64,000 nucleotides of DNA, taken from Dyadobacter sandarakinus. Lineage in GTDB: Bacteria > Bacteroidota > Bacteroidia > Cytophagales > Spirosomataceae. The notes below the pieces were generated by a model. It saw only the letters and a list, made by a program, of their open reading frames with translations, made no database searches and was not told where the DNA came from. Shown here piece after piece: positions 1 to 64,000 of the stretch. The translations under genes were made by a program, and so were the position numbers. Where the stretch lies: assembly GCF_016894445.1 (NCBI RefSeq), contig NZ_CP056775.1, positions 1,490,001 to 1,554,000 of the forward strand. Direction: 5' to 3'. Numbering within the stretch: the stretch's first letter is position 1; each line of letters starts with the position of its first letter.

Positions 1-939
1 CTGGTCGCGGAAGACGCGCGAGATAAGGCGAACGGCATGGTGGGTACGGCAAACGGCGTGTCGTTCCTGGTTGCGTCCATTTTCAGCGGGCTGGTGATCG
101 GATTTATGGGTATGCTCTGGATGCTGGTGCTGGCAATAGGGCTCACCGTCCTGACGATCCTGCACCTCACGACCATACACATTGGCGAGAAGGAAATTGT
201 CCACCTTGATCCGGCTTCCCAAATGGTTGATATGAAAGGGACCATCGCCGCTGTAAACCTGGTACCCGGGCTTTTCGGGCTCATTTTCTTCAATACTTTC
301 AACAACTTTCTAGGCGGGGTATTTATGTCGTTGATGGATGCGTACGGCCTCTCCCTAGTGTCGGTGCAGGCCTGGGGGATACTTTGGGGCGTGCTCAGCC
401 TGGGATTTATCATTGGCGGGCTGGTGGTTGCCAAAACGGGTTTAGGGAAGAAGCCGCTTAAAACATTGTTTGTGTCCAACATCGTTATGTGGACGATCTG
501 CATATTTTTCACCATACAGTCTTCGATTGAGCTTCTGGCAATCGGCATGTTCGTATACCTGTGCCTGATTCCCGTTGTAGAGGCTACCGAGCAGACCATC
601 CTGCAGAAAGTAATTCCGCCGGAAAGGCAGGGACGTGTGTTCGGATTTGCGCAAAGCATTGAGCAGGCCGCAGCACCGGTGACCGCCTTCATGATCGGCC
701 CGATCGCCAAGTACATCTTTATCCCGCTGATGACCGACGGTGCAGGTGCCCGGCTGATTGGCTCCTGGTATGGTACCGGCCAGGCACGCGGACTGGCGCT
801 CCTGTTTTCAGTCACGGGGATCATCGGACTGCTGATTACACTGGTGGCTATGCGTTCAAAGGCTTACAGGCAGCTTTCGAAGATTTACAGAAAGCCCGAA
901 GAAGAATATGGAGGCACGGGGCAGCCTGCTGTTTTATAA
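1..939 (+). CDS. MFS transporter, C-terminal part (5' end outside window)
   Basis: The reading frame is open from base 1, so the start lies upstream; about 312 residues are visible. They form a run of hydrophobic helices separated by short basic loops, including a GLGKKPLK loop and a PERQGRVFG segment before a further pair of helices, the pattern of a 12-helix major facilitator transporter of the macrolide-efflux/EntS-like type. It would act in the inner membrane as a proton-coupled exporter; the substrate cannot be read from the sequence. The 35-bp gap to the VOC-protein gene on the same strand permits cotranscription, but the functional link is unclear. Confidence 0.8.
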   Translation: MVAEDARDKANGMVGTANGVSFLVASIFSGLVIGFMGMLWMLVLAIGLTVLTILHLTTIHIGEKEIVHLDPASQMVDMKGTIAAVNLVPGLFGLIFFNTFNNFLGGVFMSLMDAYGLSLVSVQAWGILWGVLSLGFIIGGLVVAKTGLGKKPLKTLFVSNIVMWTICIFFTIQSSIELLAIGMFVYLCLIPVVEATEQTILQKVIPPERQGRVFGFAQSIEQAAAPVTAFMIGPIAKYIFIPLMTDGAGARLIGSWYGTGQARGLALLFSVTGIIGLLITLVAMRSKAYRQLSKIYRKPEEEYGGTGQPAVL

Positions 940-974
940 AATATTCATTGTCTATCACTTAACCGGTACAGAAC

Positions 975-1361
975 ATGTTTAAAAACGCAAAAGCATTCAC
1001 GGGATATTCGGTAAATGATCTGCAAAAAGCCAAGGATTTCTACGGAAACATTCTGCAACTGGACGTCAGTGAAATAGCCGAAATGCCTACCCTCCGCCTC
1101 CATCTTGCAGGTGGCGGCGATGTGCTGATTTACGAAAAGCCCAATCACCAGCCCGCCACTTTTACCGTGCTTAACTTCCCTGTTGAGGATCTTGAAGGAA
1201 CCGTAGCGAAGCTGAAGGAGCTGGGTGTGCCATTTGAGGATTATGACTTTCCAGGACTGAAAACCGACGCTGACCACATTGCACGGGGACCGGTTGGTCC
1301 GCATATTGCATGGTTCACTGACCCGGCAGGCAACATCCTCTCGGTGCTAAAAGAAATGTAA
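975..1361 (+). CDS. VOC (glyoxalase/bleomycin-resistance fold) family protein
   Basis: The 128-residue length and the pattern fit one vicinal-oxygen-chelate module pair: an N-terminal GYSVNDLQKAKDFYGNIL segment (beta strand followed by the family's helix) and a C-terminal FTDPAGNILSVL strand, the usual closing motif. Such proteins dimerise and often bind a metal, acting as isomerases, dioxygenases or drug-binding proteins; the sequence does not show which. The YjbQ gene begins 8 bp downstream, so the two are probably cotranscribed. Family assignment is firm and the substrate unknown. Confidence 0.85.
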   Translation: MFKNAKAFTGYSVNDLQKAKDFYGNILQLDVSEIAEMPTLRLHLAGGGDVLIYEKPNHQPATFTVLNFPVEDLEGTVAKLKELGVPFEDYDFPGLKTDADHIARGPVGPHIAWFTDPAGNILSVLKEM

Positions 1362-1369
1362 TAAGCTGC

Positions 1370-1792
1370 ATGAAGATTTTTCAAAAACAAATTCGCCTCC
1401 GCGAGCGCCGGCGCGGTTTTCACCTGATTACGGATGAGATTATCCAAGTGCTCGGACAAGAACATGGCATACAGACAGGGATTTGCCAGGTCTTTATCCA
1501 GCACACATCTGCCTCGCTGACGATCAATGAAAATGCAGACCCAACCGTGCGCCAGGATTTTGAAATGTTCTTCAACAAGCATGTTCCTGAAAACGATCCC
1601 GATTACCGCCACGATTACGAAGGTTCCGATGACATGCCGGCACACCTGAAAGCGGCACTTCTGGGAAGTTCGGTTATGGTGCCGGTGAGTAAGGGGCGCT
1701 TTGCGCTGGGTACCTGGCAGGGCATTTACCTCTGCGAGCACCGCAACGCAGGCGGGCCCAGAAGCCTTGTCATTACAATGTGGGGTGAATGA
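1370..1792 (+). CDS. YjbQ/UPF0047 family protein (secondary thiamine-phosphate synthase type)
   Basis: This 140-residue protein has the hallmarks of the YjbQ family: HTSASLTINENAD at residues 45-57, DDMPAHLKAAL at 88-98 and GTWQGIYLCEHR at 114-125. The conserved histidines and acidic residues are the presumed metal/active-site groups. Members form trimers and some show weak thiamine-phosphate synthase activity; the physiological role is still debated, so the enzyme name should be read with caution. Length is normal for the family. It lies 8 bp after the VOC gene and converges with the PurA-like gene on the other strand, whose stop is only 6 bp away. Confidence 0.88.
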   Translation: MKIFQKQIRLRERRRGFHLITDEIIQVLGQEHGIQTGICQVFIQHTSASLTINENADPTVRQDFEMFFNKHVPENDPDYRHDYEGSDDMPAHLKAALLGSSVMVPVSKGRFALGTWQGIYLCEHRNAGGPRSLVITMWGE

Positions 1793-1798
1793 ATGCAG

Positions 1799-2950
1799 TC
1801 AGCTTTCCCAGCTGTAATATCTGAAAGTATCCGAGTAGGGTGATGCATTGAGGTAGATTGAATTGCATACTGCGATCTTGTAAATATACGAGCCGATATC
1901 CTGTGACCGGATTACACGCCCGTCCCTGAAATGCACAAAGCCAGCGAGCTGATCCAGACAGGTGACCACGAGATTTTTCTTAGCCGGAAAGTCGGAGTCA
2001 GTGTCGCATTGCATGGCGTAGCGCACCATATCGAGGTCCAGGATACCGGTAGCAACCTGGCGATCAGTTGTGCGCTCCGCCGTCAGTTTTACCGGATGGT
2101 TCCTGGTCGACATCCATCCGGTGCCGCGCCGGGTCTGGTAGGCGCGGGTGAGATAGTACAGGTTTGCCTGACAGTCCGGAAGGTTTCGTTTGATCATGAT
2201 CACAGCATTTTTGCTGGTTGTACTCATCTTGGCAGCATTGGGAAAGATCCCGAACTCATTGTCCAGCAGGATGCCACGCGCACCTTCAAAAATGAAATCG
2301 GAAAAGCCCGACCCCGAGAAAAGCTTGCCCTCCGGGACCAGCTGAAAAAAAGCGGTGGCTTTACGTACCTCATCCAGAAAGCCGGGAATGGAGATTTGGT
2401 TCAAATCCGAAAGCGCGTCCGGGTAGCCCGCCTGGATGAGCTCAGTTTCATAGTACTGCCTGATGTGCAGCAGTAAGGCACTTAAATCTTTTTCCACGAA
2501 CAGATCTGCCGCATGAAGCACACAGCCGCGTTCCACACGATCCAGGCAGGCAGCGAAGCCCTCGCCGGGATTATGGCTGTCACTCTGACCCCCCTGCAGC
2601 CTGTGATACAGCTTGTCGAACGGCGTAACCACAAGCGCCCGGGGATCAGCCAGCAACACAGGATTTGCGCCCAGGCTGCGCAAGCTGGCATGTTCGTGCA
2701 GCATATCGGCAGGATCAATGGTGCAGAATGCAGATATATAAGTGGGTACTCCCCGGAAAGTGCCGGAACCAAAGCTGGAAAAAACGTGGCTACGGCCATC
2801 GCGCAGGTTTACGGAATGACCGCACTGATGCCCACCGTTGTAACGGATCACGACCGGGCGCCGAAGACGGGAACTCAGGTAATCGGTAAAAATACCTTTG
2901 CCTTCATCCCCATAGCCAAGTCCTACTACAATATGTGCAGTCGCCGTCAT
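1799..2950 (-). CDS. Divergent, short adenylosuccinate synthetase paralogue
   Basis: At 383 residues this is about 45 shorter than typical PurA (around 430). It keeps the P-loop GDEGKG (14-19) with the catalytic Asp at 15, GGHQCGH (39-45) with the catalytic His at 45, an EGARG-LLD segment (222-230), a RAYQTRRGTG segment (269-278) and a TCLDQLAGF GTP-base segment (330-338). It departs from PurA at positions that contact substrate: the lysine after GKG is Ile20, the EGAQG glutamine is Arg225, and the aspartate-binding loop reads TTDRQVATG (294-302) instead of TTGRxRR. The catalytic pair suggests an active ligase, but the nucleotide or amino acid used may differ from IMP and aspartate. It stands outside any purine operon, with a 369-bp gene-free stretch upstream. 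It could also be a low-activity PurA. Confidence 0.8.
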   Translation of the reverse strand: MTATAHIVVGLGYGDEGKGIFTDYLSSRLRRPVVIRYNGGHQCGHSVNLRDGRSHVFSSFGSGTFRGVPTYISAFCTIDPADMLHEHASLRSLGANPVLLADPRALVVTPFDKLYHRLQGGQSDSHNPGEGFAACLDRVERGCVLHAADLFVEKDLSALLLHIRQYYETELIQAGYPDALSDLNQISIPGFLDEVRKATAFFQLVPEGKLFSGSGFSDFIFEGARGILLDNEFGIFPNAAKMSTTSKNAVIMIKRNLPDCQANLYYLTRAYQTRRGTGWMSTRNHPVKLTAERTTDRQVATGILDLDMVRYAMQCDTDSDFPAKKNLVVTCLDQLAGFVHFRDGRVIRSQDIGSYIYKIAVCNSIYLNASPYSDTFRYYSWES

Positions 2951-3319
2951 ACAGGCTTACCTAATTGTGGGAGTAAAAATTTGGAAAACCAAAAGAGGAT
3001 TGGGCTGGCAGTGTGTCCCTATGGGCTGCTTCAACCATTTTCCTGATTTATTGTAGGTTTCTCACCGGCAAAGATGGTAAATTTTCACGGCATGACGCTC
3101 CATATATGTTGCATAAAATTCTACCTTTTATAAAAAAACTTGTACAAAGTTTCTGAAATGCTGTATTCTGCTGCGTAGTATTGGAACAAAGCTGCCGCCT
3201 TTGAACAAGGTGCTCGCTAGACCCGGTTTATTGTCACAATTACCCCCTCATAATGTCGCAAATCACATCTCATTACGACTTGTTTGAACCCTATTTTTGT
3301 AACAGCCTAACTTCCTGCC
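2951..3319. other. Gene-free stretch between divergent genes
   Basis: These 369 bp separate the leftward PurA-like gene from the rightward gene at 3320. The stretch is AT-rich in the middle (around 3115-3150) and holds no reading frame with coding character and no tRNA-like fold. The only recognisable signal is the -7-like box near 3292. It presumably carries the promoters of both flanking genes. Confidence 0.6.
3292..3299 (+). promoter_or_regulatory. Candidate -7 promoter box for the gene at 3320
   Basis: TATTTTTG matches the Bacteroidota -7 consensus TAnnTTTG exactly and lies 20 bp before the ATG at 3320, which would give a short leader. No TTTG sits at the expected 19-21 bp upstream (a TTTG at 5 bp is too close), so the -33 element is poor. 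Confidence 0.35.
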
Positions 3320-3673
3320 ATGATGAAAGGAAATGCACATGAAAGACCATTGTTATTGCCGGTGCCCGGGCGTATAGCCGGAGGCGATTTGGGCTTGCGA
3401 ATGATTGAGGTTTTCAGGACCAATGTTGAACAACGAGTCCAGGCAAGCTTTCTGCTCGACCACCTGCGCCGGCGATTTCCGGATTATGCCGCCAGTTTCG
3501 ACCTTGAAGACTATGACCGCGTTTTGCGGGTGGAGTCCCTGACGGTTGATCTTGATGCGTCTGCCGTCATCGACCTGCTTGGAGCATTCGGATTTCGTGC
3601 AGAAATATTGGATGATGAAGATGATGACCCGATTACGTCCGGATTGCATTCCGCCATTTTCATAACGGAATAA
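3320..3673 (+). CDS. Small HMA-like (ferredoxin-fold) protein without CxxC
   Basis: Hypothetical protein of 117 residues; two consecutive ATG codons (3320, 3323) can start it. After a variable first 25 residues, the segment from MIEVFRTNV to GFRAEIL shows a beta-alpha-beta-beta-alpha-beta pattern like a heavy-metal-associated domain: a strand, a helix (SFLLDHLRRRF), two strands around VLRVESLTVDL, a second helix (VIDLLGAFG) and a last strand. The CxxC metal site of copper chaperones is absent, so metal carriage in the usual way is unlikely. An acidic DDEDDD tail follows. The gene lies 36 bp before the DoxX-like gene and probably shares its transcript. The fold is inferred from the pattern; the function is unknown. 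Confidence 0.6.
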   Translation: MMKGNAHERPLLLPVPGRIAGGDLGLRMIEVFRTNVEQRVQASFLLDHLRRRFPDYAASFDLEDYDRVLRVESLTVDLDASAVIDLLGAFGFRAEILDDEDDDPITSGLHSAIFITE

Positions 3674-3709
3674 ATGCTTGTCGTGCCCTGAGCTTTAACA
3701 AATGAAACA

Positions 3710-4095
3710 ATGAAAAAGACGAAAATCGTGTACTGGATTCTGACCGGTCTTGCGGCAGCAATGCTGGGTGTAGGTGCCATATTTGATGCCGTGTCGGCGC
3801 CCGAAGCCCTGACGCATGTGATGCACCTCGGCTACCCCGCGTACATTGTGCCTTTTCTGGGCATTGCCAAGCTACTGGGTGTGATCGCGATTCTGGTTCC
3901 TGGTTTTCCGAGGATCAAAGAGTGGGCATATGCAGGTCTTTTCTTTGATCTTGCAGGTGCATTGTATTCGCACATCGCTGCGGGCGACGGTCCTAGTTGT
4001 GGGTGGGGATTTTTATAGCGATCGGGCTCCTGGCCGGCTCTTACGTGTATTACCATAAGCTCAGGCGCGAACCTTCTCCGTTTCGTGTCGGCTAA
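3710..4095 (+). pseudogene. DoxX-like four-helix membrane protein with a -1 frameshift
   Basis: The first frame (3710-4018) encodes 102 residues: three hydrophobic helices typical of the DoxX_2 group, with a YPAYIVPFLGIAKLLG segment and the DLAGALYSHIAAGDGPS region, then an abrupt CGWGFL end. The missing fourth helix is present in another frame from about 3997 to the TAA at 4093-4095 (LWVGIFIAIGLLAGSYVYYHK and a short tail). Adding one base near 3995-3997 would restore a protein of about 128 residues, normal for the family. This is either a recent inactivating deletion or a sequencing error; no slippery heptamer is evident to suggest programmed shifting. DoxX-like proteins are poorly characterised inner-membrane proteins, some linked to quinone or thiol redox. 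Confidence 0.75.
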
Positions 4096-5075
4096 GCCTG
4101 CGTGAGATTCTTGTTGTAACGGTTGCGGTATTCCACCGGTGAAAGTCCGGTCAGTTTCTTGAAGGTACTGCGAAATGCCTTCGTGTCCGTATAGCCGACC
4201 TCGTACATCAGCTCGGTGACATTCTTACGACTTACTTCAAAGCTTTTCTTAGCCGCCTTGATCTTCACCCGCTGAATGTATTCGGTAATGGAATTTGCCG
4301 TGGCTTTTTTGAAGCGACGTTCAAAACTGCGTCGCCCTACTGCAAACATGTCCGAGAGTTGATCGACCGTGATGCGCTCGTGGAATTGTTTTTCTATAAA
4401 TTCCTGCGCTTTCCGTACCACCTCATCCTCGTGGCCCTTTTGTCCGCTGAACATGATAAATGGAGACTGAGAGTGGCGGTCGATGTCGATCATAAAAAAC
4501 TTGGTGGTATAGATCGCCATCTCACGATCAACATACTTTTCCACCAGGTATACAAGCAGGTTCCAGAATGAGTTGGCGCCGCCGCTGGTGTACACGCCGC
4601 GTTCATCCGTGATGATGCGGTCGTCCATGAGGTTTACCAGAGGAAACATCCGCCTGAAATCGCCTGCAGACATCCAGTGTGTGGTGCAGCTTTTTCCATT
4701 GAGCAGTCCCGTGGCGGCAAGCAAAAATGCCCCTACGCACAAACTGGCAACTTCGGCACCTGCCTGGTGCTGCCGCGTAATCCAGGGAAAAAAGGCCTGA
4801 TTCATCTCAATCACCTGCTCACGGTTTCCATTGACCGCTGGGATGATCACCAGATCCGTTTGATGAACATGCTCGATGGACATGTCGGGGATCACTGCAA
4901 ACACTTTACCATACCGCTGGACGTCACGGTCAAGCCCCACCAGCTCCACCTGAAACCCGGGCTCGCGCCCCATCGCAACCAGAAAATCATTCACGAAGGT
5001 GAAAAATTTGAATGGCCCCTCAATGGTGCCCAATGCAGCGTCGCCTTTCGGTACCAGTACAGATATGTGCTTCAT
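4092..5075 (-). CDS. GlxA-family AraC-type regulator with DJ-1/PfpI domain
   Basis: I place the start at 5075 (MKHISVLVPKGD); the frame is open a further 54 codons upstream but those residues lack family character. The 327-residue protein has an N-terminal class I amidotransferase-like (DJ-1/PfpI) domain, residues about 1-180, with the ASLCVGAFLLAATGLL nucleophile-elbow segment, and a C-terminal AraC domain of two helix-turn-helices (about 225-325) ending in the signature around GYTDTKAFRSTFKKLTGLSPVEYR. Such regulators sense small ligands through the first domain and activate neighbouring genes. The target is unknown. A CTTG-19 bp-TAAATTTG promoter-like pair (5111 to 5081 on this strand) falls so close to the ATG that a transcript from it would be nearly leaderless. 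Its 3' end overlaps the restored DoxX frame. Confidence 0.85.
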   Translation of the reverse strand: MKHISVLVPKGDAALGTIEGPFKFFTFVNDFLVAMGREPGFQVELVGLDRDVQRYGKVFAVIPDMSIEHVHQTDLVIIPAVNGNREQVIEMNQAFFPWITRQHQAGAEVASLCVGAFLLAATGLLNGKSCTTHWMSAGDFRRMFPLVNLMDDRIITDERGVYTSGGANSFWNLLVYLVEKYVDREMAIYTTKFFMIDIDRHSQSPFIMFSGQKGHEDEVVRKAQEFIEKQFHERITVDQLSDMFAVGRRSFERRFKKATANSITEYIQRVKIKAAKKSFEVSRKNVTELMYEVGYTDTKAFRSTFKKLTGLSPVEYRNRYNKNLTQA

Positions 5076-5245
5076 AAATTCAAATTTATAAAAAAACACC
5101 ACCCTGGCAAGTGATGGCTGACGGTCACTTTCCGCCCTGATCACAGCCGCACATTTGATCGTGCAACAAGTAAATGCCTGGCGCGGGCACAAGGCTGCAA
5201 AAAGATTGATAACTTGGCAAAACGTTTCAAGAATCAAAGACCGAT

Positions 5246-5728
5246 ATGTTCCGCTATTTTCTCATTTCCCTGATTTTATTATCATCCGCTGCCACTTTTG
5301 CCCAAAGTACCGCAGGCCTGAAGAGCATTGCTCCATTCAGTATGAAGCTCACCAACGGTCAGCAATATACCTCTGCGCAGCTCGCGAAGGGCCCCGTGGT
5401 GCTGATCTACTTTTCGCCTGACTGCGAGCATTGCCAGGATTTCACGCAGGATCTCGTCAAAAATTACAACGTTGTTGCCAACAAGCAGGTTGTGATGGTC
5501 ACTTTCCAGAATATGGACATGCTGCGGCCATTTGTTTCCAAATACAAGCTTGCTACTTTTCCCAACTTCAAAGTGGGTACCGAGGGCAGCAGCATGCTTG
5601 TGCAGCGATACTACCAGATCAGGTACTTCCCGTACATCGTGATTTATGATAAAAACGGGAAAATGGTCAAAACTTTCGAAGGAGAGCAGCCGCACGAGGA
5701 GATTTTCAGAACACTGAAAGCAATTTAG
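5246..5728 (+). CDS. Secreted thioredoxin-fold protein
   Basis: The 160-residue protein starts with a signal peptide (about residues 1-19, ending TFAQ), followed by a thioredoxin fold with a CEHC active site at 60-63 and the cis-proline at 129 (RYFPYIVIYD). The arrangement resembles TlpA/AhpC-TSA-like periplasmic disulfide proteins of Bacteroidota. It should act in the periplasm as a thiol-disulfide oxidoreductase, reducing or isomerising disulfides; the partner is unknown. The next gene, an exported esterase, starts 65 bp downstream on the same strand. Confidence 0.85.
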   Translation: MFRYFLISLILLSSAATFAQSTAGLKSIAPFSMKLTNGQQYTSAQLAKGPVVLIYFSPDCEHCQDFTQDLVKNYNVVANKQVVMVTFQNMDMLRPFVSKYKLATFPNFKVGTEGSSMLVQRYYQIRYFPYIVIYDKNGKMVKTFEGEQPHEEIFRTLKAI

Positions 5729-5793
5729 GACGTCGGTGACCGGTAGTGTTTTTATCCTGCTGCCTTACTATGACGTACCCAAATTGTTGCGTA

Positions 5794-6993
5794 ATGAGCA
5801 AACTGATTTCCCGGCTTCTTGGTCCGGCCTTGTGCCTTACCACACTGACGAGCTTCGCACAGCAGGCGAATGTAAACCTGGACTGGAACCCGCAGAAAAA
5901 TACTGAAAACCTTTTTCCGTACGGAGGTAATGTGGTCTCACCGGATGTTCGCGACGATCATACAGTTACTTTCAGACTGAAGGCGCCTGACGCAGCCTCG
6001 GTTCAGCTTACCGGCGGGCCGGTTCTGCTGGCGCTCAGGTCAAAGGATCCTATTCCTTTTGTAAAAGGCAGCGATGGCATCTGGACCCTGACGGTCGGAC
6101 CGCTGAAACCCGACATGTACGTGTACCGCTTCCTGGTGGACGGAGTTGCCGTCGCCGATCCGAATAATACCATCACGGGCGTTTCCAATCAGCCGGCTTA
6201 CAGTACCCTGGTGGTGCACGGTGCCAGGCCTGCCTACTATGATGCAGCGAATGTGCCTCATGGCAGCATTACGCGCCATATCTACCATTCCGACGTACTC
6301 GGTGGTGAGCGGGAAATCTTTGTTTACACGCCGCCAGGCTATGATCCAAAGAAAAAATACCCTGTATTGTACCTGCTGGGCGGCAGTGGCGAGCTGGCCT
6401 CGGGATGGTCGCTGGACGGCCGCGCGAACTTTATCGCTGACAATCTGCTGGCAGAGAAAAAGATGGTCCCGATGATCATCGCCATGCCCAACAACCAGGT
6501 CATTCACCGCAACGATCCCCAGCATCTTGAAAAAACCTATGTACGTTTCGGCAAAGAGCTGCGGGAGCAAATTGTACCGTTTATAGATCAGCATTACAGT
6601 ACGATCAAAGACCGCCGGGGACGGGCACTTGCCGGGCTCTCCATGGGTGGCCGCCATACCCAGGCCGTAGGATTTGCTTCTACCGACCTTTTCAGCTCCT
6701 TCGGGATTCTAAGCTCAGGAGATGCCGAGCCTGCAAAGCTCAATCCTGCATTCTTTGCTGACCCCGGGATTAAAGAAAAAGTAGACTATATACTGATCGG
6801 CTCCGGCAGCGGCGAGCAGGACTTTGTAGGGAAACGATCGGCAGCTACCCACGAGGCGCTTGAAAAGATAGGTGTGCCCCACGAATATTTTGTGGGAGGT
6901 GAAGGTGCACACGACTGGGGTACGTGGCGTATGCTGCTGCACGACAAGCTGCTGCCCAATCTTTGGAAGAAAACCGGTACTACCAGCAAATAA
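5794..6993 (+). CDS. Exported esterase with N-terminal CBM48-like domain (enterochelin/feruloyl esterase type)
   Basis: The start at 5794 gives a clean signal peptide ending SFAQQ; an upstream ATG at 5746 would put 16 unlikely residues before it. In the 399-residue protein, residues about 45-142 form an E-set/CBM48-like beta domain (VTFRLKAPDAASVQLTG, YVYRFLVDGV). Residues about 160-390 are an esterase-D alpha/beta hydrolase with the nucleophile Ser283 in GLSMGG and a likely catalytic His373 (GAHDWGTWR). This architecture is common in Bacteroidota esterases that release feruloyl or acetyl groups from plant xylan, so the substrate is probably a carbohydrate ester. The GMC oxidoreductase gene begins 18 bp later. 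Confidence 0.88.
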   Translation: MSKLISRLLGPALCLTTLTSFAQQANVNLDWNPQKNTENLFPYGGNVVSPDVRDDHTVTFRLKAPDAASVQLTGGPVLLALRSKDPIPFVKGSDGIWTLTVGPLKPDMYVYRFLVDGVAVADPNNTITGVSNQPAYSTLVVHGARPAYYDAANVPHGSITRHIYHSDVLGGEREIFVYTPPGYDPKKKYPVLYLLGGSGELASGWSLDGRANFIADNLLAEKKMVPMIIAMPNNQVIHRNDPQHLEKTYVRFGKELREQIVPFIDQHYSTIKDRRGRALAGLSMGGRHTQAVGFASTDLFSSFGILSSGDAEPAKLNPAFFADPGIKEKVDYILIGSGSGEQDFVGKRSAATHEALEKIGVPHEYFVGGEGAHDWGTWRMLLHDKLLPNLWKKTGTTSK

Positions 6994-7011
6994 GCATAGC
7001 GCTGAATACAA

Positions 7012-8724
7012 ATGGCAAACTTGAATATCGATTCGGTGAAGGAACGTACGTTCGACGCGATCGTCGTCGGGACGGGCATCAGCGGCGGCTGGGCTGCGAA
7101 GGAGCTGACGGAAAAAGGGTTGAAAACATTGATCCTTGAACGTGGCCGGGACGTTAAGCACATCACCGACTACCCCACAACCAACATGATGCCCTGGGAG
7201 TTTGAGCATCTTGGAATGCCGTCGCTTGCTGTCCGGGAAGCCAGTCCCATGGCCAGCAAGCACTATATTTTCCGGGAAGATGCCATGCATTTTGTCGTTA
7301 AAGATTACGAACATCCCTATGTGCAGGACCAGCCATTCAGCTGGATGCGCGGCTACCAGGTGGGCGGGCGCTCGCTATTGTGGGCACGGCAAACGCAACG
7401 CTGGTCGGACTACGATTTTGAAGGACCTGCCCGGGACGGATTCGCCGTTGACTGGCCCATCCGCTACAAGGATATTGCTCCCTGGTACAGCTATGTTGAA
7501 AAGTTTGCGGGTATTTCGGGGAATCGGGACGGGCTAGCGCAACTGCCTGATGGCGAGTTCCTGCCGCCCCACGAGATGAGCTGTGTTGAGAAGCACTTCA
7601 GTGATCAGACAGCGAAAAACTACGGAGGAACACGTCCTGTGATCATCGGGCGTGCGGCTCATATCACAGCGCCGCAGCCGGTCCATATTCAGCAGGGCCG
7701 TGCCCAATGCCAGCATCGCAATTTGTGCCAGCGGGGTTGCCCGTTTGGCGGATATTTCAGTAGCAATGCAGCCACATTGCCGTGGGCTGAGCGGACAGGC
7801 AATCTGACTTTGAGGCCCCACAGCGTGGTGCATTCGGTGATTTATGATGAAAACAAAAAACGCGCAACCGGCGTCCGGGTTGTTGACGCACTCACTAAGG
7901 AGATGAGTGAGTACTATGCTAAAATCATCTTTATCAATGCATCAGCCATCAACTCCAACCTGATCCTGCTGAACTCTACATCGGCCAGGTTCCCGAACGG
8001 ATTGGGCAATGACAGCGGGGTGCTGGGCAAATTCATCGGATTCCACAACTATCGCGGGCGCATCACGGCAGACTTTGACGGCTTTCATGATCGCACCACC
8101 GACGGCCGTCGTCCCAATGGCGTCTATATACCGCGGTTCCGCAATGTTTTTAAGCAGGAGACGGATTTTCTCCGCGGTTATGCAGCCTCCGTGTCGGCAT
8201 CCAAGTCGGGCAACCCGAATGATGGTATAGGCGAGTCGCTGAAGGCAGGACTTTTTGCACCGGACGAAAGCGGCTGGTCGATCGGCGCGCAGATGATGGG
8301 AGAAACGCTGACCAAAGAAACCAACTTTGTAAGGCTGGACGATACATTGAAAGATGCCTGGGGTATTCCGCAGCTCCGCATGCATGTTTCTTTTGATGAA
8401 AATGACATGAAAATGGTGCAGGATTTTTACACTGAACTCAGCGAAATGCTGGACAGGGCGGGATTCAGCAACATCAAAACGTCCGACACGCAGCGCAATC
8501 CGGGCAGCGAAAATCACGAAATGGGCGGAGCGAGGATGGGCAGCGATGCTAAAACCTCCATCCTCAACAAATGGAATCAAATGCATTATGTTTCCAATGT
8601 TTTTGTCACGGATGGCGCCTGCATGACGTCCACTTCGACACAAAATCCTTCACTGACTTACATGGCCCTGACGGCCAGGGCAGCGGATTATGCGGTACGT
8701 GAGATGAAAAAAGGGAACATCTGA
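7012..8724 (+). CDS. GMC-family FAD-dependent oxidoreductase
   Basis: The 570-residue protein opens with a dinucleotide-binding motif VVGTGISGG (18-26), followed by the glutamate of LILERG. It carries the GMC C-terminal features, NHEMGGARMG and the TDGACMTSTSTQNPSLTYMAL segment in which the histidine/asparagine catalytic region sits. Mid-protein there is a cysteine cluster (CQHRNLCQRGC) seen in bacterial sugar dehydrogenases of this family. Members oxidise sugars or polyols and pass electrons to a quinone or cytochrome. No small gluconate-dehydrogenase-like subunit is adjacent, which is often found with such enzymes. There is no obvious signal peptide. It lies 18 bp after the esterase, probably in one operon. 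Confidence 0.88.
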   Translation: MANLNIDSVKERTFDAIVVGTGISGGWAAKELTEKGLKTLILERGRDVKHITDYPTTNMMPWEFEHLGMPSLAVREASPMASKHYIFREDAMHFVVKDYEHPYVQDQPFSWMRGYQVGGRSLLWARQTQRWSDYDFEGPARDGFAVDWPIRYKDIAPWYSYVEKFAGISGNRDGLAQLPDGEFLPPHEMSCVEKHFSDQTAKNYGGTRPVIIGRAAHITAPQPVHIQQGRAQCQHRNLCQRGCPFGGYFSSNAATLPWAERTGNLTLRPHSVVHSVIYDENKKRATGVRVVDALTKEMSEYYAKIIFINASAINSNLILLNSTSARFPNGLGNDSGVLGKFIGFHNYRGRITADFDGFHDRTTDGRRPNGVYIPRFRNVFKQETDFLRGYAASVSASKSGNPNDGIGESLKAGLFAPDESGWSIGAQMMGETLTKETNFVRLDDTLKDAWGIPQLRMHVSFDENDMKMVQDFYTELSEMLDRAGFSNIKTSDTQRNPGSENHEMGGARMGSDAKTSILNKWNQMHYVSNVFVTDGACMTSTSTQNPSLTYMALTARAADYAVREMKKGNI

Positions 8725-8728
8725 AAAG

Positions 8729-8926
8729 CTATTCCACCTTCTCAAAGTCGTACTGGTCTTTGATAAATGTATTCAAAAAAATACCCTTTGAAGGTGCATC
8801 CCGCATCGCGCGGTACACTTCCAAAGGGACTTTCCTATAATCATATACCATACCGGAAACGTACCTGATGCGCAACGTTCCGGTCTCTTCGTCATAGCTG
8901 AAATGGGCAACCACCGAAGAAGGCAT
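8729..8926 (-). CDS. KTSC-domain small protein
   Basis: The 65-residue protein starts best at 8926 (MPSSVVAHFSYD); an earlier start at 8959 would overlap the SYLF gene. The residue pattern around VVAHFSYDEETGTLRIRY, VYDYRKVPLEVYRAM and the final KGIFLNTFIKDQY matches the KTSC domain, a small beta-rich module named for a Lys-Thr-Ser-Cys sequence (here the final motif is degenerate) and found alone or fused to nucleic-acid enzymes. The biochemical role is not established. It follows the SYLF gene on the same strand, 7 bp beyond its stop. Confidence 0.8.
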   Translation of the reverse strand: MPSSVVAHFSYDEETGTLRIRYVSGMVYDYRKVPLEVYRAMRDAPSKGIFLNTFIKDQYDFEKVE

Positions 8927-8933
8927 ATGCTGT

Positions 8934-9608
8934 TTATTTATTAAAATCAGCAAGCGCACCCCGCAGATCGTCTACTGCCTGGGACGACACATTGGATGCC
9001 GTAAAGATGGTTTTTGCGCTGGATGTGTTGTCGTAAAAAGCATTGTTTGCCTTGGTATCAACGGCCAGAGCCGCACCATTGAGTGTGATACCTGCAAAAA
9101 GTCCCTTGCTCCGGGAATATGAGTACACTTCCGCTTCCAGCTTATAGTCGGTACTTGCCGAAGAGCTCCTGCCCATTGGGCCGGCTGCTACCGACACATC
9201 TCCACCCAGGGTAAAACTCCCCTTGGTCATCTCAGTGAGTGACTTACTGTTTTTGAAAATGAGGACAAGATCCACAGCCTGTACACCAATTTGTGGTCCG
9301 ATGCTGCCGCCGGTCATCGTGATAAAAACAGGATCACTCCACTCCCCGTTTGCCTTGCGCACCATGGCGATACCTTTGCCATGCTTGCCGCCTACCATCA
9401 GGCCGGCGTTGATCATTTTCGGAATGATAATGATACCCTTTGAGATGTCCAGCAACTGCGAGGGTATACTTTCCTGCATTTGTCCGAAATCGTTGAGTAC
9501 TGAAACGGAAGCCTTAATCCGATCCTCCTCTTTGGATTGCGCCTGAACGCTTGTAGCCAGTACGAATAGTGTGAAGAACGCGGCGAGTTTTGATTTGAGG
9601 TTATTCAT
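8934..9608 (-). CDS. Exported SYLF-domain lipid-binding protein (Ysc84 type)
   Basis: The 224-residue product has a signal peptide (start at 9608, MNNLKSKLAAFF, cleavage near VQAQ) and a SYLF/Ysc84 domain filling the rest, with the typical segments ISKGIIIIPKMINAGLMVGGKHGKG, TGGSIGPQIGVQAVDLV and GLFAGITLNGAAL. SYLF domains bind phosphoinositides in eukaryotes; bacterial exported versions are thought to bind lipid at the cell envelope, without a proven role. The gene is transcribed leftward from a 178-bp spacer shared with the Dps gene and continues into the KTSC gene. Confidence 0.88.
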   Translation of the reverse strand: MNNLKSKLAAFFTLFVLATSVQAQSKEEDRIKASVSVLNDFGQMQESIPSQLLDISKGIIIIPKMINAGLMVGGKHGKGIAMVRKANGEWSDPVFITMTGGSIGPQIGVQAVDLVLIFKNSKSLTEMTKGSFTLGGDVSVAAGPMGRSSSASTDYKLEAEVYSYSRSKGLFAGITLNGAALAVDTKANNAFYDNTSSAKTIFTASNVSSQAVDDLRGALADFNK

Positions 9609-9786
9609 AAAATTAAAAGAATGGTGAACCGGATGCTCCGGCATGTTCCGGATAGCAGATCAAGGATCGTGCCTGTTTCCGTATGCTATAAACCAAAACC
9701 CGCCAATTTTATTGTTTAGCGCCTTATTGATGAATTTGGTATGGTTTTGATGTTTATATTTCCCGAAAATAAACGCAATAAAAACT

Positions 9787-10266
9787 ATGAAAGCCGAAGC
9801 AATCAGCCTGAGCGAGCAGGAAGTCAAGCCCGTTGTGGATCTTTTAAACGACTACCTGGCAAACTATCATATTCACTACCAAAAGCTGCGTGGCTGCCAC
9901 TGGAATATCAAGGGACAAAACTTCTTTACGCTGCATGTCAAATTCGAAGAGCTTTATACCAATGCTCAGTTGACCATTGATGAAATTGCCGAGCGTGTAC
10001 TGACCCTGGGCAAGCCGCCGCACAGCCGCTTTGCCGATTATATCAGCGAGTCTGAGATTCAGGAGGTAAATACCATCGGTATGCCCGACCTTGAAATGGT
10101 GGATGCAATACTGGGCGACATGGCGCAGCTGATCAGCCTTGAACGCGAGTTGCTGGAAGCCTCTTCGGCAGCTGGCGATGATGGTACCAATGATATGGTA
10201 AACCGTTTCATGCAGTTCAAGGAAAAAAATACCTGGATGCTGAGATCATTCGCCAACAAGCAATAA
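9787..10266 (+). CDS. dps: Dps-family miniferritin
   Basis: The 159-residue protein has the four-helix Dps fold. His38, His50, Asp65 and Glu69 are spaced exactly as the inter-subunit ferroxidase ligands of E. coli Dps (12, 15 and 4 residues apart). Dps dodecamers oxidise Fe(II) with peroxide, store the iron and in some species coat DNA. The N-terminus here is short and only weakly basic, so DNA binding by a lysine tail is doubtful. The gene stands alone; an inverted repeat downstream separates it from the converging FG-GAP gene. It is probably induced by oxidative stress or starvation, by analogy. Confidence 0.92.
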   Translation: MKAEAISLSEQEVKPVVDLLNDYLANYHIHYQKLRGCHWNIKGQNFFTLHVKFEELYTNAQLTIDEIAERVLTLGKPPHSRFADYISESEIQEVNTIGMPDLEMVDAILGDMAQLISLERELLEASSAAGDDGTNDMVNRFMQFKEKNTWMLRSFANKQ

Positions 10267-10295
10267 TGATTTTTTAGTCATCTTTTTTTAATGAA

Positions 10296-10327
10296 AAAGC
10301 CGCGGGTGCAAAATGCTCCGCGGCTTT
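10296..10327. terminator. Hairpin terminator between converging genes
   Basis: The arms AAAGCCGCGG (10296-10305) and CCGCGGCTTT (10318-10327) are perfect complements with a 12-base loop. On the minus strand the stem runs into a T-run, so it mainly ends the FG-GAP transcript; it can also stop dps. Confidence 0.8.
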
Positions 10328-10347
10328 CCTGACTACTTCTATAACAC

Positions 10348-13300
10348 TTATCTGCTTACTACAAACTTCCTGCTTGTGCGGCGTCCCTGCTGATCACCCA
10401 TTATGATAATGTAAGTTCCGGGCGCAAATTCTCGCGCATCAATCGCCTGGCTTGCATTTACTGATTTGTAGATCGATGCTCCTGCTACATTCCTGATTTC
10501 AACCGATGCTATCTCATATGTTTCACTTGTCTGGATATGCAGCCAGTCTGTAACGGGATTGGGGTAAATGCTAATTTCGGCAAACGCTTCTTCCAGATTA
10601 CCGGCCGTCGTCATAGCTACCTGCGCCTGACGTGCTGGTGCATTGCTGGCACCGGACAGGTTGGATTGAGTATACCGCCATGGTCCATATACCTGACCCG
10701 TCATAGCAAGCACTGGATCAAACTTCACACGTGTTCTCACCTTTGTACCTACACCCTGCTTTGTGATCAGGCTTTTCAGCTCAGTACCTGTTGAGCCCAG
10801 GCTTGCATAGATGTTCTGCATGCCGGTAAACTGGGTGCTGGTGGTGATCGTACCACCTGCCACTTTGGAAAATGGCTGTCCTTTTGGCCTGGTTTCCCAA
10901 ACCAGCTTTCCCTTGCCTCTCCCCAAAAATGATTTCGAATATAACCCCGCCCCAAAGTCGTTCTTGGCAAATTGTGATTGCGCGATGGGTGAAATCAGGT
11001 CGGAGTTGTAAATGCGAAGGTTGTTGCGGAGGCATACTCCGGTGTTGCCGTAGGCGACGTACACTATCCCTTCGTTGTATTTAGTTTGATCAAATTGATG
11101 CGCACTGATCAAAATATCACTAAAACCGTCGCCGTTAACGTCGCCTCCCGATGCGACGGAATGTCCGAGAAATGCGCCCTCTTGATTGCTTTCAGCACTC
11201 ATTACAAATCCGTTTGCAATTCCGCTCGAAGAGCCAAGGTAAACATAGAAACTTCCTTCATTGAACTGACCATTGGTGTAGCCCAAAGCGCCAATGATAA
11301 CGTCACTGTATCCATCCCCATTTAAATCGCCCGCACCATGGACTGCGCTGCCCAAAAGTGCGCCCATGAAATTCCGTTCCAAAATTTCGGGACATGTAAA
11401 AAATCCATTTGGTCCGGCATAATACACAAAGCAAGCTCCTTCCTGATATTCTCCATTGGTATACCTATCCGCCCCGGCAACAAAATCAGGCAAGCCATCT
11501 CCATTGATGTCGCCAGCCGCTGCAACAGACCCTCCCAATCGCGCACCATCCTGACCGCTTTCCAACGTCTGCCCAGGCAAGACATTTGTTCCTGTTGGTG
11601 ATCCATAGTAAACAAACACAGCCCCCTCATAATTCTCATCCTGACCAAATAAGGGACTACCAACAATCACATCCGAATAGCCATCGCTATTACAATCTCC
11701 CACGGTTGCCACCGAAGATCCAAAATAGATTCCGCGCGTGTCACCGGGTAAAATTCTAGTATTCTGAGTTATTCCTGCAGGGGAACCGTTAAAGATAAAT
11801 GCAACTCCTTCATCCATTAATGGCGCCTCTAAATCATATCCCGGCGCACCGACAATAATGTCATCGAATCCATCTCCGTTAACGTCTCCTGCTGATGAGA
11901 CACTTTTGCCCATATTTGCGTCCTCCTGCGCACCTTCTGCCTTGAATTGTATAGTCTGATTTATTCCATTCTTCGATCCATGAAACACAAATATGGCTCC
12001 TGCATTTTCCTTTGCATTATCGTACAGATATGCGCCGACAATCACATCCCCATATCCGTCTCCATTCACATCGCCTGCACTGGCAACCGAACTTCCAAAA
12101 GCTGAAAGCGGCTTGTTTATTTCCAAGATTGTAGGGCTTGCCATGTCCAGACCTGCTTTCGATCCATAGTAAATGAAGGCAGCACCCTCATCTGCCTGGC
12201 CATTATCATATTCATTCGCGCCAATGATAATATCTCCAAATCCATCTCCATTGACGTCACCTGCGGACGCAACTGACCAGCCAAACTGAGCACCATTTTG
12301 GCCGCCTAAAAAAATCGTCGATGTCACCAGATCCACACTATAAGCACTCCCATGAAACACAAACGCCCCTCCCTCATCGTACTGCACCTTGTCAAACGTG
12401 GGTGCGCCGGCGATCACGTCGCTGTATCCATCTCCGTTGACATCCCCGGCACTGGCGACTGACGTTCCCAGCCATGCATTGGCCTGGTTGCTTTCCAGGG
12501 TAGCAACCGCGTTGGCGTAAATACCTGCCGCTGAACCGTGGTATACAAAAGCAGCACCTTCATTGGCCTGCCCCTTGTCATAATACTTCGCTCCCACGAT
12601 TACGTCACTGTACCCGTCCCCATTCACATCACCGGCACAGGCGACGGCAATCCCGAGCACTGCTTCGGCCTGGTTGCTTTCCAGGGTAGTGGCAGCATTG
12701 GCACTGATGCCCGCTGCCGAACCATGGTAGATGAAGGCCGCCCCTTCGTTGGTCTCCCCCTTGTCGTAGGAGTAAGCACCCACAATGATATCGCTGAAAC
12801 CATCTCCATTGACATCACCGGCTGTACTGACCGACCACCCGAAAATGGCTGCCACCTGATTGCCTTCCAGCCTGATCGCTGCAACCGGGTTCACTCCTGC
12901 CGCCGAGCTATGAAACACAAATGCCGCCCCCTCGTTGTCCTGGCCATTGTCATACAGCATGGATCCTACAACCACATCACCAAAGCCGTCCCCATTGATG
13001 TCCCCGGCACCGGCTACCGAGTACCCGAAGCTTGCATTCGCCTGGTTGCTTTCCAGGACGGTTGCTGCTACTGCGCTGATCGCCCCTGCACTCCCCTTGT
13101 AGATGAATGCTGCACCTTCGTTGGTCTGACCATTATCATACAGCTGCGCACCGACAATGATGTCGCTGAAACCATCCGCATTGGCATCACCGATCGTGGC
13201 AACACTCTGGCCGAAGTAAGCTGAAGCCTGGTTGGCCTCGAAAGTAACTGCCCCCGCCAGCTTAATCCCCCCGGCAGAGCCGAAGTACAGAAATGCTGCG

Positions 13301-14391
13301 CCTTCATCAGTTTGACCCTTGTCATACAACGGTGCACCTACCAGTACATCACTGTAACCATCCGCATTTACATCACCCGCAGTAGAGACGCTGGTGCCAA
13401 ACTGTGCATTTACCTGGTTGCCTTCCAGCAGCAGCACGGCATTGGCGTTGAGCCCGGCGGCACTACCTTGAAACACGAACACGGCTCCTTCATCATTCTC
13501 GCCCTTGTCGTAAAATGGCGCGCCCACCAGCACGTCGCTGTACCCATCGCCATTCACATCGCCGGCACTTGCCACGGCATACGCATTGGCACCCTGCTGG
13601 TTGCTTCTCAGTACCGTATTGGCATTGGCCGGAGTACCATTGGCAATGATCGGATCGATGGTAATGGGATACACGGCATCTTTAACATTTACAGCAAGCA
13701 CAATATCGTTGCCTTGGATGGTAACCGATCCATCCAGTGGCTGCCCCTCGTCATCCCAGCATTTGAAATCGTTGTAGGTGAGCCTGGCCTCTTCATGACC
13801 AGCCTGCACAAAGCCAACTGCATTAATACCGGCACTTACGGGCCTGGCACCCTCAACGTTCAGTTTCACTTTTAGCAGGGCTGCCTCTGATCTCTTTTCG
13901 TGAATGATAAAGTTCTGGCGAATACCCGCCTCGTTGTTGATATATTCCTCTGTGAATCCCTTGTGATGGATCCTGAGCTCGTTTTCGGCTTGCTCAATGC
14001 GGGCAGCTGTATCAACCCTGTAAGCCTTTACACTACCTGCATAGATACCGTCCAGGCGTAAGTTCAGCACAAAGTGACTGTCTTTTTTTGTGATCCTGGG
14101 TGCAAGGGAAAGCATGCCCGGCTTGTAGCTTGCCCGCAGGTTTTGCTTGCGATTGGGACTTTGTAGCGTCTGACGCGTGCTGTCGTAAGTAATATTGTAC
14201 TCACGTCCGGCCAGGCTCTGGCGGATGCCTGACATGGCAGAGGAAGACACAGGCAGGTCAGGCGCGGCGGAAACCCGTGCTTTGTGGCCAGAAACCCTCT
14301 TTGAGGACGTTTTTTGTGCAAAAAAGAAGAGAATGCAGCAGCTCAGGACTACTGCAATGCTGAGGAGCGGTACTTTGTAATGTATTTTCAT
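10348..14391 (-). CDS. Large FG-GAP repeat surface protein with T9SS sorting domain
   Basis: I choose the ATG at 14391, which begins an N-terminal hydrophobic export signal (MKIHYKVPLLSIAVV onward); the frame is open 31 codons further upstream. The 1347-residue protein has a roughly 230-residue beta-rich head, then 14 FG-GAP repeats of about 61 residues (about 257-1117), each with a calcium-binding GDvNGDGysD loop and a DEGAaFvyhGS segment. A linker follows, and the last 85 residues form a Por/T9SS type A sorting domain (IYPNPVTDW, ending FVVSR). It should cross the outer membrane through T9SS and sit on the cell surface, probably in ligand binding or adhesion. Integrin-type propellers have seven blades, so 14 repeats may form two propellers. 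It is transcribed away from the P450 gene, from a 113-bp spacer. Confidence 0.88.
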   Translation of the reverse strand: MKIHYKVPLLSIAVVLSCCILFFFAQKTSSKRVSGHKARVSAAPDLPVSSSAMSGIRQSLAGREYNITYDSTRQTLQSPNRKQNLRASYKPGMLSLAPRITKKDSHFVLNLRLDGIYAGSVKAYRVDTAARIEQAENELRIHHKGFTEEYINNEAGIRQNFIIHEKRSEAALLKVKLNVEGARPVSAGINAVGFVQAGHEEARLTYNDFKCWDDEGQPLDGSVTIQGNDIVLAVNVKDAVYPITIDPIIANGTPANANTVLRSNQQGANAYAVASAGDVNGDGYSDVLVGAPFYDKGENDEGAVFVFQGSAAGLNANAVLLLEGNQVNAQFGTSVSTAGDVNADGYSDVLVGAPLYDKGQTDEGAAFLYFGSAGGIKLAGAVTFEANQASAYFGQSVATIGDANADGFSDIIVGAQLYDNGQTNEGAAFIYKGSAGAISAVAATVLESNQANASFGYSVAGAGDINGDGFGDVVVGSMLYDNGQDNEGAAFVFHSSAAGVNPVAAIRLEGNQVAAIFGWSVSTAGDVNGDGFSDIIVGAYSYDKGETNEGAAFIYHGSAAGISANAATTLESNQAEAVLGIAVACAGDVNGDGYSDVIVGAKYYDKGQANEGAAFVYHGSAAGIYANAVATLESNQANAWLGTSVASAGDVNGDGYSDVIAGAPTFDKVQYDEGGAFVFHGSAYSVDLVTSTIFLGGQNGAQFGWSVASAGDVNGDGFGDIIIGANEYDNGQADEGAAFIYYGSKAGLDMASPTILEINKPLSAFGSSVASAGDVNGDGYGDVIVGAYLYDNAKENAGAIFVFHGSKNGINQTIQFKAEGAQEDANMGKSVSSAGDVNGDGFDDIIVGAPGYDLEAPLMDEGVAFIFNGSPAGITQNTRILPGDTRGIYFGSSVATVGDCNSDGYSDVIVGSPLFGQDENYEGAVFVYYGSPTGTNVLPGQTLESGQDGARLGGSVAAAGDINGDGLPDFVAGADRYTNGEYQEGACFVYYAGPNGFFTCPEILERNFMGALLGSAVHGAGDLNGDGYSDVIIGALGYTNGQFNEGSFYVYLGSSSGIANGFVMSAESNQEGAFLGHSVASGGDVNGDGFSDILISAHQFDQTKYNEGIVYVAYGNTGVCLRNNLRIYNSDLISPIAQSQFAKNDFGAGLYSKSFLGRGKGKLVWETRPKGQPFSKVAGGTITTSTQFTGMQNIYASLGSTGTELKSLITKQGVGTKVRTRVKFDPVLAMTGQVYGPWRYTQSNLSGASNAPARQAQVAMTTAGNLEEAFAEISIYPNPVTDWLHIQTSETYEIASVEIRNVAGASIYKSVNASQAIDAREFAPGTYIIIMGDQQGRRTSRKFVVSR
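11041..13620 (-). repeat. Fourteen tandem FG-GAP coding repeats of about 184 bp
   Basis: The coding sequence repeats a unit of about 61 codons 14 times. The early units, encoded at about 12.4-13.6 kb, are more alike in DNA sequence than the later ones near 11.0-12.3 kb, which suggests recent amplification at the N-terminal side. It is a protein repeat and not a CRISPR or mobile repeat. Confidence 0.85.
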
Positions 14392-14504
14392 AGCGGACAG
14401 ATTTTTAGCAGGACACCGCCAATTTTGCAAACCTGTGCTGAGATATGTGCTTGGGATGATTAAACGGTCACTATATTTAACCAAAGGAAAACCATGTAGT
14501 ACAT

Positions 14505-15830
14505 ATGCGAACGATCCCCGAACACCATATTGGTCCTGTCAGCTTGCTGGCCCCTTTCCGGTTTGCCGGTGATCCGCTCAGATTTCTGAAAGAGGGCTTC
14601 GATGCCTGTGGTGATACTTACCGGCTCAGACTTTTCAGAGAATTCGTCATCACGCGTGATCCTGCTTTTTTCAGGCATATTCTGCAGCAGAACCACCGCA
14701 ACTATAAGAAAGGCAGTTCATCCAAAATGCTGCGTCCTGTACTCGGCAACGGACTGGTCACCAGCGACGGAGATTTCTGGCTCCGGCAGCGCAGGCTTGT
14801 GCAGCCCGCATTTCACCGCGAGCGGTTACAGGACCTGTTTGTGATGATGGGCGAAATTGCAGACCGTTTCCTCGATGAAATGGAACAGCACAGGGGCGGT
14901 CCGGCCATCGACATGGATGCCAGAATGATGGCCGTCACCTCCGACATTGCATTGAAAACGCTCTTCGGCAACATGACTACCGAAGATAAAGCGCAGATTT
15001 ACAGGCAGGTGACACGTACTCAAAAGTACCTGGTGACGCGCGTGCGCAGGCCGTACCGCATTCCCCTCATGGCGGTGAATGGAGAGGACCGGCACTTTAA
15101 GGCAGACGTGGCTTACTTCAACACGCTCGTATTCAACTTCATTCAGCAGCGGCGGGTGTCCGGCGAACAGCCCAACGACCTGCTGCAACTTTTGCTCGAC
15201 AGCCGGGATGAGGATACGGGCGAACAAATGGACGATCAGCAGATCCGTGATGAGGCGATCACGATGTTTGCAGCCGGCCATGAAACCTCGGCTACGGGCC
15301 TGAGCTGGCTGCTGTACGAGCTGGCTGCGCAGCCCGATATTGTAGCGGAAATCCGCCGCGAAGCTGCTCTTTTCGACCGTGTTCCCGGTTTTACACAACT
15401 CATGCAAATGCCCTACACCCGCCAGGTGGTGGAAGAAGGCCTGAGGCTGTACCCGCCTGCGTGGACCATGACGCGCGAGTCGATAGGAAGCGACGAAATT
15501 GGTGGGTTTGCAATTGCGCCGGGAACATCCGTTTTTATGTCGATCTTCGAGTTACACCGCAATCCTGGATTGTGGAAAGATCCTACCCGTTTTGATCCCG
15601 CCAACTTTGAACCCGAAGCGGTGAAAGGCCGCTCCAAATACCAGTACCTGCCCTTCGGGCTGGGGCCGCGTATTTGCATCGGTCAGCAATTTGCAATGAT
15701 GGAAATGCAGCTTCTCCTGGCCGCGCTGGTCAAGCGGTTTGACTTTGTAAGAGAAACTGGTAAGCCGGCGGGCATGCACCCGCAAATAGTTCTCAAATCA
15801 TCCCACGGAATTAAATTGTATATCAAATAG
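14505..15830 (+). CDS. Cytochrome P450
   Basis: The 441-residue P450 has the I-helix oxygen-activation motif AGHETSA (257-263), the K-helix ExxR as EGLR (311-314), and the haem-binding loop FGLGPRICIG with the thiolate Cys391. Length and the CYP102/CYP4-like helix-C segment (WLRQRRLVQPAFHRERL) are normal for a soluble class that hydroxylates fatty acids or terpenoids; the substrate is unknown. There is no fused reductase, and no ferredoxin or reductase gene lies beside it, so electron partners must be elsewhere. The sodium/proton antiporter gene follows 18 bp downstream, likely on the same transcript. Confidence 0.92.
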   Translation: MRTIPEHHIGPVSLLAPFRFAGDPLRFLKEGFDACGDTYRLRLFREFVITRDPAFFRHILQQNHRNYKKGSSSKMLRPVLGNGLVTSDGDFWLRQRRLVQPAFHRERLQDLFVMMGEIADRFLDEMEQHRGGPAIDMDARMMAVTSDIALKTLFGNMTTEDKAQIYRQVTRTQKYLVTRVRRPYRIPLMAVNGEDRHFKADVAYFNTLVFNFIQQRRVSGEQPNDLLQLLLDSRDEDTGEQMDDQQIRDEAITMFAAGHETSATGLSWLLYELAAQPDIVAEIRREAALFDRVPGFTQLMQMPYTRQVVEEGLRLYPPAWTMTRESIGSDEIGGFAIAPGTSVFMSIFELHRNPGLWKDPTRFDPANFEPEAVKGRSKYQYLPFGLGPRICIGQQFAMMEMQLLLAALVKRFDFVRETGKPAGMHPQIVLKSSHGIKLYIK

Positions 15831-15848
15831 GCTGCGGCCCTCACTCCT

Positions 15849-17462
15849 ATGCACGACAGCATTGTCCTTTACCTTTCATTGATTGTTGTGGTTCTTTTTC
15901 TGGTGATGCTGGCACAGCGGGTACGCATCTCCTACCCCATCGTGCTGGTGCTCGGCGGGCTGGCCTTAGGCTTCGTACCGGGCCTGCCGGAAGTCTCGAT
16001 TGATCCCGAGCTCATTTTCCTGATCTTCCTGCCGCCGCTGCTGTTTGAGGCCGCCTGGCAGACTTCCTGGAAGGATTTCTATAAATGGAGGCGGGTGATT
16101 GCGTCATTTGCCTTTCTGATTGTTATTCTTACCGCAGGTGTGATCGCCTATGTTTCGCAGTCGCTCATCCCGGGTTTTACGCTGGCGCTGGGCTTTCTTC
16201 TCGGGGGCATTATCTCGCCTCCTGACGCAGTAGCTGCCACTTCCATTCTCAAAGACATTAAGGTTACCAAGCGCCTGATTACGATTGTGGAAGGTGAAAG
16301 TCTGCTCAATGATGCGTCCAGCTTAATTGTGTTCCGGTTTGCTACGACGGCGGTGGTTTCCGGGAGCTTTGTGCTTTCACAGGCTGTTGTGAGCTTTTTT
16401 CTGGTCATCGGGATGGGCGTGGTCATTGGTCTTGCCGTCGCGCTGATATTTTATGCCATCCACCGCTGGCTGCCTACGACGCCTCCCATCGATACCATCC
16501 TGACCTTCGTCGCGCCTTATGCCATGTATATTGCGGCGGAACATTTCCAATTTTCAGGCGTCATTGCGGTGGTTACGGGCGGCCTCTTCCTCTCGCACCA
16601 CAGCCACAATATCCTGAGTCACCTGAGTCGGATCCAGGGCATTAATGTCTGGTCAACCATCGGGTTCGTGCTGAATGGAATTGTATTCATGCTGATCGGA
16701 CTCGAACTGCCCGTGATCGTGCAGCAGCTGGGCGATACTTCGTTGTACGATGCCATCCGGTACGGACTCATTATCTCGGGTGTGATTATTCTGACCCGTC
16801 TTGCCTGTACCCAGGGTACTGCGCTTTTCACAGTTTTTATCAGCAGATTTATCCGGACGGCGGATGACCGGCCGGGATGGCGGGCGCCGCTGATGTTTGG
16901 CTGGACCGGGATGCGCGGTGTGGTTTCGCTGGCATCGGCCTTGTCCATTCCGTTCCTTCTGAACACTGGTCAGCCATTCCCGCAGCGCAACCTGATCATT
17001 TTCATCACGTTTGTAGTAATTCTGGTCACGCTGGTTTTCCAGGGGCTTACACTTCCTTATCTGGTAAAATGGCTGGATGTGGGTGAAATGGATTATTCGC
17101 TGACCTCGCAGGAGCAGGCCGTCAACATCCGCAGGAAGCTGGCCCAGGAATCCCTGAACCTGATCAATTCAAGGTTTGAAAAAGAAGCCGGTGAGAATGA
17201 TCTTGTACAAAGTTTGAAACAAAAAATTGAAAACGATATCGGCTTTCTGAACCATGTGCGGGAGAGCGACCTAACCTACAACACCTCCGAGCATGTAGCG
17301 CAGTATCAGCTGGTTACCCGCGAAATCCTCGAACACAAACGGAGTTTACTGAAACAGTTCAACAAAAAAGAAACCTACGAAGAAGAAGTGATCAGACAGC
17401 ATTTGTCGCAGCTGGACCTGGAAGAGGAAAAGATCCGCCAGCAATTCCTGCATCTGGAATAG
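15849..17462 (+). CDS. CPA1-family Na+/H+ antiporter
   Basis: This 537-residue membrane protein has about 12 hydrophobic helices (residues 1-410) and a charged cytoplasmic tail (about 415-537) rich in Glu/Lys with coiled-coil character. Two transport motifs of the CPA1/NhaP family are visible: SPPDAVAATSIL, with the unwound-helix Asp, and NDASSLIVFRFA, with the conserved Asn-Asp pair. It would exchange cytoplasmic Na+ or K+ for protons in the inner membrane and help pH homeostasis. It sits 18 bp after the P450 gene and converges tail to tail with the metallophosphatase gene (3 bp gap). Confidence 0.9.
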   Translation: MHDSIVLYLSLIVVVLFLVMLAQRVRISYPIVLVLGGLALGFVPGLPEVSIDPELIFLIFLPPLLFEAAWQTSWKDFYKWRRVIASFAFLIVILTAGVIAYVSQSLIPGFTLALGFLLGGIISPPDAVAATSILKDIKVTKRLITIVEGESLLNDASSLIVFRFATTAVVSGSFVLSQAVVSFFLVIGMGVVIGLAVALIFYAIHRWLPTTPPIDTILTFVAPYAMYIAAEHFQFSGVIAVVTGGLFLSHHSHNILSHLSRIQGINVWSTIGFVLNGIVFMLIGLELPVIVQQLGDTSLYDAIRYGLIISGVIILTRLACTQGTALFTVFISRFIRTADDRPGWRAPLMFGWTGMRGVVSLASALSIPFLLNTGQPFPQRNLIIFITFVVILVTLVFQGLTLPYLVKWLDVGEMDYSLTSQEQAVNIRRKLAQESLNLINSRFEKEAGENDLVQSLKQKIENDIGFLNHVRESDLTYNTSEHVAQYQLVTREILEHKRSLLKQFNKKETYEEEVIRQHLSQLDLEEEKIRQQFLHLE

Positions 17463-17465
17463 GAG

Positions 17466-18410
17466 CTACACCAGCCCTGTTTCATGCACCGCGTAAACAC
17501 TGGACACCAGCTCTTTTTTACCCGACTTTTTATCAAAAAAATAGTCCAGCCGACCCAGGTTGATGCCCGCAAAACCTACCTGGTTGATTGTGGCAGGCTT
17601 TCCGTCGAGATTTGCAATTTGTTCCGGGGCTTTCATGAAAGTATGCGTATGCCCGCCGATGATCAGGTCGATGTGGCGCGTACTTGCGGCGAGTACCTGA
17701 TCCGAGACCTTGTTTTCCTTGTACTTGTACCCAAGATGTGACAGGCAGATGATCAGGTCGCAATGGGCTTCATTTTTCAGGAAAGCGGCAACCTCATTGG
17801 CTTTCCGGATCGGATCCAGGTAAATGGTATCGCCATAGTTTTTCCGGTTTACCAACCCTTCAAGCTGGATACCCAGCCCAAACACGCCGATGCGCAATCC
17901 CTGCTTCCTGAACACTTTATAGTCCTGCGTCCGACCTTTCAATTCGGTATTGCTGAAATCGTAGTTGCTGACAAGAAACGGGAAGTTTGCATGCGGAAGC
18001 TGCTTGACAAATCCAGCAATCCCATTGTCAAAATCGTGGTTTCCCATTGTGCCGGCATCATAGCCCATGCTGCTCATGATCTTCATTTCCAGCTCGCCTC
18101 CATACAGGTTGAAGTAGGCTGTTCCCTGAAAGATATCACCCGCATCCAGCAGCAGCACATTGTCCTGCTCCCGTCTTATTTTCTCAATCAGCGCGGCGCG
18201 CCGGGCAGTTCCGCCCATGCCCTGGTTCCGCGACCCATCCATCGGAAAAGGTTCGATGCGGCTGTGAACATCATTGGTATGCAGTATCGTAAGCTGCACC
18301 ACCGGACTTTTTGCAAGCGCCGGCACCTCTCCGAGCGACCACAATGCAGCAGCCGCAGAGCTGGTTTTGATAAACTTCCGGCGGTCAATTTTCGACAACA
18401 ATTCTTCCAT
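17466..18410 (-). CDS. 5'-nucleotidase/metallophosphatase catalytic half, Tat signal
   Basis: The 314-residue protein begins with a twin-arginine signal (DRRKFIKTSSAAA, 9-21) and consists only of the dimetal phosphoesterase domain of UshA-type 5'-nucleotidases: TILHTNDVHSR (Asp47, His49), LLDAGDIFQGT, TMGNHDFDNG and IGGHTHTF supply the metal ligands. The C-terminal substrate-specificity domain is encoded by the preceding gene, with which it overlaps by 26 bp. The two products presumably act together outside the cytoplasmic membrane on nucleotides or similar phosphoesters. The Tat signal implies export after folding and metal loading. Confidence 0.9.
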   Translation of the reverse strand: MEELLSKIDRRKFIKTSSAAAALWSLGEVPALAKSPVVQLTILHTNDVHSRIEPFPMDGSRNQGMGGTARRAALIEKIRREQDNVLLLDAGDIFQGTAYFNLYGGELEMKIMSSMGYDAGTMGNHDFDNGIAGFVKQLPHANFPFLVSNYDFSNTELKGRTQDYKVFRKQGLRIGVFGLGIQLEGLVNRKNYGDTIYLDPIRKANEVAAFLKNEAHCDLIICLSHLGYKYKENKVSDQVLAASTRHIDLIIGGHTHTFMKAPEQIANLDGKPATINQVGFAGINLGRLDYFFDKKSGKKELVSSVYAVHETGLV

Positions 18411-19137
18411 CGAGTTTCACATTTATTTTCTGCCCGCTGCGGGTCATGTCGGAAATATTTTCAAGTAAGGCCTCCCGTACTTTCTGGTTCAGGTCGCGCC
18501 GCTCCAATGCAAACCGGAGAAAGTCGAGATCACCTCCACCATCCGCCAGGTAATCGTACGTGAGCATCTGGTACGTGCGGGCTGTGTCCAGTGGCATCCC
18601 TGCAATGGTGACTTCGTCAGGCAGTTTGTTCCTGATTTTCATTCTCAAACCCGAGACCGGCTCGCCATCATGGGCCGCAATAAAACTTGCGAGCTTCCAC
18701 ACGTCAGACCCACGAAGTTTCAATACAACCATCTGATTTTCAAAAGGCATCAAACCAAATACATGGGAAACCGTGATGTCACCTTTCGGGAATGTAATCC
18801 GCAGCCCTCCGCGGTTGGCAAATGCAAACTGTATGGAAGTATCCCGCTTCAAGCCTTCGGTCAGCAGGGCGTCCGCAAAAAAGTTACCCATCAAAGTCTC
18901 AGGATCAGCGGGTTTGGTCAGCTCCTGCTCGGTCTGCCCGATCACCCGGTTCATTTCCTGCTGCAACTTTTCCTTATATGGCAGGTAGTACCTGACAATG
19001 GCCGAGTCCTGCGGAAGCTGCTGATCAATGCTGTACTGGATGTAGTCATTTTTTGAAACTGTAAGTGGCCGGTGGCAGCCAGCCGTACATGCCAGCAGAA
19101 GCATTGAAATCAGTCTGCCATATTTTACCAAAAACAT
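18385..19137 (-). CDS. 5'-nucleotidase C-terminal-domain lipoprotein
   Basis: This is the first gene of the split pair. The 250-residue product has a lipoprotein-like signal with two possible lipobox cysteines (LLAC at 17, TAGC at 21) and then a 5_nucleotid_C domain: NFFADALL, FANRGGLRITFPKGDITVSHVFGLMPFENQ and the YDYLADGGGDLDFL segment that forms the substrate pocket in UshA. It has no metal site of its own and so needs the neighbouring catalytic protein. The gene order is the reverse of the domain order in the fused enzyme. The gene overlaps the catalytic gene by 26 bp, indicating translational coupling. Confidence 0.88.
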   Translation of the reverse strand: MFLVKYGRLISMLLLACTAGCHRPLTVSKNDYIQYSIDQQLPQDSAIVRYYLPYKEKLQQEMNRVIGQTEQELTKPADPETLMGNFFADALLTEGLKRDTSIQFAFANRGGLRITFPKGDITVSHVFGLMPFENQMVVLKLRGSDVWKLASFIAAHDGEPVSGLRMKIRNKLPDEVTIAGMPLDTARTYQMLTYDYLADGGGDLDFLRFALERRDLNQKVREALLENISDMTRSGQKINVKLDGRIVVEN

Positions 19138-19155
19138 AAAAACCTATTTAATACA

Positions 19156-19194
19156 TAAAAATAGGCTTTCCGGACCTAAAATCCCGGAAAGCCT
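19156..19194 (-). terminator. Terminator after the SusCD operon
   Basis: On the minus strand, AGGCTTTCCGG and CCGGAAAGCCT (19163-19194) form an 11-bp stem with a 10-base loop, followed by ATTTTTATG. It lies 20 bp beyond the susD stop and separates that operon from the nucleotidase pair. Confidence 0.8.
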
Positions 19195-19213
19195 GGCACA
19201 ATCCCCGTATGTA

Positions 19214-20809
19214 CTACCAGTTTTCGTTCTGGCGAAGGTTCGGGTTTGCGTCTATCTGCGATTGCGGTATGGGGTAAAGTTCGAGGCGAGGTGAATAGGG
19301 AATCAGGACGTTATCTACAATCTGCTCCTGCGTCATGGCACTAATTTCCTCCTGCAAAGTCCCCCACCGCCGGATATCGAAAACCGTGTTGAACTCCCCT
19401 GTCAGTTCCAGGCGGCGCTCCCTGCGGATGGCAGCACGCAGCTGAGCTGTCGTACCAGCCTTGACGGGCATCGCTTTCGCCCGCGCTCTTACGCGGTTGA
19501 GCAAGGGCAAGGCTTCGTTGGATTTGCCGGTTTCGTTCAATGCTTCGGCCAGGCAGAGCAGCACATCCGAAAAGCGCATTTCAATCAGGTCAGCACTATA
19601 TCCCTGGATCGCAGCTCCCGCCGGCCGGGGTACCCTGGCCAGCTTTCCATATGCGATCCCGTACCTGAAATCGTCATGTGCCAGGGAGGCTCCGGTACGC
19701 CGGATGATGTAATTGCCAACTTTTGGATCATACACAATGCTGTCGCCCGGCTCGGCACCCGCTCGGGCCGAGCCCTGGAAAATGTACCTGGGTACCATTG
19801 TAAAATCCCGGCGGGTATCAGTACTGTCAAAGAGCTTGTAAAAGTCGTAAGTCAGTCCGTAGTTGGTTTGCTCGTCCCCATTAACCAGCCCGGAAGGAAA
19901 GAGGTTGAATGGCAGGATGTTTCCATTGGGATTGGCAGAATTAATAAAATACCCGAACGAAAGTACGATTTCCCGGTTGCGCTCATTTGTCAGTGCAAAT
20001 ACCTCCTCGAAATCCGGCAGGAGTTCCATATCATACTTTTCTTCGTTCACCGCACCTACAAGCTCACTCAGCTTACCGGCTGCTTTCTGGTAATTTTCAG
20101 TGCTGCTCAGGGGCTTGCCGGCCATGGTAAGGTACACTTTACCCAGTACTGCCTTCGCTGAGCCTGCGGATGCGCGGCCCAGCTCTGCCCCGCCTCGGGA
20201 GTCGGGCAGGTTAGCTTCTGCAAACGTGAGGTCGTCCACAATGGCCGCATACACCTCCTCCACAGACGCCCGCGGCGCAAAGATGAGGTCATCATCCGCG
20301 AGAGACCCTACTTCCCTAAGAATGAGCGGCACACCGCCAAAGAGGCGCACGAGGTTAAAATATGCATAGGCCCGCAAAAATCTGGCTTCGGCAATGTAGG
20401 GAGTAGCTTCTTCCTCCTCCCCCGGCACTGCCCGTTCTGCATTGTCAATCACCGTGTTGGCACGGAGTATAATACGGTAAAAGCGCGCCCACACAGACTC
20501 AAATGCAGGCGAGGTAGCCACGTGCCCGAAGCTGTAATAAGGATCCGATCCCGCCCCGAGAATTCCCGCAGTAGCATACCGGTGCCCGGACTCCGACAGG
20601 ATAAAACGGTTCGAGATATCACCGAAGTCCGCAGCCGTCCAGGCCTGGTACACACCGATAGTCGCCTGATTGAGACTTTCCTCATCTCTGAATGCCACCT
20701 CTTTGCTCAGTGACGAATAGGGCGATTCTTCGAGGTTATTCTTGCATCCCCACATGCCGGACAACACAGCCGTAATGGAAGCGAGTGCGATATAGTTTTT
20801 TATTTTCAT
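19214..20809 (-). CDS. SusD/RagB-family outer-membrane glycan-binding lipoprotein
   Basis: The start at 20809 gives a lipoprotein signal with the lipobox MWGC (Cys22). The 531-residue protein shows the SusD pattern: an N-terminal YSSLSKEVAFRDEESLNQATIGVYQAW segment, TPR-like helices (ARFLRAYAYFNLVRLFGGVPL) and the C-terminal signature EALNETGKSNEALPLLNRVRARA followed by RRERRLELTGE. SusD proteins cap the SusC barrel and bind the substrate at the cell surface. No glycosidase is adjacent, so whether the ligand is a glycan, a peptide or another polymer cannot be said. It starts 10 bp after the susC stop. Confidence 0.93.
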   Translation of the reverse strand: MKIKNYIALASITAVLSGMWGCKNNLEESPYSSLSKEVAFRDEESLNQATIGVYQAWTAADFGDISNRFILSESGHRYATAGILGAGSDPYYSFGHVATSPAFESVWARFYRIILRANTVIDNAERAVPGEEEEATPYIAEARFLRAYAYFNLVRLFGGVPLILREVGSLADDDLIFAPRASVEEVYAAIVDDLTFAEANLPDSRGGAELGRASAGSAKAVLGKVYLTMAGKPLSSTENYQKAAGKLSELVGAVNEEKYDMELLPDFEEVFALTNERNREIVLSFGYFINSANPNGNILPFNLFPSGLVNGDEQTNYGLTYDFYKLFDSTDTRRDFTMVPRYIFQGSARAGAEPGDSIVYDPKVGNYIIRRTGASLAHDDFRYGIAYGKLARVPRPAGAAIQGYSADLIEMRFSDVLLCLAEALNETGKSNEALPLLNRVRARAKAMPVKAGTTAQLRAAIRRERRLELTGEFNTVFDIRRWGTLQEEISAMTQEQIVDNVLIPYSPRLELYPIPQSQIDANPNLRQNENW

Positions 20810-20819
20810 GGTTGTTGAA

Positions 20820-23800
20820 TTAAAAATTACACGAAAACCCGATGGTGTACGACCGCTGCGACGGGTACGCACCATAGTCGATGCCCTGCTGCAAGAGTGA
20901 CTGTGCGTAAGAGCTTACCTCGGGATCAAAGCCGGTGTAGTGGGTCAAAGTCCACAAGTTGGTAGCCGTAACGAAAAGCCGCGGATGCTGTACCGGGCCC
21001 AGCTTCGGGAACGTATAGGCAATGCTCAGCATTTTTAGCCGGACAAAACTACCGTCCTCCACCATCGTGGAGTTGATGTCACCGGAAGCGATACCGCGCT
21101 GGATGCCGGGAAACTTGGGATCATTATGCGGATTGGATTCGGTATAACGTTTCTGGTACCACTCCTCAGACTGGTTGAAGCCTACGCCCCCATAATCCAC
21201 GACTCCATTGTTGATGTAAAAATTGGTAAGGTTCAGCACATCATTACCCACCGAACCTGTAAATAATGCATTCACAGACAGGTTCCGCCAGGTCAGGTCA
21301 TTGCTCCACCCGAATGTAAAATCAGGGTTAGACTTGCCGAGTACCACCCGGTCGGCGGCCGTGATGATGCCATCGGCGTTGGTATCTGCATAAATCCACG
21401 ATCCGTAAATGGGCGTACCCTTGGAGCCTGGCGGACGCGGTCCCTCAAAAGTTGCGAAGGTAGGATTGCCGTCCTGATCAAAATCGGTCGGCTGAGTCAA
21501 GCCCTGGACGCGGTACCCGAAAAAACGGCCGACTTCCTCACCTGGTGTAAGAATCCCGGACACACCGCCGAGCAGGTTTCCATTGATGCTGACATAATCC
21601 GGCTGCGTCCGCTCGCCCAGGTTTACCAGCGTATTCAGGTTCCTGGAAATATTCAGCCGGCTCGACAGCGTAATGTTCTGTTTTTTAATGATGTTGCCCG
21701 TGATGCTCAGCTCAACACCCTGGTTTCGCATGGTCCCGTAATTGTCGATAATGGTGGAAACCCCCGACTGTGTGGGTACGCGCCGCGGCTGAAGCAGGTC
21801 CTGGGTTGTTTTGTTATAGTAGTCAAAGCTGAGTACAAGACGGTCGTTTGCGGTATTGAAATCTGCACCTGCATTAAACTGCCGCGTACGCTCCCAGGAC
21901 AGGTTAGGATTCGAAAGGGTATTTGGAAAAATACCGGTGTTGATTACCGCACCTGCACCGCCGGGCCCCATTTCGTAAAAGCTGCTCGCAAATTGTGAAA
22001 GCGAGGAGTAAGGTCCGATCGCCTGGCTTCCGGTTTCTCCATATGAAACCCGCAACTTGGTGTTCGATACAAACCGGACATTCTTCATGAATTCCTCCTG
22101 GTCGAGGTTCCAGGCCAGTGCTACCGACGGGAACCAGCCGTACTTGCGGTTTTCGGCAAAAGGTGAAGCCCCGTCCACCCGCAAAGATGAGTTGAGTACA
22201 TATTTGCCTTTGAAAGAGTAATTGGCACGGATAAAAGCAGATTGCAAAATGCGTTTTTCCTTGAACGAACCGATTGATTGCGACTGAGCAGCACCGATAT
22301 TATCCACCCCGAAAAAAGGAACTTCAAAGCCTGAGTACACCGTATTGACAAACTCCGTGACCTGGTCATTGTACTCCACCCCCAGGGTTGTGTTCAGGTA
22401 GTGGTTTGTGTTCAATGTTTTTTCATACTGAAAATAAGCATTGACGTTGTAGCTGTATGTATTGGATGTGTTGTTGCTGCCCCTTCCTTTAACCGGGTTT
22501 CCCTCTGCAGTGGAGGGTGGCAGAAACACTTTCCGGCGGGTGAGGTTCTGGTTACCTCCCAGGCTTACGACCAGCTGCAACCCGTCGGCGAGCTTGAAAT
22601 AGTTTTCAAAGTTCAGAATGGAATAGTCGCTTTGCGTCACGTCCGTCTTCGCCATGAGCTCATTATAGGGATTTGAAAAATAATACCCCTGGTAGTTCGG
22701 GATACCCAGACTGTTGTTTCCAAGATAGTCGATGCCGAGTGTAGGCGCAGCCCGCAAACCGTCCATCAGACCACCCGCACTCGGCCACGCGCGGGAAGCT
22801 GTTACAGCCCGGTTGGTTTTCTGGCGGGTAAATGCAAGCTGGCCTTTAACGCTGTACCAGTTGTTGAGTGCACTGTTCAGGTTCACCCGCAGGCTTCCCC
22901 GGTTGTTATTGGAGTTGATGATCGTGCCTTTTTCCTGAAGATAGTTGCCGGAGATATAATACGAAGACTTTTCGGCCCCGCCCGACAGGCTCAGCGTCAC
23001 ATCCTGGCGGAAACTTGGCTGCGTCACAGCGGCAACCCAGTCGGTATTGGTCATAGCACTGTCGAGGTTAGCAAAAGGCGGTGTGCGGTCGGTCATCGCA
23101 TAACTCTCATTGATGATCTCCGCATACTGACGCGAATTCATCATTCTGATCGGGTTGGACACCGCCCCGAAGGATGTTTTATTGACCAGCTCTACCCTGC
23201 CCTCGCCCCGCTTACCCGACTTCGTGGTGATGAGCACCACGCCATTGGCACCGCGCGACCCATAGATGGCAGTAGCGGAAGCATCTTTCAGGATCTCCAT
23301 GCTTTCAATGTCGTTGGGATTGATCCCATACAGCCCGTTCTGGCTATACGCACCCGTAAAGTTGGCGCCGGCCTCGCGGTAGGGCGGCATTGGAAAACCA
23401 TCGATCACATACAGCGGCTCATTGTTTCCGCTCAGCGAGTTATTTCCCCTGATCCGCACTACCGAAGCTGCTCCTGGCTCCCCGGAGGTTTCCACGATCT
23501 GCACACCCGTGGTACGGCCCTGCAACGCCTGATCCACCGTGTTGATGACAGCAGACTTATACTCCGTTGAAGACACCCTGGATGTTGCACTGGCGAGGTC
23601 GCGCTTGCTCTGGGCGCCATAGCCTACTACCACTACCTCGTCCAGCGACCTGGCCGACGGCACAAGCTGTATGTTGAAAGCGGTTTGCCCCTGTACCGGC
23701 ATTTCCCGGGTAGTAAAACCCATTGAACTGATCACCAGCGTTGCACCCTGTTCCGGTACTTTCAATGTAAAGGTGCCGTCCGGTTCCGTGATCGCCTGTG

Positions 23801-24335
23801 TTTGGGTACCTTTTACCAGTACACTCACGCCGGGCATAGCCCCGCCTTTTTCGTCTGTTACTTTCCCTTTGATCTGCTTACCGCCAACTTGGCTTGCTGC
23901 TGAATCAGGGGAAAGTGTGGCTGTACCGGGCTGCGGCTGGTTCGGAGTACCCGCAGCAGATGGTTGCGGTGTGGGATTGCGGGAAGGAACCTGGGAGGAT
24001 GAGTCGGGCCTGGATTGTGACGTGGAGTCTGTCAGCGCCGGGCGGGAAGTAGTGTCGGCCTGCGCAGGCTTGACGAGCGGGTCAAATGCCTGGGATGAGC
24101 GGGCTGGTGCGGGGCGGCTGGTGTCGGCAGGGGTCGATTTACGAGTGGTGTCCTGCCTGGTGGTCCCGCCGGGTGGCGATGCTTCCTTTGTTCGTGTGCT
24201 GTCCGGGGCATTTTGCTGGGCTTGGAGGTTGATGTTGTTGGTAAAAGTAAAAAGCAGCAGCATAAAAATACCCCTCAGAAGAACGAGCCGGGACCGGATG
24301 GGGCCGGGCTCGTCTGATCGTTGAGCTTTCAGCAT
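20820..24335 (-). CDS. SusC/RagA-family TonB-dependent transporter with long Pro/Ser/Thr linker
   Basis: The 1171-residue protein starts at 24335, with a signal region to about residue 40 (NLQAQQ). Residues 42-152 are a low-complexity stretch rich in Pro, Ser, Thr, Gln and Asp. A carboxypeptidase-regulatory-like domain follows (KGKVTDEKGGAMPGVSVLVKG, about 153-225), then the plug with LDEVVVVGYG (231-240), RIRGNNSLSGNNEPLYVIDG and ILKDASATAIYGSRGANGVV, and the 22-strand barrel ending in GFSCNF with a terminal aromatic. It imports a bound substrate across the outer membrane using TonB energy, in partnership with SusD. The linker lies between signal and first domain, where typical SusC proteins have only a few residues. 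No sigma/anti-sigma pair adjoins it. Confidence 0.95.
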   Translation of the reverse strand: MLKAQRSDEPGPIRSRLVLLRGIFMLLLFTFTNNINLQAQQNAPDSTRTKEASPPGGTTRQDTTRKSTPADTSRPAPARSSQAFDPLVKPAQADTTSRPALTDSTSQSRPDSSSQVPSRNPTPQPSAAGTPNQPQPGTATLSPDSAASQVGGKQIKGKVTDEKGGAMPGVSVLVKGTQTQAITEPDGTFTLKVPEQGATLVISSMGFTTREMPVQGQTAFNIQLVPSARSLDEVVVVGYGAQSKRDLASATSRVSSTEYKSAVINTVDQALQGRTTGVQIVETSGEPGAASVVRIRGNNSLSGNNEPLYVIDGFPMPPYREAGANFTGAYSQNGLYGINPNDIESMEILKDASATAIYGSRGANGVVLITTKSGKRGEGRVELVNKTSFGAVSNPIRMMNSRQYAEIINESYAMTDRTPPFANLDSAMTNTDWVAAVTQPSFRQDVTLSLSGGAEKSSYYISGNYLQEKGTIINSNNNRGSLRVNLNSALNNWYSVKGQLAFTRQKTNRAVTASRAWPSAGGLMDGLRAAPTLGIDYLGNNSLGIPNYQGYYFSNPYNELMAKTDVTQSDYSILNFENYFKLADGLQLVVSLGGNQNLTRRKVFLPPSTAEGNPVKGRGSNNTSNTYSYNVNAYFQYEKTLNTNHYLNTTLGVEYNDQVTEFVNTVYSGFEVPFFGVDNIGAAQSQSIGSFKEKRILQSAFIRANYSFKGKYVLNSSLRVDGASPFAENRKYGWFPSVALAWNLDQEEFMKNVRFVSNTKLRVSYGETGSQAIGPYSSLSQFASSFYEMGPGGAGAVINTGIFPNTLSNPNLSWERTRQFNAGADFNTANDRLVLSFDYYNKTTQDLLQPRRVPTQSGVSTIIDNYGTMRNQGVELSITGNIIKKQNITLSSRLNISRNLNTLVNLGERTQPDYVSINGNLLGGVSGILTPGEEVGRFFGYRVQGLTQPTDFDQDGNPTFATFEGPRPPGSKGTPIYGSWIYADTNADGIITAADRVVLGKSNPDFTFGWSNDLTWRNLSVNALFTGSVGNDVLNLTNFYINNGVVDYGGVGFNQSEEWYQKRYTESNPHNDPKFPGIQRGIASGDINSTMVEDGSFVRLKMLSIAYTFPKLGPVQHPRLFVTATNLWTLTHYTGFDPEVSSYAQSLLQQGIDYGAYPSQRSYTIGFSCNF

Positions 24336-24474
24336 AGTTTTGTTGGCTTGGTGAGCAGGAAGATGTCCTGTTTGTTTGAATAATGCAGCGGGGAAAAAAA
24401 TCATACCGACCTCCCTCGGCGGGCTGGAATACCTTTTTGCAGGGATTGGCAGGACATTTTGAGGAGCTAACCCT

Positions 24475-24490
24475 CACACCTATATGTGTG
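24475..24490. promoter_or_regulatory. Palindromic candidate operator upstream of susC
   Basis: The inverted arms CACAC and GTGTG flank CTATAT, about 140 bp upstream of the susC start. It is only a symmetry match; no regulator gene is adjacent. Confidence 0.25.
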
Positions 24491-24571
24491 GCACGCTCGT
24501 GGCTGTAAGAGAGGAATGCGGGGGAATGTAATTTGTTATTTTGCTAAATAGGGTGAAACACAATAGCCGTT

Positions 24572-24602
24572 TTTGGAAAAAACAAGGTTACCATTACATT
24601 TG
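24572..24602 (+). promoter_or_regulatory. Consensus Bacteroidota promoter for the gene at 24669
   Basis: TTTG (24572-24575), a 19-bp spacer and TACATTTG (24595-24602) match the primary sigma-factor consensus TTTG-N19-21-TAnnTTTG without mismatch. Transcription should begin near 24609 and give a leader of about 60 bases before the ATG at 24669. Confidence 0.75.
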
Positions 24603-24668
24603 TCAAATACCCCTATGCAGTTACAAGGCAGCCCCGACTGTTGGAAATAACTATAAAACTTACACGCA

Positions 24669-25064
24669 ATGAGCCAGGAACAATTGCTTACCGTCGACTA
24701 TGTGGACTCACAGATTGGAAATATTATTGACTACTACGTCCGGTGGGACTTTGAAGAAGAGCCGTTTTACGGAAAAGCCAGGATCAGGGGACTGATAGAC
24801 GATCAATATGGCCGGCTGAAAATCATCTGCGATGTAATTGAAGGAAGTGATCTCGAACAAGCCTTCGAGCAAGAGGAGGTTTTTATGGCTTCTGACGGCC
24901 ACCCGATTTATTCCGGGACCCTTCCGGGCATCTACTCGGCCAACTGGGTGACTACCGACGGTAAGAAACGCAAGCAGATATTTATTTCTCCCGAAAACGA
25001 AAATCCGAAAGACTTCGCCGTCGCGCAAACCAACAGCAAAGTGGTCGTCAAAAGGATCCTTTGA
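24669..25064 (+). CDS. Hypothetical protein of 131 residues
   Basis: I do not recognise this family. The product is soluble and acidic in its first half, with alternating strand-like segments (IIDYYVRWDF, YGKARIRGLI, GRLKIICDVI) and a basic GKKRKQIFIS stretch near residue 100; there is no signal peptide or membrane segment. It has its own strong promoter and no same-strand partner, being flanked by the divergent SusC gene and the convergent protease gene. The clear promoter and even codon use support a real, well-expressed gene. A small beta-rich binding protein is the most that can be inferred. Confidence 0.75.
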   Translation: MSQEQLLTVDYVDSQIGNIIDYYVRWDFEEEPFYGKARIRGLIDDQYGRLKIICDVIEGSDLEQAFEQEEVFMASDGHPIYSGTLPGIYSANWVTTDGKKRKQIFISPENENPKDFAVAQTNSKVVVKRIL

Positions 25065-25093
25065 TCTCTGACGACCACAATGGTTATATCGGA

Positions 25094-27235
25094 TTAATAT
25101 TTCACGATCTTTTTAGTCAGCACCCGGTCTGTAAATTCAGCCTGAATAATGTACAGGCCGGCTGCAAATGGCGTGAGGTTGAAATTGTAAATATTGGTCC
25201 CGACCTCTCCCTCAACTAACTTTCCGGCCACTTTCTTCCCTGCCGAATTGTACACCGACACCGCTTTCAGGTTAGCCGGATGCGGATAAAACTGCACCGA
25301 AACCAGCCCGCCCGTCGGGTTTGGCGTCACCAGAAAGCCGGCTTCTTTCAAATTCGGGTTGACCGTAACTGTGCGGATGTTGATATCGTCAAGGTATACG
25401 TCATTCTCGTTTCCATTGGTGTTCAAAAACGCGATCAGCACTTCGCCCTGGCCGATGTACTCACTTATATTAATCCGCTCCTGCCTCCATTCACTTGCGG
25501 CCGGCGTAAATGCAGTTCGTGTGGCCGCGTTCCGGGTCACGAGCTCCGAGCCCCATTTTTTGTACAAAGTCGTGTAGGTCTGCCCGCAGTCTGTACTGAT
25601 CAGGACAGACAATGTATCCCAGACATTCCCCTGGGCTGACGGATTGGTATAAGTAGCTGCTGCCACCTGAAAAGACACGAATGCGGAGTCAGTGCCTGCA
25701 ATGTTGACCGTAGGCGTGCGAAGGTAATCGCGTGCTCCAACCGTGTCATTATTAAAATTCGAGATTCTTACCGATGAGCTGCCCGTCCTGGCTGCTGCGG
25801 CCGTTTTCTCCCAGGTCGATCCGCCGTCTTCATTGACAATGTCCCAACCCTTCGGCATAAAAAGGCTTTCGAAGCTTTCCGTCACGGGTGGCTGAAACGG
25901 TTCGTAATACAGGAAAGACAAACTTTCAGCATCATTGGTCGGATCCTCATCCGCTGCCCCGTTTGGATTGCTGGTGTAAACGCTCAGCACGTGGATGCCC
26001 TCACCGACGGACAGTTCGGACAGTGACAAAGTTGCCTCTGCATAAGTGGCAAGGGAGCCGGTCCAGTTGTAGTTGTAAACCGTCCCATCATCAATCACTG
26101 CATGAACCTGCACCGACGAGAGCGTCTCTGAGCCGCGGTTCACAAGCGTGATGCGCGGCGTGAAGGCAGGTTCGCAAAGGCGCTGGTCAGGCTGGGTGAT
26201 ACTCCTGATGGATGCATCTTTTGATTTGAGGTTGATGGGGGTACAGCGGTCACTCTGCCCCAGCGACGACCGGTACTGCGAAAATGCACTTTCCATGCGG
26301 AGTACCTGCTGCACGGTAAACATGAGCAGACAGTTATCGGGCGTGTAATCCATGAAATTCTGGTACATGATCCCCGGTGAGGTTGGCGTGCAGTTGTCAG
26401 TGACCACGCCGGTCCGGCAGGCTGACGAACTGTTTGCCTGGTTTGGCGTATCGTCTACCTGATCGGTACCCGAGCAGGACCCGTTATCGTCTCCCCAGAT
26501 GTGGTACAGGTTGAAATAGTGACCCAGCTCATGCGTCAGCGTTTTGCCCTGGTTGTAGCTTGCCGCTGCACCTTCCGGCAGCGAAGCATAGTCGATCACC
26601 ACACCCTGCTCAGCGGGCACCCCGTCATCAGGAAAAGTTGCATAGCCCAATGTGCTCGACGCCAGGTCGCAGATCCAGATGTTGAGGTATTGATCCGGAT
26701 CCCAGGCATCTGCCCCGCCGGTTTCGGCATGCTTGACGAGGTTGGTAGTATAATCAAAAGTATTGCGGGTGGTGGTATAGCGCACAATGCCGGTAGCGGG
26801 CTGATCAGCAGGTGTACGCTGGGCAAGACAAAAACGAATGCGGGACTGACCGAACAGTGCCCTGAAATACGAAGGTATCCTTGCTGCACCTGCATTCAGT
26901 CCGGCATAATCCTTGTTGATCGTGTCGAGCTGCGCCTGGATTTGCGCGTCGGTGACGAACGATTGCCTGTTCATTACGACGTGGAAAACCACGGGTATGG
27001 TAATGTCTGCGTTTGTTTTAAAGTTTTTACCCTGAGCAATGCGCAGCCTGATGAGCTCTTTAAGCTGGCTTTCGCGCTGATCGAACATCAGTTTAAGACC
27101 AGGTTGCTTTAAAAATCGCGTATTGAGGAGCTCCATCGTACCACACCGGTCCTGCGCCTGGCTTGCAGCACTAAACAGTACAAGAAATGTGATAAAGCAG
27201 GTAATTGTTTTATAAAAACGTATAATTTGTTGCAT
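25094..27235 (-). CDS. Secreted M43-type (pappalysin-like) metalloprotease with T9SS tail
   Basis: I use the ATG at 27235, which gives a signal peptide ending SQAQ. The 713-residue protein has a catalytic domain with the zinc motif HELGHYFNLYH (HExxHxxGxxH, about residues 236-246) and the downstream Met-turn region NFMDYTPDNC, as in cytophagalysin/pappalysin-like proteases of the M43 family. Beta-sandwich domains (about 330-630) follow, including a MAM/jelly-roll-like segment around TESFESLFMPKGWDIVNEDG, and then a T9SS sorting domain of about 75 residues (VTPNPTGGLVSVQF, ending KKIVKY). It should be secreted through T9SS and degrade external proteins. It is transcribed alone. Confidence 0.9.
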   Translation of the reverse strand: MQQIIRFYKTITCFITFLVLFSAASQAQDRCGTMELLNTRFLKQPGLKLMFDQRESQLKELIRLRIAQGKNFKTNADITIPVVFHVVMNRQSFVTDAQIQAQLDTINKDYAGLNAGAARIPSYFRALFGQSRIRFCLAQRTPADQPATGIVRYTTTRNTFDYTTNLVKHAETGGADAWDPDQYLNIWICDLASSTLGYATFPDDGVPAEQGVVIDYASLPEGAAASYNQGKTLTHELGHYFNLYHIWGDDNGSCSGTDQVDDTPNQANSSSACRTGVVTDNCTPTSPGIMYQNFMDYTPDNCLLMFTVQQVLRMESAFSQYRSSLGQSDRCTPINLKSKDASIRSITQPDQRLCEPAFTPRITLVNRGSETLSSVQVHAVIDDGTVYNYNWTGSLATYAEATLSLSELSVGEGIHVLSVYTSNPNGAADEDPTNDAESLSFLYYEPFQPPVTESFESLFMPKGWDIVNEDGGSTWEKTAAAARTGSSSVRISNFNNDTVGARDYLRTPTVNIAGTDSAFVSFQVAAATYTNPSAQGNVWDTLSVLISTDCGQTYTTLYKKWGSELVTRNAATRTAFTPAASEWRQERINISEYIGQGEVLIAFLNTNGNENDVYLDDINIRTVTVNPNLKEAGFLVTPNPTGGLVSVQFYPHPANLKAVSVYNSAGKKVAGKLVEGEVGTNIYNFNLTPFAAGLYIIQAEFTDRVLTKKIVKY

Positions 27236-27376
27236 TGGACTGGTATAATAAATCAGGGTGCCGCCCATGCCCATGATGATCCGGCTGAGCGAATAATTAA
27301 TTATTACTACGAAAATTTGATGCCGCATGATGCGACAGTTCTTTATTTAATTTGTTTTTAATAAAACGAACGCTGC

Positions 27377-28498
27377 ATGGAGCCCGCCGCCACAACCAAC
27401 TCCGGAAATCCCTTACGCAAGATCATCCATATTGATATGGACGCATTCTACGCGTCGGTGGAGCAGCGGGACTTTCCTCAGTACCGCGGCAAACCCATTG
27501 CGGTAGGCGGCTCTCCTACCGGCCGTGGCGTGGTAGCGACGGCAAGCTACGAGGCAAGAAAGTACGGTGTGAAGTCGGCCATGTCTTCGGCCAAGGCAAT
27601 CCAGCTATGTCCGCAGCTCATTTTTGTGCGCCCCCGGTTTGATGTTTATAAAACAGTTTCGTCCCAGATCCGGGACATTTTCAGGCGCTATACAGACATT
27701 ATTGAGCCCCTTTCGCTGGATGAAGCATTCTTGGACGTGACTGTCGATAAGCAACAGATCGGCTCTGCGATGGACATTGCAGGGCGGATCAAGGCGGCGA
27801 TCCGGGACGAGCTCCACCTTACAGCATCCGCGGGCGTGTCGGTGAACAAATTCGTGGCCAAAATAGCTTCGGACATTAACAAACCCGACGGGATTACCTT
27901 CATCGGCCCATCGAAAGTAGAGACCTTCATCAACAATCTTCCGGTAGAGAAATTTTTTGGCGTAGGCAGGGTGACCGCTGCCAAGATGCAGCGTATGCAG
28001 CTGTTTACCGGAGCGGATCTTAAAAAACTTACAGAGGATGAGCTGGTGCGGCATTTTGGAAAAACAGGCCGCTTTTTTTACCAGATCGTACGCGGTATCG
28101 ACGACCGCCAGGTGCAGCCCCACCGCGAGACCAAATCGCTGGGCCCTGAGGATACATTTACCAAAGACCTCACCGAAATGGAAGATATGTATGCAGAACT
28201 CGAAAGGATCGGGGAAACCGTTTGCACCCGCCTGGAAAAGAAGCAGCTGAAAGGGCGAACACTGACGTTGAAAGTAAAATTCGCAGACTTCACCCAGCTG
28301 ACGCGCAACTATTCTTTCCTGCATCCGGTGGGAGACCTGAACACCATTACGGGTACTGCCATTGAGCTCCTCAATAAACTGGAGATGCAGGGCAAGGCCG
28401 TGCGGCTGCTGGGTATTTCGCTGTCCAACTTCGGAGAGCGGGAAGTAGTGCGCCGCCCGGGTTACCCCGAGCAGCTCGAACTTTTCCCTTTAACCTGA
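27377..28498 (+). CDS. dinB: DNA polymerase IV (Y-family)
   Basis: The 373-residue protein matches DinB in full: the first catalytic carboxylate in HIDMDAFYASVEQRD (about residue 20), the second pair in SLDEAFLDVT, the palm and finger regions, helix-hairpin-helix residues (FFGVGRVTAAKMQ) and a little-finger domain ending in a QLELFPLT tail that resembles a beta-clamp-binding motif. It performs error-prone translesion synthesis. The ATG at 27377 gives a normal length. There is no SOS box that I can recognise upstream. It converges with the cyclase-like gene with a 3-bp gap. Confidence 0.95.
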   Translation: MEPAATTNSGNPLRKIIHIDMDAFYASVEQRDFPQYRGKPIAVGGSPTGRGVVATASYEARKYGVKSAMSSAKAIQLCPQLIFVRPRFDVYKTVSSQIRDIFRRYTDIIEPLSLDEAFLDVTVDKQQIGSAMDIAGRIKAAIRDELHLTASAGVSVNKFVAKIASDINKPDGITFIGPSKVETFINNLPVEKFFGVGRVTAAKMQRMQLFTGADLKKLTEDELVRHFGKTGRFFYQIVRGIDDRQVQPHRETKSLGPEDTFTKDLTEMEDMYAELERIGETVCTRLEKKQLKGRTLTLKVKFADFTQLTRNYSFLHPVGDLNTITGTAIELLNKLEMQGKAVRLLGISLSNFGEREVVRRPGYPEQLELFPLT

Positions 28499-28501
28499 AA
28501 C

Positions 28502-29683
28502 TTACAGAAGCAATGCATCCACGCGGTGTGCCTGTACCTTGCCCTCGCAGGGTGACCACGAAAATATGGTAAATCGGCCGTCCTGGGACGCCACCAGTGC
28601 AATCGTGTCGCGCTGGTCGTACACAAACTGGGCTGCTGACAAATGCCGGGTACCACCGTTCTGTACGGGGTGCACTACCGCCGGAACATTGCCCAGCACA
28701 GGCTCCGTCACGAGCATTTCCTCCACCGCCGGCGCTCCTTCCGCCCGGCTGATCTTCGCGCCAAAGGCAAGCAGCTCATATTGCTCATTGATAATGGTAG
28801 CACCGTCCACAGCAGTAAGCCCTGCCAGGTGGTCGATCGCGGCAGTGAGCTGTCCCTGCCAGACCACGGGATGCAGCTCATCGCGAAAGCGCCGGTGCAC
28901 CGAGGATAGCTCGGAAAATGGTTGTACCTGGTAGGTAATCGGATGCACGATCGAGCGCCGCCAGCGTTCACTTCCTTTGGGTACGACGAGCAAAATACCG
29001 CCGCGTTCGTGGCTGCGCATGGATACTGCCACTTGCACCAGAATATTGAGTGAGTCATTCCAGATGGTAGAGGCCGTAAAGCCGATCATGGAATTGATTA
29101 CCGAAGGACAGTCCCTCACCCGCCCGCTCGACTCGTCGACCACTTTTACCTGGTCACCTTTAAGAACCGCCACGTTCACGAATTTTCCAAAACCATCAAC
29201 CCTCCGGTGCTTGATCACGAGCATACCGGGTTCAATGACTTCCAGCACAAAGCACAGGCCCGGAATGACGCGGGTGGTGCCCCATATTTTCAGCTCGCCA
29301 CCATAATTCCAGATGCCAAGATGGATGCCTGAACGTTCCACTGCCGGTGCGAGCTTCGTCAGGTTGGCACTTGTAAGCGGCAGGTTCTGACCGAAAATGA
29401 GGGGATGTTCAGCAGCCTCCGGCGGCAGGAAGGCAAGTGAAATTTTGGGAGAACGTCCCTCTTCCCTGCCCAGACTGGCCCAGAAAGTGGTATCAATGAT
29501 CGTCTCGATCATACCAGCCGTCGGGATAGGTGCCAGCTCCTGTTCATAGTAGCTGCGGACCGACAAATGATGCTTCTGAAAGTGCCGCTCAACTTCTGCC
29601 GAAACAATGCGGGCTGCTTTATAGGTCGTGACCGGTACCGAGGCTCCTTCACTTACCTCGGGTCTAGGGAGATCAAAAATCAT
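28502..29683 (-). CDS. Diadenylate-cyclase-like protein with N-terminal sensor domain (DACNV-DisA_N type)
   Basis: The 393-residue soluble protein has a long N-terminal region (about 1-215) that I match, from memory of its order, to the probable sensor domain placed before some DAC domains. The C-terminal part (about 220-380) follows the DisA_N pattern: RGGILLVV (227-234), VDGATII (292-298), GGTRHLSAA (343-351) and DTIALVASQDGRFTIF (359-374). The catalytic DGA aspartate (Asp293) is present. The RHR motif is reduced to RHL, and the usual VSEETG becomes ASQDG. It may make c-di-AMP, another cyclic nucleotide, or bind one without catalysis. It has no membrane helices, unlike CdaA, and no adjacent effector gene. 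Confidence 0.72.
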   Translation of the reverse strand: MIFDLPRPEVSEGASVPVTTYKAARIVSAEVERHFQKHHLSVRSYYEQELAPIPTAGMIETIIDTTFWASLGREEGRSPKISLAFLPPEAAEHPLIFGQNLPLTSANLTKLAPAVERSGIHLGIWNYGGELKIWGTTRVIPGLCFVLEVIEPGMLVIKHRRVDGFGKFVNVAVLKGDQVKVVDESSGRVRDCPSVINSMIGFTASTIWNDSLNILVQVAVSMRSHERGGILLVVPKGSERWRRSIVHPITYQVQPFSELSSVHRRFRDELHPVVWQGQLTAAIDHLAGLTAVDGATIINEQYELLAFGAKISRAEGAPAVEEMLVTEPVLGNVPAVVHPVQNGGTRHLSAAQFVYDQRDTIALVASQDGRFTIFSWSPCEGKVQAHRVDALLL

Positions 29684-30496
29684 CTGACGAACATTTTAAT
29701 GGTGATGTTCCAGGCTTGTGAATGCCTGACAAACGGGTTTGGGCCGATTACCTGTATGAACAAACGCAGACTTCAAAAAGTTGGGCGGAGCCGGCACTGA
29801 GTATTTTTTTTCTCAACAATCCAAGACTTTTTACCCATCATCAGAAGCGCATTGCTGTGACAATGAACAATTTTCAGCCGCAGAATAAGTGTTTATCTAT
29901 TTTGTTCTACAAAAAAATGCACCTTGCGTTCCAACCAATCCCGGTACGCTGACGTCGTACACTATATAAAATGCCGGAAGGCAATCGATCCGGCGGCCAT
30001 GAACATTGCAAAAACACCAATCAAATGAATACTTCAGTAAGAGAACACAGGATGCCGCACCGATGCACTTGTCCGGGTAAAGGCGGGAATAATTGGAGAA
30101 TAGAAATAATGTTTTTACCAAATGCCGGAAAGGCATAGACAAACCCGGTGATCCGCTGAACCAGACAGTTGAAAGTACCTTTGCGCTTCTTCCAAATCCA
30201 CCAACCAAAGCCAGCAATCCTTATTCTGCCGTCCCTATTTCAGCTCCGGGCTGCCTATGCCGAAAAAAGAAAGTAACCGGCCATTGACAAGCGTATATAG
30301 GTCTGCGAGGCCGTTTTCAGGTCGAAAAGGATGGTTCAATTATTTACAAGTGGATTTTACATTCAAAGCAGAGGGCAATGAAATATGAGTACAAGGCGTT
30401 TGAAAAGCATTCCGCTTCCTTCTTCGCCCACAAAGTTTACTTAAAACTGAATGCTATCGGGTACACTATATACTCTACACTTAAACAGGAAGATTA
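29684..30496. other. Gene-free stretch upstream of the glycosyltransferase cluster
   Basis: No reading frame here has coding character (longest are 60-105 codons, overlapping and unlike any family), and I see no tRNA or known riboswitch. Observed: the 12-mer GTACACTATATA occurs at 29957-29968 and again at 30461-30472, the latter 25 bp before the first glycosyltransferase; ATGCCGGAAGGCA-like words recur near 29970 and 30121; TACCTTTG, a possible -7 box, occurs near 30177. The stretch may hold a long leader or regulatory region for the cluster, or decayed sequence. Confidence 0.5.
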
Positions 30497-31480
30497 ATGA
30501 AAAGCATCTCGGTAGTAATTCCGAACTACAACGGAAGACACCTGTTCGAAAAGTATTTCGAGAGTAATTACAGGATTCTTCAGCGGCTCGGCACCAATGT
30601 CCAGATCATTGTCGTCGACGATGCGTCCAAGGATGATTCCGTCGCTTACCTGGAAGAACATTACGGTGACGAGATTACCATCATCCGTAAGGAACAAAAT
30701 TCAGGCTTTTCACACACCTGCAATCTGGGCATCCAGCAAGCAAACAACGATCTGATATTTCTTCTCAATACCGATGTGACCCTTGAAGAAGGTTATTTTG
30801 AGAAGCTTTACAAATATTTTGAGCTGGAAGACACCTTTGGTGTTATGGGGCGCATTATCGGAATGGATGACGACAATATCCTGGATGCCGCCCGCTCACC
30901 CAAAATCCTGGGGAGAAAGATTAAACCGAGCAACTTCTTCTATTTGCAGGATTCCGATAGTCTTACGCCGACTTTTTACCTTTCCGGTGCCATCGCGCTG
31001 ATGGATACGCGTAAACTGAAAGCGATCAACGGTTTCAATGAAATGTTTAACCCTTATTACGGGGAAGATCAGGAAATGTCGATCCGCGCGTGGCGACTCG
31101 GCTGGAAATGCTACTACGAGCACAATGCAGTGTGCCGGCACGAGGTTTCGGCCAGTACCAAGGGGCATAAGGACAATTATTCTGTCAAAAGAATTTATTT
31201 CCGCAACCGGTACTACATGCACCACCTGCACCTGCACGGCATTGACCTGAATCTGTATCATTTGCAGGTAATTCTGAGCGATGTCATTCCCAGTATCCTG
31301 ACGTTCCAGTTTTATAAAGCGCAGGCTTACTTCGATTTTCTGCAGAATATGAACGAGCTGAAACTGAAGAAGACAGCGTTCACCAAGCAGATGAAAACCT
31401 ACAAATCGAACATTGGCATCAAGGAAATTATGGAGAACATCCATTTCATGCTACAACACAAGCAGGTAATTAAATTATAG
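30497..31480 (+). CDS. Family 2 glycosyltransferase
   Basis: The 327-residue enzyme has a GT-A fold: VVIPNYNGRHLFEKYF at the N-terminus, DDASKDDS at about 37-44 for nucleotide binding, LNTDVTLEEGYF with the metal-binding acidic motif, and GEDQEMSIRAWRLGW with the catalytic-base-like acidic cluster. The rest (about 230-327) has a hydrophobic, basic C-terminus without clear membrane spans, so it is likely peripheral at the inner membrane. It resembles rhamnosyl/GlcNAc transferases for surface glycans. It opens the cluster after an 813-bp gene-free stretch and is followed by a hairpin before the ABC exporter gene. Confidence 0.9.
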   Translation: MKSISVVIPNYNGRHLFEKYFESNYRILQRLGTNVQIIVVDDASKDDSVAYLEEHYGDEITIIRKEQNSGFSHTCNLGIQQANNDLIFLLNTDVTLEEGYFEKLYKYFELEDTFGVMGRIIGMDDDNILDAARSPKILGRKIKPSNFFYLQDSDSLTPTFYLSGAIALMDTRKLKAINGFNEMFNPYYGEDQEMSIRAWRLGWKCYYEHNAVCRHEVSASTKGHKDNYSVKRIYFRNRYYMHHLHLHGIDLNLYHLQVILSDVIPSILTFQFYKAQAYFDFLQNMNELKLKKTAFTKQMKTYKSNIGIKEIMENIHFMLQHKQVIKL

Positions 31481-31529
31481 TCACGGGCGGGTTTTCTGCC
31501 GATATGGGTTAATTTTGACCCTCTAAAAA

Positions 31530-31559
31530 CCGGAAATCTCACGATTTCCGGCTATTTTA
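31530..31559 (+). terminator. Hairpin between glycosyltransferase and ABC exporter genes
   Basis: CCGGAAAT (31530-31537) and ATTTCCGG (31544-31551) form an 8-bp stem with a 6-base loop, followed by CTATTTTAC. It may partly end the upstream transcript. A TAATTTTG box at 31510-31517 lies just before it. Confidence 0.5.
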
Positions 31560-31592
31560 CTTTCAGGCGTGCCAGTCGCGCCCTTATTGCTG

Positions 31593-33416
31593 ATGAAGAC
31601 ATATTTCAGATTACTTTCTTTTGCCCAACCCATTGCGAGATTCGCTGTACCCTACATCATTTTCACTGTTCTCGGGGTTATTTTCAATACATTAAACCTT
31701 GCACTTCTGGTACCCCTGCTGAGCACGTTGTTCAGCACGAGGGAAACTGCCGTACCCGTGCATAAGCCTGAAAGCTGGTGGGAGGTGACGGATGTCATGA
31801 CCTACTACGCACAGCTGGCCAACCAGACCTACGGTCCGCATACGGCCCTTCAGATCGTGTGCGGCGTGATTGTGCTTTCCGTGATGTTCTCCAATGTTTT
31901 CAAATACTTTTCGCAGCGGGTTATGGAAAACCTGCGCATTCATACCCTGCTGAATCTGCGAAAAACGGTTTTTGACAATGTAATGAACCTGCACACGGGC
32001 TATTTCAGCAACCAGCGGAAAGGTGATATTATTTCAAAGATTGCGTCGGACGTTCAGGTGGTGCAATTTTCTGTGACAGGGACGCTGCAGGTCGTATTCA
32101 AGGAGCCGCTTCAGCTGATTGCCTACGTGTTCATGCTTTTTGCGATTTCGGTGAAGCTTACCTTTTTTGCAGTACTTGTAATTCCGATCTCCGCATTTCT
32201 GATTTCAAAGATTGTCAAGAGATTAAAGGAGCAGGCGACCCAGGCGCAGCAGTTGTTCGGGTTGATGATCAGTTACTTGGATGAAGCACTTTCGGGCATC
32301 AAGATCATCAAGGCATTCAATGCCACCCAGGATATCAAGGACAAATTTCATCAGGAAAATATCCGCTACTCCGAGCTGGGCAGGAAAATGGCGCGCCGGC
32401 AGCAGCTTGGCGGGCCCGTATCCGAATTTCTGGGTGTGCTGATGGTAGCGGTCATTGTACTCTACGGCGGCACGCTGATCCTCGACAATCAGTCTGAGCT
32501 CACCGTGCCCAAGTTCATCGGGTATATTGCCCTGTTTTCGCAGGTGATGCGCCCGGCCAAAGCACTTACAGACTCGTTCAGCACCATTCACGCGGGCATC
32601 GCTGCGGGTGAGCGTGTACTTGAACTGATTGACGAAAAACCCGCGATACAGGACGGGCCCGATGCCATTCACGTACAGGAATTCAGAGAATCCATCAGGC
32701 TTCACGACCTGTCGTTCTCCTACCCCGGCCGGCAGGTGCTCAAATCAATCAACCTGACCATACCGAAAGGAAAGACGATTGCGCTGGTAGGTCCGTCGGG
32801 CGGTGGCAAGTCAACGCTGATGGACCTCATACCAAGGTTTATCGAGGCAGATCAAGGAAGTGTTACGCTGGACGGACTCGATACCCGCCAGATCAGGCTC
32901 GAATCGCTCTGGTCGCTGATTGGTGTTGTGAACCAGGAGTCGGTACTTTTCAATGAAACCATCCACGCCAACATTGCATTCGGCGTTCCGGGTGCTACCC
33001 GCGAGGCTGTGGAAGCGGCAGCCAGGGTGGCCAATGCACATGAATTTATCATGCAAACGGAGCACGGGTACAATACAAACATCGGCGACCGTGGCGTGAA
33101 GCTCTCGGGCGGACAAAAGCAGCGCCTCTGCATTGCGCGGGCCGTACTCAAAAATCCACCTGTCATGTTGCTCGACGAAGCTACGTCTGCCCTTGATACG
33201 GAATCAGAAAAGCTGGTTCAGGAAGCATTGAACAACCTGATGAGAAACCGCACTTCCCTGGTTATCGCACACAGACTCAGCACCATCCAGAGTGCCGATT
33301 GCATTGTGGTACTGGAAGACGGATGCATTGTAGAGCAGGGCAACCATGCGGAACTGATGGCGAGGGAAGGCCTTTACCGCAGGTTGGTGGACATGCAGCA
33401 GTTTACCGAAATATGA
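31593..33416 (+). CDS. MsbA-like ABC exporter (fused permease and ATPase)
   Basis: I prefer the ATG at 31593 (MKTYFRLLSF) over a GTG at 31569. The 607-residue half-transporter has six transmembrane helices (about 1-330) and an ATPase domain (about 360-600) with Walker A GPSGGGKST, signature LSGGQKQR, Walker B VMLLDEATSALD and the H-loop AHRLSTIQ. It should homodimerise and flip a lipid-linked or hydrophobic substrate across the inner membrane. Lying among glycosyltransferases, it probably exports a glycolipid or glycan precursor. Its stop overlaps the next glycosyltransferase start by 4 bp (ATGA), which implies translational coupling. Confidence 0.92.
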   Translation: MKTYFRLLSFAQPIARFAVPYIIFTVLGVIFNTLNLALLVPLLSTLFSTRETAVPVHKPESWWEVTDVMTYYAQLANQTYGPHTALQIVCGVIVLSVMFSNVFKYFSQRVMENLRIHTLLNLRKTVFDNVMNLHTGYFSNQRKGDIISKIASDVQVVQFSVTGTLQVVFKEPLQLIAYVFMLFAISVKLTFFAVLVIPISAFLISKIVKRLKEQATQAQQLFGLMISYLDEALSGIKIIKAFNATQDIKDKFHQENIRYSELGRKMARRQQLGGPVSEFLGVLMVAVIVLYGGTLILDNQSELTVPKFIGYIALFSQVMRPAKALTDSFSTIHAGIAAGERVLELIDEKPAIQDGPDAIHVQEFRESIRLHDLSFSYPGRQVLKSINLTIPKGKTIALVGPSGGGKSTLMDLIPRFIEADQGSVTLDGLDTRQIRLESLWSLIGVVNQESVLFNETIHANIAFGVPGATREAVEAAARVANAHEFIMQTEHGYNTNIGDRGVKLSGGQKQRLCIARAVLKNPPVMLLDEATSALDTESEKLVQEALNNLMRNRTSLVIAHRLSTIQSADCIVVLEDGCIVEQGNHAELMAREGLYRRLVDMQQFTEI

Positions 33417-34345
33417 TGGAAAACGCTGCGCTGGTATCGATTGCATTGTGCACCTACAACGGAGCCGAATTCCTGGAATTACAGTTGCAGTCGGTTATAG
33501 CTCAGTCATTCAAAAAATGGCAGCTGGTGGTAGTGGACGATTGTTCCACGGATGAAACCTGGAATATTTTGCAACGCTACGCCGGAGCGGACGAGCGCAT
33601 CAGTCTGCACCGGAATGCGGATAATATGGGCTACAACCGTAATTTTGAGAAAGCAGTACAGCTGTGTGACGGTGATTACATTGCCATTTGTGACCAGGAT
33701 GATGTATGGCATCCCGACAAGCTGCAGACACAGCTGAATGCAATGAGTGACCATCAGCTGGTGTACCACGACTCGGCATTGATCGACCAGCACGGTAAGC
33801 CGATGCATGTTTCAATTTCTGAAAGATTCAACTTTTACCGGGGCAGTGAGCCCGAAGTTTTCCTGTACATGAACTGTGTATCCGGACATACGATTCTGAT
33901 GAAACGCAGCCTGCTGCAGCGTGCGCTACCTTTTCCGCACCACTTTCATTACGACCAGTGGCTGGCATTTGTGGCGGCTGGTACAGGCTCGATTGACTTC
34001 ATACCCGAAAACCTTGTCCAGTACCGTCAGCACCGGAATAATAACACTGACCTGCTTGCATTGCATGTAAAGAAAAGAAGTGCGCAGGAACGCATCAGAC
34101 AACTTGAACGTGAGGAAGAGTGGCTCGCCTTGTGCTCGCGGCTAGGAGAAACCCACCGCGAACTCATCGGGCGGCTCTGGCAGCTTTGCCGCATCAGAAA
34201 CAATTCATTTATGAACCTCCGTTACGGCATTGAGATCTGGAAAAATCGCCGGACGCTTTTATATCTGCTCAAAAAACCCGCTACAAGCAAGTTTTTTTAT
34301 ACGCTGAGGAAAATATGGGGACGCAAAGCCAAGGTACTGGCCTGA
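33413..34345 (+). CDS. Family 2 glycosyltransferase
   Basis: The start is at 33413 or the next codon (33416); upstream frame extension into the ABC gene is an artefact. The 310-residue protein has the GT2 elements ALCTYNGAEFLELQLQSV, VVDDCSTDETW, CDQDDVWHPDKL (acidic metal motif) and HYDQWLAFVA. The family resembles rhamnosyltransferases that use dTDP-sugars. The C-terminal 70 residues are basic and helical. It overlaps the ABC exporter stop by 4 bp, so both are cotranslated, and is followed 20 bp later by another GT2 gene. Confidence 0.9.
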   Translation: MMENAALVSIALCTYNGAEFLELQLQSVIAQSFKKWQLVVVDDCSTDETWNILQRYAGADERISLHRNADNMGYNRNFEKAVQLCDGDYIAICDQDDVWHPDKLQTQLNAMSDHQLVYHDSALIDQHGKPMHVSISERFNFYRGSEPEVFLYMNCVSGHTILMKRSLLQRALPFPHHFHYDQWLAFVAAGTGSIDFIPENLVQYRQHRNNNTDLLALHVKKRSAQERIRQLEREEEWLALCSRLGETHRELIGRLWQLCRIRNNSFMNLRYGIEIWKNRRTLLYLLKKPATSKFFYTLRKIWGRKAKVLA

Positions 34346-34365
34346 ACCCCGTCAACAAATAACGT

Positions 34366-35322
34366 ATGAACCCGATCGTCAGCATTATCATACCCTCTTA
34401 CAACTACGGTTTTGTTATTGGCGAAACCCTGCGCAACATTCAGGATCAGTCATTTCAAAACTGGGAAGCGATCATTGTGGACGATGGCTCGCGCGACAAT
34501 ACGGCGGCGGTCGTCAGGCAATTTGTGGATACGGATGCGCGCATCCGCTTCTTCCCCCAGGAAAATAAGGGCGTGTCGGCAGCCCGCAACCTGGGTTTTC
34601 AAAAGGCTAACGGGAAATACATCCAGTTTCTGGATGCCGACGACCTGCTGAGTCGCGACAAGCTGACATTACAGGTCGATTTTCTGGAAAGAAACCCGGA
34701 TACGGACATTTCGTACACGGACCATATTTACTTTGAGACCAATAAGCCGGACATTCATTATCCGGATTATGAAATGAACCACCACAACTGGCTGCCTAAG
34801 ATTGACGCGAGGGGGTATGAGGTTGTTAATGTGCTGATATACTCCAACATAGCTGTTGTAAGTAGTCCCTTGCTCCGGCGGGAGATTGTTGAAAAAGTAA
34901 ATGGATTTCCCGAGTACAGCAACTATACCGAGGATTGGGAGTTCTGGTTTTTGTGTGCCGTAAATGGTGCCCGCTACACTTTCCTCAACCATCCCGATGC
35001 CCTTACGATGATCCGCATTCACCAGCGCAATACCAGCCGGAACATCCAGATCATGCAGGCCGGCGAGCTGAAGTACCGTAAAAGGATTGTTGCGAATGTG
35101 CAGCAATCTGCATTTTTGAGCGGGGAAGAGAAAGAGCGGCTGCTAGCCAAAAACGAGGCGAGCACCCATAAGCTTTACAAGTACATGATGTACCATGCAA
35201 ACCTGGCGAGCCCGGAGCAGCTCAGGACCATGTACGGACTCACAAGCTTCAAGACGTTTGTTTCATTTTACTTCAAAGCCCTCAACTACAAGCGGAAGGC
35301 GCTTTTCAAAAAATCAAGGTAA
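34366..35322 (+). CDS. Family 2 glycosyltransferase
   Basis: The 318-residue GT-A protein shows SIIIPSYNYGFVIGETLRNI, VDDGSRDNTAAVV, GVSAARNLGFQKANG, FLDADDLLSRDKL (the DxD region) and EDWEFWFLCA. It has no membrane segment. It is distinct from its neighbours in sequence, so the cluster seems to build a glycan of several different linkages. The stop codon is immediately followed, with no gap, by the start of the next gene. Confidence 0.9.
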   Translation: MNPIVSIIIPSYNYGFVIGETLRNIQDQSFQNWEAIIVDDGSRDNTAAVVRQFVDTDARIRFFPQENKGVSAARNLGFQKANGKYIQFLDADDLLSRDKLTLQVDFLERNPDTDISYTDHIYFETNKPDIHYPDYEMNHHNWLPKIDARGYEVVNVLIYSNIAVVSSPLLRREIVEKVNGFPEYSNYTEDWEFWFLCAVNGARYTFLNHPDALTMIRIHQRNTSRNIQIMQAGELKYRKRIVANVQQSAFLSGEEKERLLAKNEASTHKLYKYMMYHANLASPEQLRTMYGLTSFKTFVSFYFKALNYKRKALFKKSR

Positions 35323-36093
35323 ATGGTACCCGAAAATGCACAAAGCCCGGTGGAGATCGACATCATCATGCTCAGCTATGCCAGCAGCAATGCTTTAAAG
35401 AAGATCACCGAAGATGCCGTCCGGTCCCTGCAGGCTTCCGAAAATCCCGCAGAAGTGAAGTTTAACATTGTCGTGCTGGAATCGAACAAGTCGCTGAAAC
35501 CTTACCGGTACCCGGGTACGACTACCTTATATCCTTGGCAGCAGTTTGGCTACCACCGCTACATGAACATCGGGATCCGCAAAACCAGTGCGCCGTATGT
35601 GTGTATCTGCAACAACGACCTTATTTTTCATCCCGGCTGGGCCAGTGAAATCCTCAAAGCATTCCGATCGGATCCGGAACTCGTGAGCGTATCCCCGGCG
35701 TGCAGTGTGCATCATCCCGAGCACGGCATTGCTCTGAACTCCGGCTTACATTACGGCTATGAGGTACGTAAGGAACTCATCGGCTGGTGCCTGCTTTTTA
35801 AAAGGAGCATACTGAAAACGACCGGCCGCCTGGATCCTGCTTTTAAGTTCTGGTATGCTGATAATGATTACAGCAATACACTTCAGAAGTTCGGGCTCAA
35901 ACACGCCTTGGTGACTTCCTCCATTGTCGATCACCTGGAAAGCCGCACGCTGAACACGAAGAATGTGAAAGAGCGGCTTGAACTGACGAGCCGCGAGCGG
36001 TTTTACTACGAGTACAAATGGGAAGGTCGAAGCTACTTCTCCTATCTCAACCGGCTGCGTAAATTTTATACGGAGCTCAAAAAAATCCGGTGA
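35323..36093 (+). CDS. Glycosyltransferase, GT2-like
   Basis: The 256-residue protein begins directly after the preceding stop. It keeps the GT-A order (IDIIMLSYASS, IVVLESN, MNIGIRKTSAPYVCICNNDLIFHPGW, LDPAFKFWYADNDYSNTLQKFG), but its nucleotide-binding loop is atypical, with ESNKSLKPY in place of the usual DDxSxD. NNDLIF carries the acidic metal-binding position. It probably transfers one sugar of the glycan made by this cluster. It converges with the next gene, with no intergenic bases. Confidence 0.82.
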   Translation: MVPENAQSPVEIDIIMLSYASSNALKKITEDAVRSLQASENPAEVKFNIVVLESNKSLKPYRYPGTTTLYPWQQFGYHRYMNIGIRKTSAPYVCICNNDLIFHPGWASEILKAFRSDPELVSVSPACSVHHPEHGIALNSGLHYGYEVRKELIGWCLLFKRSILKTTGRLDPAFKFWYADNDYSNTLQKFGLKHALVTSSIVDHLESRTLNTKNVKERLELTSRERFYYEYKWEGRSYFSYLNRLRKFYTELKKIR

Positions 36094-36984
36094 TCAGACC
36101 GACTTTCTCATTCTCACCAGCGCAATCATCAGCTTGAAAGGAAAGGAAAGTGTAGCAACCCGTGACCTCCGCGTACTCCATACCAGGCGCAGCAGCTGTA
36201 ATTTTGTAAAATTTTCCTTGTTGATACAGTCCTGTAAAAACAAGGTCAGAACATGCCTTTCCAGGCTTTTGAGGTTCTTTTCAGGCAGGTTGTCTGCATT
36301 CACCGGGAGAATATGGCTCCATTTTTCGTGCACCTTCACGATTTCTTCCAGCCAGGTATGATCAAAATTCCCTTCGGAAAAATGCCTGAGCAGGATTTCA
36401 AATGTGACGGCTACCTCATACGCCTGTCCCGCTGCGATAGCGAAATCCAAGTCATACCCATGGAAGCGCCTCAGTAAATGTTCATCAAACGGATACCTGA
36501 CCGCCGCTTCTTTCCGTGCACAAAACCAGCAGCCATCCACACAGGCAACGCGCGACAACTTCTCATTCCGGGGATTCCGGAGGTCAGCCTTATCAGGTGC
36601 GCCGGAATGCCGGTATCCCTGAATAAGATTGCAGTAAAAGCCGCCATTTTCCTGCAAATGGTAATTGTACCAGCTTGACGGGCAAAGACTTTTGTATCCG
36701 CCTCCCGCAATGCCGACGATCCCAAGCCTGGCATTCTCATCAAAAATTTCCACTATTTTCTGCCCCCAGTCCGGTGTCAGCATTTCAATATCTTCATGCA
36801 TGTAGCAAATGATATCGTACCTGGCCGCACGTGTAACTTCATTGTAAACCGCACAAATTCCCCTCCGAGCCGCAGCATTGTCGATTGCAATAATCTCGTG
36901 TGGTACCCCGATGGTGGCTTCAATGCTCGACTTAGCCTGTGAAAGATCGGCAGGCCGGACGGAACAGATAACAATGGAAATCAT
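36094..36984 (-). CDS. Glycosyltransferase of the StrF-like GT-A group
   Basis: The 296-residue protein starts MISIVICSVRP and has HEIIAIDNAAARRGICAVYNEVTRAARYDIICYMHEDIEM, whose HED is the expected metal-binding triad position. A FCARKEAAVRYPFDEHLLRRFHGYDLDFAIAAG segment follows. This matches the group of GT2-like enzymes named after StrF of streptomycin clusters. It is encoded against the other four cluster transferases and may be regulated on its own. The acceptor is unknown. A -7-like box lies just upstream. Confidence 0.82.
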   Translation of the reverse strand: MISIVICSVRPADLSQAKSSIEATIGVPHEIIAIDNAAARRGICAVYNEVTRAARYDIICYMHEDIEMLTPDWGQKIVEIFDENARLGIVGIAGGGYKSLCPSSWYNYHLQENGGFYCNLIQGYRHSGAPDKADLRNPRNEKLSRVACVDGCWFCARKEAAVRYPFDEHLLRRFHGYDLDFAIAAGQAYEVAVTFEILLRHFSEGNFDHTWLEEIVKVHEKWSHILPVNADNLPEKNLKSLERHVLTLFLQDCINKENFTKLQLLRLVWSTRRSRVATLSFPFKLMIALVRMRKSV

Positions 36985-37010
36985 GAAAAATAGACCGTGA
37001 AGATGGTGGG

Positions 37011-37018
37011 CAAAGTTA
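37011..37018 (-). promoter_or_regulatory. Candidate -7 box for the leftward glycosyltransferase
   Basis: On the minus strand this reads TAACTTTG, a full TAnnTTTG match placed 27 bp before the ATG at 36984. No TTTG occurs at the -33 distance, so support is partial. Confidence 0.3.
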
Positions 37019-37074
37019 ATGTTTTAAGTAGAATACGACCCGGCAGCGCATTTATTACCAAAATCCCTATACGT

Positions 37075-39030
37075 ATGAAACGCATTCTGTTCCTCCTGCT
37101 GCTGGTAGTCCATACCACGGCATTTGCCCAGCTCAAACTTGCAAGGCTCTTCTCCGACCACGTGGTATTGCAGCGCCAGAAACCCATCCCTGTATGGGGC
37201 TGGGCAGCTCCGGGCGAACGTGTGAAGGTAATGCTTGCCAGCCAGACGCTGAGCACCAAAGCCGACGCCAATGGAAAATGGGCCGTACGCTTTGCCCCGC
37301 TCGAAGCAGGCGGGCCGCATACCATCACTGCCACGGCAAAGTCGGGCAGCCTGTCGGTCAACGACGTACTCATTGGTGAGGTATGGCTTTGTTCAGGCCA
37401 GTCCAATATGGAATGGACCGTTGCCTCGGCCAAAAACTACGAGCAGGAGCGCAAAAATGCAGATTACCCCCAGATACGTCATTTCCGTGTGGACCATGAG
37501 GTGACGCTCACCCCCGAGCAGGACCTGAAAACCGGTGAGTGGAAAGTTGCGTCGCCGGAGTCGGTCGGCGGTTTTTCGGCAGTGGGATTTTTCTTTGCAC
37601 GGGAAATTTATGAAAAGCTGCACGTGCCGGTCGGGCTGCTGCATTCCTCCTGGGGTGGCTCCCAGATTGAAGGCTGGATCAGCAAGGAAGCGATGCTTAC
37701 CGACCCCGAGCTCAAATCCTATGTGGCAACCATGCCCAAAACCTGGGAGCAGGCGGATGGTATCATGGACGAAAAATTAAAAAAACAACTATTCAAAAAA
37801 GCAGGCTATACGCCGTCGCCAGAAGATGAAAAGGCTTACGCGAGCGGAAAAGCTGCTTTTTCAGCCTGGCAAAAAGTCGAAGATCCTATCGGGCAGTGGG
37901 ACTGGAAAGGTCTGATGGGCTTTCGCGGACAGGCATTTATGGCCAAGGAAGTCGATATTCCCGCTGAAATTGCAAGTAAAGAGACGATCCTGTCGCTTCC
38001 TGAAAATGATAGTCCAAATGTGATCTGGATCAATGGAAAGATCGTTCACGAAGGCACTCAGAAAGGAGTGCGGAAGATCACTGTACCGGCCGGAACCTGG
38101 TCGGCAGGCAGCAACCAACTTGTTGTTAAAATGGGAAATATGGTGGCAAATGCATGGTTCGGACCGGGAATGATGGGTTCAGCAGGCGACCTTTACGTGG
38201 AAGCCGGCGGACAAAAGGTGAGCCTCGCCAAAGACTGGTACCTGATGCCCTCGTTTGCTTCGCCCCACCAGTACGCTCACCTGATGAACAATGTCGGTAC
38301 AACGATTTACAATGCCATGATCGCTCCATTGGTTCCTTTTGGCATACGCGGTACGCTCTGGTACCAGGGCGAAACTAACACAGGGCGCGCCTACCAGTAC
38401 CGCCGTACGTTTCCGCTGATGATCAAAGACTGGCGCAAGGCATGGAACGACGAGTTTTCTTTCTACTGGGTTCAGCTGTCCAGCTTCGGACCCGAAACTG
38501 ACAGCAACAAAGGCAGCAACTGGGCCGAGCTGCGCGAAGCGCAGAACATGACGCTTGAACTGCCCAAAACAGGCATGGCGGTCACAACCGATGTGGGCAA
38601 CCCAAAAGACATTCACCCCACCAACAAGCAGGATGTCGGTCACCGGCTGGCGGTAAATGCATTGAAGATGGATTACGGGATGGATTTACCTTATGCCTCT
38701 CCCCTATACGATAAAATGTCAGTGGAAGGCAGCAAGGCTGTTATCACTTTCAAACATGCGGAGCAGGGCCTTGTGGTTAAGGATCGGTACGGCTACCTGA
38801 AAGGTTTTGAAATCGCCGGCGAAGATAAGGTATTCCATTTTGCAAAGGCAGAAGTGGATGGAGGTAAAGTCATCGTGTCGCATCCTGCCGTGACGCGCCC
38901 GGTAGCCGTGCGCTACGCCTGGGCGTATGCCCCGGACGATGCCAACCTGTATGGTCAGGACAACCTGCCTGCAAGTCCCTTCCGCACAGACGACTGGCCC
39001 GGCACAACCATCAATGCCAAATTCGAGTAA
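37075..39030 (+). CDS. Exported sialate O-acetylesterase-type SGNH esterase
   Basis: The ATG at 37075 gives a signal peptide ending AFAQ. The 651-residue protein matches the 9-O-acetylesterase family of Bacteroidota: an N-terminal beta domain (LFSDHVVLQRQKPIPVWGWA), the nucleophile block LCSGQSNMEW, HSSWGGSQIEGWI, an inserted jelly-roll-like region (about 270-400), LWYQGETN and the C-terminal Asp-His region DIHPTNKQDVGHRLA. It removes acetyl groups from sugars such as sialic acids or acetylated polysaccharides in the periplasm. It may share a transcript with the PQQ dehydrogenase gene 33 bp downstream. Confidence 0.9.
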   Translation: MKRILFLLLLVVHTTAFAQLKLARLFSDHVVLQRQKPIPVWGWAAPGERVKVMLASQTLSTKADANGKWAVRFAPLEAGGPHTITATAKSGSLSVNDVLIGEVWLCSGQSNMEWTVASAKNYEQERKNADYPQIRHFRVDHEVTLTPEQDLKTGEWKVASPESVGGFSAVGFFFAREIYEKLHVPVGLLHSSWGGSQIEGWISKEAMLTDPELKSYVATMPKTWEQADGIMDEKLKKQLFKKAGYTPSPEDEKAYASGKAAFSAWQKVEDPIGQWDWKGLMGFRGQAFMAKEVDIPAEIASKETILSLPENDSPNVIWINGKIVHEGTQKGVRKITVPAGTWSAGSNQLVVKMGNMVANAWFGPGMMGSAGDLYVEAGGQKVSLAKDWYLMPSFASPHQYAHLMNNVGTTIYNAMIAPLVPFGIRGTLWYQGETNTGRAYQYRRTFPLMIKDWRKAWNDEFSFYWVQLSSFGPETDSNKGSNWAELREAQNMTLELPKTGMAVTTDVGNPKDIHPTNKQDVGHRLAVNALKMDYGMDLPYASPLYDKMSVEGSKAVITFKHAEQGLVVKDRYGYLKGFEIAGEDKVFHFAKAEVDGGKVIVSHPAVTRPVAVRYAWAYAPDDANLYGQDNLPASPFRTDDWPGTTINAKFE

Positions 39031-39063
39031 GTAATTCCGGAAACTTATACTGCTGACCCACTG

Positions 39064-41181
39064 ATGCGATTTCTACAATCTGTTGCCGCAGCCGCTGCTT
39101 TCTGCGGATTTGCTTTTATAACTGCCGGAGACCAGGACGGTGAAAACTCCGGTAAGAACTGGGCCGAGTACCTGGGCGGTCCGGGCCGCAATCATTACTC
39201 TACCCTCAGTCAGATCAACACCGGCAATGTACAAAAGCTCAAAGTGGCCTGGACGTATGCCATGCCGGACTCAGGCCAGACGCAGGTAAATCCGCTGATT
39301 GTGGATGGGGTGCTTTATGGCGTGACCAGCGGGGTTCAGGCATTTGCACTCGACGCAGCTACCGGCCGGGAGCTGTGGATGTTTGGGGATAAATCAAAAG
39401 TAGGCTCCAATACCAGCCGGGGGCTTACCTACTGGACTGACGGACGCGAAAAGGTGATTTTTCATAGCATGGGCCCGTACCTGTACGCGCTGGATGCACG
39501 CACAGGCAAGATAATGGAACGCTTCGGCGATCATGGGCGCATAGACCTGCATACCGGTCTTCCCGATATTGCGCAGGACAAATACATGGTATCCAACACG
39601 CCCGGAACCATCTTTGAAGACCTGATCATCATGCCGTTGAGGCTTTCGGAAGAATCGGATGCCGCGCCGGGTGATCTGCGCGCATTCAATGTGCGGACAG
39701 GAAAGCTGGAATGGACGTTTCATACGATCCCTTACCCCGGTGAATTTGGCTACGAGACGTTTCCACCGGATGCATATCAAAACACCTATACTGGCGGAGC
39801 CAACAACTGGGCGGGCATGGCAATCGACCGCAAGTCAGGGATCCTGTTTGTTCCTACGGGATCCGCCGGATACGACTTTTATGGCGGCAAGCGCAAGGGT
39901 GCCAACCTTTTTGCCAACTGCCTTCTCGCAATCGATGCCCGCACGGGCAAGCGGATCTGGCATTACCAGACGATGCACCACGACATCTGGGATCGTGACC
40001 TTCCCGCACCGCCAAACCTGATTACGGTGAAGAAAAATGGCAAAACCCTTGAAGCAGTAGCGCAGGTCAGCAAGCAGGGCTATGTTTTTGTTTTTGAAAG
40101 AAAAACGGGAAAACCTGTATACCCGATCAAGGAAGTGAATGCGCCCCTGGATGCGCTGCCCGGAGAATTTCCGTGGCCAACCCAGCCCGTCCCCGCCCAG
40201 CCGGCACCATTTGCCCGGCAGGCTTATACGCTTACAGAAAAGGATATCAGTCCCTATGCGCCGGATCGCGATTCACTGCGTGCGAAGTTCAGTACGTACC
40301 GCCGGGAGCTGTTTGCTGCGCCCAGCCGGGAAGGTACGGTCATTATGCCCGGATTTGATGGCGGAGCTGAGTGGGGAGGCGCAGCCGCTGATCCGGACCG
40401 CGGAATTTTGTACGTCAACAGCAATGAAATGGCCTGGATCCTGACCATGAAAGATACGCCTAAGGCAAGTGACCTGGCTGCATTGACTCCCGGGCAAAAA
40501 GTGTACAGCACCTACTGCACTACTTGCCACGGACCGGAGCGTAAAGGAAATGCAAAAAGTGGATATCCATCGCTCCTGGGCATCGGGCAGCGGCGTGATC
40601 ATGCATATGTAAGCCAGCTGCTCACCACAGGTAAGGGCATGATGCCCGGGTTCACCATGCTTTCTGCGGGCGAAAAAGCCGCACTGATCGCTTTTTTGTT
40701 TGAAGAAGAAAAAACGGAACCCGGCAGCGATCTGCCTGCATCCAGAAAAACCTTCCTGCCATATCAAAGCACCGGGTACAACAAATTCCTGGACGCAAAC
40801 GGCCTTCCTGCGATTGCACCGCCCTGGGGTACGCTCAATGCAATCAACCTGAATACCGGCGAGTACCTCTGGAAAATTCCTTTTGGTGAAATCGAGAGCC
40901 TGCGTAACAAAGGGATACCTGTTACCGGATCCGAAAACTACGGTGGGCCTGTGGTCACGGCGGGCGGATTGCTGTTCATAGCGGCTACCCGCGACGGCAA
41001 GTTTCATGCTTATGATAAAAAAACAGGTAAGCTCCTGTGGGAAACGCAGCTGCCCGCCGCAGGCTTTGCAACTCCCTCGACCTACGAAGTCAATGGAAAG
41101 CAATACGTGGTGATCGCGTGCGGCGGCACCAAGCTGGGAACCCGGAAAGGAAATCAGTACGTGGCATTTGCATTGGAATGA
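39064..41181 (+). CDS. PQQ-dependent dehydrogenase with inserted cytochrome c domain
   Basis: The 705-residue protein has an export signal (about 1-22), then a quinoprotein beta-propeller resembling membrane glucose dehydrogenase (WAEYLGGPGRNHYSTLSQIN, repeated W-docking strands, WHYQTMHHDIWDRDLP). Near residues 485-489 it contains a CTTCH haem c motif within a domain of about 80 residues (about 475-560, TGKGMMPGFTML with the axial Met). The propeller then resumes (APPWGTLNAINLNTGEYLW) to its closing strand. It should oxidise a sugar or alcohol in the periplasm, with electrons passing from PQQ to the built-in haem and then to the respiratory chain. No PQQ synthesis genes are in the window. 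Confidence 0.88.
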   Translation: MRFLQSVAAAAAFCGFAFITAGDQDGENSGKNWAEYLGGPGRNHYSTLSQINTGNVQKLKVAWTYAMPDSGQTQVNPLIVDGVLYGVTSGVQAFALDAATGRELWMFGDKSKVGSNTSRGLTYWTDGREKVIFHSMGPYLYALDARTGKIMERFGDHGRIDLHTGLPDIAQDKYMVSNTPGTIFEDLIIMPLRLSEESDAAPGDLRAFNVRTGKLEWTFHTIPYPGEFGYETFPPDAYQNTYTGGANNWAGMAIDRKSGILFVPTGSAGYDFYGGKRKGANLFANCLLAIDARTGKRIWHYQTMHHDIWDRDLPAPPNLITVKKNGKTLEAVAQVSKQGYVFVFERKTGKPVYPIKEVNAPLDALPGEFPWPTQPVPAQPAPFARQAYTLTEKDISPYAPDRDSLRAKFSTYRRELFAAPSREGTVIMPGFDGGAEWGGAAADPDRGILYVNSNEMAWILTMKDTPKASDLAALTPGQKVYSTYCTTCHGPERKGNAKSGYPSLLGIGQRRDHAYVSQLLTTGKGMMPGFTMLSAGEKAALIAFLFEEEKTEPGSDLPASRKTFLPYQSTGYNKFLDANGLPAIAPPWGTLNAINLNTGEYLWKIPFGEIESLRNKGIPVTGSENYGGPVVTAGGLLFIAATRDGKFHAYDKKTGKLLWETQLPAAGFATPSTYEVNGKQYVVIACGGTKLGTRKGNQYVAFALE

Positions 41182-41197
41182 AAGATCGGCCGCTATT

Positions 41198-43396
41198 TTA
41201 TTCCAGGGTCAGCCAGGTATAACTATCGGCCGGGATTTGCACCGTCAGGGTTATGTGGTAGTCGCGGGAGACGGTGTACGTCTTGCTTTGTCCGCCTTTT
41301 TCCCGGATCGTCACGGACTTATGAAGACCCGTATAGTACACTGGAAGGCTGATTACGCGGGTCAGCGGCTTCTCCGACGGATTGTACAGCATGGCCAGCC
41401 CTTTTTGCGGCAGTACAGGATTCACATGCAGGATACCGTCCCAGTCACGTCCGTCTGCCCGGCGGAGATGGATGATGTCGGAGTTAAGGATATCGCGGTA
41501 CTTTTTGTACCAATCCACAACCCCGGCCACAGTCTGCCGGGTCTTTTCCGTGTCGAAAAGCCTGGGCCCGCGGTAGCAGGCCTGCACACCGGCTCCATAG
41601 TATTGCGTCATGAGTTGTTCGTAATCGCCGAGATGCTCAGAGAGCGGTTCGAGGATGGCATCGGGCCCTCCTCCCTGGTATTTGGTCAATGGTACAAAGC
41701 CCCAGACCATGGAAGGGATCTCATTCCAGGTAGCATCAAATATGTTCTGCCGGTTCAAAATTCTCTGCTGCTCTCTTGACAAGGAAAAATTAACCTCCCG
41801 GTAACCGAGGCCGATCTTATTCGTACCGTCAAGAAAATACCAGTCGGGCGCATTGACGTAAATCCCCTGCGCATTGCACCAGCGGTACAGGCTTTTTTGC
41901 AGCTCCATCTGCTTCCATTGCGAATCATGCAGCCCTTCGTGACCGGGGTGGGTTACGGATGCGCAAACATCACCGGGGTACGGACCGTCGTTTTCGAAGA
42001 TTGTAAAGCCTGTGTTGCTCATGAATTTTTTCAGCTTGTCCAGGTACGCCAGGCCCCATTTGCTTCCCAGGCAGGGGGCATTCCCGAAAAACGCGCCGCC
42101 GGGTTCCCCGGTTTTCGGATCTATCACATCGTCCTCACGACTGATTTTTCTTGAACTGAACAGCGAGTAACTTCCGATAGCAATATGCCTGCTCCTGGCA
42201 TAATCTGCAAGTTTCTTCCATTTTTGCAGGTTTGCTTCTGATACATCTTCCATGTCGCAGTGGCTTCCAAAGCTGAGGATCAATGCCTCGTACCCGGTTG
42301 CGGCACACTGGTCAATGGCAGTGACAACTTCCTCATCATTCTTACTCACCAGATGCATAAAGATCGGGTTTGAGGTGGTCCACGGAGCGATGGCGCGGTA
42401 CATGCTGCGGATTGCCATCCCTTTCCGCTCACGGTCGTAAGTATCCTGCAGCAGCTCGTAAGTGCGCACAGATTCGACCGAATCGCCTTTTGCAAGTGTT
42501 ACCCCCATATTCCGGGTCGGATGTATTTCCAGCAGGCAGGGCGTTTGAAAATCGTAGTTCACCTGCGAGGTATAAGCCGGGTCGGGCATCCAGTGTGTGG
42601 CCTGGTCGCTCAGGTTGTAGCGCATGGCATTGTTGAAAGCAAAATTGTTTTCAATGTAAATACCATTGGGCTTCGCCAGCTTCTCCGTACTTCCCACCAC
42701 TGCACTTTCCTCCTCCGCGACTGCCAGAATTTCACTGATTACCTGGTCAATCAGCACCTTTTGTTCACCTTTGTTTTCGACGGTTACCCATTTGCTCAGC
42801 AGCGGAAGTCCGTCAAATACCGCATAGTGCACAAGCACTTCCAGGCCACGCAGTGCAGGTAGCTCGGATGTAAACCGAAACGAAATTTTCTTGCCTGACG
42901 CACCCTTTTTGACCCCCGTCCAGAATGCACCCTTCCATTCCAGTACAGGCTGCAATTCGGTTGTTGTAAAATCAACGAAATGAAATGCGCTGTCTGACCT
43001 GCGCAGGTCGTCCACCCACTCGGGTAGCAGGTAACCGAGCTCTTTCTGACCGGTCAGCCCACCTACCGGGAAAGTAACTCCATGGATCACCAGCCGGGCT
43101 TCGGGCTTCACAGCCCGAAGCAGCTGCTGCCCGTTCCGCATATTGCGGTAGTCGGTACAGGCCAGGTCTGGTGTGATGCGGAAAACCCTTTTAACAAGAC
43201 CATTGTAGAGCACAATGTCCTTCCGGTCGCTGCTGAGGTAAATGCCTGCCTTTTCCTTGACGGGCGTAATAAGCCAGTCGGCGGGGGTGTGATGCTGTGG
43301 TTCGGGTTTCCAGACGGGCAAAGATTGTGTATGGGCAAAAAGACACGTAAAACACAGCGGCATGGCGATCAGCCAGGCTCTTGAAAAAATGAACAT
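41198..43396 (-). CDS. Exported alpha-galactosidase-like glycoside hydrolase of unclear specificity
   Basis: The 732-residue protein has a signal peptide (ending AHTQS), an N-terminal beta-supersandwich region (about 30-340) and a TIM-barrel-like region (about 350-620) resembling clan-D glycosidases. It contains the strand-end segments YEALILSFGSHCDMED, IAIGSYSLFSS, FTIFENDGPYPGD and IYVNAPDWYFLDG, whose Asp residues are candidate nucleophile and acid. A C-terminal beta domain ends the protein. I cannot place it safely in a numbered GH family; large proteins of this shape are common but poorly studied in Bacteroidota. It converges with the PQQ dehydrogenase gene and is followed upstream by an unrelated hypothetical gene. 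Confidence 0.65.
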   Translation of the reverse strand: MFIFSRAWLIAMPLCFTCLFAHTQSLPVWKPEPQHHTPADWLITPVKEKAGIYLSSDRKDIVLYNGLVKRVFRITPDLACTDYRNMRNGQQLLRAVKPEARLVIHGVTFPVGGLTGQKELGYLLPEWVDDLRRSDSAFHFVDFTTTELQPVLEWKGAFWTGVKKGASGKKISFRFTSELPALRGLEVLVHYAVFDGLPLLSKWVTVENKGEQKVLIDQVISEILAVAEEESAVVGSTEKLAKPNGIYIENNFAFNNAMRYNLSDQATHWMPDPAYTSQVNYDFQTPCLLEIHPTRNMGVTLAKGDSVESVRTYELLQDTYDRERKGMAIRSMYRAIAPWTTSNPIFMHLVSKNDEEVVTAIDQCAATGYEALILSFGSHCDMEDVSEANLQKWKKLADYARSRHIAIGSYSLFSSRKISREDDVIDPKTGEPGGAFFGNAPCLGSKWGLAYLDKLKKFMSNTGFTIFENDGPYPGDVCASVTHPGHEGLHDSQWKQMELQKSLYRWCNAQGIYVNAPDWYFLDGTNKIGLGYREVNFSLSREQQRILNRQNIFDATWNEIPSMVWGFVPLTKYQGGGPDAILEPLSEHLGDYEQLMTQYYGAGVQACYRGPRLFDTEKTRQTVAGVVDWYKKYRDILNSDIIHLRRADGRDWDGILHVNPVLPQKGLAMLYNPSEKPLTRVISLPVYYTGLHKSVTIREKGGQSKTYTVSRDYHITLTVQIPADSYTWLTLE

Positions 43397-43469
43397 GAAT
43401 TAAAAGGTTTAGGATTAAGTCGCTGCACCACTCTGTTTTAAGGAGAATAGCAGCGATTGGGCATTCAGG

Positions 43470-44174
43470 TTATAATGTGCTGCAAAAGTCGAGTACCTGC
43501 CTCAGATCCTTTTCCCTTTCCAGATCGTACCCGTTGATTTTAATAAAACTTTCGATTTCGCGCTTGTGCCCGGGGTATAGCCTGCCGATACTGGCGCGAT
43601 TGACAAAATGAAATTGAGCATTGCGGTCCATGAGAAAAAACAGCTCACGCTTATGCAGGATCAGCTTATCAGAACCCTGTAAAAACTGGAAATCGCCATT
43701 GTGATTGATAAATGAGGAAAAAGTATCAATTGAGGAAGTTTCGGTATATTGATTGTAGGCAGCCAGTTTTTCATTTCCAGCACGTACCAGCAAAAGCTTT
43801 TTACCCAAACTGACATTACCGTAATCGCCAATGAGCTCAATATGGCCGCGTCCCTTGTTGAAATAGTAAGCCTGGGAACCAATCTCAATTTTATGAATGA
43901 AATCGTTGTTGGTCAGCAGCAAAGTATCGTTGACCGGTCCAATGAACATCACCTCGCCATGTAACAAGCTGTAATTGAGCTTTGCCCTTCCGGTACGCCC
44001 GTTTCTGAAAAACACCTGTCCGTCGGTAAATTCCTGATACTGAAAACGATCATCGTAGGGAATGACCTCGGAGGCTTTGGTACCGTTTTTGATCCGGTAA
44101 GTTTTCTGCGGAACCTGTGCGGCTGCATTCGCCATACAGCACAGCACAAGCAAGCTGGATATCAGTGTTTTCAT
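43470..44174 (-). CDS. Hypothetical exported protein
   Basis: The 234-residue product has a clear signal peptide (MKTLISSLLVLCCMANAAAQ). The mature part is a run of beta strands with several aromatic-Asp turns (FQYQEFTDGQVFFRNG, KLNYSLLHGEVMFIG, FHKIE-like segments) and ends with a charged helix (ESFIKINGYDLEREKDLRQVLDF). It is likely periplasmic or outer-membrane-associated. I do not recognise a family. The gene is monocistronic as far as can be seen, in a 73-bp to 105-bp gap setting. Confidence 0.7.
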   Translation of the reverse strand: MKTLISSLLVLCCMANAAAQVPQKTYRIKNGTKASEVIPYDDRFQYQEFTDGQVFFRNGRTGRAKLNYSLLHGEVMFIGPVNDTLLLTNNDFIHKIEIGSQAYYFNKGRGHIELIGDYGNVSLGKKLLLVRAGNEKLAAYNQYTETSSIDTFSSFINHNGDFQFLQGSDKLILHKRELFFLMDRNAQFHFVNRASIGRLYPGHKREIESFIKINGYDLEREKDLRQVLDFCSTL

Positions 44175-44279
44175 GGAGCTGTTCTTTGCTGGTTTTTCCT
44201 TTTAAATTTATACAAATACAAGAACAACTTCAATTCCGTCACCTAAACTTTCACGGGCCTGAAATGCTGAAAACCCGGC

Positions 44280-45026
44280 TTAGTCCTCGTCCTGATCAGG
44301 GTCGCCCAATGATGCCTCCTCCGTTTTCACAGAATGTACCACGGCGTCCATGATCTCGGCGAGTTCTTCCGGAGTGAGGTCGCGCCATTTGCCGGTAGGA
44401 AGATTGTCCAGCGTAACATTCATGATCCGTACCCTTTTGAGGCGCCTCACCTGGTAGCCCAGGTACTCGCACATACGTCTGATCTGGCGGTTTAATCCCT
44501 GTGTAAGCACAATGTTGAAGACAAATGCGCTCTCCTTCCGCACGCGGCATTTACGGGTAATCGTGTCCAGTATGGGTACGCCCGACGACATTTTCTGCAC
44601 AAACTCGGGCGTGACCGGCCGATCCACCGTGACCACATATTCCTTTTCGTGCCGGTTTCCGGCGCGCAGGATCTTATTCACGATATCGCCGTCGCTGGTC
44701 AGGAAAATAAGCCCTTCCGACGGTTTGTCCAACCTGCCGACCGGAAAAATGCGGCGGGGATGCCCGATGTAATCGACAATGTTTCCTTTTACGTCCCGCT
44801 CGGTGGTACACGTAATGCCCACCGGCTTGTTGAAAGCGATGTACACCGCAGCCTGTTTGGCTTTCAGCAGCTTTCCGTTGACTTTTACCTCGTCGGTTTC
44901 GGATGCCTTGTCGCCCAGCACGGCCACCCGACCGTTCAGGGTGACGCGGCCTTCCTGTACCAGCCTGTCAGCTTCCCGCCGGGAGCAAAAACCCGTTTCG
45001 CTGATCCATTTGTTAATCCTGATCAA
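44280..45026 (-). CDS. rluF: 23S rRNA pseudouridine synthase, RluF-like
   Basis: This is a member of the RsuA/RluB/E/F family. The N-terminal S4 RNA-binding domain begins at [26 protein letters not shown], so I take the TTG at 45026; an ATG at 45131 would add 35 residues without family character. The catalytic domain has [19 protein letters not shown] (Asp nucleophile in the GRLD motif), YVVTVDRPV and [18 protein letters not shown], the latter typical of RluF, which modifies U2604 in E. coli 23S rRNA. The C-terminus carries an acidic tail. It is divergent from the esterase gene at 45170. Confidence 0.85.
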
Positions 45027-45169
45027 TGTCAATGCAATTGAAGTAATGTTCTCTAAATCGGGTAAATCATGGCTGCAAGCAAAATTTATCCCCGACCGGA
45101 TAAAGATTCGGCCTTGCCAGCCCTTTATCAAATTAAAATAACGCTAAGAAAAGAAACAAAGACGCCTTT

Positions 45170-46465
45170 ATGAAACTCCGCTTTCGGCTGCATGCCATTT
45201 TAATCTGTATTTCCGTTGGGGCATTTGCCCAGCCCGCCCGTCGCCCGGTCGAGGTGATCGTTGCCGCCGACCATGAAGACTGGACTTATAAGACCGGAGA
45301 AAAGGCCAGGTTTACCATACAGGTATTCCGGAATGGCAATCTGGTCCGGAATGCGCCCGTGCGGTATGAAATCGGCCCCGAGAAGCTGGATCCTACGATC
45401 ACGGAAAGTAAAACAGCCGCCGAAGGCAAGCTGGTCGTCGATGGCGGCACCATGAAAAGTCCCGGTTTCCTGAGGTGCGTTGCCTATGCCAATGTAGACG
45501 GTTTGGAAGTGCGCGGCCTTGCTACGGCGGGCTTTGATCCATTGGCTATCCAGCCGACCGTCACCAACCCGGAGAACTTTGACACTTTCTGGGAAAAGGC
45601 AAAACAGGAGCTGGCAAACCTTCCGCTCGATGCCAAAATGACCCTTTTGCCCGAGCGCTGCACTGAGAAAGTGAATGTTTACCATCTCAATTTGCAAAAC
45701 TTCAAAAAAGGCGCGCGCCTCTATGGCATTTTATCCATTCCCAAAAAAGAAGGAAAGTATCCTGCGCTCCTCCGCGTTCCAGGAGCTGGTGTGAGGGGCT
45801 ACTATGGCGACGTGACGACCGCTGAAAACGATATCATCACGCTTGAAATTGGCATTCACGGCATTCCTGTAACGATGGATCCGGGCGTGTACACCGACCT
45901 GGGTCAGGGCGCGCTCAATGGCTATCCATCCTACAATCTGGACAATGCTGACCGTTTTTATTACAAAAGGGTTTATCTCGGTTGTGTGCGCGCCAATGAT
46001 TTTCTGGTCAGCCTGCCGCAATATGACGGGAAAAACCTGGCTGTAACCGGCGGAAGTCAGGGAGGTGCTTTGTCGATCGTCACTGCTGCCCTGGACCCCC
46101 GTGTAAAGTGGCTGGGAGCATTTTATCCGGCATTGAGCGATGTGACGGGTTACCTTCACGGACGTGCCGGTGGCTGGCCGCACTACTTTGACAAAGGCAG
46201 TATGGCCATTAATAACACGAAGGAAAAGCTCGCTACCCTGGGTTACTATGATGTTGTAAATTTTGCAAGAAGGGTGAAAGCGCCGGGTTTTTACATCTGG
46301 GGTTTCAATGATGAGACCTGCCCTCCTACTTCCATGTATGCAGCCTACAATGTGACCACTGCACCGAAAGAGCTGAAACTTTACCTGGATACCGGGCACT
46401 GGACCTACCAGGAAGAAAGAGACATCATGAACGAGTGGCTGATCGGCAAACTGAAAGCAAAATGA
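45170..46465 (+). CDS. Exported acetyl xylan esterase (AXE1/cephalosporin C deacetylase type)
   Basis: The 431-residue protein has a signal peptide (ending GAFAQ), an N-terminal beta domain (about 25-130) and an AXE1 alpha/beta hydrolase domain (about 140-430). The nucleophile serine lies in GGSQGG (about 294-299), the Asp in ETCPPTS-adjacent strand WGFNDETCPP, and the His in DTGHWTYQ. Such enzymes deacetylate xylan or acetylated sugars. It overlaps the next gene by an ATGA junction, so an oxidoreductase is made with it; the pair likely processes acetylated sugars outside the cytoplasm. Confidence 0.9.
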   Translation: MKLRFRLHAILICISVGAFAQPARRPVEVIVAADHEDWTYKTGEKARFTIQVFRNGNLVRNAPVRYEIGPEKLDPTITESKTAAEGKLVVDGGTMKSPGFLRCVAYANVDGLEVRGLATAGFDPLAIQPTVTNPENFDTFWEKAKQELANLPLDAKMTLLPERCTEKVNVYHLNLQNFKKGARLYGILSIPKKEGKYPALLRVPGAGVRGYYGDVTTAENDIITLEIGIHGIPVTMDPGVYTDLGQGALNGYPSYNLDNADRFYYKRVYLGCVRANDFLVSLPQYDGKNLAVTGGSQGGALSIVTAALDPRVKWLGAFYPALSDVTGYLHGRAGGWPHYFDKGSMAINNTKEKLATLGYYDVVNFARRVKAPGFYIWGFNDETCPPTSMYAAYNVTTAPKELKLYLDTGHWTYQEERDIMNEWLIGKLKAK

Positions 46466-47805
46466 CATTTAACAAAAAATACTTCACGAACGAAGAGCCT
46501 ATGGACCGCCGCTCATTCCTCGAAAAATCAACTATTGCAAGTGCGGCATTTTCGGCCCTTCCGTTGCTTTCGGCACTGCACCGGGCTGCTCCCTACCGCA
46601 CGGCACTGATTGGTGCGGGATGGTGGGGTACCAACATCTTGCGCTGCGCCATACAGGCGGGTGAGTCAAAGATTGTCGCGCTGTGCGACGTAGACGAAAA
46701 CCAGCTAAACATCTGTGAGACCGAAGTTGCTAAGCTCACTTCGGACAAGCCAAAGCGCTACCGCGACTTCCGCGAAATGTTATTAAAGGAAAAACCGGAG
46801 ATCGTGATCGTGGCGACGCCGGACCACTGGCATCCCCTGTGCTGCATTGCAGCAATTGAATCGGGAGCGCACGTGTATGTTGAAAAACCTATTTCCCATA
46901 CCATAGCCGAGGGCCGTGCCATGGTGAACGCCACCCGCAAGCATGGCCGCATAGTACAGGTAGGCACGCACAGGCGTGTTTCTCCCCATAATATTTCGGG
47001 TATGGAGTTCCTTAAATCGGGAAAAGCCGGTAAGATCGGCATGGCGCGCGCATTTGTGCACTACGCAGGAGGGGCAGGTCAGAAAGCTGTTAACGAGGAG
47101 CCTCCGAAGGGACTGGACTGGGACTTCTACTGCGGTCCTGCTTCACTGGTACCGTACAACAAGACGATCCATCCCAGAGGCTTCCGCAATTACCTCAACT
47201 TTGCCAATGGTACCCTCGGTGACTGGGGCATTCACTGGCTGGATCAGGTGCTGTGGTGGTCGGAGCAGAAATACCCTAAAAAGATTTACTCGACCGGAGG
47301 GCGCGCCATCCGGCAGGACAGTACGGATGCGCCGGACCACCAGGTGGCAGTTTACGACTTCGACGGATTTACGCTTGAATGGGAACACAGGACGTTTGCT
47401 GGGAACACGGCCGAGAAAACGCACCCGCAGCAGGCGGTGGGCGTATACTTCTATGGCACGGAAGGAACCTTTCACATGGGCTGGCTCGATGGATGGACGT
47501 TTTACCCGTCCAACCCCAATAAGCCTGTCATTCACCAGGATCCGCAGCTTAATAAACCAGACGACCAGAATATTCAGCAATTATGGGCCAACTTCCTGAC
47601 CTCCATCAAAACCGGTACGCCGCCAATTTGTGAGATCGAAATTGGTCAGCGCTCTACAAACGTTGCGTTGCTCGGCATGCTTTCGTACAAGCTGGGCAGA
47701 AGCATTATCTGGGATGGGGAAAAGGAAATTATTCCCGGGGATGAAGAGGCCAACAAGCTCCTGAGACGGGAGTATCGGGGTGAATGGAAATACCCGGAAG
47801 TTTGA
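46462..47805 (+). CDS. Exported Gfo/Idh/MocA-family oxidoreductase
   Basis: Two starts are possible: 46462, overlapping the esterase stop as ATGA (447 residues), or 46501, directly at the twin-arginine signal MDRRSFLEKSTIASAAFSALP (434 residues). After the Tat signal comes a Rossmann fold (TALIGAGWWGTNILR, LCDVDENQLN, VIVATPDHWHP) with the EKPISHT lysine motif, then the C-terminal beta-sheet domain (GDWGIHWLDQVLWW). These enzymes use tightly bound NAD(P) to oxidise or isomerise sugars; exported Tat-dependent forms are common in Bacteroidota and include glycosidase-like and GlcNAc-related activities. The substrate is unknown. Confidence 0.88.
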   Translation: MTFNKKYFTNEEPMDRRSFLEKSTIASAAFSALPLLSALHRAAPYRTALIGAGWWGTNILRCAIQAGESKIVALCDVDENQLNICETEVAKLTSDKPKRYRDFREMLLKEKPEIVIVATPDHWHPLCCIAAIESGAHVYVEKPISHTIAEGRAMVNATRKHGRIVQVGTHRRVSPHNISGMEFLKSGKAGKIGMARAFVHYAGGAGQKAVNEEPPKGLDWDFYCGPASLVPYNKTIHPRGFRNYLNFANGTLGDWGIHWLDQVLWWSEQKYPKKIYSTGGRAIRQDSTDAPDHQVAVYDFDGFTLEWEHRTFAGNTAEKTHPQQAVGVYFYGTEGTFHMGWLDGWTFYPSNPNKPVIHQDPQLNKPDDQNIQQLWANFLTSIKTGTPPICEIEIGQRSTNVALLGMLSYKLGRSIIWDGEKEIIPGDEEANKLLRREYRGEWKYPEV

Positions 47806-47811
47806 GCAAAT

Positions 47812-47850
47812 AAAAAAGGGCCGGCATCTCAACAATGCAGGCCCTTTTTT
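47812..47850. terminator. Bidirectional terminator
   Basis: AAAAAAGGGCC (47812-47822) and GGCCCTTTTTT (47840-47850) form a strong stem with T-runs on both strands. It ends both the rightward oxidoreductase gene and the leftward small gene. Confidence 0.9.
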
Positions 47851-47853
47851 ATT

Positions 47854-48210
47854 TTAGTCGATCCGGACAACTTCGGCCGGAATATTATACTGGTCTATGA
47901 CCTCCCGCGTGAACCTCACGTGTCCTCTCGGTGCCATCAGGTAAAGTTTTGCTCCTTTCATCCCTGCCAGCTCACTCAGAAGCTTCCATTTGGAAATGCT
48001 TCCCCTCAGCTGATCCGTTTTAACCGAAACTTCCAGGTAATGCCTGTTAAACATATTTACGCCTGTAACATCGGGGGTGAACCTGGTATTGTCGCCCGAC
48101 CGCTCGTAAGACTTGGGTACCTCATACCCTTCCAGGTTTGCCTGGATATCCTTAAAGCCGTGTGCCTTTGCCCACTTGACAACAAGTGGAATGAACAAAT
48201 TCTTTTCCAT
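47854..48210 (-). CDS. Small hypothetical protein, possibly nuclease-fold
   Basis: The 118-residue protein has no signal or membrane segment. A PDVTG turn (46-50) followed by a strand HYLEVSVKTDQL (57-68) resembles the core of PD-(D/E)xK nuclease-like folds: Asp47 would be the metal ligand and Lys64 the lysine, but the expected acidic residue two before the lysine is Ser62. A KWKLLSELAGMKGAKLYLMAP helix-strand unit follows, as in that fold. It could be an inactive or altered member, or an unrelated alpha/beta protein. It stands alone, ended by a strong terminator. Confidence 0.6.
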   Translation of the reverse strand: MEKNLFIPLVVKWAKAHGFKDIQANLEGYEVPKSYERSGDNTRFTPDVTGVNMFNRHYLEVSVKTDQLRGSISKWKLLSELAGMKGAKLYLMAPRGHVRFTREVIDQYNIPAEVVRID

Positions 48211-48374
48211 AGGTGAATGAAATTAGTTATTCCCAACCGGGAATTAATGCTAAAAAGTTAACAGGAACTGAACAGAGGAAATTGCAGACCAGTAACCAGG
48301 AGGAAGCAGTTATGTACTTATTAAAATAAAGTTAGAATTTTTTTAAGGAAGAACCAAACAAATTTCGGTTTTGC

Positions 48375-48701
48375 TCAATCGTCCAGCTCGTCCAGAAAGT
48401 TGCGGTAGGCCCTTAAAAGCTCCTGGTGCGCTTTCGTATTCTGCTGTGTGATGGCGAGTTCGATCCCTTTCTGGTAAATATTTTCAGCCTTTTCAATTTG
48501 TTCCATTTCTGCAAAAAGAGCACCGGCATGATAGTAAGCTGGCAGGTAAGTTGGGTGCTCTGTAAGCAGCTTATTAAAGAAATGCGCTGCCTTCGCCGGC
48601 TCAGACTTGGTGTATTCCAGTGCCAGTGCATATACATTGAACGGATCAGCAGGATCGTCTTCGTAAAAGCCGAGCAGATTTTCAAAAAGTGTGCTATTCA
48701 T
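48375..48701 (-). CDS. Small TPR protein
   Basis: The 108-residue protein consists of about three tetratricopeptide-like helical pairs: PFNVYALALEYTKSEPAKAAHFFNKLLTEHP, YLPAYYHAGALFAEMEQIEKAENIYQKGIELA and KAHQELLRAYRNFL with the family's Ala/Tyr/Leu spacing. It is soluble with an acidic C-terminus and should act as a protein-interaction adaptor. Similar short TPR proteins are widespread in Bacteroidota. It is divergent from the etfB gene, with a 95-bp spacer. Confidence 0.85.
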   Translation of the reverse strand: MNSTLFENLLGFYEDDPADPFNVYALALEYTKSEPAKAAHFFNKLLTEHPTYLPAYYHAGALFAEMEQIEKAENIYQKGIELAITQQNTKAHQELLRAYRNFLDELDD

Positions 48702-48796
48702 GACGTATTTTATTATGCTTGCATACTATTTTAGATTTTGCGTAATTGCAAAAACAACTTATTCGAAGAAAAGTCAAAGTTTTTAATTACAATATC

Positions 48797-49534
48797 ATGA
48801 ATATTCTTGTTTGTATAACCAGTGTGCCGGACACAACCGCCAAGATAACTTTTACAGACAACGACACCAAACTGAATAAAGCGGGCGTGCAGCTCATCAT
48901 CGGGCCTTACGACGACTACGCACTGTCGCGGGCAGTGGAGCTCAAAGAGCAGGCTGCCGGCAAGGTGACAGTGCTGCACGTAGGCGGAGCTGATGCCGAT
49001 CCGCAGATCCGCAAGGCGCTTGCACTGGGTGCGGACGAGGCGATCCGGGTGGATGTGGAGCCCGCCGACTCTTACGATACCGCAGTTCAGATCGCCCATA
49101 TTGCGAGGCAAAACAGCTACGATCTCATTCTGATGGGCCGTGAGTCCATCGACTACAATAGCGGGATTGTTCACGGCCTCGTCGCAGAAATGCTCGACCT
49201 GCCCTCCTACTCGCCGGTCATGAAGCTCGACATCAACGGATCCACCGCTACCATCACCCGCGAGATCGACGGCGGAAAAGAAGTATTGGAAGCCTCACTA
49301 CCGCTCGTACTCGGCTGCCAGGAGCCCATCGCCGAATGGAAAAGTCCGAGCATGAAGGGCATTATGACGGCTCGTACCAAGCCACTACAGGTGGTACCAC
49401 CGGTAGAGACCGAACAACTGTCGGTGACCGGCAAGTACACCCTGCCTGCTCCCAAAGGTGCCTGCAAAATGATACCGGCAGATGCAGCCGAGACGCTGAT
49501 CCGCCTGCTGCAGACCGAAGCAAAGGTTATCTGA
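48797..49534 (+). CDS. etfB: Electron transfer flavoprotein, beta subunit
   Basis: The start at 48797 (MNILVCITSVPD) matches the family; an upstream extension does not. The 245-residue subunit binds AMP and pairs with EtfA to carry electrons from acyl-CoA and other dehydrogenases to ETF:quinone oxidoreductase. Recognisable segments are GPYDDYALSRAVELKEQ, ALGADEAIRV and LILMGRESIDYNSGIVHGLVAEMLDLP. It precedes etfA by 27 bp in the usual order, and the two should be cotranslated. Confidence 0.95.
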   Translation: MNILVCITSVPDTTAKITFTDNDTKLNKAGVQLIIGPYDDYALSRAVELKEQAAGKVTVLHVGGADADPQIRKALALGADEAIRVDVEPADSYDTAVQIAHIARQNSYDLILMGRESIDYNSGIVHGLVAEMLDLPSYSPVMKLDINGSTATITREIDGGKEVLEASLPLVLGCQEPIAEWKSPSMKGIMTARTKPLQVVPPVETEQLSVTGKYTLPAPKGACKMIPADAAETLIRLLQTEAKVI

Positions 49535-49561
49535 TTTCCCATTCCAATCATTGAACAAATC

Positions 49562-50536
49562 ATGTCTGTCCTGATATACATTGAGCTGGACAAAGGCTCA
49601 GTTAAGAAAACCTCATTTGGGGCCATTCAATATGGCGCGATGATTGCTGCCAAACTCGGTACCACCACTACTGCCCTCTCACTGGGTACGGCCAATTCAT
49701 CAGAACTTGAACAAGCCGGTCATCACGGCGCAGCGAAGGTGCTGCACGTTGCCGATCCGCGCCTTGATCATGAAAACAGCCTTGCCTATGCAGAAGCATT
49801 GGTGCAGGCTGCAGAACAAGAAGAGAGCGAGGTGATAATCATCCCGAAATCCGGGCTGGGCGATGCTGTGGCTGCCCGTGCCGGTGCCAGGCTGAAAGCT
49901 GCGGTCGTATCCGGGATTACAGGCTTGCCGGAAATTACCGGGGACACCTTCCGGGTGACCAAGAGGATCTTTTCCGGAAAGGCATTTGCCAGCATCGACA
50001 TGGCAGCGGCCAGAAAAATACTGGTGATCCAGAAAAACGCCATAGAGACCGATGAAAATGCAACCGGATCTCCGGCACAAGTGGAAGCATTTTCCCCGGT
50101 ACTGAGCGAAGCAGGGTTTAAGGCAAAAGTCATCAGCACCGAAAAAGTCACCAATGAAATATCCCTGACCGAAGCGGAGATCATCGTATCCGGCGGGCGG
50201 GGCTTGAAGGGACCGGAAAACTGGCATTTGCTGCTGGACCTCGCTTCGGCTCTGGGTGCAGCTACGGGTTGCTCCAAGCCGGTATCCGACCTCGACTGGC
50301 GCCCGCACCACGAGCACATTGGCCAGACGGGCATTAAGGTAACTCCGGGCTTGTATATCGCATGCGGCATTTCGGGTGCCATTCAGCACCTGGCCGGCGT
50401 CAATGGTTCCCGCTGCATTGTCGTAATTAATAAGGACCCGGAGGCTCCGTTTTTTAAGTCGGCGGATTATGGGATTGTAGGGGATATTTTCGAGATATTG
50501 CCCCGGCTTACGGACGCGGCCAGGAAGCTGCGGTAA
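49562..50536 (+). CDS. etfA: Electron transfer flavoprotein, alpha subunit
   Basis: The 324-residue protein carries the FAD-binding C-terminal domain: IIVSGGRGLKGPENW, GAATGCSKPVSDLDWRPHHEHIGQTGIKVTPGLYIACGISGAIQHLAG, and a closing NKDPEAPFFKSADYGIVGD, the standard EtfA signature. With EtfB it forms the soluble FAD/AMP heterodimer that shuttles electrons in fatty-acid and amino-acid oxidation. No acyl-CoA dehydrogenase gene adjoins it. Confidence 0.96.
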   Translation: MSVLIYIELDKGSVKKTSFGAIQYGAMIAAKLGTTTTALSLGTANSSELEQAGHHGAAKVLHVADPRLDHENSLAYAEALVQAAEQEESEVIIIPKSGLGDAVAARAGARLKAAVVSGITGLPEITGDTFRVTKRIFSGKAFASIDMAAARKILVIQKNAIETDENATGSPAQVEAFSPVLSEAGFKAKVISTEKVTNEISLTEAEIIVSGGRGLKGPENWHLLLDLASALGAATGCSKPVSDLDWRPHHEHIGQTGIKVTPGLYIACGISGAIQHLAGVNGSRCIVVINKDPEAPFFKSADYGIVGDIFEILPRLTDAARKLR

Positions 50537-50660
50537 AGCACATCAGACACAATTCGGGCAATCGTTTCCGGTATTACCGGATTTTGCCGGCAGTATTTTT
50601 CTTAAAAATCAGCCATTTATCACAATAAGCGTCTTAATTGACCCTGATAATACCTTTGGT

Positions 50661-50699
50661 AACCCGTGCAGCGCTTTTTTATGCAGCACGGGTTTTTTA
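50661..50699 (+). terminator. Strong hairpin terminator after etfA
   Basis: AACCCGTGC (50661-50669) and GCACGGGTT (50686-50694) form a 9-bp stem followed by TTTTAC. It lies 125 bp beyond the etfA stop. TACCTTTG, a -7-like word, lies at 50651-50658 directly before the stem. Confidence 0.8.
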
Positions 50700-50774
50700 C
50701 TTTTGCAACTTTAACGGACCGGAAATCTGTTATCCGGACGCGTTCACCACAACTGTTGCGCTTTAAGTTTTAAC

Positions 50775-51365
50775 GTGAAAAAAATAAAACTAGAAATTCT
50801 GGGTCTATCCCCAAGCCAATCCCAGGCAGGGTCATTTGCTCTTGTTCTGGGTGAAGAACTGGGTAATCGCAGGCTTCCAATCATCATTGGTGTATTTGAA
50901 GCCCAGGCCATCGCGGTCCAGATAGAAAACATCGTCCCGAACCGTCCGATGACCCACGACCTTTTCCGTTCCTTTGCCGACGGGATGAACTACACACTGA
51001 AAGAAATCGTCATTTCGGATCTGAAAGAAGGTATTTTTTACGCCAAGATCATTTGTACCGACAGCCTGCGGGAAGTAGAGATTGACGCCCGCCCTTCTGA
51101 TGCGATTGCCATAGGCCTGCGTTTCGATATTCCTATTTTCACCTACGAGGCAATCCTTTCCGAGGCAGGAATTATTTCCAGCACCTTGTCGGAGGATGAG
51201 GACGACGAGCAGTCGGTTCGCGAGACCATCAAGCCGGGCACTGCCAAGGAGCAGCTGCGCGATTTTCCCTTTGATGAACTACAGAAAATGCTGGAAGAAG
51301 CCCTCGCCAAGGAGGACTACGAAAAAGCAGCCAAGATCAGGGATGAAATGGGCCGCCGCAACTAG
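50775..51365 (+). CDS. Bifunctional-nuclease-domain (BFN/DUF151) protein with UVR motif
   Basis: It starts with GTG at 50775 (MKKIKLEILGLSPS). The 196-residue protein has a BFN/DUF151 domain (about 1-130, with GNRRLPIIIGVFEAQAIAVQIENI and ARPSDAIAIGLRFDIPIF) and a C-terminal UVR-type helical hairpin (about 160-194, LQKMLEEALAKEDYEKAAKIRDEM). BFN proteins are reported to have nuclease activity in plants; the bacterial role is not fixed. The UVR motif suggests contact with UvrB/C-like proteins or homodimerisation. It may lead the operon that continues with ftsX, 123 bp downstream. Confidence 0.9.
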   Translation: MKKIKLEILGLSPSQSQAGSFALVLGEELGNRRLPIIIGVFEAQAIAVQIENIVPNRPMTHDLFRSFADGMNYTLKEIVISDLKEGIFYAKIICTDSLREVEIDARPSDAIAIGLRFDIPIFTYEAILSEAGIISSTLSEDEDDEQSVRETIKPGTAKEQLRDFPFDELQKMLEEALAKEDYEKAAKIRDEMGRRN

Positions 51366-51417
51366 GCAGGCCTTTTTACGTTTAAGTTAAAAATAGTTAA
51401 GGCAGGCTGTACCAGGC

Positions 51418-51447
51418 ATTGGGTTGAAGTTTAAATCCCTATTTTTG
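51418..51447 (+). promoter_or_regulatory. Candidate promoter of the ftsX operon
   Basis: ATTG (51418-51421), an 18-bp spacer and TATTTTTG (51440-51447) nearly match the Bacteroidota consensus TTTG-N19-21-TAnnTTTG. Transcription would start near 51454, about 35 bp before the ftsX ATG. Confidence 0.5.
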
Positions 51448-51488
51448 CCGCACTCTGTCCTCCCGATATCCCGAGAAACCGCCCGCGT

Positions 51489-52367
51489 ATGCCCAAGAAA
51501 AAAAAGATTGGCAGCTATCCCAATACCATGATCGTGATAAGCCTGACAGCCGCGCTGTTCCTCATCGGCTTCTGCGGTCTGCTGGTAATTCAATCCAAAA
51601 AGCTGGTTTCCATTATCCGTCAGAATGTTGAAGTACGCGTATTTGTAGACAAATCGGTTACCAAAGCAGGGCAGGATTCCATACTCAGTATCATCCAGGC
51701 GAAACCTTTTGTACTAAGCTCTGCCGAAGCACAACCTATCACGTACGTATCCAAAGAGGATGCTGCCAAGGAATTTATCCAGGGTACCAAAGAGGACTTT
51801 GTAAACTTTCTGGGTGAAAACCCGCTCCGCGACAGCTACCGGGTGAAGGTACGCGAGGAGTACTTTGAAGAGGTAAAGCTTGCGCAGATCAAAAAGGAGC
51901 TCGAACAGATTACCGGCGTTTACGAGGTTGTTTACCAGGAAAACCTGGCTGATAATATTAACAAGAACGTTACCAAAATATACATTGTACTCGCCAGCTT
52001 TGCAGTGATCATGCTGATCATCATTGTATTGCTGGTAAACAATACCATTAAGCTGGCTATTTACTCGCAGCGCTTCCTGATCCGCAGTATGCAGCTCGTG
52101 GGCGCTACCAACGGATTTATCCAGAAACCTTATGTCATGCGTGGTGCGATCCAGGGCCTGGTGGGCGGAATTCTTGCCGCGGCTTTGCTGGTAGTATTGC
52201 AGCAGGTAGCGGTCCGGAATGTGGAAGGCCTTGCACTATTGCAGGAGTACGAAAAAATCGGCATCCTGATCGGTATTGTTGTGATACTGGGTATCTCAAT
52301 TGGGATTGCCAGTACTTACCAGTCGCTGGCGCGCTATCTCCGCATGGCCCTCGACGACCTTTATTGA
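51489..52367 (+). CDS. ftsX: Cell-division permease-like protein FtsX
   Basis: The 292-residue protein has the FtsX layout: a basic N-terminus (MPKKKKIGSYPN), a first helix (about 16-36), an extracytoplasmic domain (about 40-160), then three more helices with ASTYQSLARYLRMALDDLY at the end. With FtsE it forms an ABC-like complex that activates peptidoglycan hydrolases at the septum. FtsE is not adjacent. It leads the tight run ftsX-DUF3098-uppP-truB-ribF, a gene order I know from other Bacteroidota. Confidence 0.93.
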   Translation: MPKKKKIGSYPNTMIVISLTAALFLIGFCGLLVIQSKKLVSIIRQNVEVRVFVDKSVTKAGQDSILSIIQAKPFVLSSAEAQPITYVSKEDAAKEFIQGTKEDFVNFLGENPLRDSYRVKVREEYFEEVKLAQIKKELEQITGVYEVVYQENLADNINKNVTKIYIVLASFAVIMLIIIVLLVNNTIKLAIYSQRFLIRSMQLVGATNGFIQKPYVMRGAIQGLVGGILAAALLVVLQQVAVRNVEGLALLQEYEKIGILIGIVVILGISIGIASTYQSLARYLRMALDDLY

Positions 52368-52403
52368 TCCGACATTTAATTAACAATCAAGAACTTACCA
52401 GCT

Positions 52404-52619
52404 ATGAGCACATCCCGCGACAAGCTTCCTTTTTCCGCCGCCAATTACACGACCATGCTGATCGGCATTGCCGTGATCCTGGCCGGCTTCCTTATCATGA
52501 CGTTTGATGGCGAGGAGTTTGGCTTTGGCTTTTTCGGCATCACGCTGGGCCCCATCATCACGATCCTGGGCTTTATCATCGAGTTCTGGGCTATTTTACG
52601 TAAACCCACGCATTCATGA
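52404..52619 (+). CDS. DUF3098 small membrane protein
   Basis: The 71-residue protein has two transmembrane helices (about 15-33 and 42-62) with the [16 protein letters not shown] and [18 protein letters not shown] segments typical of DUF3098, a small family found next to ftsX and uppP in Bacteroidota. The function is unknown; the position suggests a role in the envelope or division. It lies 36 bp after ftsX and overlaps the uppP start by 4 bp. Confidence 0.85.
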
Positions 52620-53395
52620 GTATCTGGCAGGCCATTATCCTCGCGATTGTCGAAGGCATTACCGAATTTCTACCCATTTCTTCCACGGGGCACATGATCA
52701 TTGCATCCTCTTTCATGGGGATCAGCCACCTGGAATTTACCAAAATGTTTACGGTGAACATTCAGTTCGGTGCCATACTTTCGGTACTGGTGCTTTACTG
52801 GAAGCGTTTTTTTCAAACAACCGACTTCTATTTCAAGCTTTTTGTGGCATTCCTGCCGGCGGCAGTGATCGGGTTTCTGCTGAATGACTTTATTGATGCT
52901 TTGCTCGAAAACGTGGTCGTAGTAGCGGTATCCCTGCTGGTGGGTGGCATTATCCTGCTTTTCATCGACCGGCTCGGAAACAACTCCCGCGATGACAGGC
53001 CGGTGTCCTACGGCACTGCCCTAAAGATCGGTTTTTTCCAATGCATTGCCATGATCCCAGGCGTTTCGCGCTCCGCATCCACCATCATAGGAGGCATGCT
53101 TCAGGGACTTTCGAGAAAGCAGGCGGCTGAATTTTCTTTTTTTCTCGCTGTACCTACTATGGCTGCGGCAGGTGGTTACAAGCTGTTGAAAACCTATGAA
53201 AGCATCCGTCCTGAGGATATCAAAACCCTGCTGATCGGCAATGCAGTTGCCTTTGTAGTGGCCATGCTCGCGATCAGGTTTTTTATCAGCTTTCTTACCA
53301 AATACGGTTTCAAAATTTTCGGGTACTACCGGATCATTCTGGGGCTTGTGCTGCTTGGCCTGCTTGCGTCAGGCTATAAGCTGGATATTGTGTAG
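52616..53395 (+). CDS. uppP: Undecaprenyl-diphosphatase
   Basis: The 259-residue polytopic enzyme of the BacA/UppP family has the two active-site motifs [15 protein letters not shown] (near residue 13) and [15 protein letters not shown] (near 143), and about eight helices. It dephosphorylates undecaprenyl diphosphate to recycle the lipid carrier for peptidoglycan and surface-glycan synthesis. It overlaps the DUF3098 stop (ATGA) and is followed 27 bp later by truB. Confidence 0.95.
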
Positions 53396-53422
53396 TTTTG
53401 CACCCTATCCATTGCCCATACT

Positions 53423-54136
53423 TTGATTGCTATTTTGAACAACGACCCGCCCGTACCGGACGAAGGAGAGGTAATTCTGATCGACAAACCTCTCACCTGG
53501 ACGTCCTTTGATGTTGCCAACAAGCTGAAACGTGCCTGCAAGTTTAAAAAGATCGGGCATGCAGGTACCCTCGATCCGCTCGCAACCGGCCTGCTCATCC
53601 TTTGTACCGGCAAGAAAACCAAGCAGATTGACAGCTACCAGGCGCAGGAAAAGGAATATACCGGCACCTTGGTGCTCGGGCAGACCACGCCATCCATCGA
53701 CCTTGAAACGGAGTTTGATGTCAGTTTTCCAACGGAACATATCACACCTGAAATACTGGACAATGCCCGGCAGCAACTGACCGGACAGATCGACCAGCTT
53801 CCTCCTATTTACTCTGCCCTGCGTGTGAACGGAGAGCGTCTTTACAAAAAAGCAAGGCGCGGAGAGCAGATTGAGATCAAGAGCCGCCCGGTGACCGTTT
53901 CTCTTTTCGAGATCGACGCGGCGGACTTCCCCCAGGTGCATTTCAGGATTATTTGTTCAAAAGGTACCTATATTCGCAGCCTCGTGCGTGATTTCGGGTT
54001 GCTGGCAGGGAGCGGTGCTTACCTGAGCGCGCTGTGCCGGACACGCATCGGCGCATTCGAGCTGAAAGATGCATGGAACCTGACTGAGTACATCAGCAGT
54101 AAAAGAACGGAATTGAAGCTGACGGTCGACGAATGA
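53423..54136 (+). CDS. truB: tRNA pseudouridine-55 synthase
   Basis: It starts with TTG, at 53423 or possibly at 53435. The 237-residue protein has [15 protein letters not shown] and the catalytic [14 protein letters not shown], with the Asp nucleophile (near residue 53), then [17 protein letters not shown] and [12 protein letters not shown]. It makes pseudouridine 55 in the T-loop of tRNAs. It lacks the C-terminal PUA domain of longer TruB proteins, as is usual in Bacteroidota. It overlaps ribF by an ATGA junction. Confidence 0.94.
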
Positions 54137-55065
54137 AAATATATCATAGTCTCGAAACCTTCCCCAGGCTTGAACTGGGTGTTGTCACAAGCGGGACCTT
54201 TGACGGCGTGCATCTGGGCCACCGCAAGATCCTAGCCCGGCTCCTTGAAATTACCCGCCAGTCAGGCGGACAATCCGTGGTGCTCACTTTCTGGCCGCAT
54301 CCGCGCACGGTAGTTTCGGAAGACAGCCAGGGATTACAGCTGCTGTCGACCATCGAAGAGAAAATCGAGCTTTTCGCCGGCCTCGGCATTGACCATCTGG
54401 TGATCGTACCTTTCACGAGGGCATTTTCTGAACTGTCTTCCGATGCATTCATCATACAGATACTGGTGGAAAAGATCGGCACCAAAAAGCTGGTAATCGG
54501 CTACGACCACCGTTTTGGCCGCAACCGGGAAGGCAGCTTTGAGTTTCTGAAAGAGCATTGTGCCATTTATGGCTTCGATGTGGAGGAAATACCGCGTGAG
54601 GACATTGAGAATATGGCCATCAGTTCGTCGCGCATCCGCAAGGCCCTGGCTACGGGCCACATCCAGGAGGCCAATGAACTGCTCGGCCGGCCCTATTCGC
54701 TCGTCGGAAATGTGGTGAAAGGCAAGCAGCTCGGACGTACCATCGGCTTTCCAACTGCAAACCTGCATTTGCACGAATCGTACAAGCTTGTACCGATGAA
54801 TGGCGTGTATGTGATTCATGCCGACCATGAAGGAAAACGCTTTCAGGGTATGCTCAACATTGGCGTGAGACCCACCGTAGACGGTACGCTGCGCACCATT
54901 GAGGCACATTTGTTCGACTTTGATCAGGAAATTTATGGTGAAGATCTTAAACTGGATCTGCTGCATTATCTCCGCCCGGAGCAGAAATTTGCAGGTTTGG
55001 ATGCGCTTGTAAGTCAGCTTATGATCGACCGTGAAAGCGCCATTTCTTTTTTAGCAAAAATGTAA
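54133..55065 (+). CDS. ribF: Bifunctional riboflavin kinase/FAD synthetase
   Basis: The 310-residue protein combines an N-terminal FMN adenylyltransferase (TSGTFDGVHLGHRKIL, VIGYDHRFGRNREGSFEFL, ISSSRIRKAL) and a C-terminal riboflavin kinase (GNVVKGKQLGRTIGFPTANL, with the PTAN active site, NIGVRPTV, EAHLFDF). It makes FMN and then FAD. It overlaps truB by 4 bp and is followed by a hairpin terminator. Confidence 0.95.
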   Translation: MKIYHSLETFPRLELGVVTSGTFDGVHLGHRKILARLLEITRQSGGQSVVLTFWPHPRTVVSEDSQGLQLLSTIEEKIELFAGLGIDHLVIVPFTRAFSELSSDAFIIQILVEKIGTKKLVIGYDHRFGRNREGSFEFLKEHCAIYGFDVEEIPREDIENMAISSSRIRKALATGHIQEANELLGRPYSLVGNVVKGKQLGRTIGFPTANLHLHESYKLVPMNGVYVIHADHEGKRFQGMLNIGVRPTVDGTLRTIEAHLFDFDQEIYGEDLKLDLLHYLRPEQKFAGLDALVSQLMIDRESAISFLAKM

Positions 55066-55074
55066 AAATGATAT

Positions 55075-55107
55075 TGCCCGTGCCGCTTGGTACGGGCACA
55101 CTTTTAA
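55075..55107 (+). terminator. Hairpin terminator after ribF
   Basis: TGCCCGT (55075-55081) and ACGGGCA (55092-55098) form a 7-bp stem with a 10-base loop, followed by CACTTTTAA. It separates the ftsX-ribF operon from the ergothioneine-associated run. Confidence 0.65.
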
Positions 55108-55165
55108 TGTTGTCAGGATGGTACAGAACAGCACGGACAAACTGCTTTGCTGAAAACCCATCTTT

Positions 55166-56548
55166 ATGCAACACTACGATGCGATTGTAATTGGCTCTGG
55201 CCAGGCCGGTACTCCCCTTTCCAAAAAACTGGCCAACTCCGGTTTAAAAACAGCATTAATTGAAAAAAGGTGGGTGGGCGGTACCTGTGTAAATGATGGG
55301 TGCTCCCCTACCAAAGCCATGATTGCCTCTGCCAAAGCAGTGTGGGTATCCGAAAACAGTGCCCGGCTGGGTGTACTCGTGGAACATGCGCATGTTGACT
55401 TTCCTTCCATCATCAAGCGAAAAAACGAGATCGTAACCCGCATGCGGGAAAACTCCGAAAAAGGAATTCTGGAAACGGAAAACCTGGATCTGATTTACGG
55501 CACGGCGGCATTCTCCGGTATGAAGCAGGTAACGGTCCAGCTGCAAAGCGGAGAAGAACAGGTGCTCACTGCCGACCGCATTTACATCAATACAGGACTG
55601 AAACCGGAAGTTCCTGACATTCCCGGCATCCGGGACATTGAATTTCTTACATCTACTTCAATCATGGAGCTGGATACTGTACCCGAACACCTGCTTATAC
55701 TCGGCAGCGGGTATATCGGTCTTGAATTCGGGCAGATGTTCCGGAGGTTTGGCAGCAAAGTGACGGTTATTGAGCCTTCCGCACGCATATTAAAGCATGA
55801 AGAGGAAGATATTGCGCAGAATATTGCGGACATCCTTTCTCTGGAACACATCGACATTCTGGTAAAAACAGAAGTAATGTCGCTCGCCCGCCAGGGTGGT
55901 CTGATCTGTGCCACATTGCATTCCGATGGAAGTACACGGGAGGTACAATGCACGCACGTACTGGTGGCTGCCGGCCGCGAGCCGCAGACACCCGCACTGA
56001 ACCTGGAAATGACGGGTGTTAAAACAGATGAAAAAGGCTATATTACGGTCAATGACCAGCTTGAAACCAGCACAGAGGGCATTTACGCGCTGGGCGATGT
56101 CAAAGGCGGGCCTGCATTTACGCACATCGCATTTGACGATTACCGCATTATTTATGAAAACATGGATAAGCCGGGCAGCAGATCGGTGCAGGACCGCCCG
56201 GTACCTTACTGCATGTTCATCGACCCGCAGCTCGGACGTGTAGGCATTACCGAAACTGAAGCGAAGGAGAAAGGAATGGATGTAAAAGTAGCAGTGCTCA
56301 AAAATGAAAGCGTTGCCCGCTCCATAGAAACCGGCGATGAACGCGGGATGATGAAAGCTGTGGTTGACGCCTATACCGGGCAGATTCTGGGAGCATCTAT
56401 CCTGGCAGAACAGGGCGGGGAGATCGTTACGATCCTTCAGATGGCAATGATGGGCGGAATTACCTACGATCAGATCATGAACAGTGTCTTTGCACATCCT
56501 ACCTACGCCGAGTCACTTAATAATCTGTTCTCAACACTTGAAAAGTAA
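55166..56548 (+). CDS. Pyridine-nucleotide disulfide reductase (mercuric-reductase-like), possible ergothioneine-pathway partner
   Basis: The 460-residue flavoprotein has VIGSGQAGTPLSKKL (FAD), the redox-active pair CVNDGC (Cys41, Cys46), an NADPH Rossmann segment ILGSGYIGLEFGQMF and YALGDVKGGPAFTHIAFDDYRI (second FAD motif). The dimerisation domain ends with HPTYAE (His-x4-Glu, the catalytic pair of disulfide reductases). It lacks the extra C-terminal Cys pair of mercuric reductase and lacks MerA N-terminal HMA domain, so a small disulfide is a more likely substrate than mercury. Only 12 bp separate it from the ABC ATPase gene of the EgtUV-like importer. By context it could keep ergothioneine or its cysteine precursor reduced; this is inference. 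Confidence 0.88.
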   Translation: MQHYDAIVIGSGQAGTPLSKKLANSGLKTALIEKRWVGGTCVNDGCSPTKAMIASAKAVWVSENSARLGVLVEHAHVDFPSIIKRKNEIVTRMRENSEKGILETENLDLIYGTAAFSGMKQVTVQLQSGEEQVLTADRIYINTGLKPEVPDIPGIRDIEFLTSTSIMELDTVPEHLLILGSGYIGLEFGQMFRRFGSKVTVIEPSARILKHEEEDIAQNIADILSLEHIDILVKTEVMSLARQGGLICATLHSDGSTREVQCTHVLVAAGREPQTPALNLEMTGVKTDEKGYITVNDQLETSTEGIYALGDVKGGPAFTHIAFDDYRIIYENMDKPGSRSVQDRPVPYCMFIDPQLGRVGITETEAKEKGMDVKVAVLKNESVARSIETGDERGMMKAVVDAYTGQILGASILAEQGGEIVTILQMAMMGGITYDQIMNSVFAHPTYAESLNNLFSTLEK

Positions 56549-56560
56549 TAACACAGATGC

Positions 56561-57529
56561 ATGGCTTCCAGCATGATCGTTGCCGACAACGTCAGCAAGC
56601 ATTTTGGCCTGATGGCCGCAGTGGAAAACGTTTCCTTTGAAGTAAAAGCGGGCGAGATCATGGTGCTGCTGGGCACCAGCGGATGCGGGAAAACCACAAC
56701 GCTTAAAATGCTCAACAGGCTGATCGATGCTACGTCCGGGACGATCACCATCGACGGTCGGGATATCAGAACGCGCAATCGCGAGGAGCTCCGGCGCAGC
56801 ATTGGCTACGTATCCCAGCACCACGGATTATTTCCGCATTACACTGTTGCTGAAAACATTGGCATTGTGCCCGGACTTGCCGGGTGGAACAAGGCTGAGA
56901 CTGCCCGTAAGACAGGTCACTGGCTCGAACAGCTCCGGCTCCCGTCTGACATGTACGGCAGCAAGTACCCCGACGAGCTCAGCGGCGGCCAAAAGCAAAG
57001 GGTTGCACTGGCGCGGGCACTTGTGGCGGAGCCACCGCTCCTGCTGATGGACGAACCTTTCGGCGCGCTCGATCCCGTGACCCGGATTGCTGTCAGGAAT
57101 GAATTTCTGGCCATACAGCAGGTAAAAAGCAAAACCATTGTGCTCGTCACGCACGACATACAGGAGGCTTTTGCACTTGGCAATACGATTTGCCTCATGC
57201 ATGAAGGACGCATTGTCCAGGCTGGAAGTGCACATGACCTGATGTTTGACCCCGCAAATGCATTTGTTGCAAATTTCTTTGATCACCAGCGCTATATGCT
57301 CGAACTGAGTGCGCTCAGCTTGCGCGATATCTGGCAGCAATTACCACCGGGAGAAGGATCGACTACTTCAAAGCTAAGCATTGCCAGCAGTCTCTGGGAT
57401 GCGCTGGATGTACTCTCCGGCAGGGAAAGTGCTGCTGTACAGGTGGCTGATCCCGCAGGCAAAGATGTAAGAGGGCTTACGTTTTCGCACATTCTCGAGG
57501 CTTACAGTCGTATCAAAAATGAATATTGA
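56561..57529 (+). CDS. ABC importer ATPase of the OpuC/EgtV type
   Basis: The 322-residue ATPase has Walker A GTSGCGKTTTLK (near 34-45), Q-loop YVSQHHGLFPHYTV, signature LSGGQKQR, Walker B LLLMDEPFGALDP and H-loop VTHDIQEAFALG. This matches the glycine betaine/choline/ergothioneine importer class. The C-terminal 75 residues (about 245-322) look like one degenerate CBS-like unit instead of the two in OpuCA. It energises the permease/binding protein encoded next, whose ATG at 57529 overlaps its TGA by one base. A quaternary-amine betaine such as ergothioneine is the likely cargo from context. Confidence 0.9.
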   Translation: MASSMIVADNVSKHFGLMAAVENVSFEVKAGEIMVLLGTSGCGKTTTLKMLNRLIDATSGTITIDGRDIRTRNREELRRSIGYVSQHHGLFPHYTVAENIGIVPGLAGWNKAETARKTGHWLEQLRLPSDMYGSKYPDELSGGQKQRVALARALVAEPPLLLMDEPFGALDPVTRIAVRNEFLAIQQVKSKTIVLVTHDIQEAFALGNTICLMHEGRIVQAGSAHDLMFDPANAFVANFFDHQRYMLELSALSLRDIWQQLPPGEGSTTSKLSIASSLWDALDVLSGRESAAVQVADPAGKDVRGLTFSHILEAYSRIKNEY

Positions 57530-59118
57530 TGGAAGAAACGCAAACACTCTGGCAGTTTATGCAGCAGCAGTCCGACAAGCTGTGGGACCAGGTACTGGCG
57601 CACGTCGGCCTTACTTCCATTTCACTGTTCACAGCCGTGCTGGTAGGACTGCCGCTCGGCATCCTGATCGCGCGCTGCCAGAAACTTGCCTGGATCATCC
57701 TTGGCATAGCTGGCATATTGCAGACAGTCCCGAGCATCGCGTTGCTGGGATTTATGATACCATTACTCGGCATAGGCATGTTGCCCGCCATCACGGCCTT
57801 GTTCCTCTACGCCCTCCTGCCCATCATCCGGAACACGTACACGGGCATTACGGGCATTGATCCCGCAATTACCGAATCGGCGCGGGGACTGGGTATGACC
57901 AGCCGCCAGATCCTCACGCGCGTTGAGATTCCGCTGGCACTGCCTGTAATCCTGGCGGGTATCCGCACGGCGACCGTGATCAATGTAGGCGTAGCCACGC
58001 TGGCGGCGTATATAGCGGCGGGAGGCCTGGGTGAGTTCATCTTCGGCGGAATTGCATTGAACAACACCAATATGATCCTGGCAGGAGCCATACCCGCAGC
58101 TTTGCTGGCCATTCTTTTTGACTTCCTGCTATCGCATTTGCAGCAGATGAATATCCGCAAATCCCGGCTTGTGGCGGCAGCGCTGCCGGCTTTGCTGCTG
58201 ATTCTCTCCTCCTGCTACCTGCTCCCTTATTCGGGAAGTGGATTGCTGGGCGGGTTCACGCCGGAGTTCATGGGCCGGGAAGACGGGTACCTGGGCCTGA
58301 AAAGTAAATATGGCCTCGCGATTCCCGTCGTCGTCATCAGTGACGCCGTCATGTACAAGGCAGCCTACGAAAAGAAGCTCGACGTGATCAGCGGGTATAG
58401 TACGGATGGTCGCCTCAAAGCATACGATCTTGTGACATTGGAAGACGACCAGCATATTTTCCCTCCCTATTATGCTGCCCCGCTGGTGCGTACAGCTGTT
58501 TTGAAAAAATATCCCGGGCTGCAACCCGTCCTCGAAATGCTCTCGGGGCAGATTGATGACGCCACGATGACAGAGCTGAACTACCGTACCGACGTCAAAA
58601 AACAGGCGCCTGAACAGGTAGCACGTGACTTCCTGCGGTCAAAAGGACTACTGAAACCGGCACGCTCCGGCCATGCAGGGCAAATCAGGATCGGGTCGAA
58701 GATTTTTGGTGAACAGTACACCCTGGCGGCTATGTACAAAATGCTGATTGAAGGGTACACAGACCTTCAGGTAGTCACCAAGACGGGACTGGGCGGTACC
58801 AAGATCTGCTTTGATGCCTTGACAAACGGAGAGATTGACCTCTATCCCGAGTATACCGGCACAGGCCTTCTGGTGATCCTGAAACCCCGGCCTGCCGAGC
58901 TCGCCAGGGTCATGGGAGACCGGGACAAGGTATTTGAATATGTCAAAAATGAGTTTTCAAGGCAGTACCAGCTGCAGTGGCTGCGCCCGATCGGGTTCAA
59001 CAATGCATATGCGCTGATGATGCGCCGAAAACAGGCACAATCCTTTAAGCTGAATACGATATCGGATCTTAAACAATATGCATCGAATGACAACCACAGA
59101 GATCGGTCAGGCTTATAG
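57529..59118 (+). CDS. EgtU-like fused permease and binding protein with circularly permuted binding domain
   Basis: The 529-residue protein starts at 57529 (MEETQTLWQF). Residues about 20-205 are a six-helix OpuCB-type permease with an EAA loop (ESARGLGMTSRQIL, 116-129). A further helix (about 212-232, holding a lipobox-like LSSC) is followed by an OpuC/ProX-type binding domain in swapped order. First, residues 243-376 correspond to the usual C-terminal half (FTPEFMGREDGYLGL, YSTDGRLKAYDLVTLEDD, FPPYYAAPLV). Next, residues 386-517 correspond to the usual N-terminal half (IRIGSKIFGEQYTLAAMY, NGEIDLYPEYTGTGLL, IGFNNAYALMMRR, TISDLKQYA). The tail SNDNHRDRSGL overlaps egtB. This would import ergothioneine or a related betaine, with the binding domain outside the membrane. 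Confidence 0.88.
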   Translation: MEETQTLWQFMQQQSDKLWDQVLAHVGLTSISLFTAVLVGLPLGILIARCQKLAWIILGIAGILQTVPSIALLGFMIPLLGIGMLPAITALFLYALLPIIRNTYTGITGIDPAITESARGLGMTSRQILTRVEIPLALPVILAGIRTATVINVGVATLAAYIAAGGLGEFIFGGIALNNTNMILAGAIPAALLAILFDFLLSHLQQMNIRKSRLVAAALPALLLILSSCYLLPYSGSGLLGGFTPEFMGREDGYLGLKSKYGLAIPVVVISDAVMYKAAYEKKLDVISGYSTDGRLKAYDLVTLEDDQHIFPPYYAAPLVRTAVLKKYPGLQPVLEMLSGQIDDATMTELNYRTDVKKQAPEQVARDFLRSKGLLKPARSGHAGQIRIGSKIFGEQYTLAAMYKMLIEGYTDLQVVTKTGLGGTKICFDALTNGEIDLYPEYTGTGLLVILKPRPAELARVMGDRDKVFEYVKNEFSRQYQLQWLRPIGFNNAYALMMRRKQAQSFKLNTISDLKQYASNDNHRDRSGL

Positions 59119-60244
59119 CCGTGTACGAACTTACTCCGAACAAATCTGCGAACCTCTTGAAACCGAAGACTACGTACCCCAGCCCGTTGCATTTGTAAGT
59201 CCGCCAAAGTGGCACCTGGCGCATTCTACATGGTTTTTTGAAACATTTATACTGAAAAACCTGGTCCCGAACTACAAAGTATACGATCCCGATTTCAACT
59301 ACCTTTTTAACAGTTATTACAACAACATAGGCGAACGTACCATCCGTACCGACAGGGGAAATGTTACACGCCCCACCACCCGGAATGTGTACGCCTATCG
59401 CAAATACGTGGACGCCCAGATGCTCGAACTGCTCGACGAGCTCGCCGATCCTGCCGCACTGGCAATGGTAGAGCTCGGGCTGCACCACGAGCAGCAGCAC
59501 CAGGAACTGCTGGTTACCGATATCAAGTACATTCTGGGCCACAACCCGCTTTTTCCTGTATACAGGCCGGGCTGCAACCTGGTAGACGGCACCAACCCGG
59601 CTACCGGTTGGGAGCAAATTCCGGAGGGTGTATATGAGATAGGTCATGAGGGACCGGGATTTTGTTTCGACAATGAGCTGGGCCGCCACAAGGTGTACCT
59701 CCATTCGTTCGAGATCAGCCGGGCGCTGGTGACCAATGCAGAGTACATTGATTTTATCAATGCAGGCGGCTACCGCGACTTCAACCTCTGGATGGACGAA
59801 GGTTGGTCGTGGGTCACGCACAGCAATATTGCCGCGCCCATGTACTGGTACCGGCAGGACGGTGAATGGTACTACTACACCCTCGACGGGTTCAAAAAGA
59901 TCAACCCTGAGGCACCGGTTGCGCATATCAGCTTCTACGAGGCCTCCGCTTATGCCCAGTGGAAAGGCATGCGCCTGCCTACCGAATTTGAATGGGAGAT
60001 TGCGTCGCAAACCATTCCGTGGGGGCTACGCTGGGAGTGGACCAACAGCGCATATCTTCCATACCCCGGATTCAGCAAGGCACCGGGAGCGGTGGGCGAG
60101 TACAATGGTAAGTTTATGATCAACCAGATGGTACTGAGAGGAGCCTCGGTGGCTACGTCACCTGGACACAGCCGATTTACTTACCGCAACTTTTTTCACG
60201 CCCACGAACGCTGGCAGTATACCGGCATCCGTTTGGCCCGATAA
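59078..60244 (+). CDS. egtB: Ergothioneine synthesis protein EgtB (non-haem iron sulfoxide synthase)
   Basis: Start at 59078, or 59087 (MTTTEIGQAY); both lie inside the permease gene end. The 388-residue protein has an N-terminal DinB-like helical bundle with the iron ligands His49 (HLAHSTWF) and His137/His141 in the HHEQQHQE motif, and a C-terminal FGE-sulfatase-like domain (about 185-388, MRLPTEFEWEIAS, YRNFFHAHERWQYTGIRLA). The enzyme joins trimethylhistidine to cysteine or gamma-glutamylcysteine through a sulfoxide. No EgtA or EgtC lies nearby, so direct use of cysteine is plausible. egtD follows 11 bp downstream. Confidence 0.92.
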   Translation: MHRMTTTEIGQAYSRVRTYSEQICEPLETEDYVPQPVAFVSPPKWHLAHSTWFFETFILKNLVPNYKVYDPDFNYLFNSYYNNIGERTIRTDRGNVTRPTTRNVYAYRKYVDAQMLELLDELADPAALAMVELGLHHEQQHQELLVTDIKYILGHNPLFPVYRPGCNLVDGTNPATGWEQIPEGVYEIGHEGPGFCFDNELGRHKVYLHSFEISRALVTNAEYIDFINAGGYRDFNLWMDEGWSWVTHSNIAAPMYWYRQDGEWYYYTLDGFKKINPEAPVAHISFYEASAYAQWKGMRLPTEFEWEIASQTIPWGLRWEWTNSAYLPYPGFSKAPGAVGEYNGKFMINQMVLRGASVATSPGHSRFTYRNFFHAHERWQYTGIRLAR

Positions 60245-60255
60245 CAAAACCCACT

Positions 60256-61206
60256 ATGTCAGATTCTACCTTCGCCCGTGACATTCATACGGGCCTTTCT
60301 GCCGCGCAGAAGTATATCTCGTCCCGATACTTTTACGACGATGCAGGCAGCGTTATTTTCCAGGAGATCATGCAAATGCCCGAGTACTACCCTACCCGGT
60401 CCGAGTTTGAGATTCTTTCCATGCAAAGTGACAAGATCATTGCAAAGCTGGATTTTCAGCAACCCTTTAATATCGTTGAATTCGGAGCGGGTGACGGCAT
60501 GAAGACCCGGCAGCTGCTTAAAAAGCTGATTGATCAGGACGCTGCATTTTCCTATATGCCCATTGATATTTCCAGGAAAGCGATTGACGAGCTGGAAGCC
60601 AGCATGCTGCAGCATTTGCCGCAGCTGAAAATCCGGTCAGTAGTGGGCAACTACTTTTCAGTGCTCGAAACCCTTGCCGGGGATGATACGCCCAGCCTGT
60701 TCCTGTTTTTGGGAGGAAATATCGGTAACTATGAAGACGCCGAGGTGCATGACCTCATGCGGGCATTTGGTAAAAGTATGAAGCCCGGTGACAAGTTGCT
60801 GACAGGGTTCGACCTGCGCAAGAATCCTGCCCTGATCCGCAATGCCTACGACGATCCTGCCGGAATCACCAAAAGGTTTAACATGAACCTGCTGCACAGG
60901 ATGAACCGGGAACTTGGCGGCAACATCGTTACCAGCCAGTTTGACTTTTACTCATTTTACAATCCCGTAAACGGGGAGGTAAGAAGTTACCTGGTCAGTC
61001 TTGCGAAGCAAAGGATACACCTGTCGCGCATGGATAAATGCTATGATTTTGAAGCCAATGAGCTGATCTCGACGGAACTTTCGCGGAAGTACACCCTTCC
61101 TGAAATTGAGGCGGTAGCCGCGGCAACCGGGTATGGTGTTGTGGAGCATTTCCTGGATTGCAGGCATTACTTTACCGATAGTCTTTGGGTAAAAAACAGC
61201 ATGTAA
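60256..61206 (+). CDS. egtD: L-histidine N-alpha-methyltransferase EgtD
   Basis: The 316-residue SAM-dependent methyltransferase has the EgtD signature: YFYDDAGSVIFQEIMQMPEYYPTRSE (25-50), the SAM loop FGAGDGMKTRQLL (76-88), FLGGNIGNYED, and ISTELSRKY (271-279), where Glu274 and Ser276 match the residues that hold histidine in mycobacterial EgtD (Glu282, Ser284). It trimethylates histidine to hercynine, the first step of ergothioneine synthesis. It is the last gene of the run and converges with the response regulator gene. Confidence 0.94.
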   Translation: MSDSTFARDIHTGLSAAQKYISSRYFYDDAGSVIFQEIMQMPEYYPTRSEFEILSMQSDKIIAKLDFQQPFNIVEFGAGDGMKTRQLLKKLIDQDAAFSYMPIDISRKAIDELEASMLQHLPQLKIRSVVGNYFSVLETLAGDDTPSLFLFLGGNIGNYEDAEVHDLMRAFGKSMKPGDKLLTGFDLRKNPALIRNAYDDPAGITKRFNMNLLHRMNRELGGNIVTSQFDFYSFYNPVNGEVRSYLVSLAKQRIHLSRMDKCYDFEANELISTELSRKYTLPEIEAVAAATGYGVVEHFLDCRHYFTDSLWVKNSM

Positions 61207-61213
61207 GCAGCAT

Positions 61214-62551
61214 TCACAGCTTGTACTCTTCTATTTTCCGGTACAACGTCGCAATCCCGATTTCGAGCAGGCGGGCTGCCTCCGCCTTGTTGCCCTGGGT
61301 GTAGTTGAGTACTTTCTGAAGATGGATTTTCTCAGCGCTGGACATGGAAAATGCAGACATGCCCTTGTGGTCGCGTGCGGCTGGCTGTGTAAGCTCGTAG
61401 GGCAGACTTTGCACGTCGAGTACGGGTCCGTCTGTAAGAATGACGCTTCGCTCAATCACATTTTTGAGCTCGCGGATGTTTCCGGGCCACGGATAATGCT
61501 CCAATGCCGAAATGTACGCTTCGCTGAGGGATGCGATCTTCCGGTTGGCTTTCAGCGAAAACTGTGCTGCAAAGCTGCTTGCCAGGCTGGCAATGTCGGA
61601 AGTTCTTTCACGCAGGGCGGGAATTGTAATTTGAAATACAGAAAGCCGGTAGTACAGATCACTCCGGAATTCTCCTTTTTCGATTTCTTTCTGCAGGTCG
61701 CGGTTCGTAGCAGCAATCACGCGGACATTTACACGGGTAGGCTGCGTATCCCCGATTTTGAGGAACTCGCCGGTTTCCAGCACGCGCAACAGCTTGGCTT
61801 GGAGCTCATGCGCAAGTTCGCCGATTTCATCCAGGAAAATGGTGCCTGCACTGGCTTCTTCAAACAACCCTTTTTTGTCGCGCAAAGCACCTGTAAATGC
61901 ACCTGCCTTGTGCCCGAACATCTCGCTTTCGAGCAGGTCTTTTCCAAATGCTGAACAATTCACAGCCACAAAAGGCTTTTTAGCGCGCCCGCTGCCCTGA
62001 TGAATGGATTGTGCAAAAACCTCTTTCCCGGTGCCGGTTTCACCCAGCAGCAGGACGGTTGTGTCTGTGGGTGCTACTCTCCGCGCAAGGTCTACACTTG
62101 CCAGCAGCTTCCGCGACTTTCCGATGATTGCATCAAAGGAATGCTTTTGCCCGAGCTGCTTTTCAAGGTTGATCACGCGCTTGTTCAGCTCGGCCTTTTC
62201 CATGGCGCGGTGCAGCAGCGGAATGATTTTGTTGTTGTCGTCTCCTTTGGTAATGTAGTCGAAAGCGCCGTTTTTAATCGCCTGAACGCCGTCTTCTATA
62301 TTTCCGTAGGCTGTCAGCAGTACCGCTTCAATGGACGGGTATTTCGCTTTGAGGTCTTTCACGAACGTCACGCCATGTCCGTCGGGCAGCTTTACGTCGC
62401 AGAGTACCACGTCAATATCCGATTGTTCCAGCTTTTTCCAGGCTGTTTTGATGTCAGCCGCTTCGAGGGTCTGAAAACCTTCCAGGGAAATTACCCGCGC
62501 AATGAGCCCGCGGAGCTTGTCTTCGTCGTCAATAACCAGAATTTTACTCAT
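61214..62551 (-). CDS. Sigma-54-dependent response regulator (NtrC family)
   Basis: The 445-residue protein has a receiver domain (about 1-120) with phosphorylatable Asp52, an AAA+ ATPase domain (about 140-375) with Walker A GETGTGKE (170-177), the sigma-54-contacting GAFTGA (217-222) and a Fis-type helix-turn-helix at the C-terminus (about 400-445). It activates sigma-54 promoters when phosphorylated. No histidine kinase is adjacent; a single-domain receiver gene lies upstream with a 9-bp gap, so a phosphorelay may be shared. Confidence 0.94.
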   Translation of the reverse strand: MSKILVIDDEDKLRGLIARVISLEGFQTLEAADIKTAWKKLEQSDIDVVLCDVKLPDGHGVTFVKDLKAKYPSIEAVLLTAYGNIEDGVQAIKNGAFDYITKGDDNNKIIPLLHRAMEKAELNKRVINLEKQLGQKHSFDAIIGKSRKLLASVDLARRVAPTDTTVLLLGETGTGKEVFAQSIHQGSGRAKKPFVAVNCSAFGKDLLESEMFGHKAGAFTGALRDKKGLFEEASAGTIFLDEIGELAHELQAKLLRVLETGEFLKIGDTQPTRVNVRVIAATNRDLQKEIEKGEFRSDLYYRLSVFQITIPALRERTSDIASLASSFAAQFSLKANRKIASLSEAYISALEHYPWPGNIRELKNVIERSVILTDGPVLDVQSLPYELTQPAARDHKGMSAFSMSSAEKIHLQKVLNYTQGNKAEAARLLEIGIATLYRKIEEYKL

Positions 62552-62560
62552 GCCGGCAGA

Positions 62561-62986
62561 TCACGCGAAGGTATTGGGGTGCAGGCAGCTCTGCCAGTAC
62601 TGATAAATAACCTGAAAACGGCTTTTCAGCTCGGTAAAGTTGGTTTCTTTTTTGAAAAACCCCTGTATGGTATCATCGTAGGCAAGATTGATCACGCGCG
62701 GATCGTCCGCTGTGGTCAGGAAAATAAACGGGATCGCCTTTTTTTTCAGGTACTCGTTCCGTTCAATTCTGTCGCGCAGTTCGAGACCGTTCATAACCGG
62801 CATATTGATGTCGCACATAATGAGGAATGGCTGCTCCTGAGTAGTTTCCAAAAATATCAGTGCTTCCATGCCGTTCTCAAGGAAGATGACCGGGTTAGGG
62901 ATTTCCAGCTCCTCGATAATACTTTTGATTAAAAACTGATCGTCAACGTCGTCTTCAATTGAAATAATTGGCCCTCTTCTGGACAT
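62561..62986 (-). CDS. Single-domain response regulator
   Basis: The 141-residue protein is a lone receiver domain: acidic pair EDDVDD near the N-terminus, phosphoacceptor Asp59 (MCDINMPVMNGLEL), the switch Thr in FLTTADDP and the conserved Lys in FFKKETNF. With no output domain it probably acts by protein contact or as a relay. It lies 9 bp upstream of the sigma-54 regulator gene in the same orientation, so they likely work in one pathway. Confidence 0.92.
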   Translation of the reverse strand: MSRRGPIISIEDDVDDQFLIKSIIEELEIPNPVIFLENGMEALIFLETTQEQPFLIMCDINMPVMNGLELRDRIERNEYLKKKAIPFIFLTTADDPRVINLAYDDTIQGFFKKETNFTELKSRFQVIYQYWQSCLHPNTFA

Positions 62987-63173
62987 TCTTAGTATTGTTA
63001 GTTCAATCCGTTACAAATATCCAACATATTCAAACTATTAGCAATTTGCTTCTGTGCATTGTGCGGCCGCTGTCTTTTAATTTTTTAAATGCAAACCTGA
63101 GAACCCGCACCATCGGAAAGGCATGGAAAGCCTTTTCAGCAACAAGCCCCGGGAACGTTCCCAGGAACTTGCT

Positions 63174-63443
63174 TTATTCATACGCTACAAAAGACTCGTC
63201 TTTATAGCACCAGAGCCACCGCTCGCCAGGCTCAGCCGAAATCACCACAGGATGGCCTGAACGGTGAAAATGTTTGGTCATGTGCTTGGACGGCGAGCTG
63301 TCGCAGCACAGGGTGACGCCACAGGTCTGGCAGGTGCGCAAGTGCACCCAGCTGCCGTCGGTTTTTACACATTCTTCACAAATGAGCTCTGCCGGCTGCC
63401 GTACAGTCTCCAATGCATTGATATGCTCACAAACTCCTTCCAT
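63174..63443 (-). CDS. UBP-type zinc-finger protein
   Basis: The 89-residue protein is essentially one zf-UBP domain: CxH (Cys5, His7), CxxC (Cys22, Cys25), CxxC (Cys38, Cys41), then Cys46/47, His54, His58 or His60 and His64, with RSGHPVVISAEPGERWLWCY matching the family's C-terminal part. In eukaryotes this finger binds the free C-terminus of ubiquitin. Here the role is unknown. Its start codon abuts the stop of the thioredoxin-reductase-like gene with no gap, so the two are made together and probably function together. Confidence 0.88.
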   Translation of the reverse strand: MEGVCEHINALETVRQPAELICEECVKTDGSWVHLRTCQTCGVTLCCDSSPSKHMTKHFHRSGHPVVISAEPGERWLWCYKDESFVAYE

Positions 63444-64000
63444 TTATACTTCACTTAAATATTGATGAACAAAACTGATGGCCATAGAGCCCTCGCCTAC
63501 TGCTGAGGTCACGCGGTTCATAGCACCCGCGCGCACGTCGCCGGCCGCAAATATGCCTGGCGAGCTGGTTTCGAGCAGGTACGGGTCACGATCCATTTTC
63601 CAGATCTGCCTGAACCGGTGATGCGATTTCATTTCACGCCCCGTCTCTATAAAACCCTTGTTATTTTTGATGATCTCCAACCCGATCCAGTCCGTAAAGG
63701 GGCGTGCGCCGATAAAGATAAACAATGCATCGGCGGGAACGTCGCGCTGCTCGCCGGTATTCAGGTCTACCAGCCTGAGCGTTTCAAGATGGCCGTCACC
63801 GCTCGCCTCCACGATCTCGGTACAACCCAGCACGGTAATGTTCTCGGTACCTTTGATCTGGTCTATCAGGTACGACGACATGGAGGAGGTCAGGTCGGTT
63901 TTCCGGATCAGGATATACACATTTCTTGCAAACTTGGAAAGGTACATGGCAGCCTGACCCGCCGAGTTGCCGCCGCCCAGCACGTAGGCGTCCTTGTTGC
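63444..64000 (-). CDS. Thioredoxin-reductase-like FAD oxidoreductase, C-terminal part
   Basis: The frame is open to the window edge, so the N-terminus is missing; about 184 residues are visible. They contain the NADPH-binding loop VLGGGNSAGQAAMYL, DALFIFIGARPFTDW and the second FAD motif GIFAAGDVRAGAMNRVTSAVGEGSMAI, ending in HQYLSEV. This matches the thioredoxin-reductase-like class often found with an N-terminal cyclic-nucleotide-binding domain; the visible part does not include the redox CxxC region, so whether it reduces thiols cannot be told. The zinc-finger gene starts immediately after its stop. Confidence 0.88.
   Translation of the reverse strand, partial: NKDAYVLGGGNSAGQAAMYLSKFARNVYILIRKTDLTSSMSSYLIDQIKGTENITVLGCTEIVEASGDGHLETLRLVDLNTGEQRDVPADALFIFIGARPFTDWIGLEIIKNNKGFIETGREMKSHHRFRQIWKMDRDPYLLETSSPGIFAAGDVRAGAMNRVTSAVGEGSMAISFVHQYLSEV

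Follow-up and report, generated by a model that had tools for sequence, protein, structure and literature searches.

A circularly permuted substrate-binding domain fused to its permease in an EgtU/OpuCC-type ABC transporter of Bacteroidota

Gene organization of the locus

The window (the whole 64,000-nucleotide stretch of Dyadobacter sandarakinus DNA analyzed here) contains five adjacent genes in the order oxidoreductase, ATPase, permease/binding domain, egtB, and egtD (Table 1). The frame of the central gene is open from 57526 to 59118 on the forward strand and encodes 530 residues if counted from a TTG codon; the ATG at 57529 is its likely start, giving a protein of 529 residues. This ATG overlaps the ATPase gene by one base, within its TGA stop codon; at the other end, egtB has its first ATG at 59078, ahead of the last base of the transporter gene at 59118. 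The helix at residues 209-231 of the AlphaFold2 model probably serves as a membrane anchor between the permease and the binding domain.

EgtB scores 535.8 bits against TIGR03440, above the cut-off of 360, and EgtD falls slightly below the cut-off of TIGR03438 (280.4 against 290.9 bits). The ATPase is under that of the proV model TIGR01186 (276.9 against 326.6 bits). For the oxidoreductase, no NCBIfam cut-off was reached among the matches listed. This protein has a CVNDGC pair; as a speculation, it might act as a reductase for ergothioneine disulfide or a similar thiol.

Table 1. Positions in the window of the transporter gene, its parts and the neighboring genes
Feature	Position	Strand	Basis or remark
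FAD/NAD(P)-linked disulfide-reductase-like oxidoreductase	55166..56548	+	Frequently first gene of the same cluster in relatives
ATP-binding subunit	56561..57529	+	PF00005; best NCBIfam match betaine/proline/choline (ProV) family
Fused permease and circularly permuted substrate-binding domain gene	57529..59118	+	529 aa plus stop
Permease domain BPD_transp_1 (PF00528), protein residues 41-207	57646..58146	+	Pfam, E 5.6e-22
Extra helix, residues 209-231	58153..58221	+	AlphaFold2 model (predicted)
Binding-domain C-half, placed first; matches EgtUC chain residues 139-276	58243..58656	+	Pfam and phmmer
Short linker, old C-terminus to old N-terminus	58657..58686	+	phmmer alignment boundaries
Binding-domain N-half, placed last; equivalent to EgtUC chain residues 9-135	58687..59085	+	Pfam and phmmer
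egtB, ergothioneine sulfoxide synthase	59078..60244	+	TIGR03440; DinB_2 plus FGE-sulfatase
egtD, histidine-specific methyltransferase	60256..61206	+	PF10017, E 8.9e-95; TIGR03438

Exchanged halves of the binding domain

The two halves of the binding domain stand in the reverse of their usual order, as both Pfam and phmmer confirm. The OpuAC profile (PF04069) matches the protein twice within one frame, first with profile positions 117-256 and then with 2-113, and the frame has no internal stop (E 5.6e-60 for the whole protein). In a phmmer search against the PDB, one EgtUC chain was matched in two parts: its residues 139-276 by residues 240-377 of the window protein, and its residues 9-135 by residues 388-518 (E 4.6e-60). 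Both halves are homologous to one unpermuted domain and each occurs in a single copy. As together they cover the EgtUC domain once, the arrangement is a circular permutation, and a partial duplication is ruled out. The C-half holds E247, R251, Y291, and Y315; the N-half holds K392, T425, Y443, T446, N493, and Y495. The layout is not a rotated version of the N-C-TM chain (N-half, C-half, permease) found in relatives: the binding domain itself is re-ordered.

The original prediction had been drawn from short motifs (REDGYLGL, LEDD, and FPPY, followed by IRIGSK, NNAYALMMRR, and TISDL), all of which are present in the translation in that order, and its placement of the domain at 58250-59118 agrees with our boundaries. 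It had also put the cut between TISDL and the PEF-REDGY segment, which the alignments support and the comparison of predicted structures appears to bear out. AlphaFold2, supplied with input alignments of permuted rows only, predicts that the permuted order folds as one two-lobed domain (pLDDT 93.1, pTM 0.89), in keeping with the earlier expectation that the swap would be structurally tolerable.

We propose that the gene product is one subunit of an ABC importer, and that its periplasmic binding domain would be a functional, circularly permuted member of the OpuCC/ProX/EgtU family. The opening of the chain would lie within the second lobe, where the helix that follows TISDL gives way to the strand starting A-G-F-x-x-E-F, and the old chain ends would be united by a short linker. 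Linker length, as given by HMM coordinates, has a median of 3 residues (range -1 to 11) in 121 permuted loci. Both lobes and the ligand cage would re-form out of the swapped halves, so that the domain should be able to close on a quaternary ammonium ligand and pass it to the permease. The membrane tether would run via lobe 2 rather than lobe 1 (compare the layout of OpuA). Docking onto the symmetric permease dimer is presumably unharmed by the permutation, and the permuted protein is expected to support transport.

Distribution of the permuted form

Frequencies were taken from samples of the order, of the phylum, and of two further phyla with permuted records; most of the genomes sampled have no match to the OpuAC profile. 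Within the order sample, 58 of 241 genomes have one, and 53 of these, including the window genome, carry the halves swapped in reading order. Among the remainder, one has the swapped order in broken frames (G387), two have the usual order (G146, G456), and two have weak matches only (G491, G317). The broken copy (G387:C29:78832-79668) has its permuted binding domain in three short frames and is either a pseudogene or a sequence error. Five of the six genomes in this sample coded to the same genus have the permuted form; the sixth (G423) is without any OpuAC match, so the transporter is not universal even within the genus. In the phylum sample, 67 of 296 genomes have an OpuAC match and 15 are permuted, the window genome included. 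Permuted genomes in both samples were counted by eye from the listed coordinates.

An initial set of 67 frames, which included some repeats, had 42 in the TM-C-N order of the window protein and 24 in the order N-C-TM; a single frame, at a contig edge, showed C-N. Removing identical sequences left 40 permuted and 23 unpermuted. Among loci from named genomes (best 80 of 594 candidates), all 79 of 79 were permuted, 78 as TM-C-N and one split. As these loci were ranked by similarity to the window protein, they show the spread of the swap and say nothing about its frequency. They include loci from Dyadobacter, Mucilaginibacter, Pedobacter, Chitinophaga, Chryseobacterium, Sphingobacterium, Spirosoma, Hymenobacter, Fulvivirga, and Lewinella, the nearest relatives among them being Dyadobacter proteins of 75% identity. 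The swap is widespread in Bacteroidota. The usual fused relatives seen in this phylum are N-C-TM, with the binding domain followed by the permease. Five comparators (L157-L161), from Bacillota (three), Fusobacteriota, and a cyanobacterium, have the order TM-N-C.

A second, separate permuted group occurs in Planctomycetota and Armatimonadota. Two of the best-ranked permuted records lie outside Bacteroidota, namely L146 (Chthonomonadaceae) and L155 (Phycisphaerae). The phylum of L155 yielded 70 genomes with a match among 246 sampled, two of them permuted (G525, the same as L155, and G559, the same as L186); the order in another (G717) is ambiguous, as it is split over two contigs. The phylum of L146 yielded 26 among 121, again with two permuted (G526, G893). 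In the two Planctomycetota loci (L155:7379-8332; L186:6013-7191, minus strand), the permuted domain is encoded by a gene of its own, close to those for an ATPase and a permease, and the N-terminus of this separate protein carries an anchor-like hydrophobic stretch. L155 has a further frame of 224 residues between the permease and the binding protein.

A misassembly or pseudogene at the window locus is vanishingly improbable. Nothing in its favor was found for the window; the frame is intact, and the same order occurs in five other genomes coded to the genus and in dozens more assemblies. With the swap in 53 of the 58 OpuAC-matching genomes of the order sample, neither chance nor local misassembly explains it, and this doubt attached to the original prediction is refuted by the independent assemblies. 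The permuted binding domain is real, conserved, and predates the genus.

Origins of the permutation

Phylogenies were used to ask how often the swap arose. The permuted rows from Planctomycetota and Armatimonadota fell apart from those of Bacteroidota in the first binding-domain tree (98 rows) and likewise in a separate tree of the permease domain. In a binding-domain tree of 106 rows, from which near-identical rows had been thinned, some duplicate loci skipped, and the long row L176 dropped, the 32 permuted rows of Bacteroidota formed one clade (support 99/95). The permuted rows L155, L186, L146, and L226 grouped with the unpermuted L168 and L170 in a six-row clade (99/96), in which L168 and L186 were sisters (100/87). 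Both permuted groups are cut alike, ending just past TISDL and its helix and starting ahead of A-G/A-F-x-x-E-F.

More than one origin of the swap, each at this same cut point, seems likely. A single ancient swap, with the unpermuted proteins near or among the permuted ones being reversals, would agree with the position of L168 and L170 inside the six-row group and with the four permuted non-Bacteroidota rows being one clade, which was not rejected (AU p 0.366). We nevertheless consider it improbable. A single clade of all 36 permuted rows was rejected (lnL lower by 49.6, AU p 0.00465); the group tested had been set by domain order rather than by the tree, and the earlier trees were already known at the time. 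The 32 Bacteroidota rows form a clade of their own, and since unpermuted lineages lie between the two permuted groups, a single swap would need several reversals. Within the second group, which holds only four permuted rows, either gain or reversal may account for the pattern (the same AU p of 0.366). Overall, we hold with strong confidence that the window protein is an importer subunit with a true functional circular permutant, and that the swap most likely had at least two origins at the same site.

L168:1246-2349 encodes an unpermuted Planctomycetota binding protein that forms, with the permuted L186, a close natural before-and-after pair: the two are 66% identical in the N-half, 60% in the C-half, and 68% in the permease, with the halves in opposite order. 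The L155 domain likewise matched the L168 genome in two swapped pieces at 64-65%. A proposal that L168 is itself a reversal, drawn from its longer-than-median junction between N-half and C-half, was rejected, as many unpermuted proteins have equal gaps.

A plausible route is tandem duplication followed by loss of the outer halves, as had been suggested at the outset. No duplication intermediate (N-C-N or C-N-C) was present among the 270 open frames with any domain hit, a weak test given that the loci were chosen for holding matches.

Genetic context and ligand pocket

The cluster in the window (55166-61206) is a recurrent one: oxidoreductase, ATPase, permuted transporter, egtB, and egtD are found together among loci L077-L155. 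In one of these (L143, Chitinophaga sp. E66), the ATPase, transporter, egtB, and egtD genes are split over several frames, which may be sequence errors rather than true decay. Neighborhoods were counted where the gene had 4 kb or more of flanking sequence in both directions, which took in 67 of the 79 named permuted loci, 12 of 14 permuted loci from the phylum sample, and 17 of 19 unpermuted N-C-TM loci. Both egtB and egtD accompany the transporter in 46 of the 67, 8 of the 12, and 4 of the 17, respectively; the named loci also include the oxidoreductase in 39 and the ATPase in 63. Some recurring loci have the egt genes upstream of the transporter and others downstream. Within the stretch examined, no egt genes lie beside the permuted transporter in the Hymenobacter, Spirosoma, and Larkinella loci.

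In the phylum sample, strong EgtD matches occur in 15 of 15 permuted genomes versus 77 of 281 others (Fisher p 1e-8, phylogeny ignored) and in 22 of 23 N-C-TM genomes (p 2e-11, phylogeny ignored). The co-occurrence follows phylogeny, and these p values are uncorrected for kinship. Given the strong association of the N-C-TM form, both layouts may serve ergothioneine metabolism. Of the 92 EgtD-bearing genomes, 55 carry neither fused form.

The pocket was compared using the EgtUC numbering of PMC9732360, carried over through the phmmer alignment. The window protein retains the equivalents of K242, T275, T296, N339, Y341, E375, R379, Y419, and Y443. Three positions differ: G244 is replaced by F (F394), F293 by Y (Y443), and Y337 by F. 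According to PMC9732360, these F, Y, and F are the states of AfProX, which binds glycine betaine, and the high affinity of EgtUC for ergothioneine is linked to G244 and to a switch from Y to F at 293. Across 55 permuted domains, the window included, these two ergothioneine features are absent from all 55, with F and Y in their place. The three substitutions are invariant in this set, as are the equivalents of E375, Y443, T275, T296, and N339, while 54 domains retain those of R379 and K242, 53 that of Y341, and 44 that of Y419. The criteria for cluster F-III are four aromatic cage residues, an asparagine at the base, and a lysine or arginine for the carboxylate (PMC9732360). By sequence, the window protein has such a ProX/OpuCC tyrosine cage, made up of Y291, Y315, Y443, and Y495, with N493 at the base and K392 and R251 for the carboxylate; both swapped halves contribute residues. 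Elsewhere in the set of 55, 11 domains have S or F instead of Y291, and two have F instead of Y495.

The substrate is very likely of the betaine-like class. Gene context favors a ligand of the ergothioneine pathway and the pocket one of glycine-betaine type; for a link to ergothioneine metabolism, with ergothioneine or hercynine as the ligand, we see slightly less than an even chance. One possibility is a dedicated ergothioneine importer, a permuted functional equivalent of EgtU within a cluster that would let the cell either make or import ergothioneine. EgtUC as the closest solved relative in sequence, the paired egt genes at most of the named loci, and EgtD in every permuted and nearly every N-C-TM genome of the phylum sample point this way. 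The AfProX pattern at all three diagnostic positions speaks against it, and we lean somewhat away from this assignment.

A general importer of compatible solutes (glycine betaine, choline, or carnitine), beside which the egt genes would be coincidental or regulatory, is a candidate to which we give roughly one chance in three. It would account for the four-tyrosine AfProX-like pocket, in which F replaces G244 and Y337, for the loci lacking egt genes, and for the best NCBIfam matches: ProV for the ATPase and, for the binding domain, the glycine-betaine protein OsmF (128.7 bits, far under the cut-off of 400). Against it, the egt neighborhood recurs in Mucilaginibacter, Pedobacter, Chitinophaga, Chryseobacterium, Sphingobacterium, and Dyadobacter, which chance is unlikely to produce. 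The interpretation in the original prediction is supported, with a refinement to its label EgtU/OpuC-like: EgtUC is nearest by sequence, but the pocket is ProX-like rather than EgtU-like, so "EgtU" denotes sequence kinship and not a proven substrate.

Relationship to known systems

EgtU/EgtUC of Streptococcus pneumoniae (PDB 7txl, 9egi) is the nearest sequence family in the PDB. EgtU and the window protein alike fuse a permease to a cluster F-III tyrosine-cage binding domain, and differ in the order of its halves (N-C in EgtUC, chain residues 9-276; C-N here) and in the pocket residues at G244, F293, and Y337. EgtUC gave no full-length Foldseek match and was absent among the matches listed by VIA. 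As both methods follow chain order, this miss was expected and was not counted against kinship. The unpermuted Bacteroidota N-C-TM transporters have the same three modules, but with the binding domain first, its halves in the usual order, and a mean identity of 36% to the window protein there.

OpuAC of Bacillus subtilis (PDB 2b4m, 2b4l) is far more distant, with 14-16% identity to the window domain in structure alignments and a tryptophan-based cage, as described in PMC9732360, instead of the tyrosine cage. The chain order of the OpuAC-type fold appears to match that predicted for the window domain. None of the OpuAC-type sequences 2b4l, 2b4m, 3chg, and 5nxx was among the 34 PDB sequences matched by phmmer at E 0.001. 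OpuA (OpuABC) of Lactococcus lactis (PDB 7ahh, 7ahd) is 18% identical over its match, and by sequence only its permease part matched the window protein (7ahc). TpMglB-2 (Tp0684) of Treponema pallidum is a natural circularly permuted binding protein that still binds its ligand, and its authors raise tethering as a possible reason for the permutation; it has a Type I / cluster B sugar-binding fold and a different cut, and is described as a lipoprotein (all from PMC4990184). The window domain showed no Type Ic / cluster Bc membership: OpuAC was the sole Pfam binding-protein family at E 0.001, and the nearest relative of solved structure belongs to cluster F.

Significance

Natural permutation of binding proteins was already known. 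In the open-licence literature searched, we recognized no description of a Bacteroidota transporter of the EgtU, OpuCC, or ProX kind with a permuted domain, and found none of a permuted EgtU/OpuCC-type domain fused to its own permease and recurring at one site.

Natural permutations are often recognized only between proteins of little similarity, which leaves their history unclear; the set of betaine-binding permutations has identities under 24% (PMC2395249). Here, permuted and unpermuted domains are roughly 35-50% identical, about 64% in one case, and share the same ligand cage. We give even odds to a broader proposal that natural permutation has recurred at the loop after TISDL, which would have been opened independently in Bacteroidota, in Planctomycetota/Armatimonadota, and far earlier in the OpuAC lineage, with the chain starting in lobe 2 each time. 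If this is true, comparison of the unpermuted L168 with the permuted L186 or L155, 59-68% identical per part, would offer a nearly direct view of a permutation event.

Counts of PF04069 presence or absence overlook the swap, which is found in dozens of genomes, many of them named strains. Relatives of the binding-domain fold already serve as sensor scaffolds (the iNicSnFR and iAChSnFR entries are among the PDB matches of phmmer), and the natural permutant may be useful as one. For Bacteroidota, the finding points out a conserved transporter beside the ergothioneine genes.
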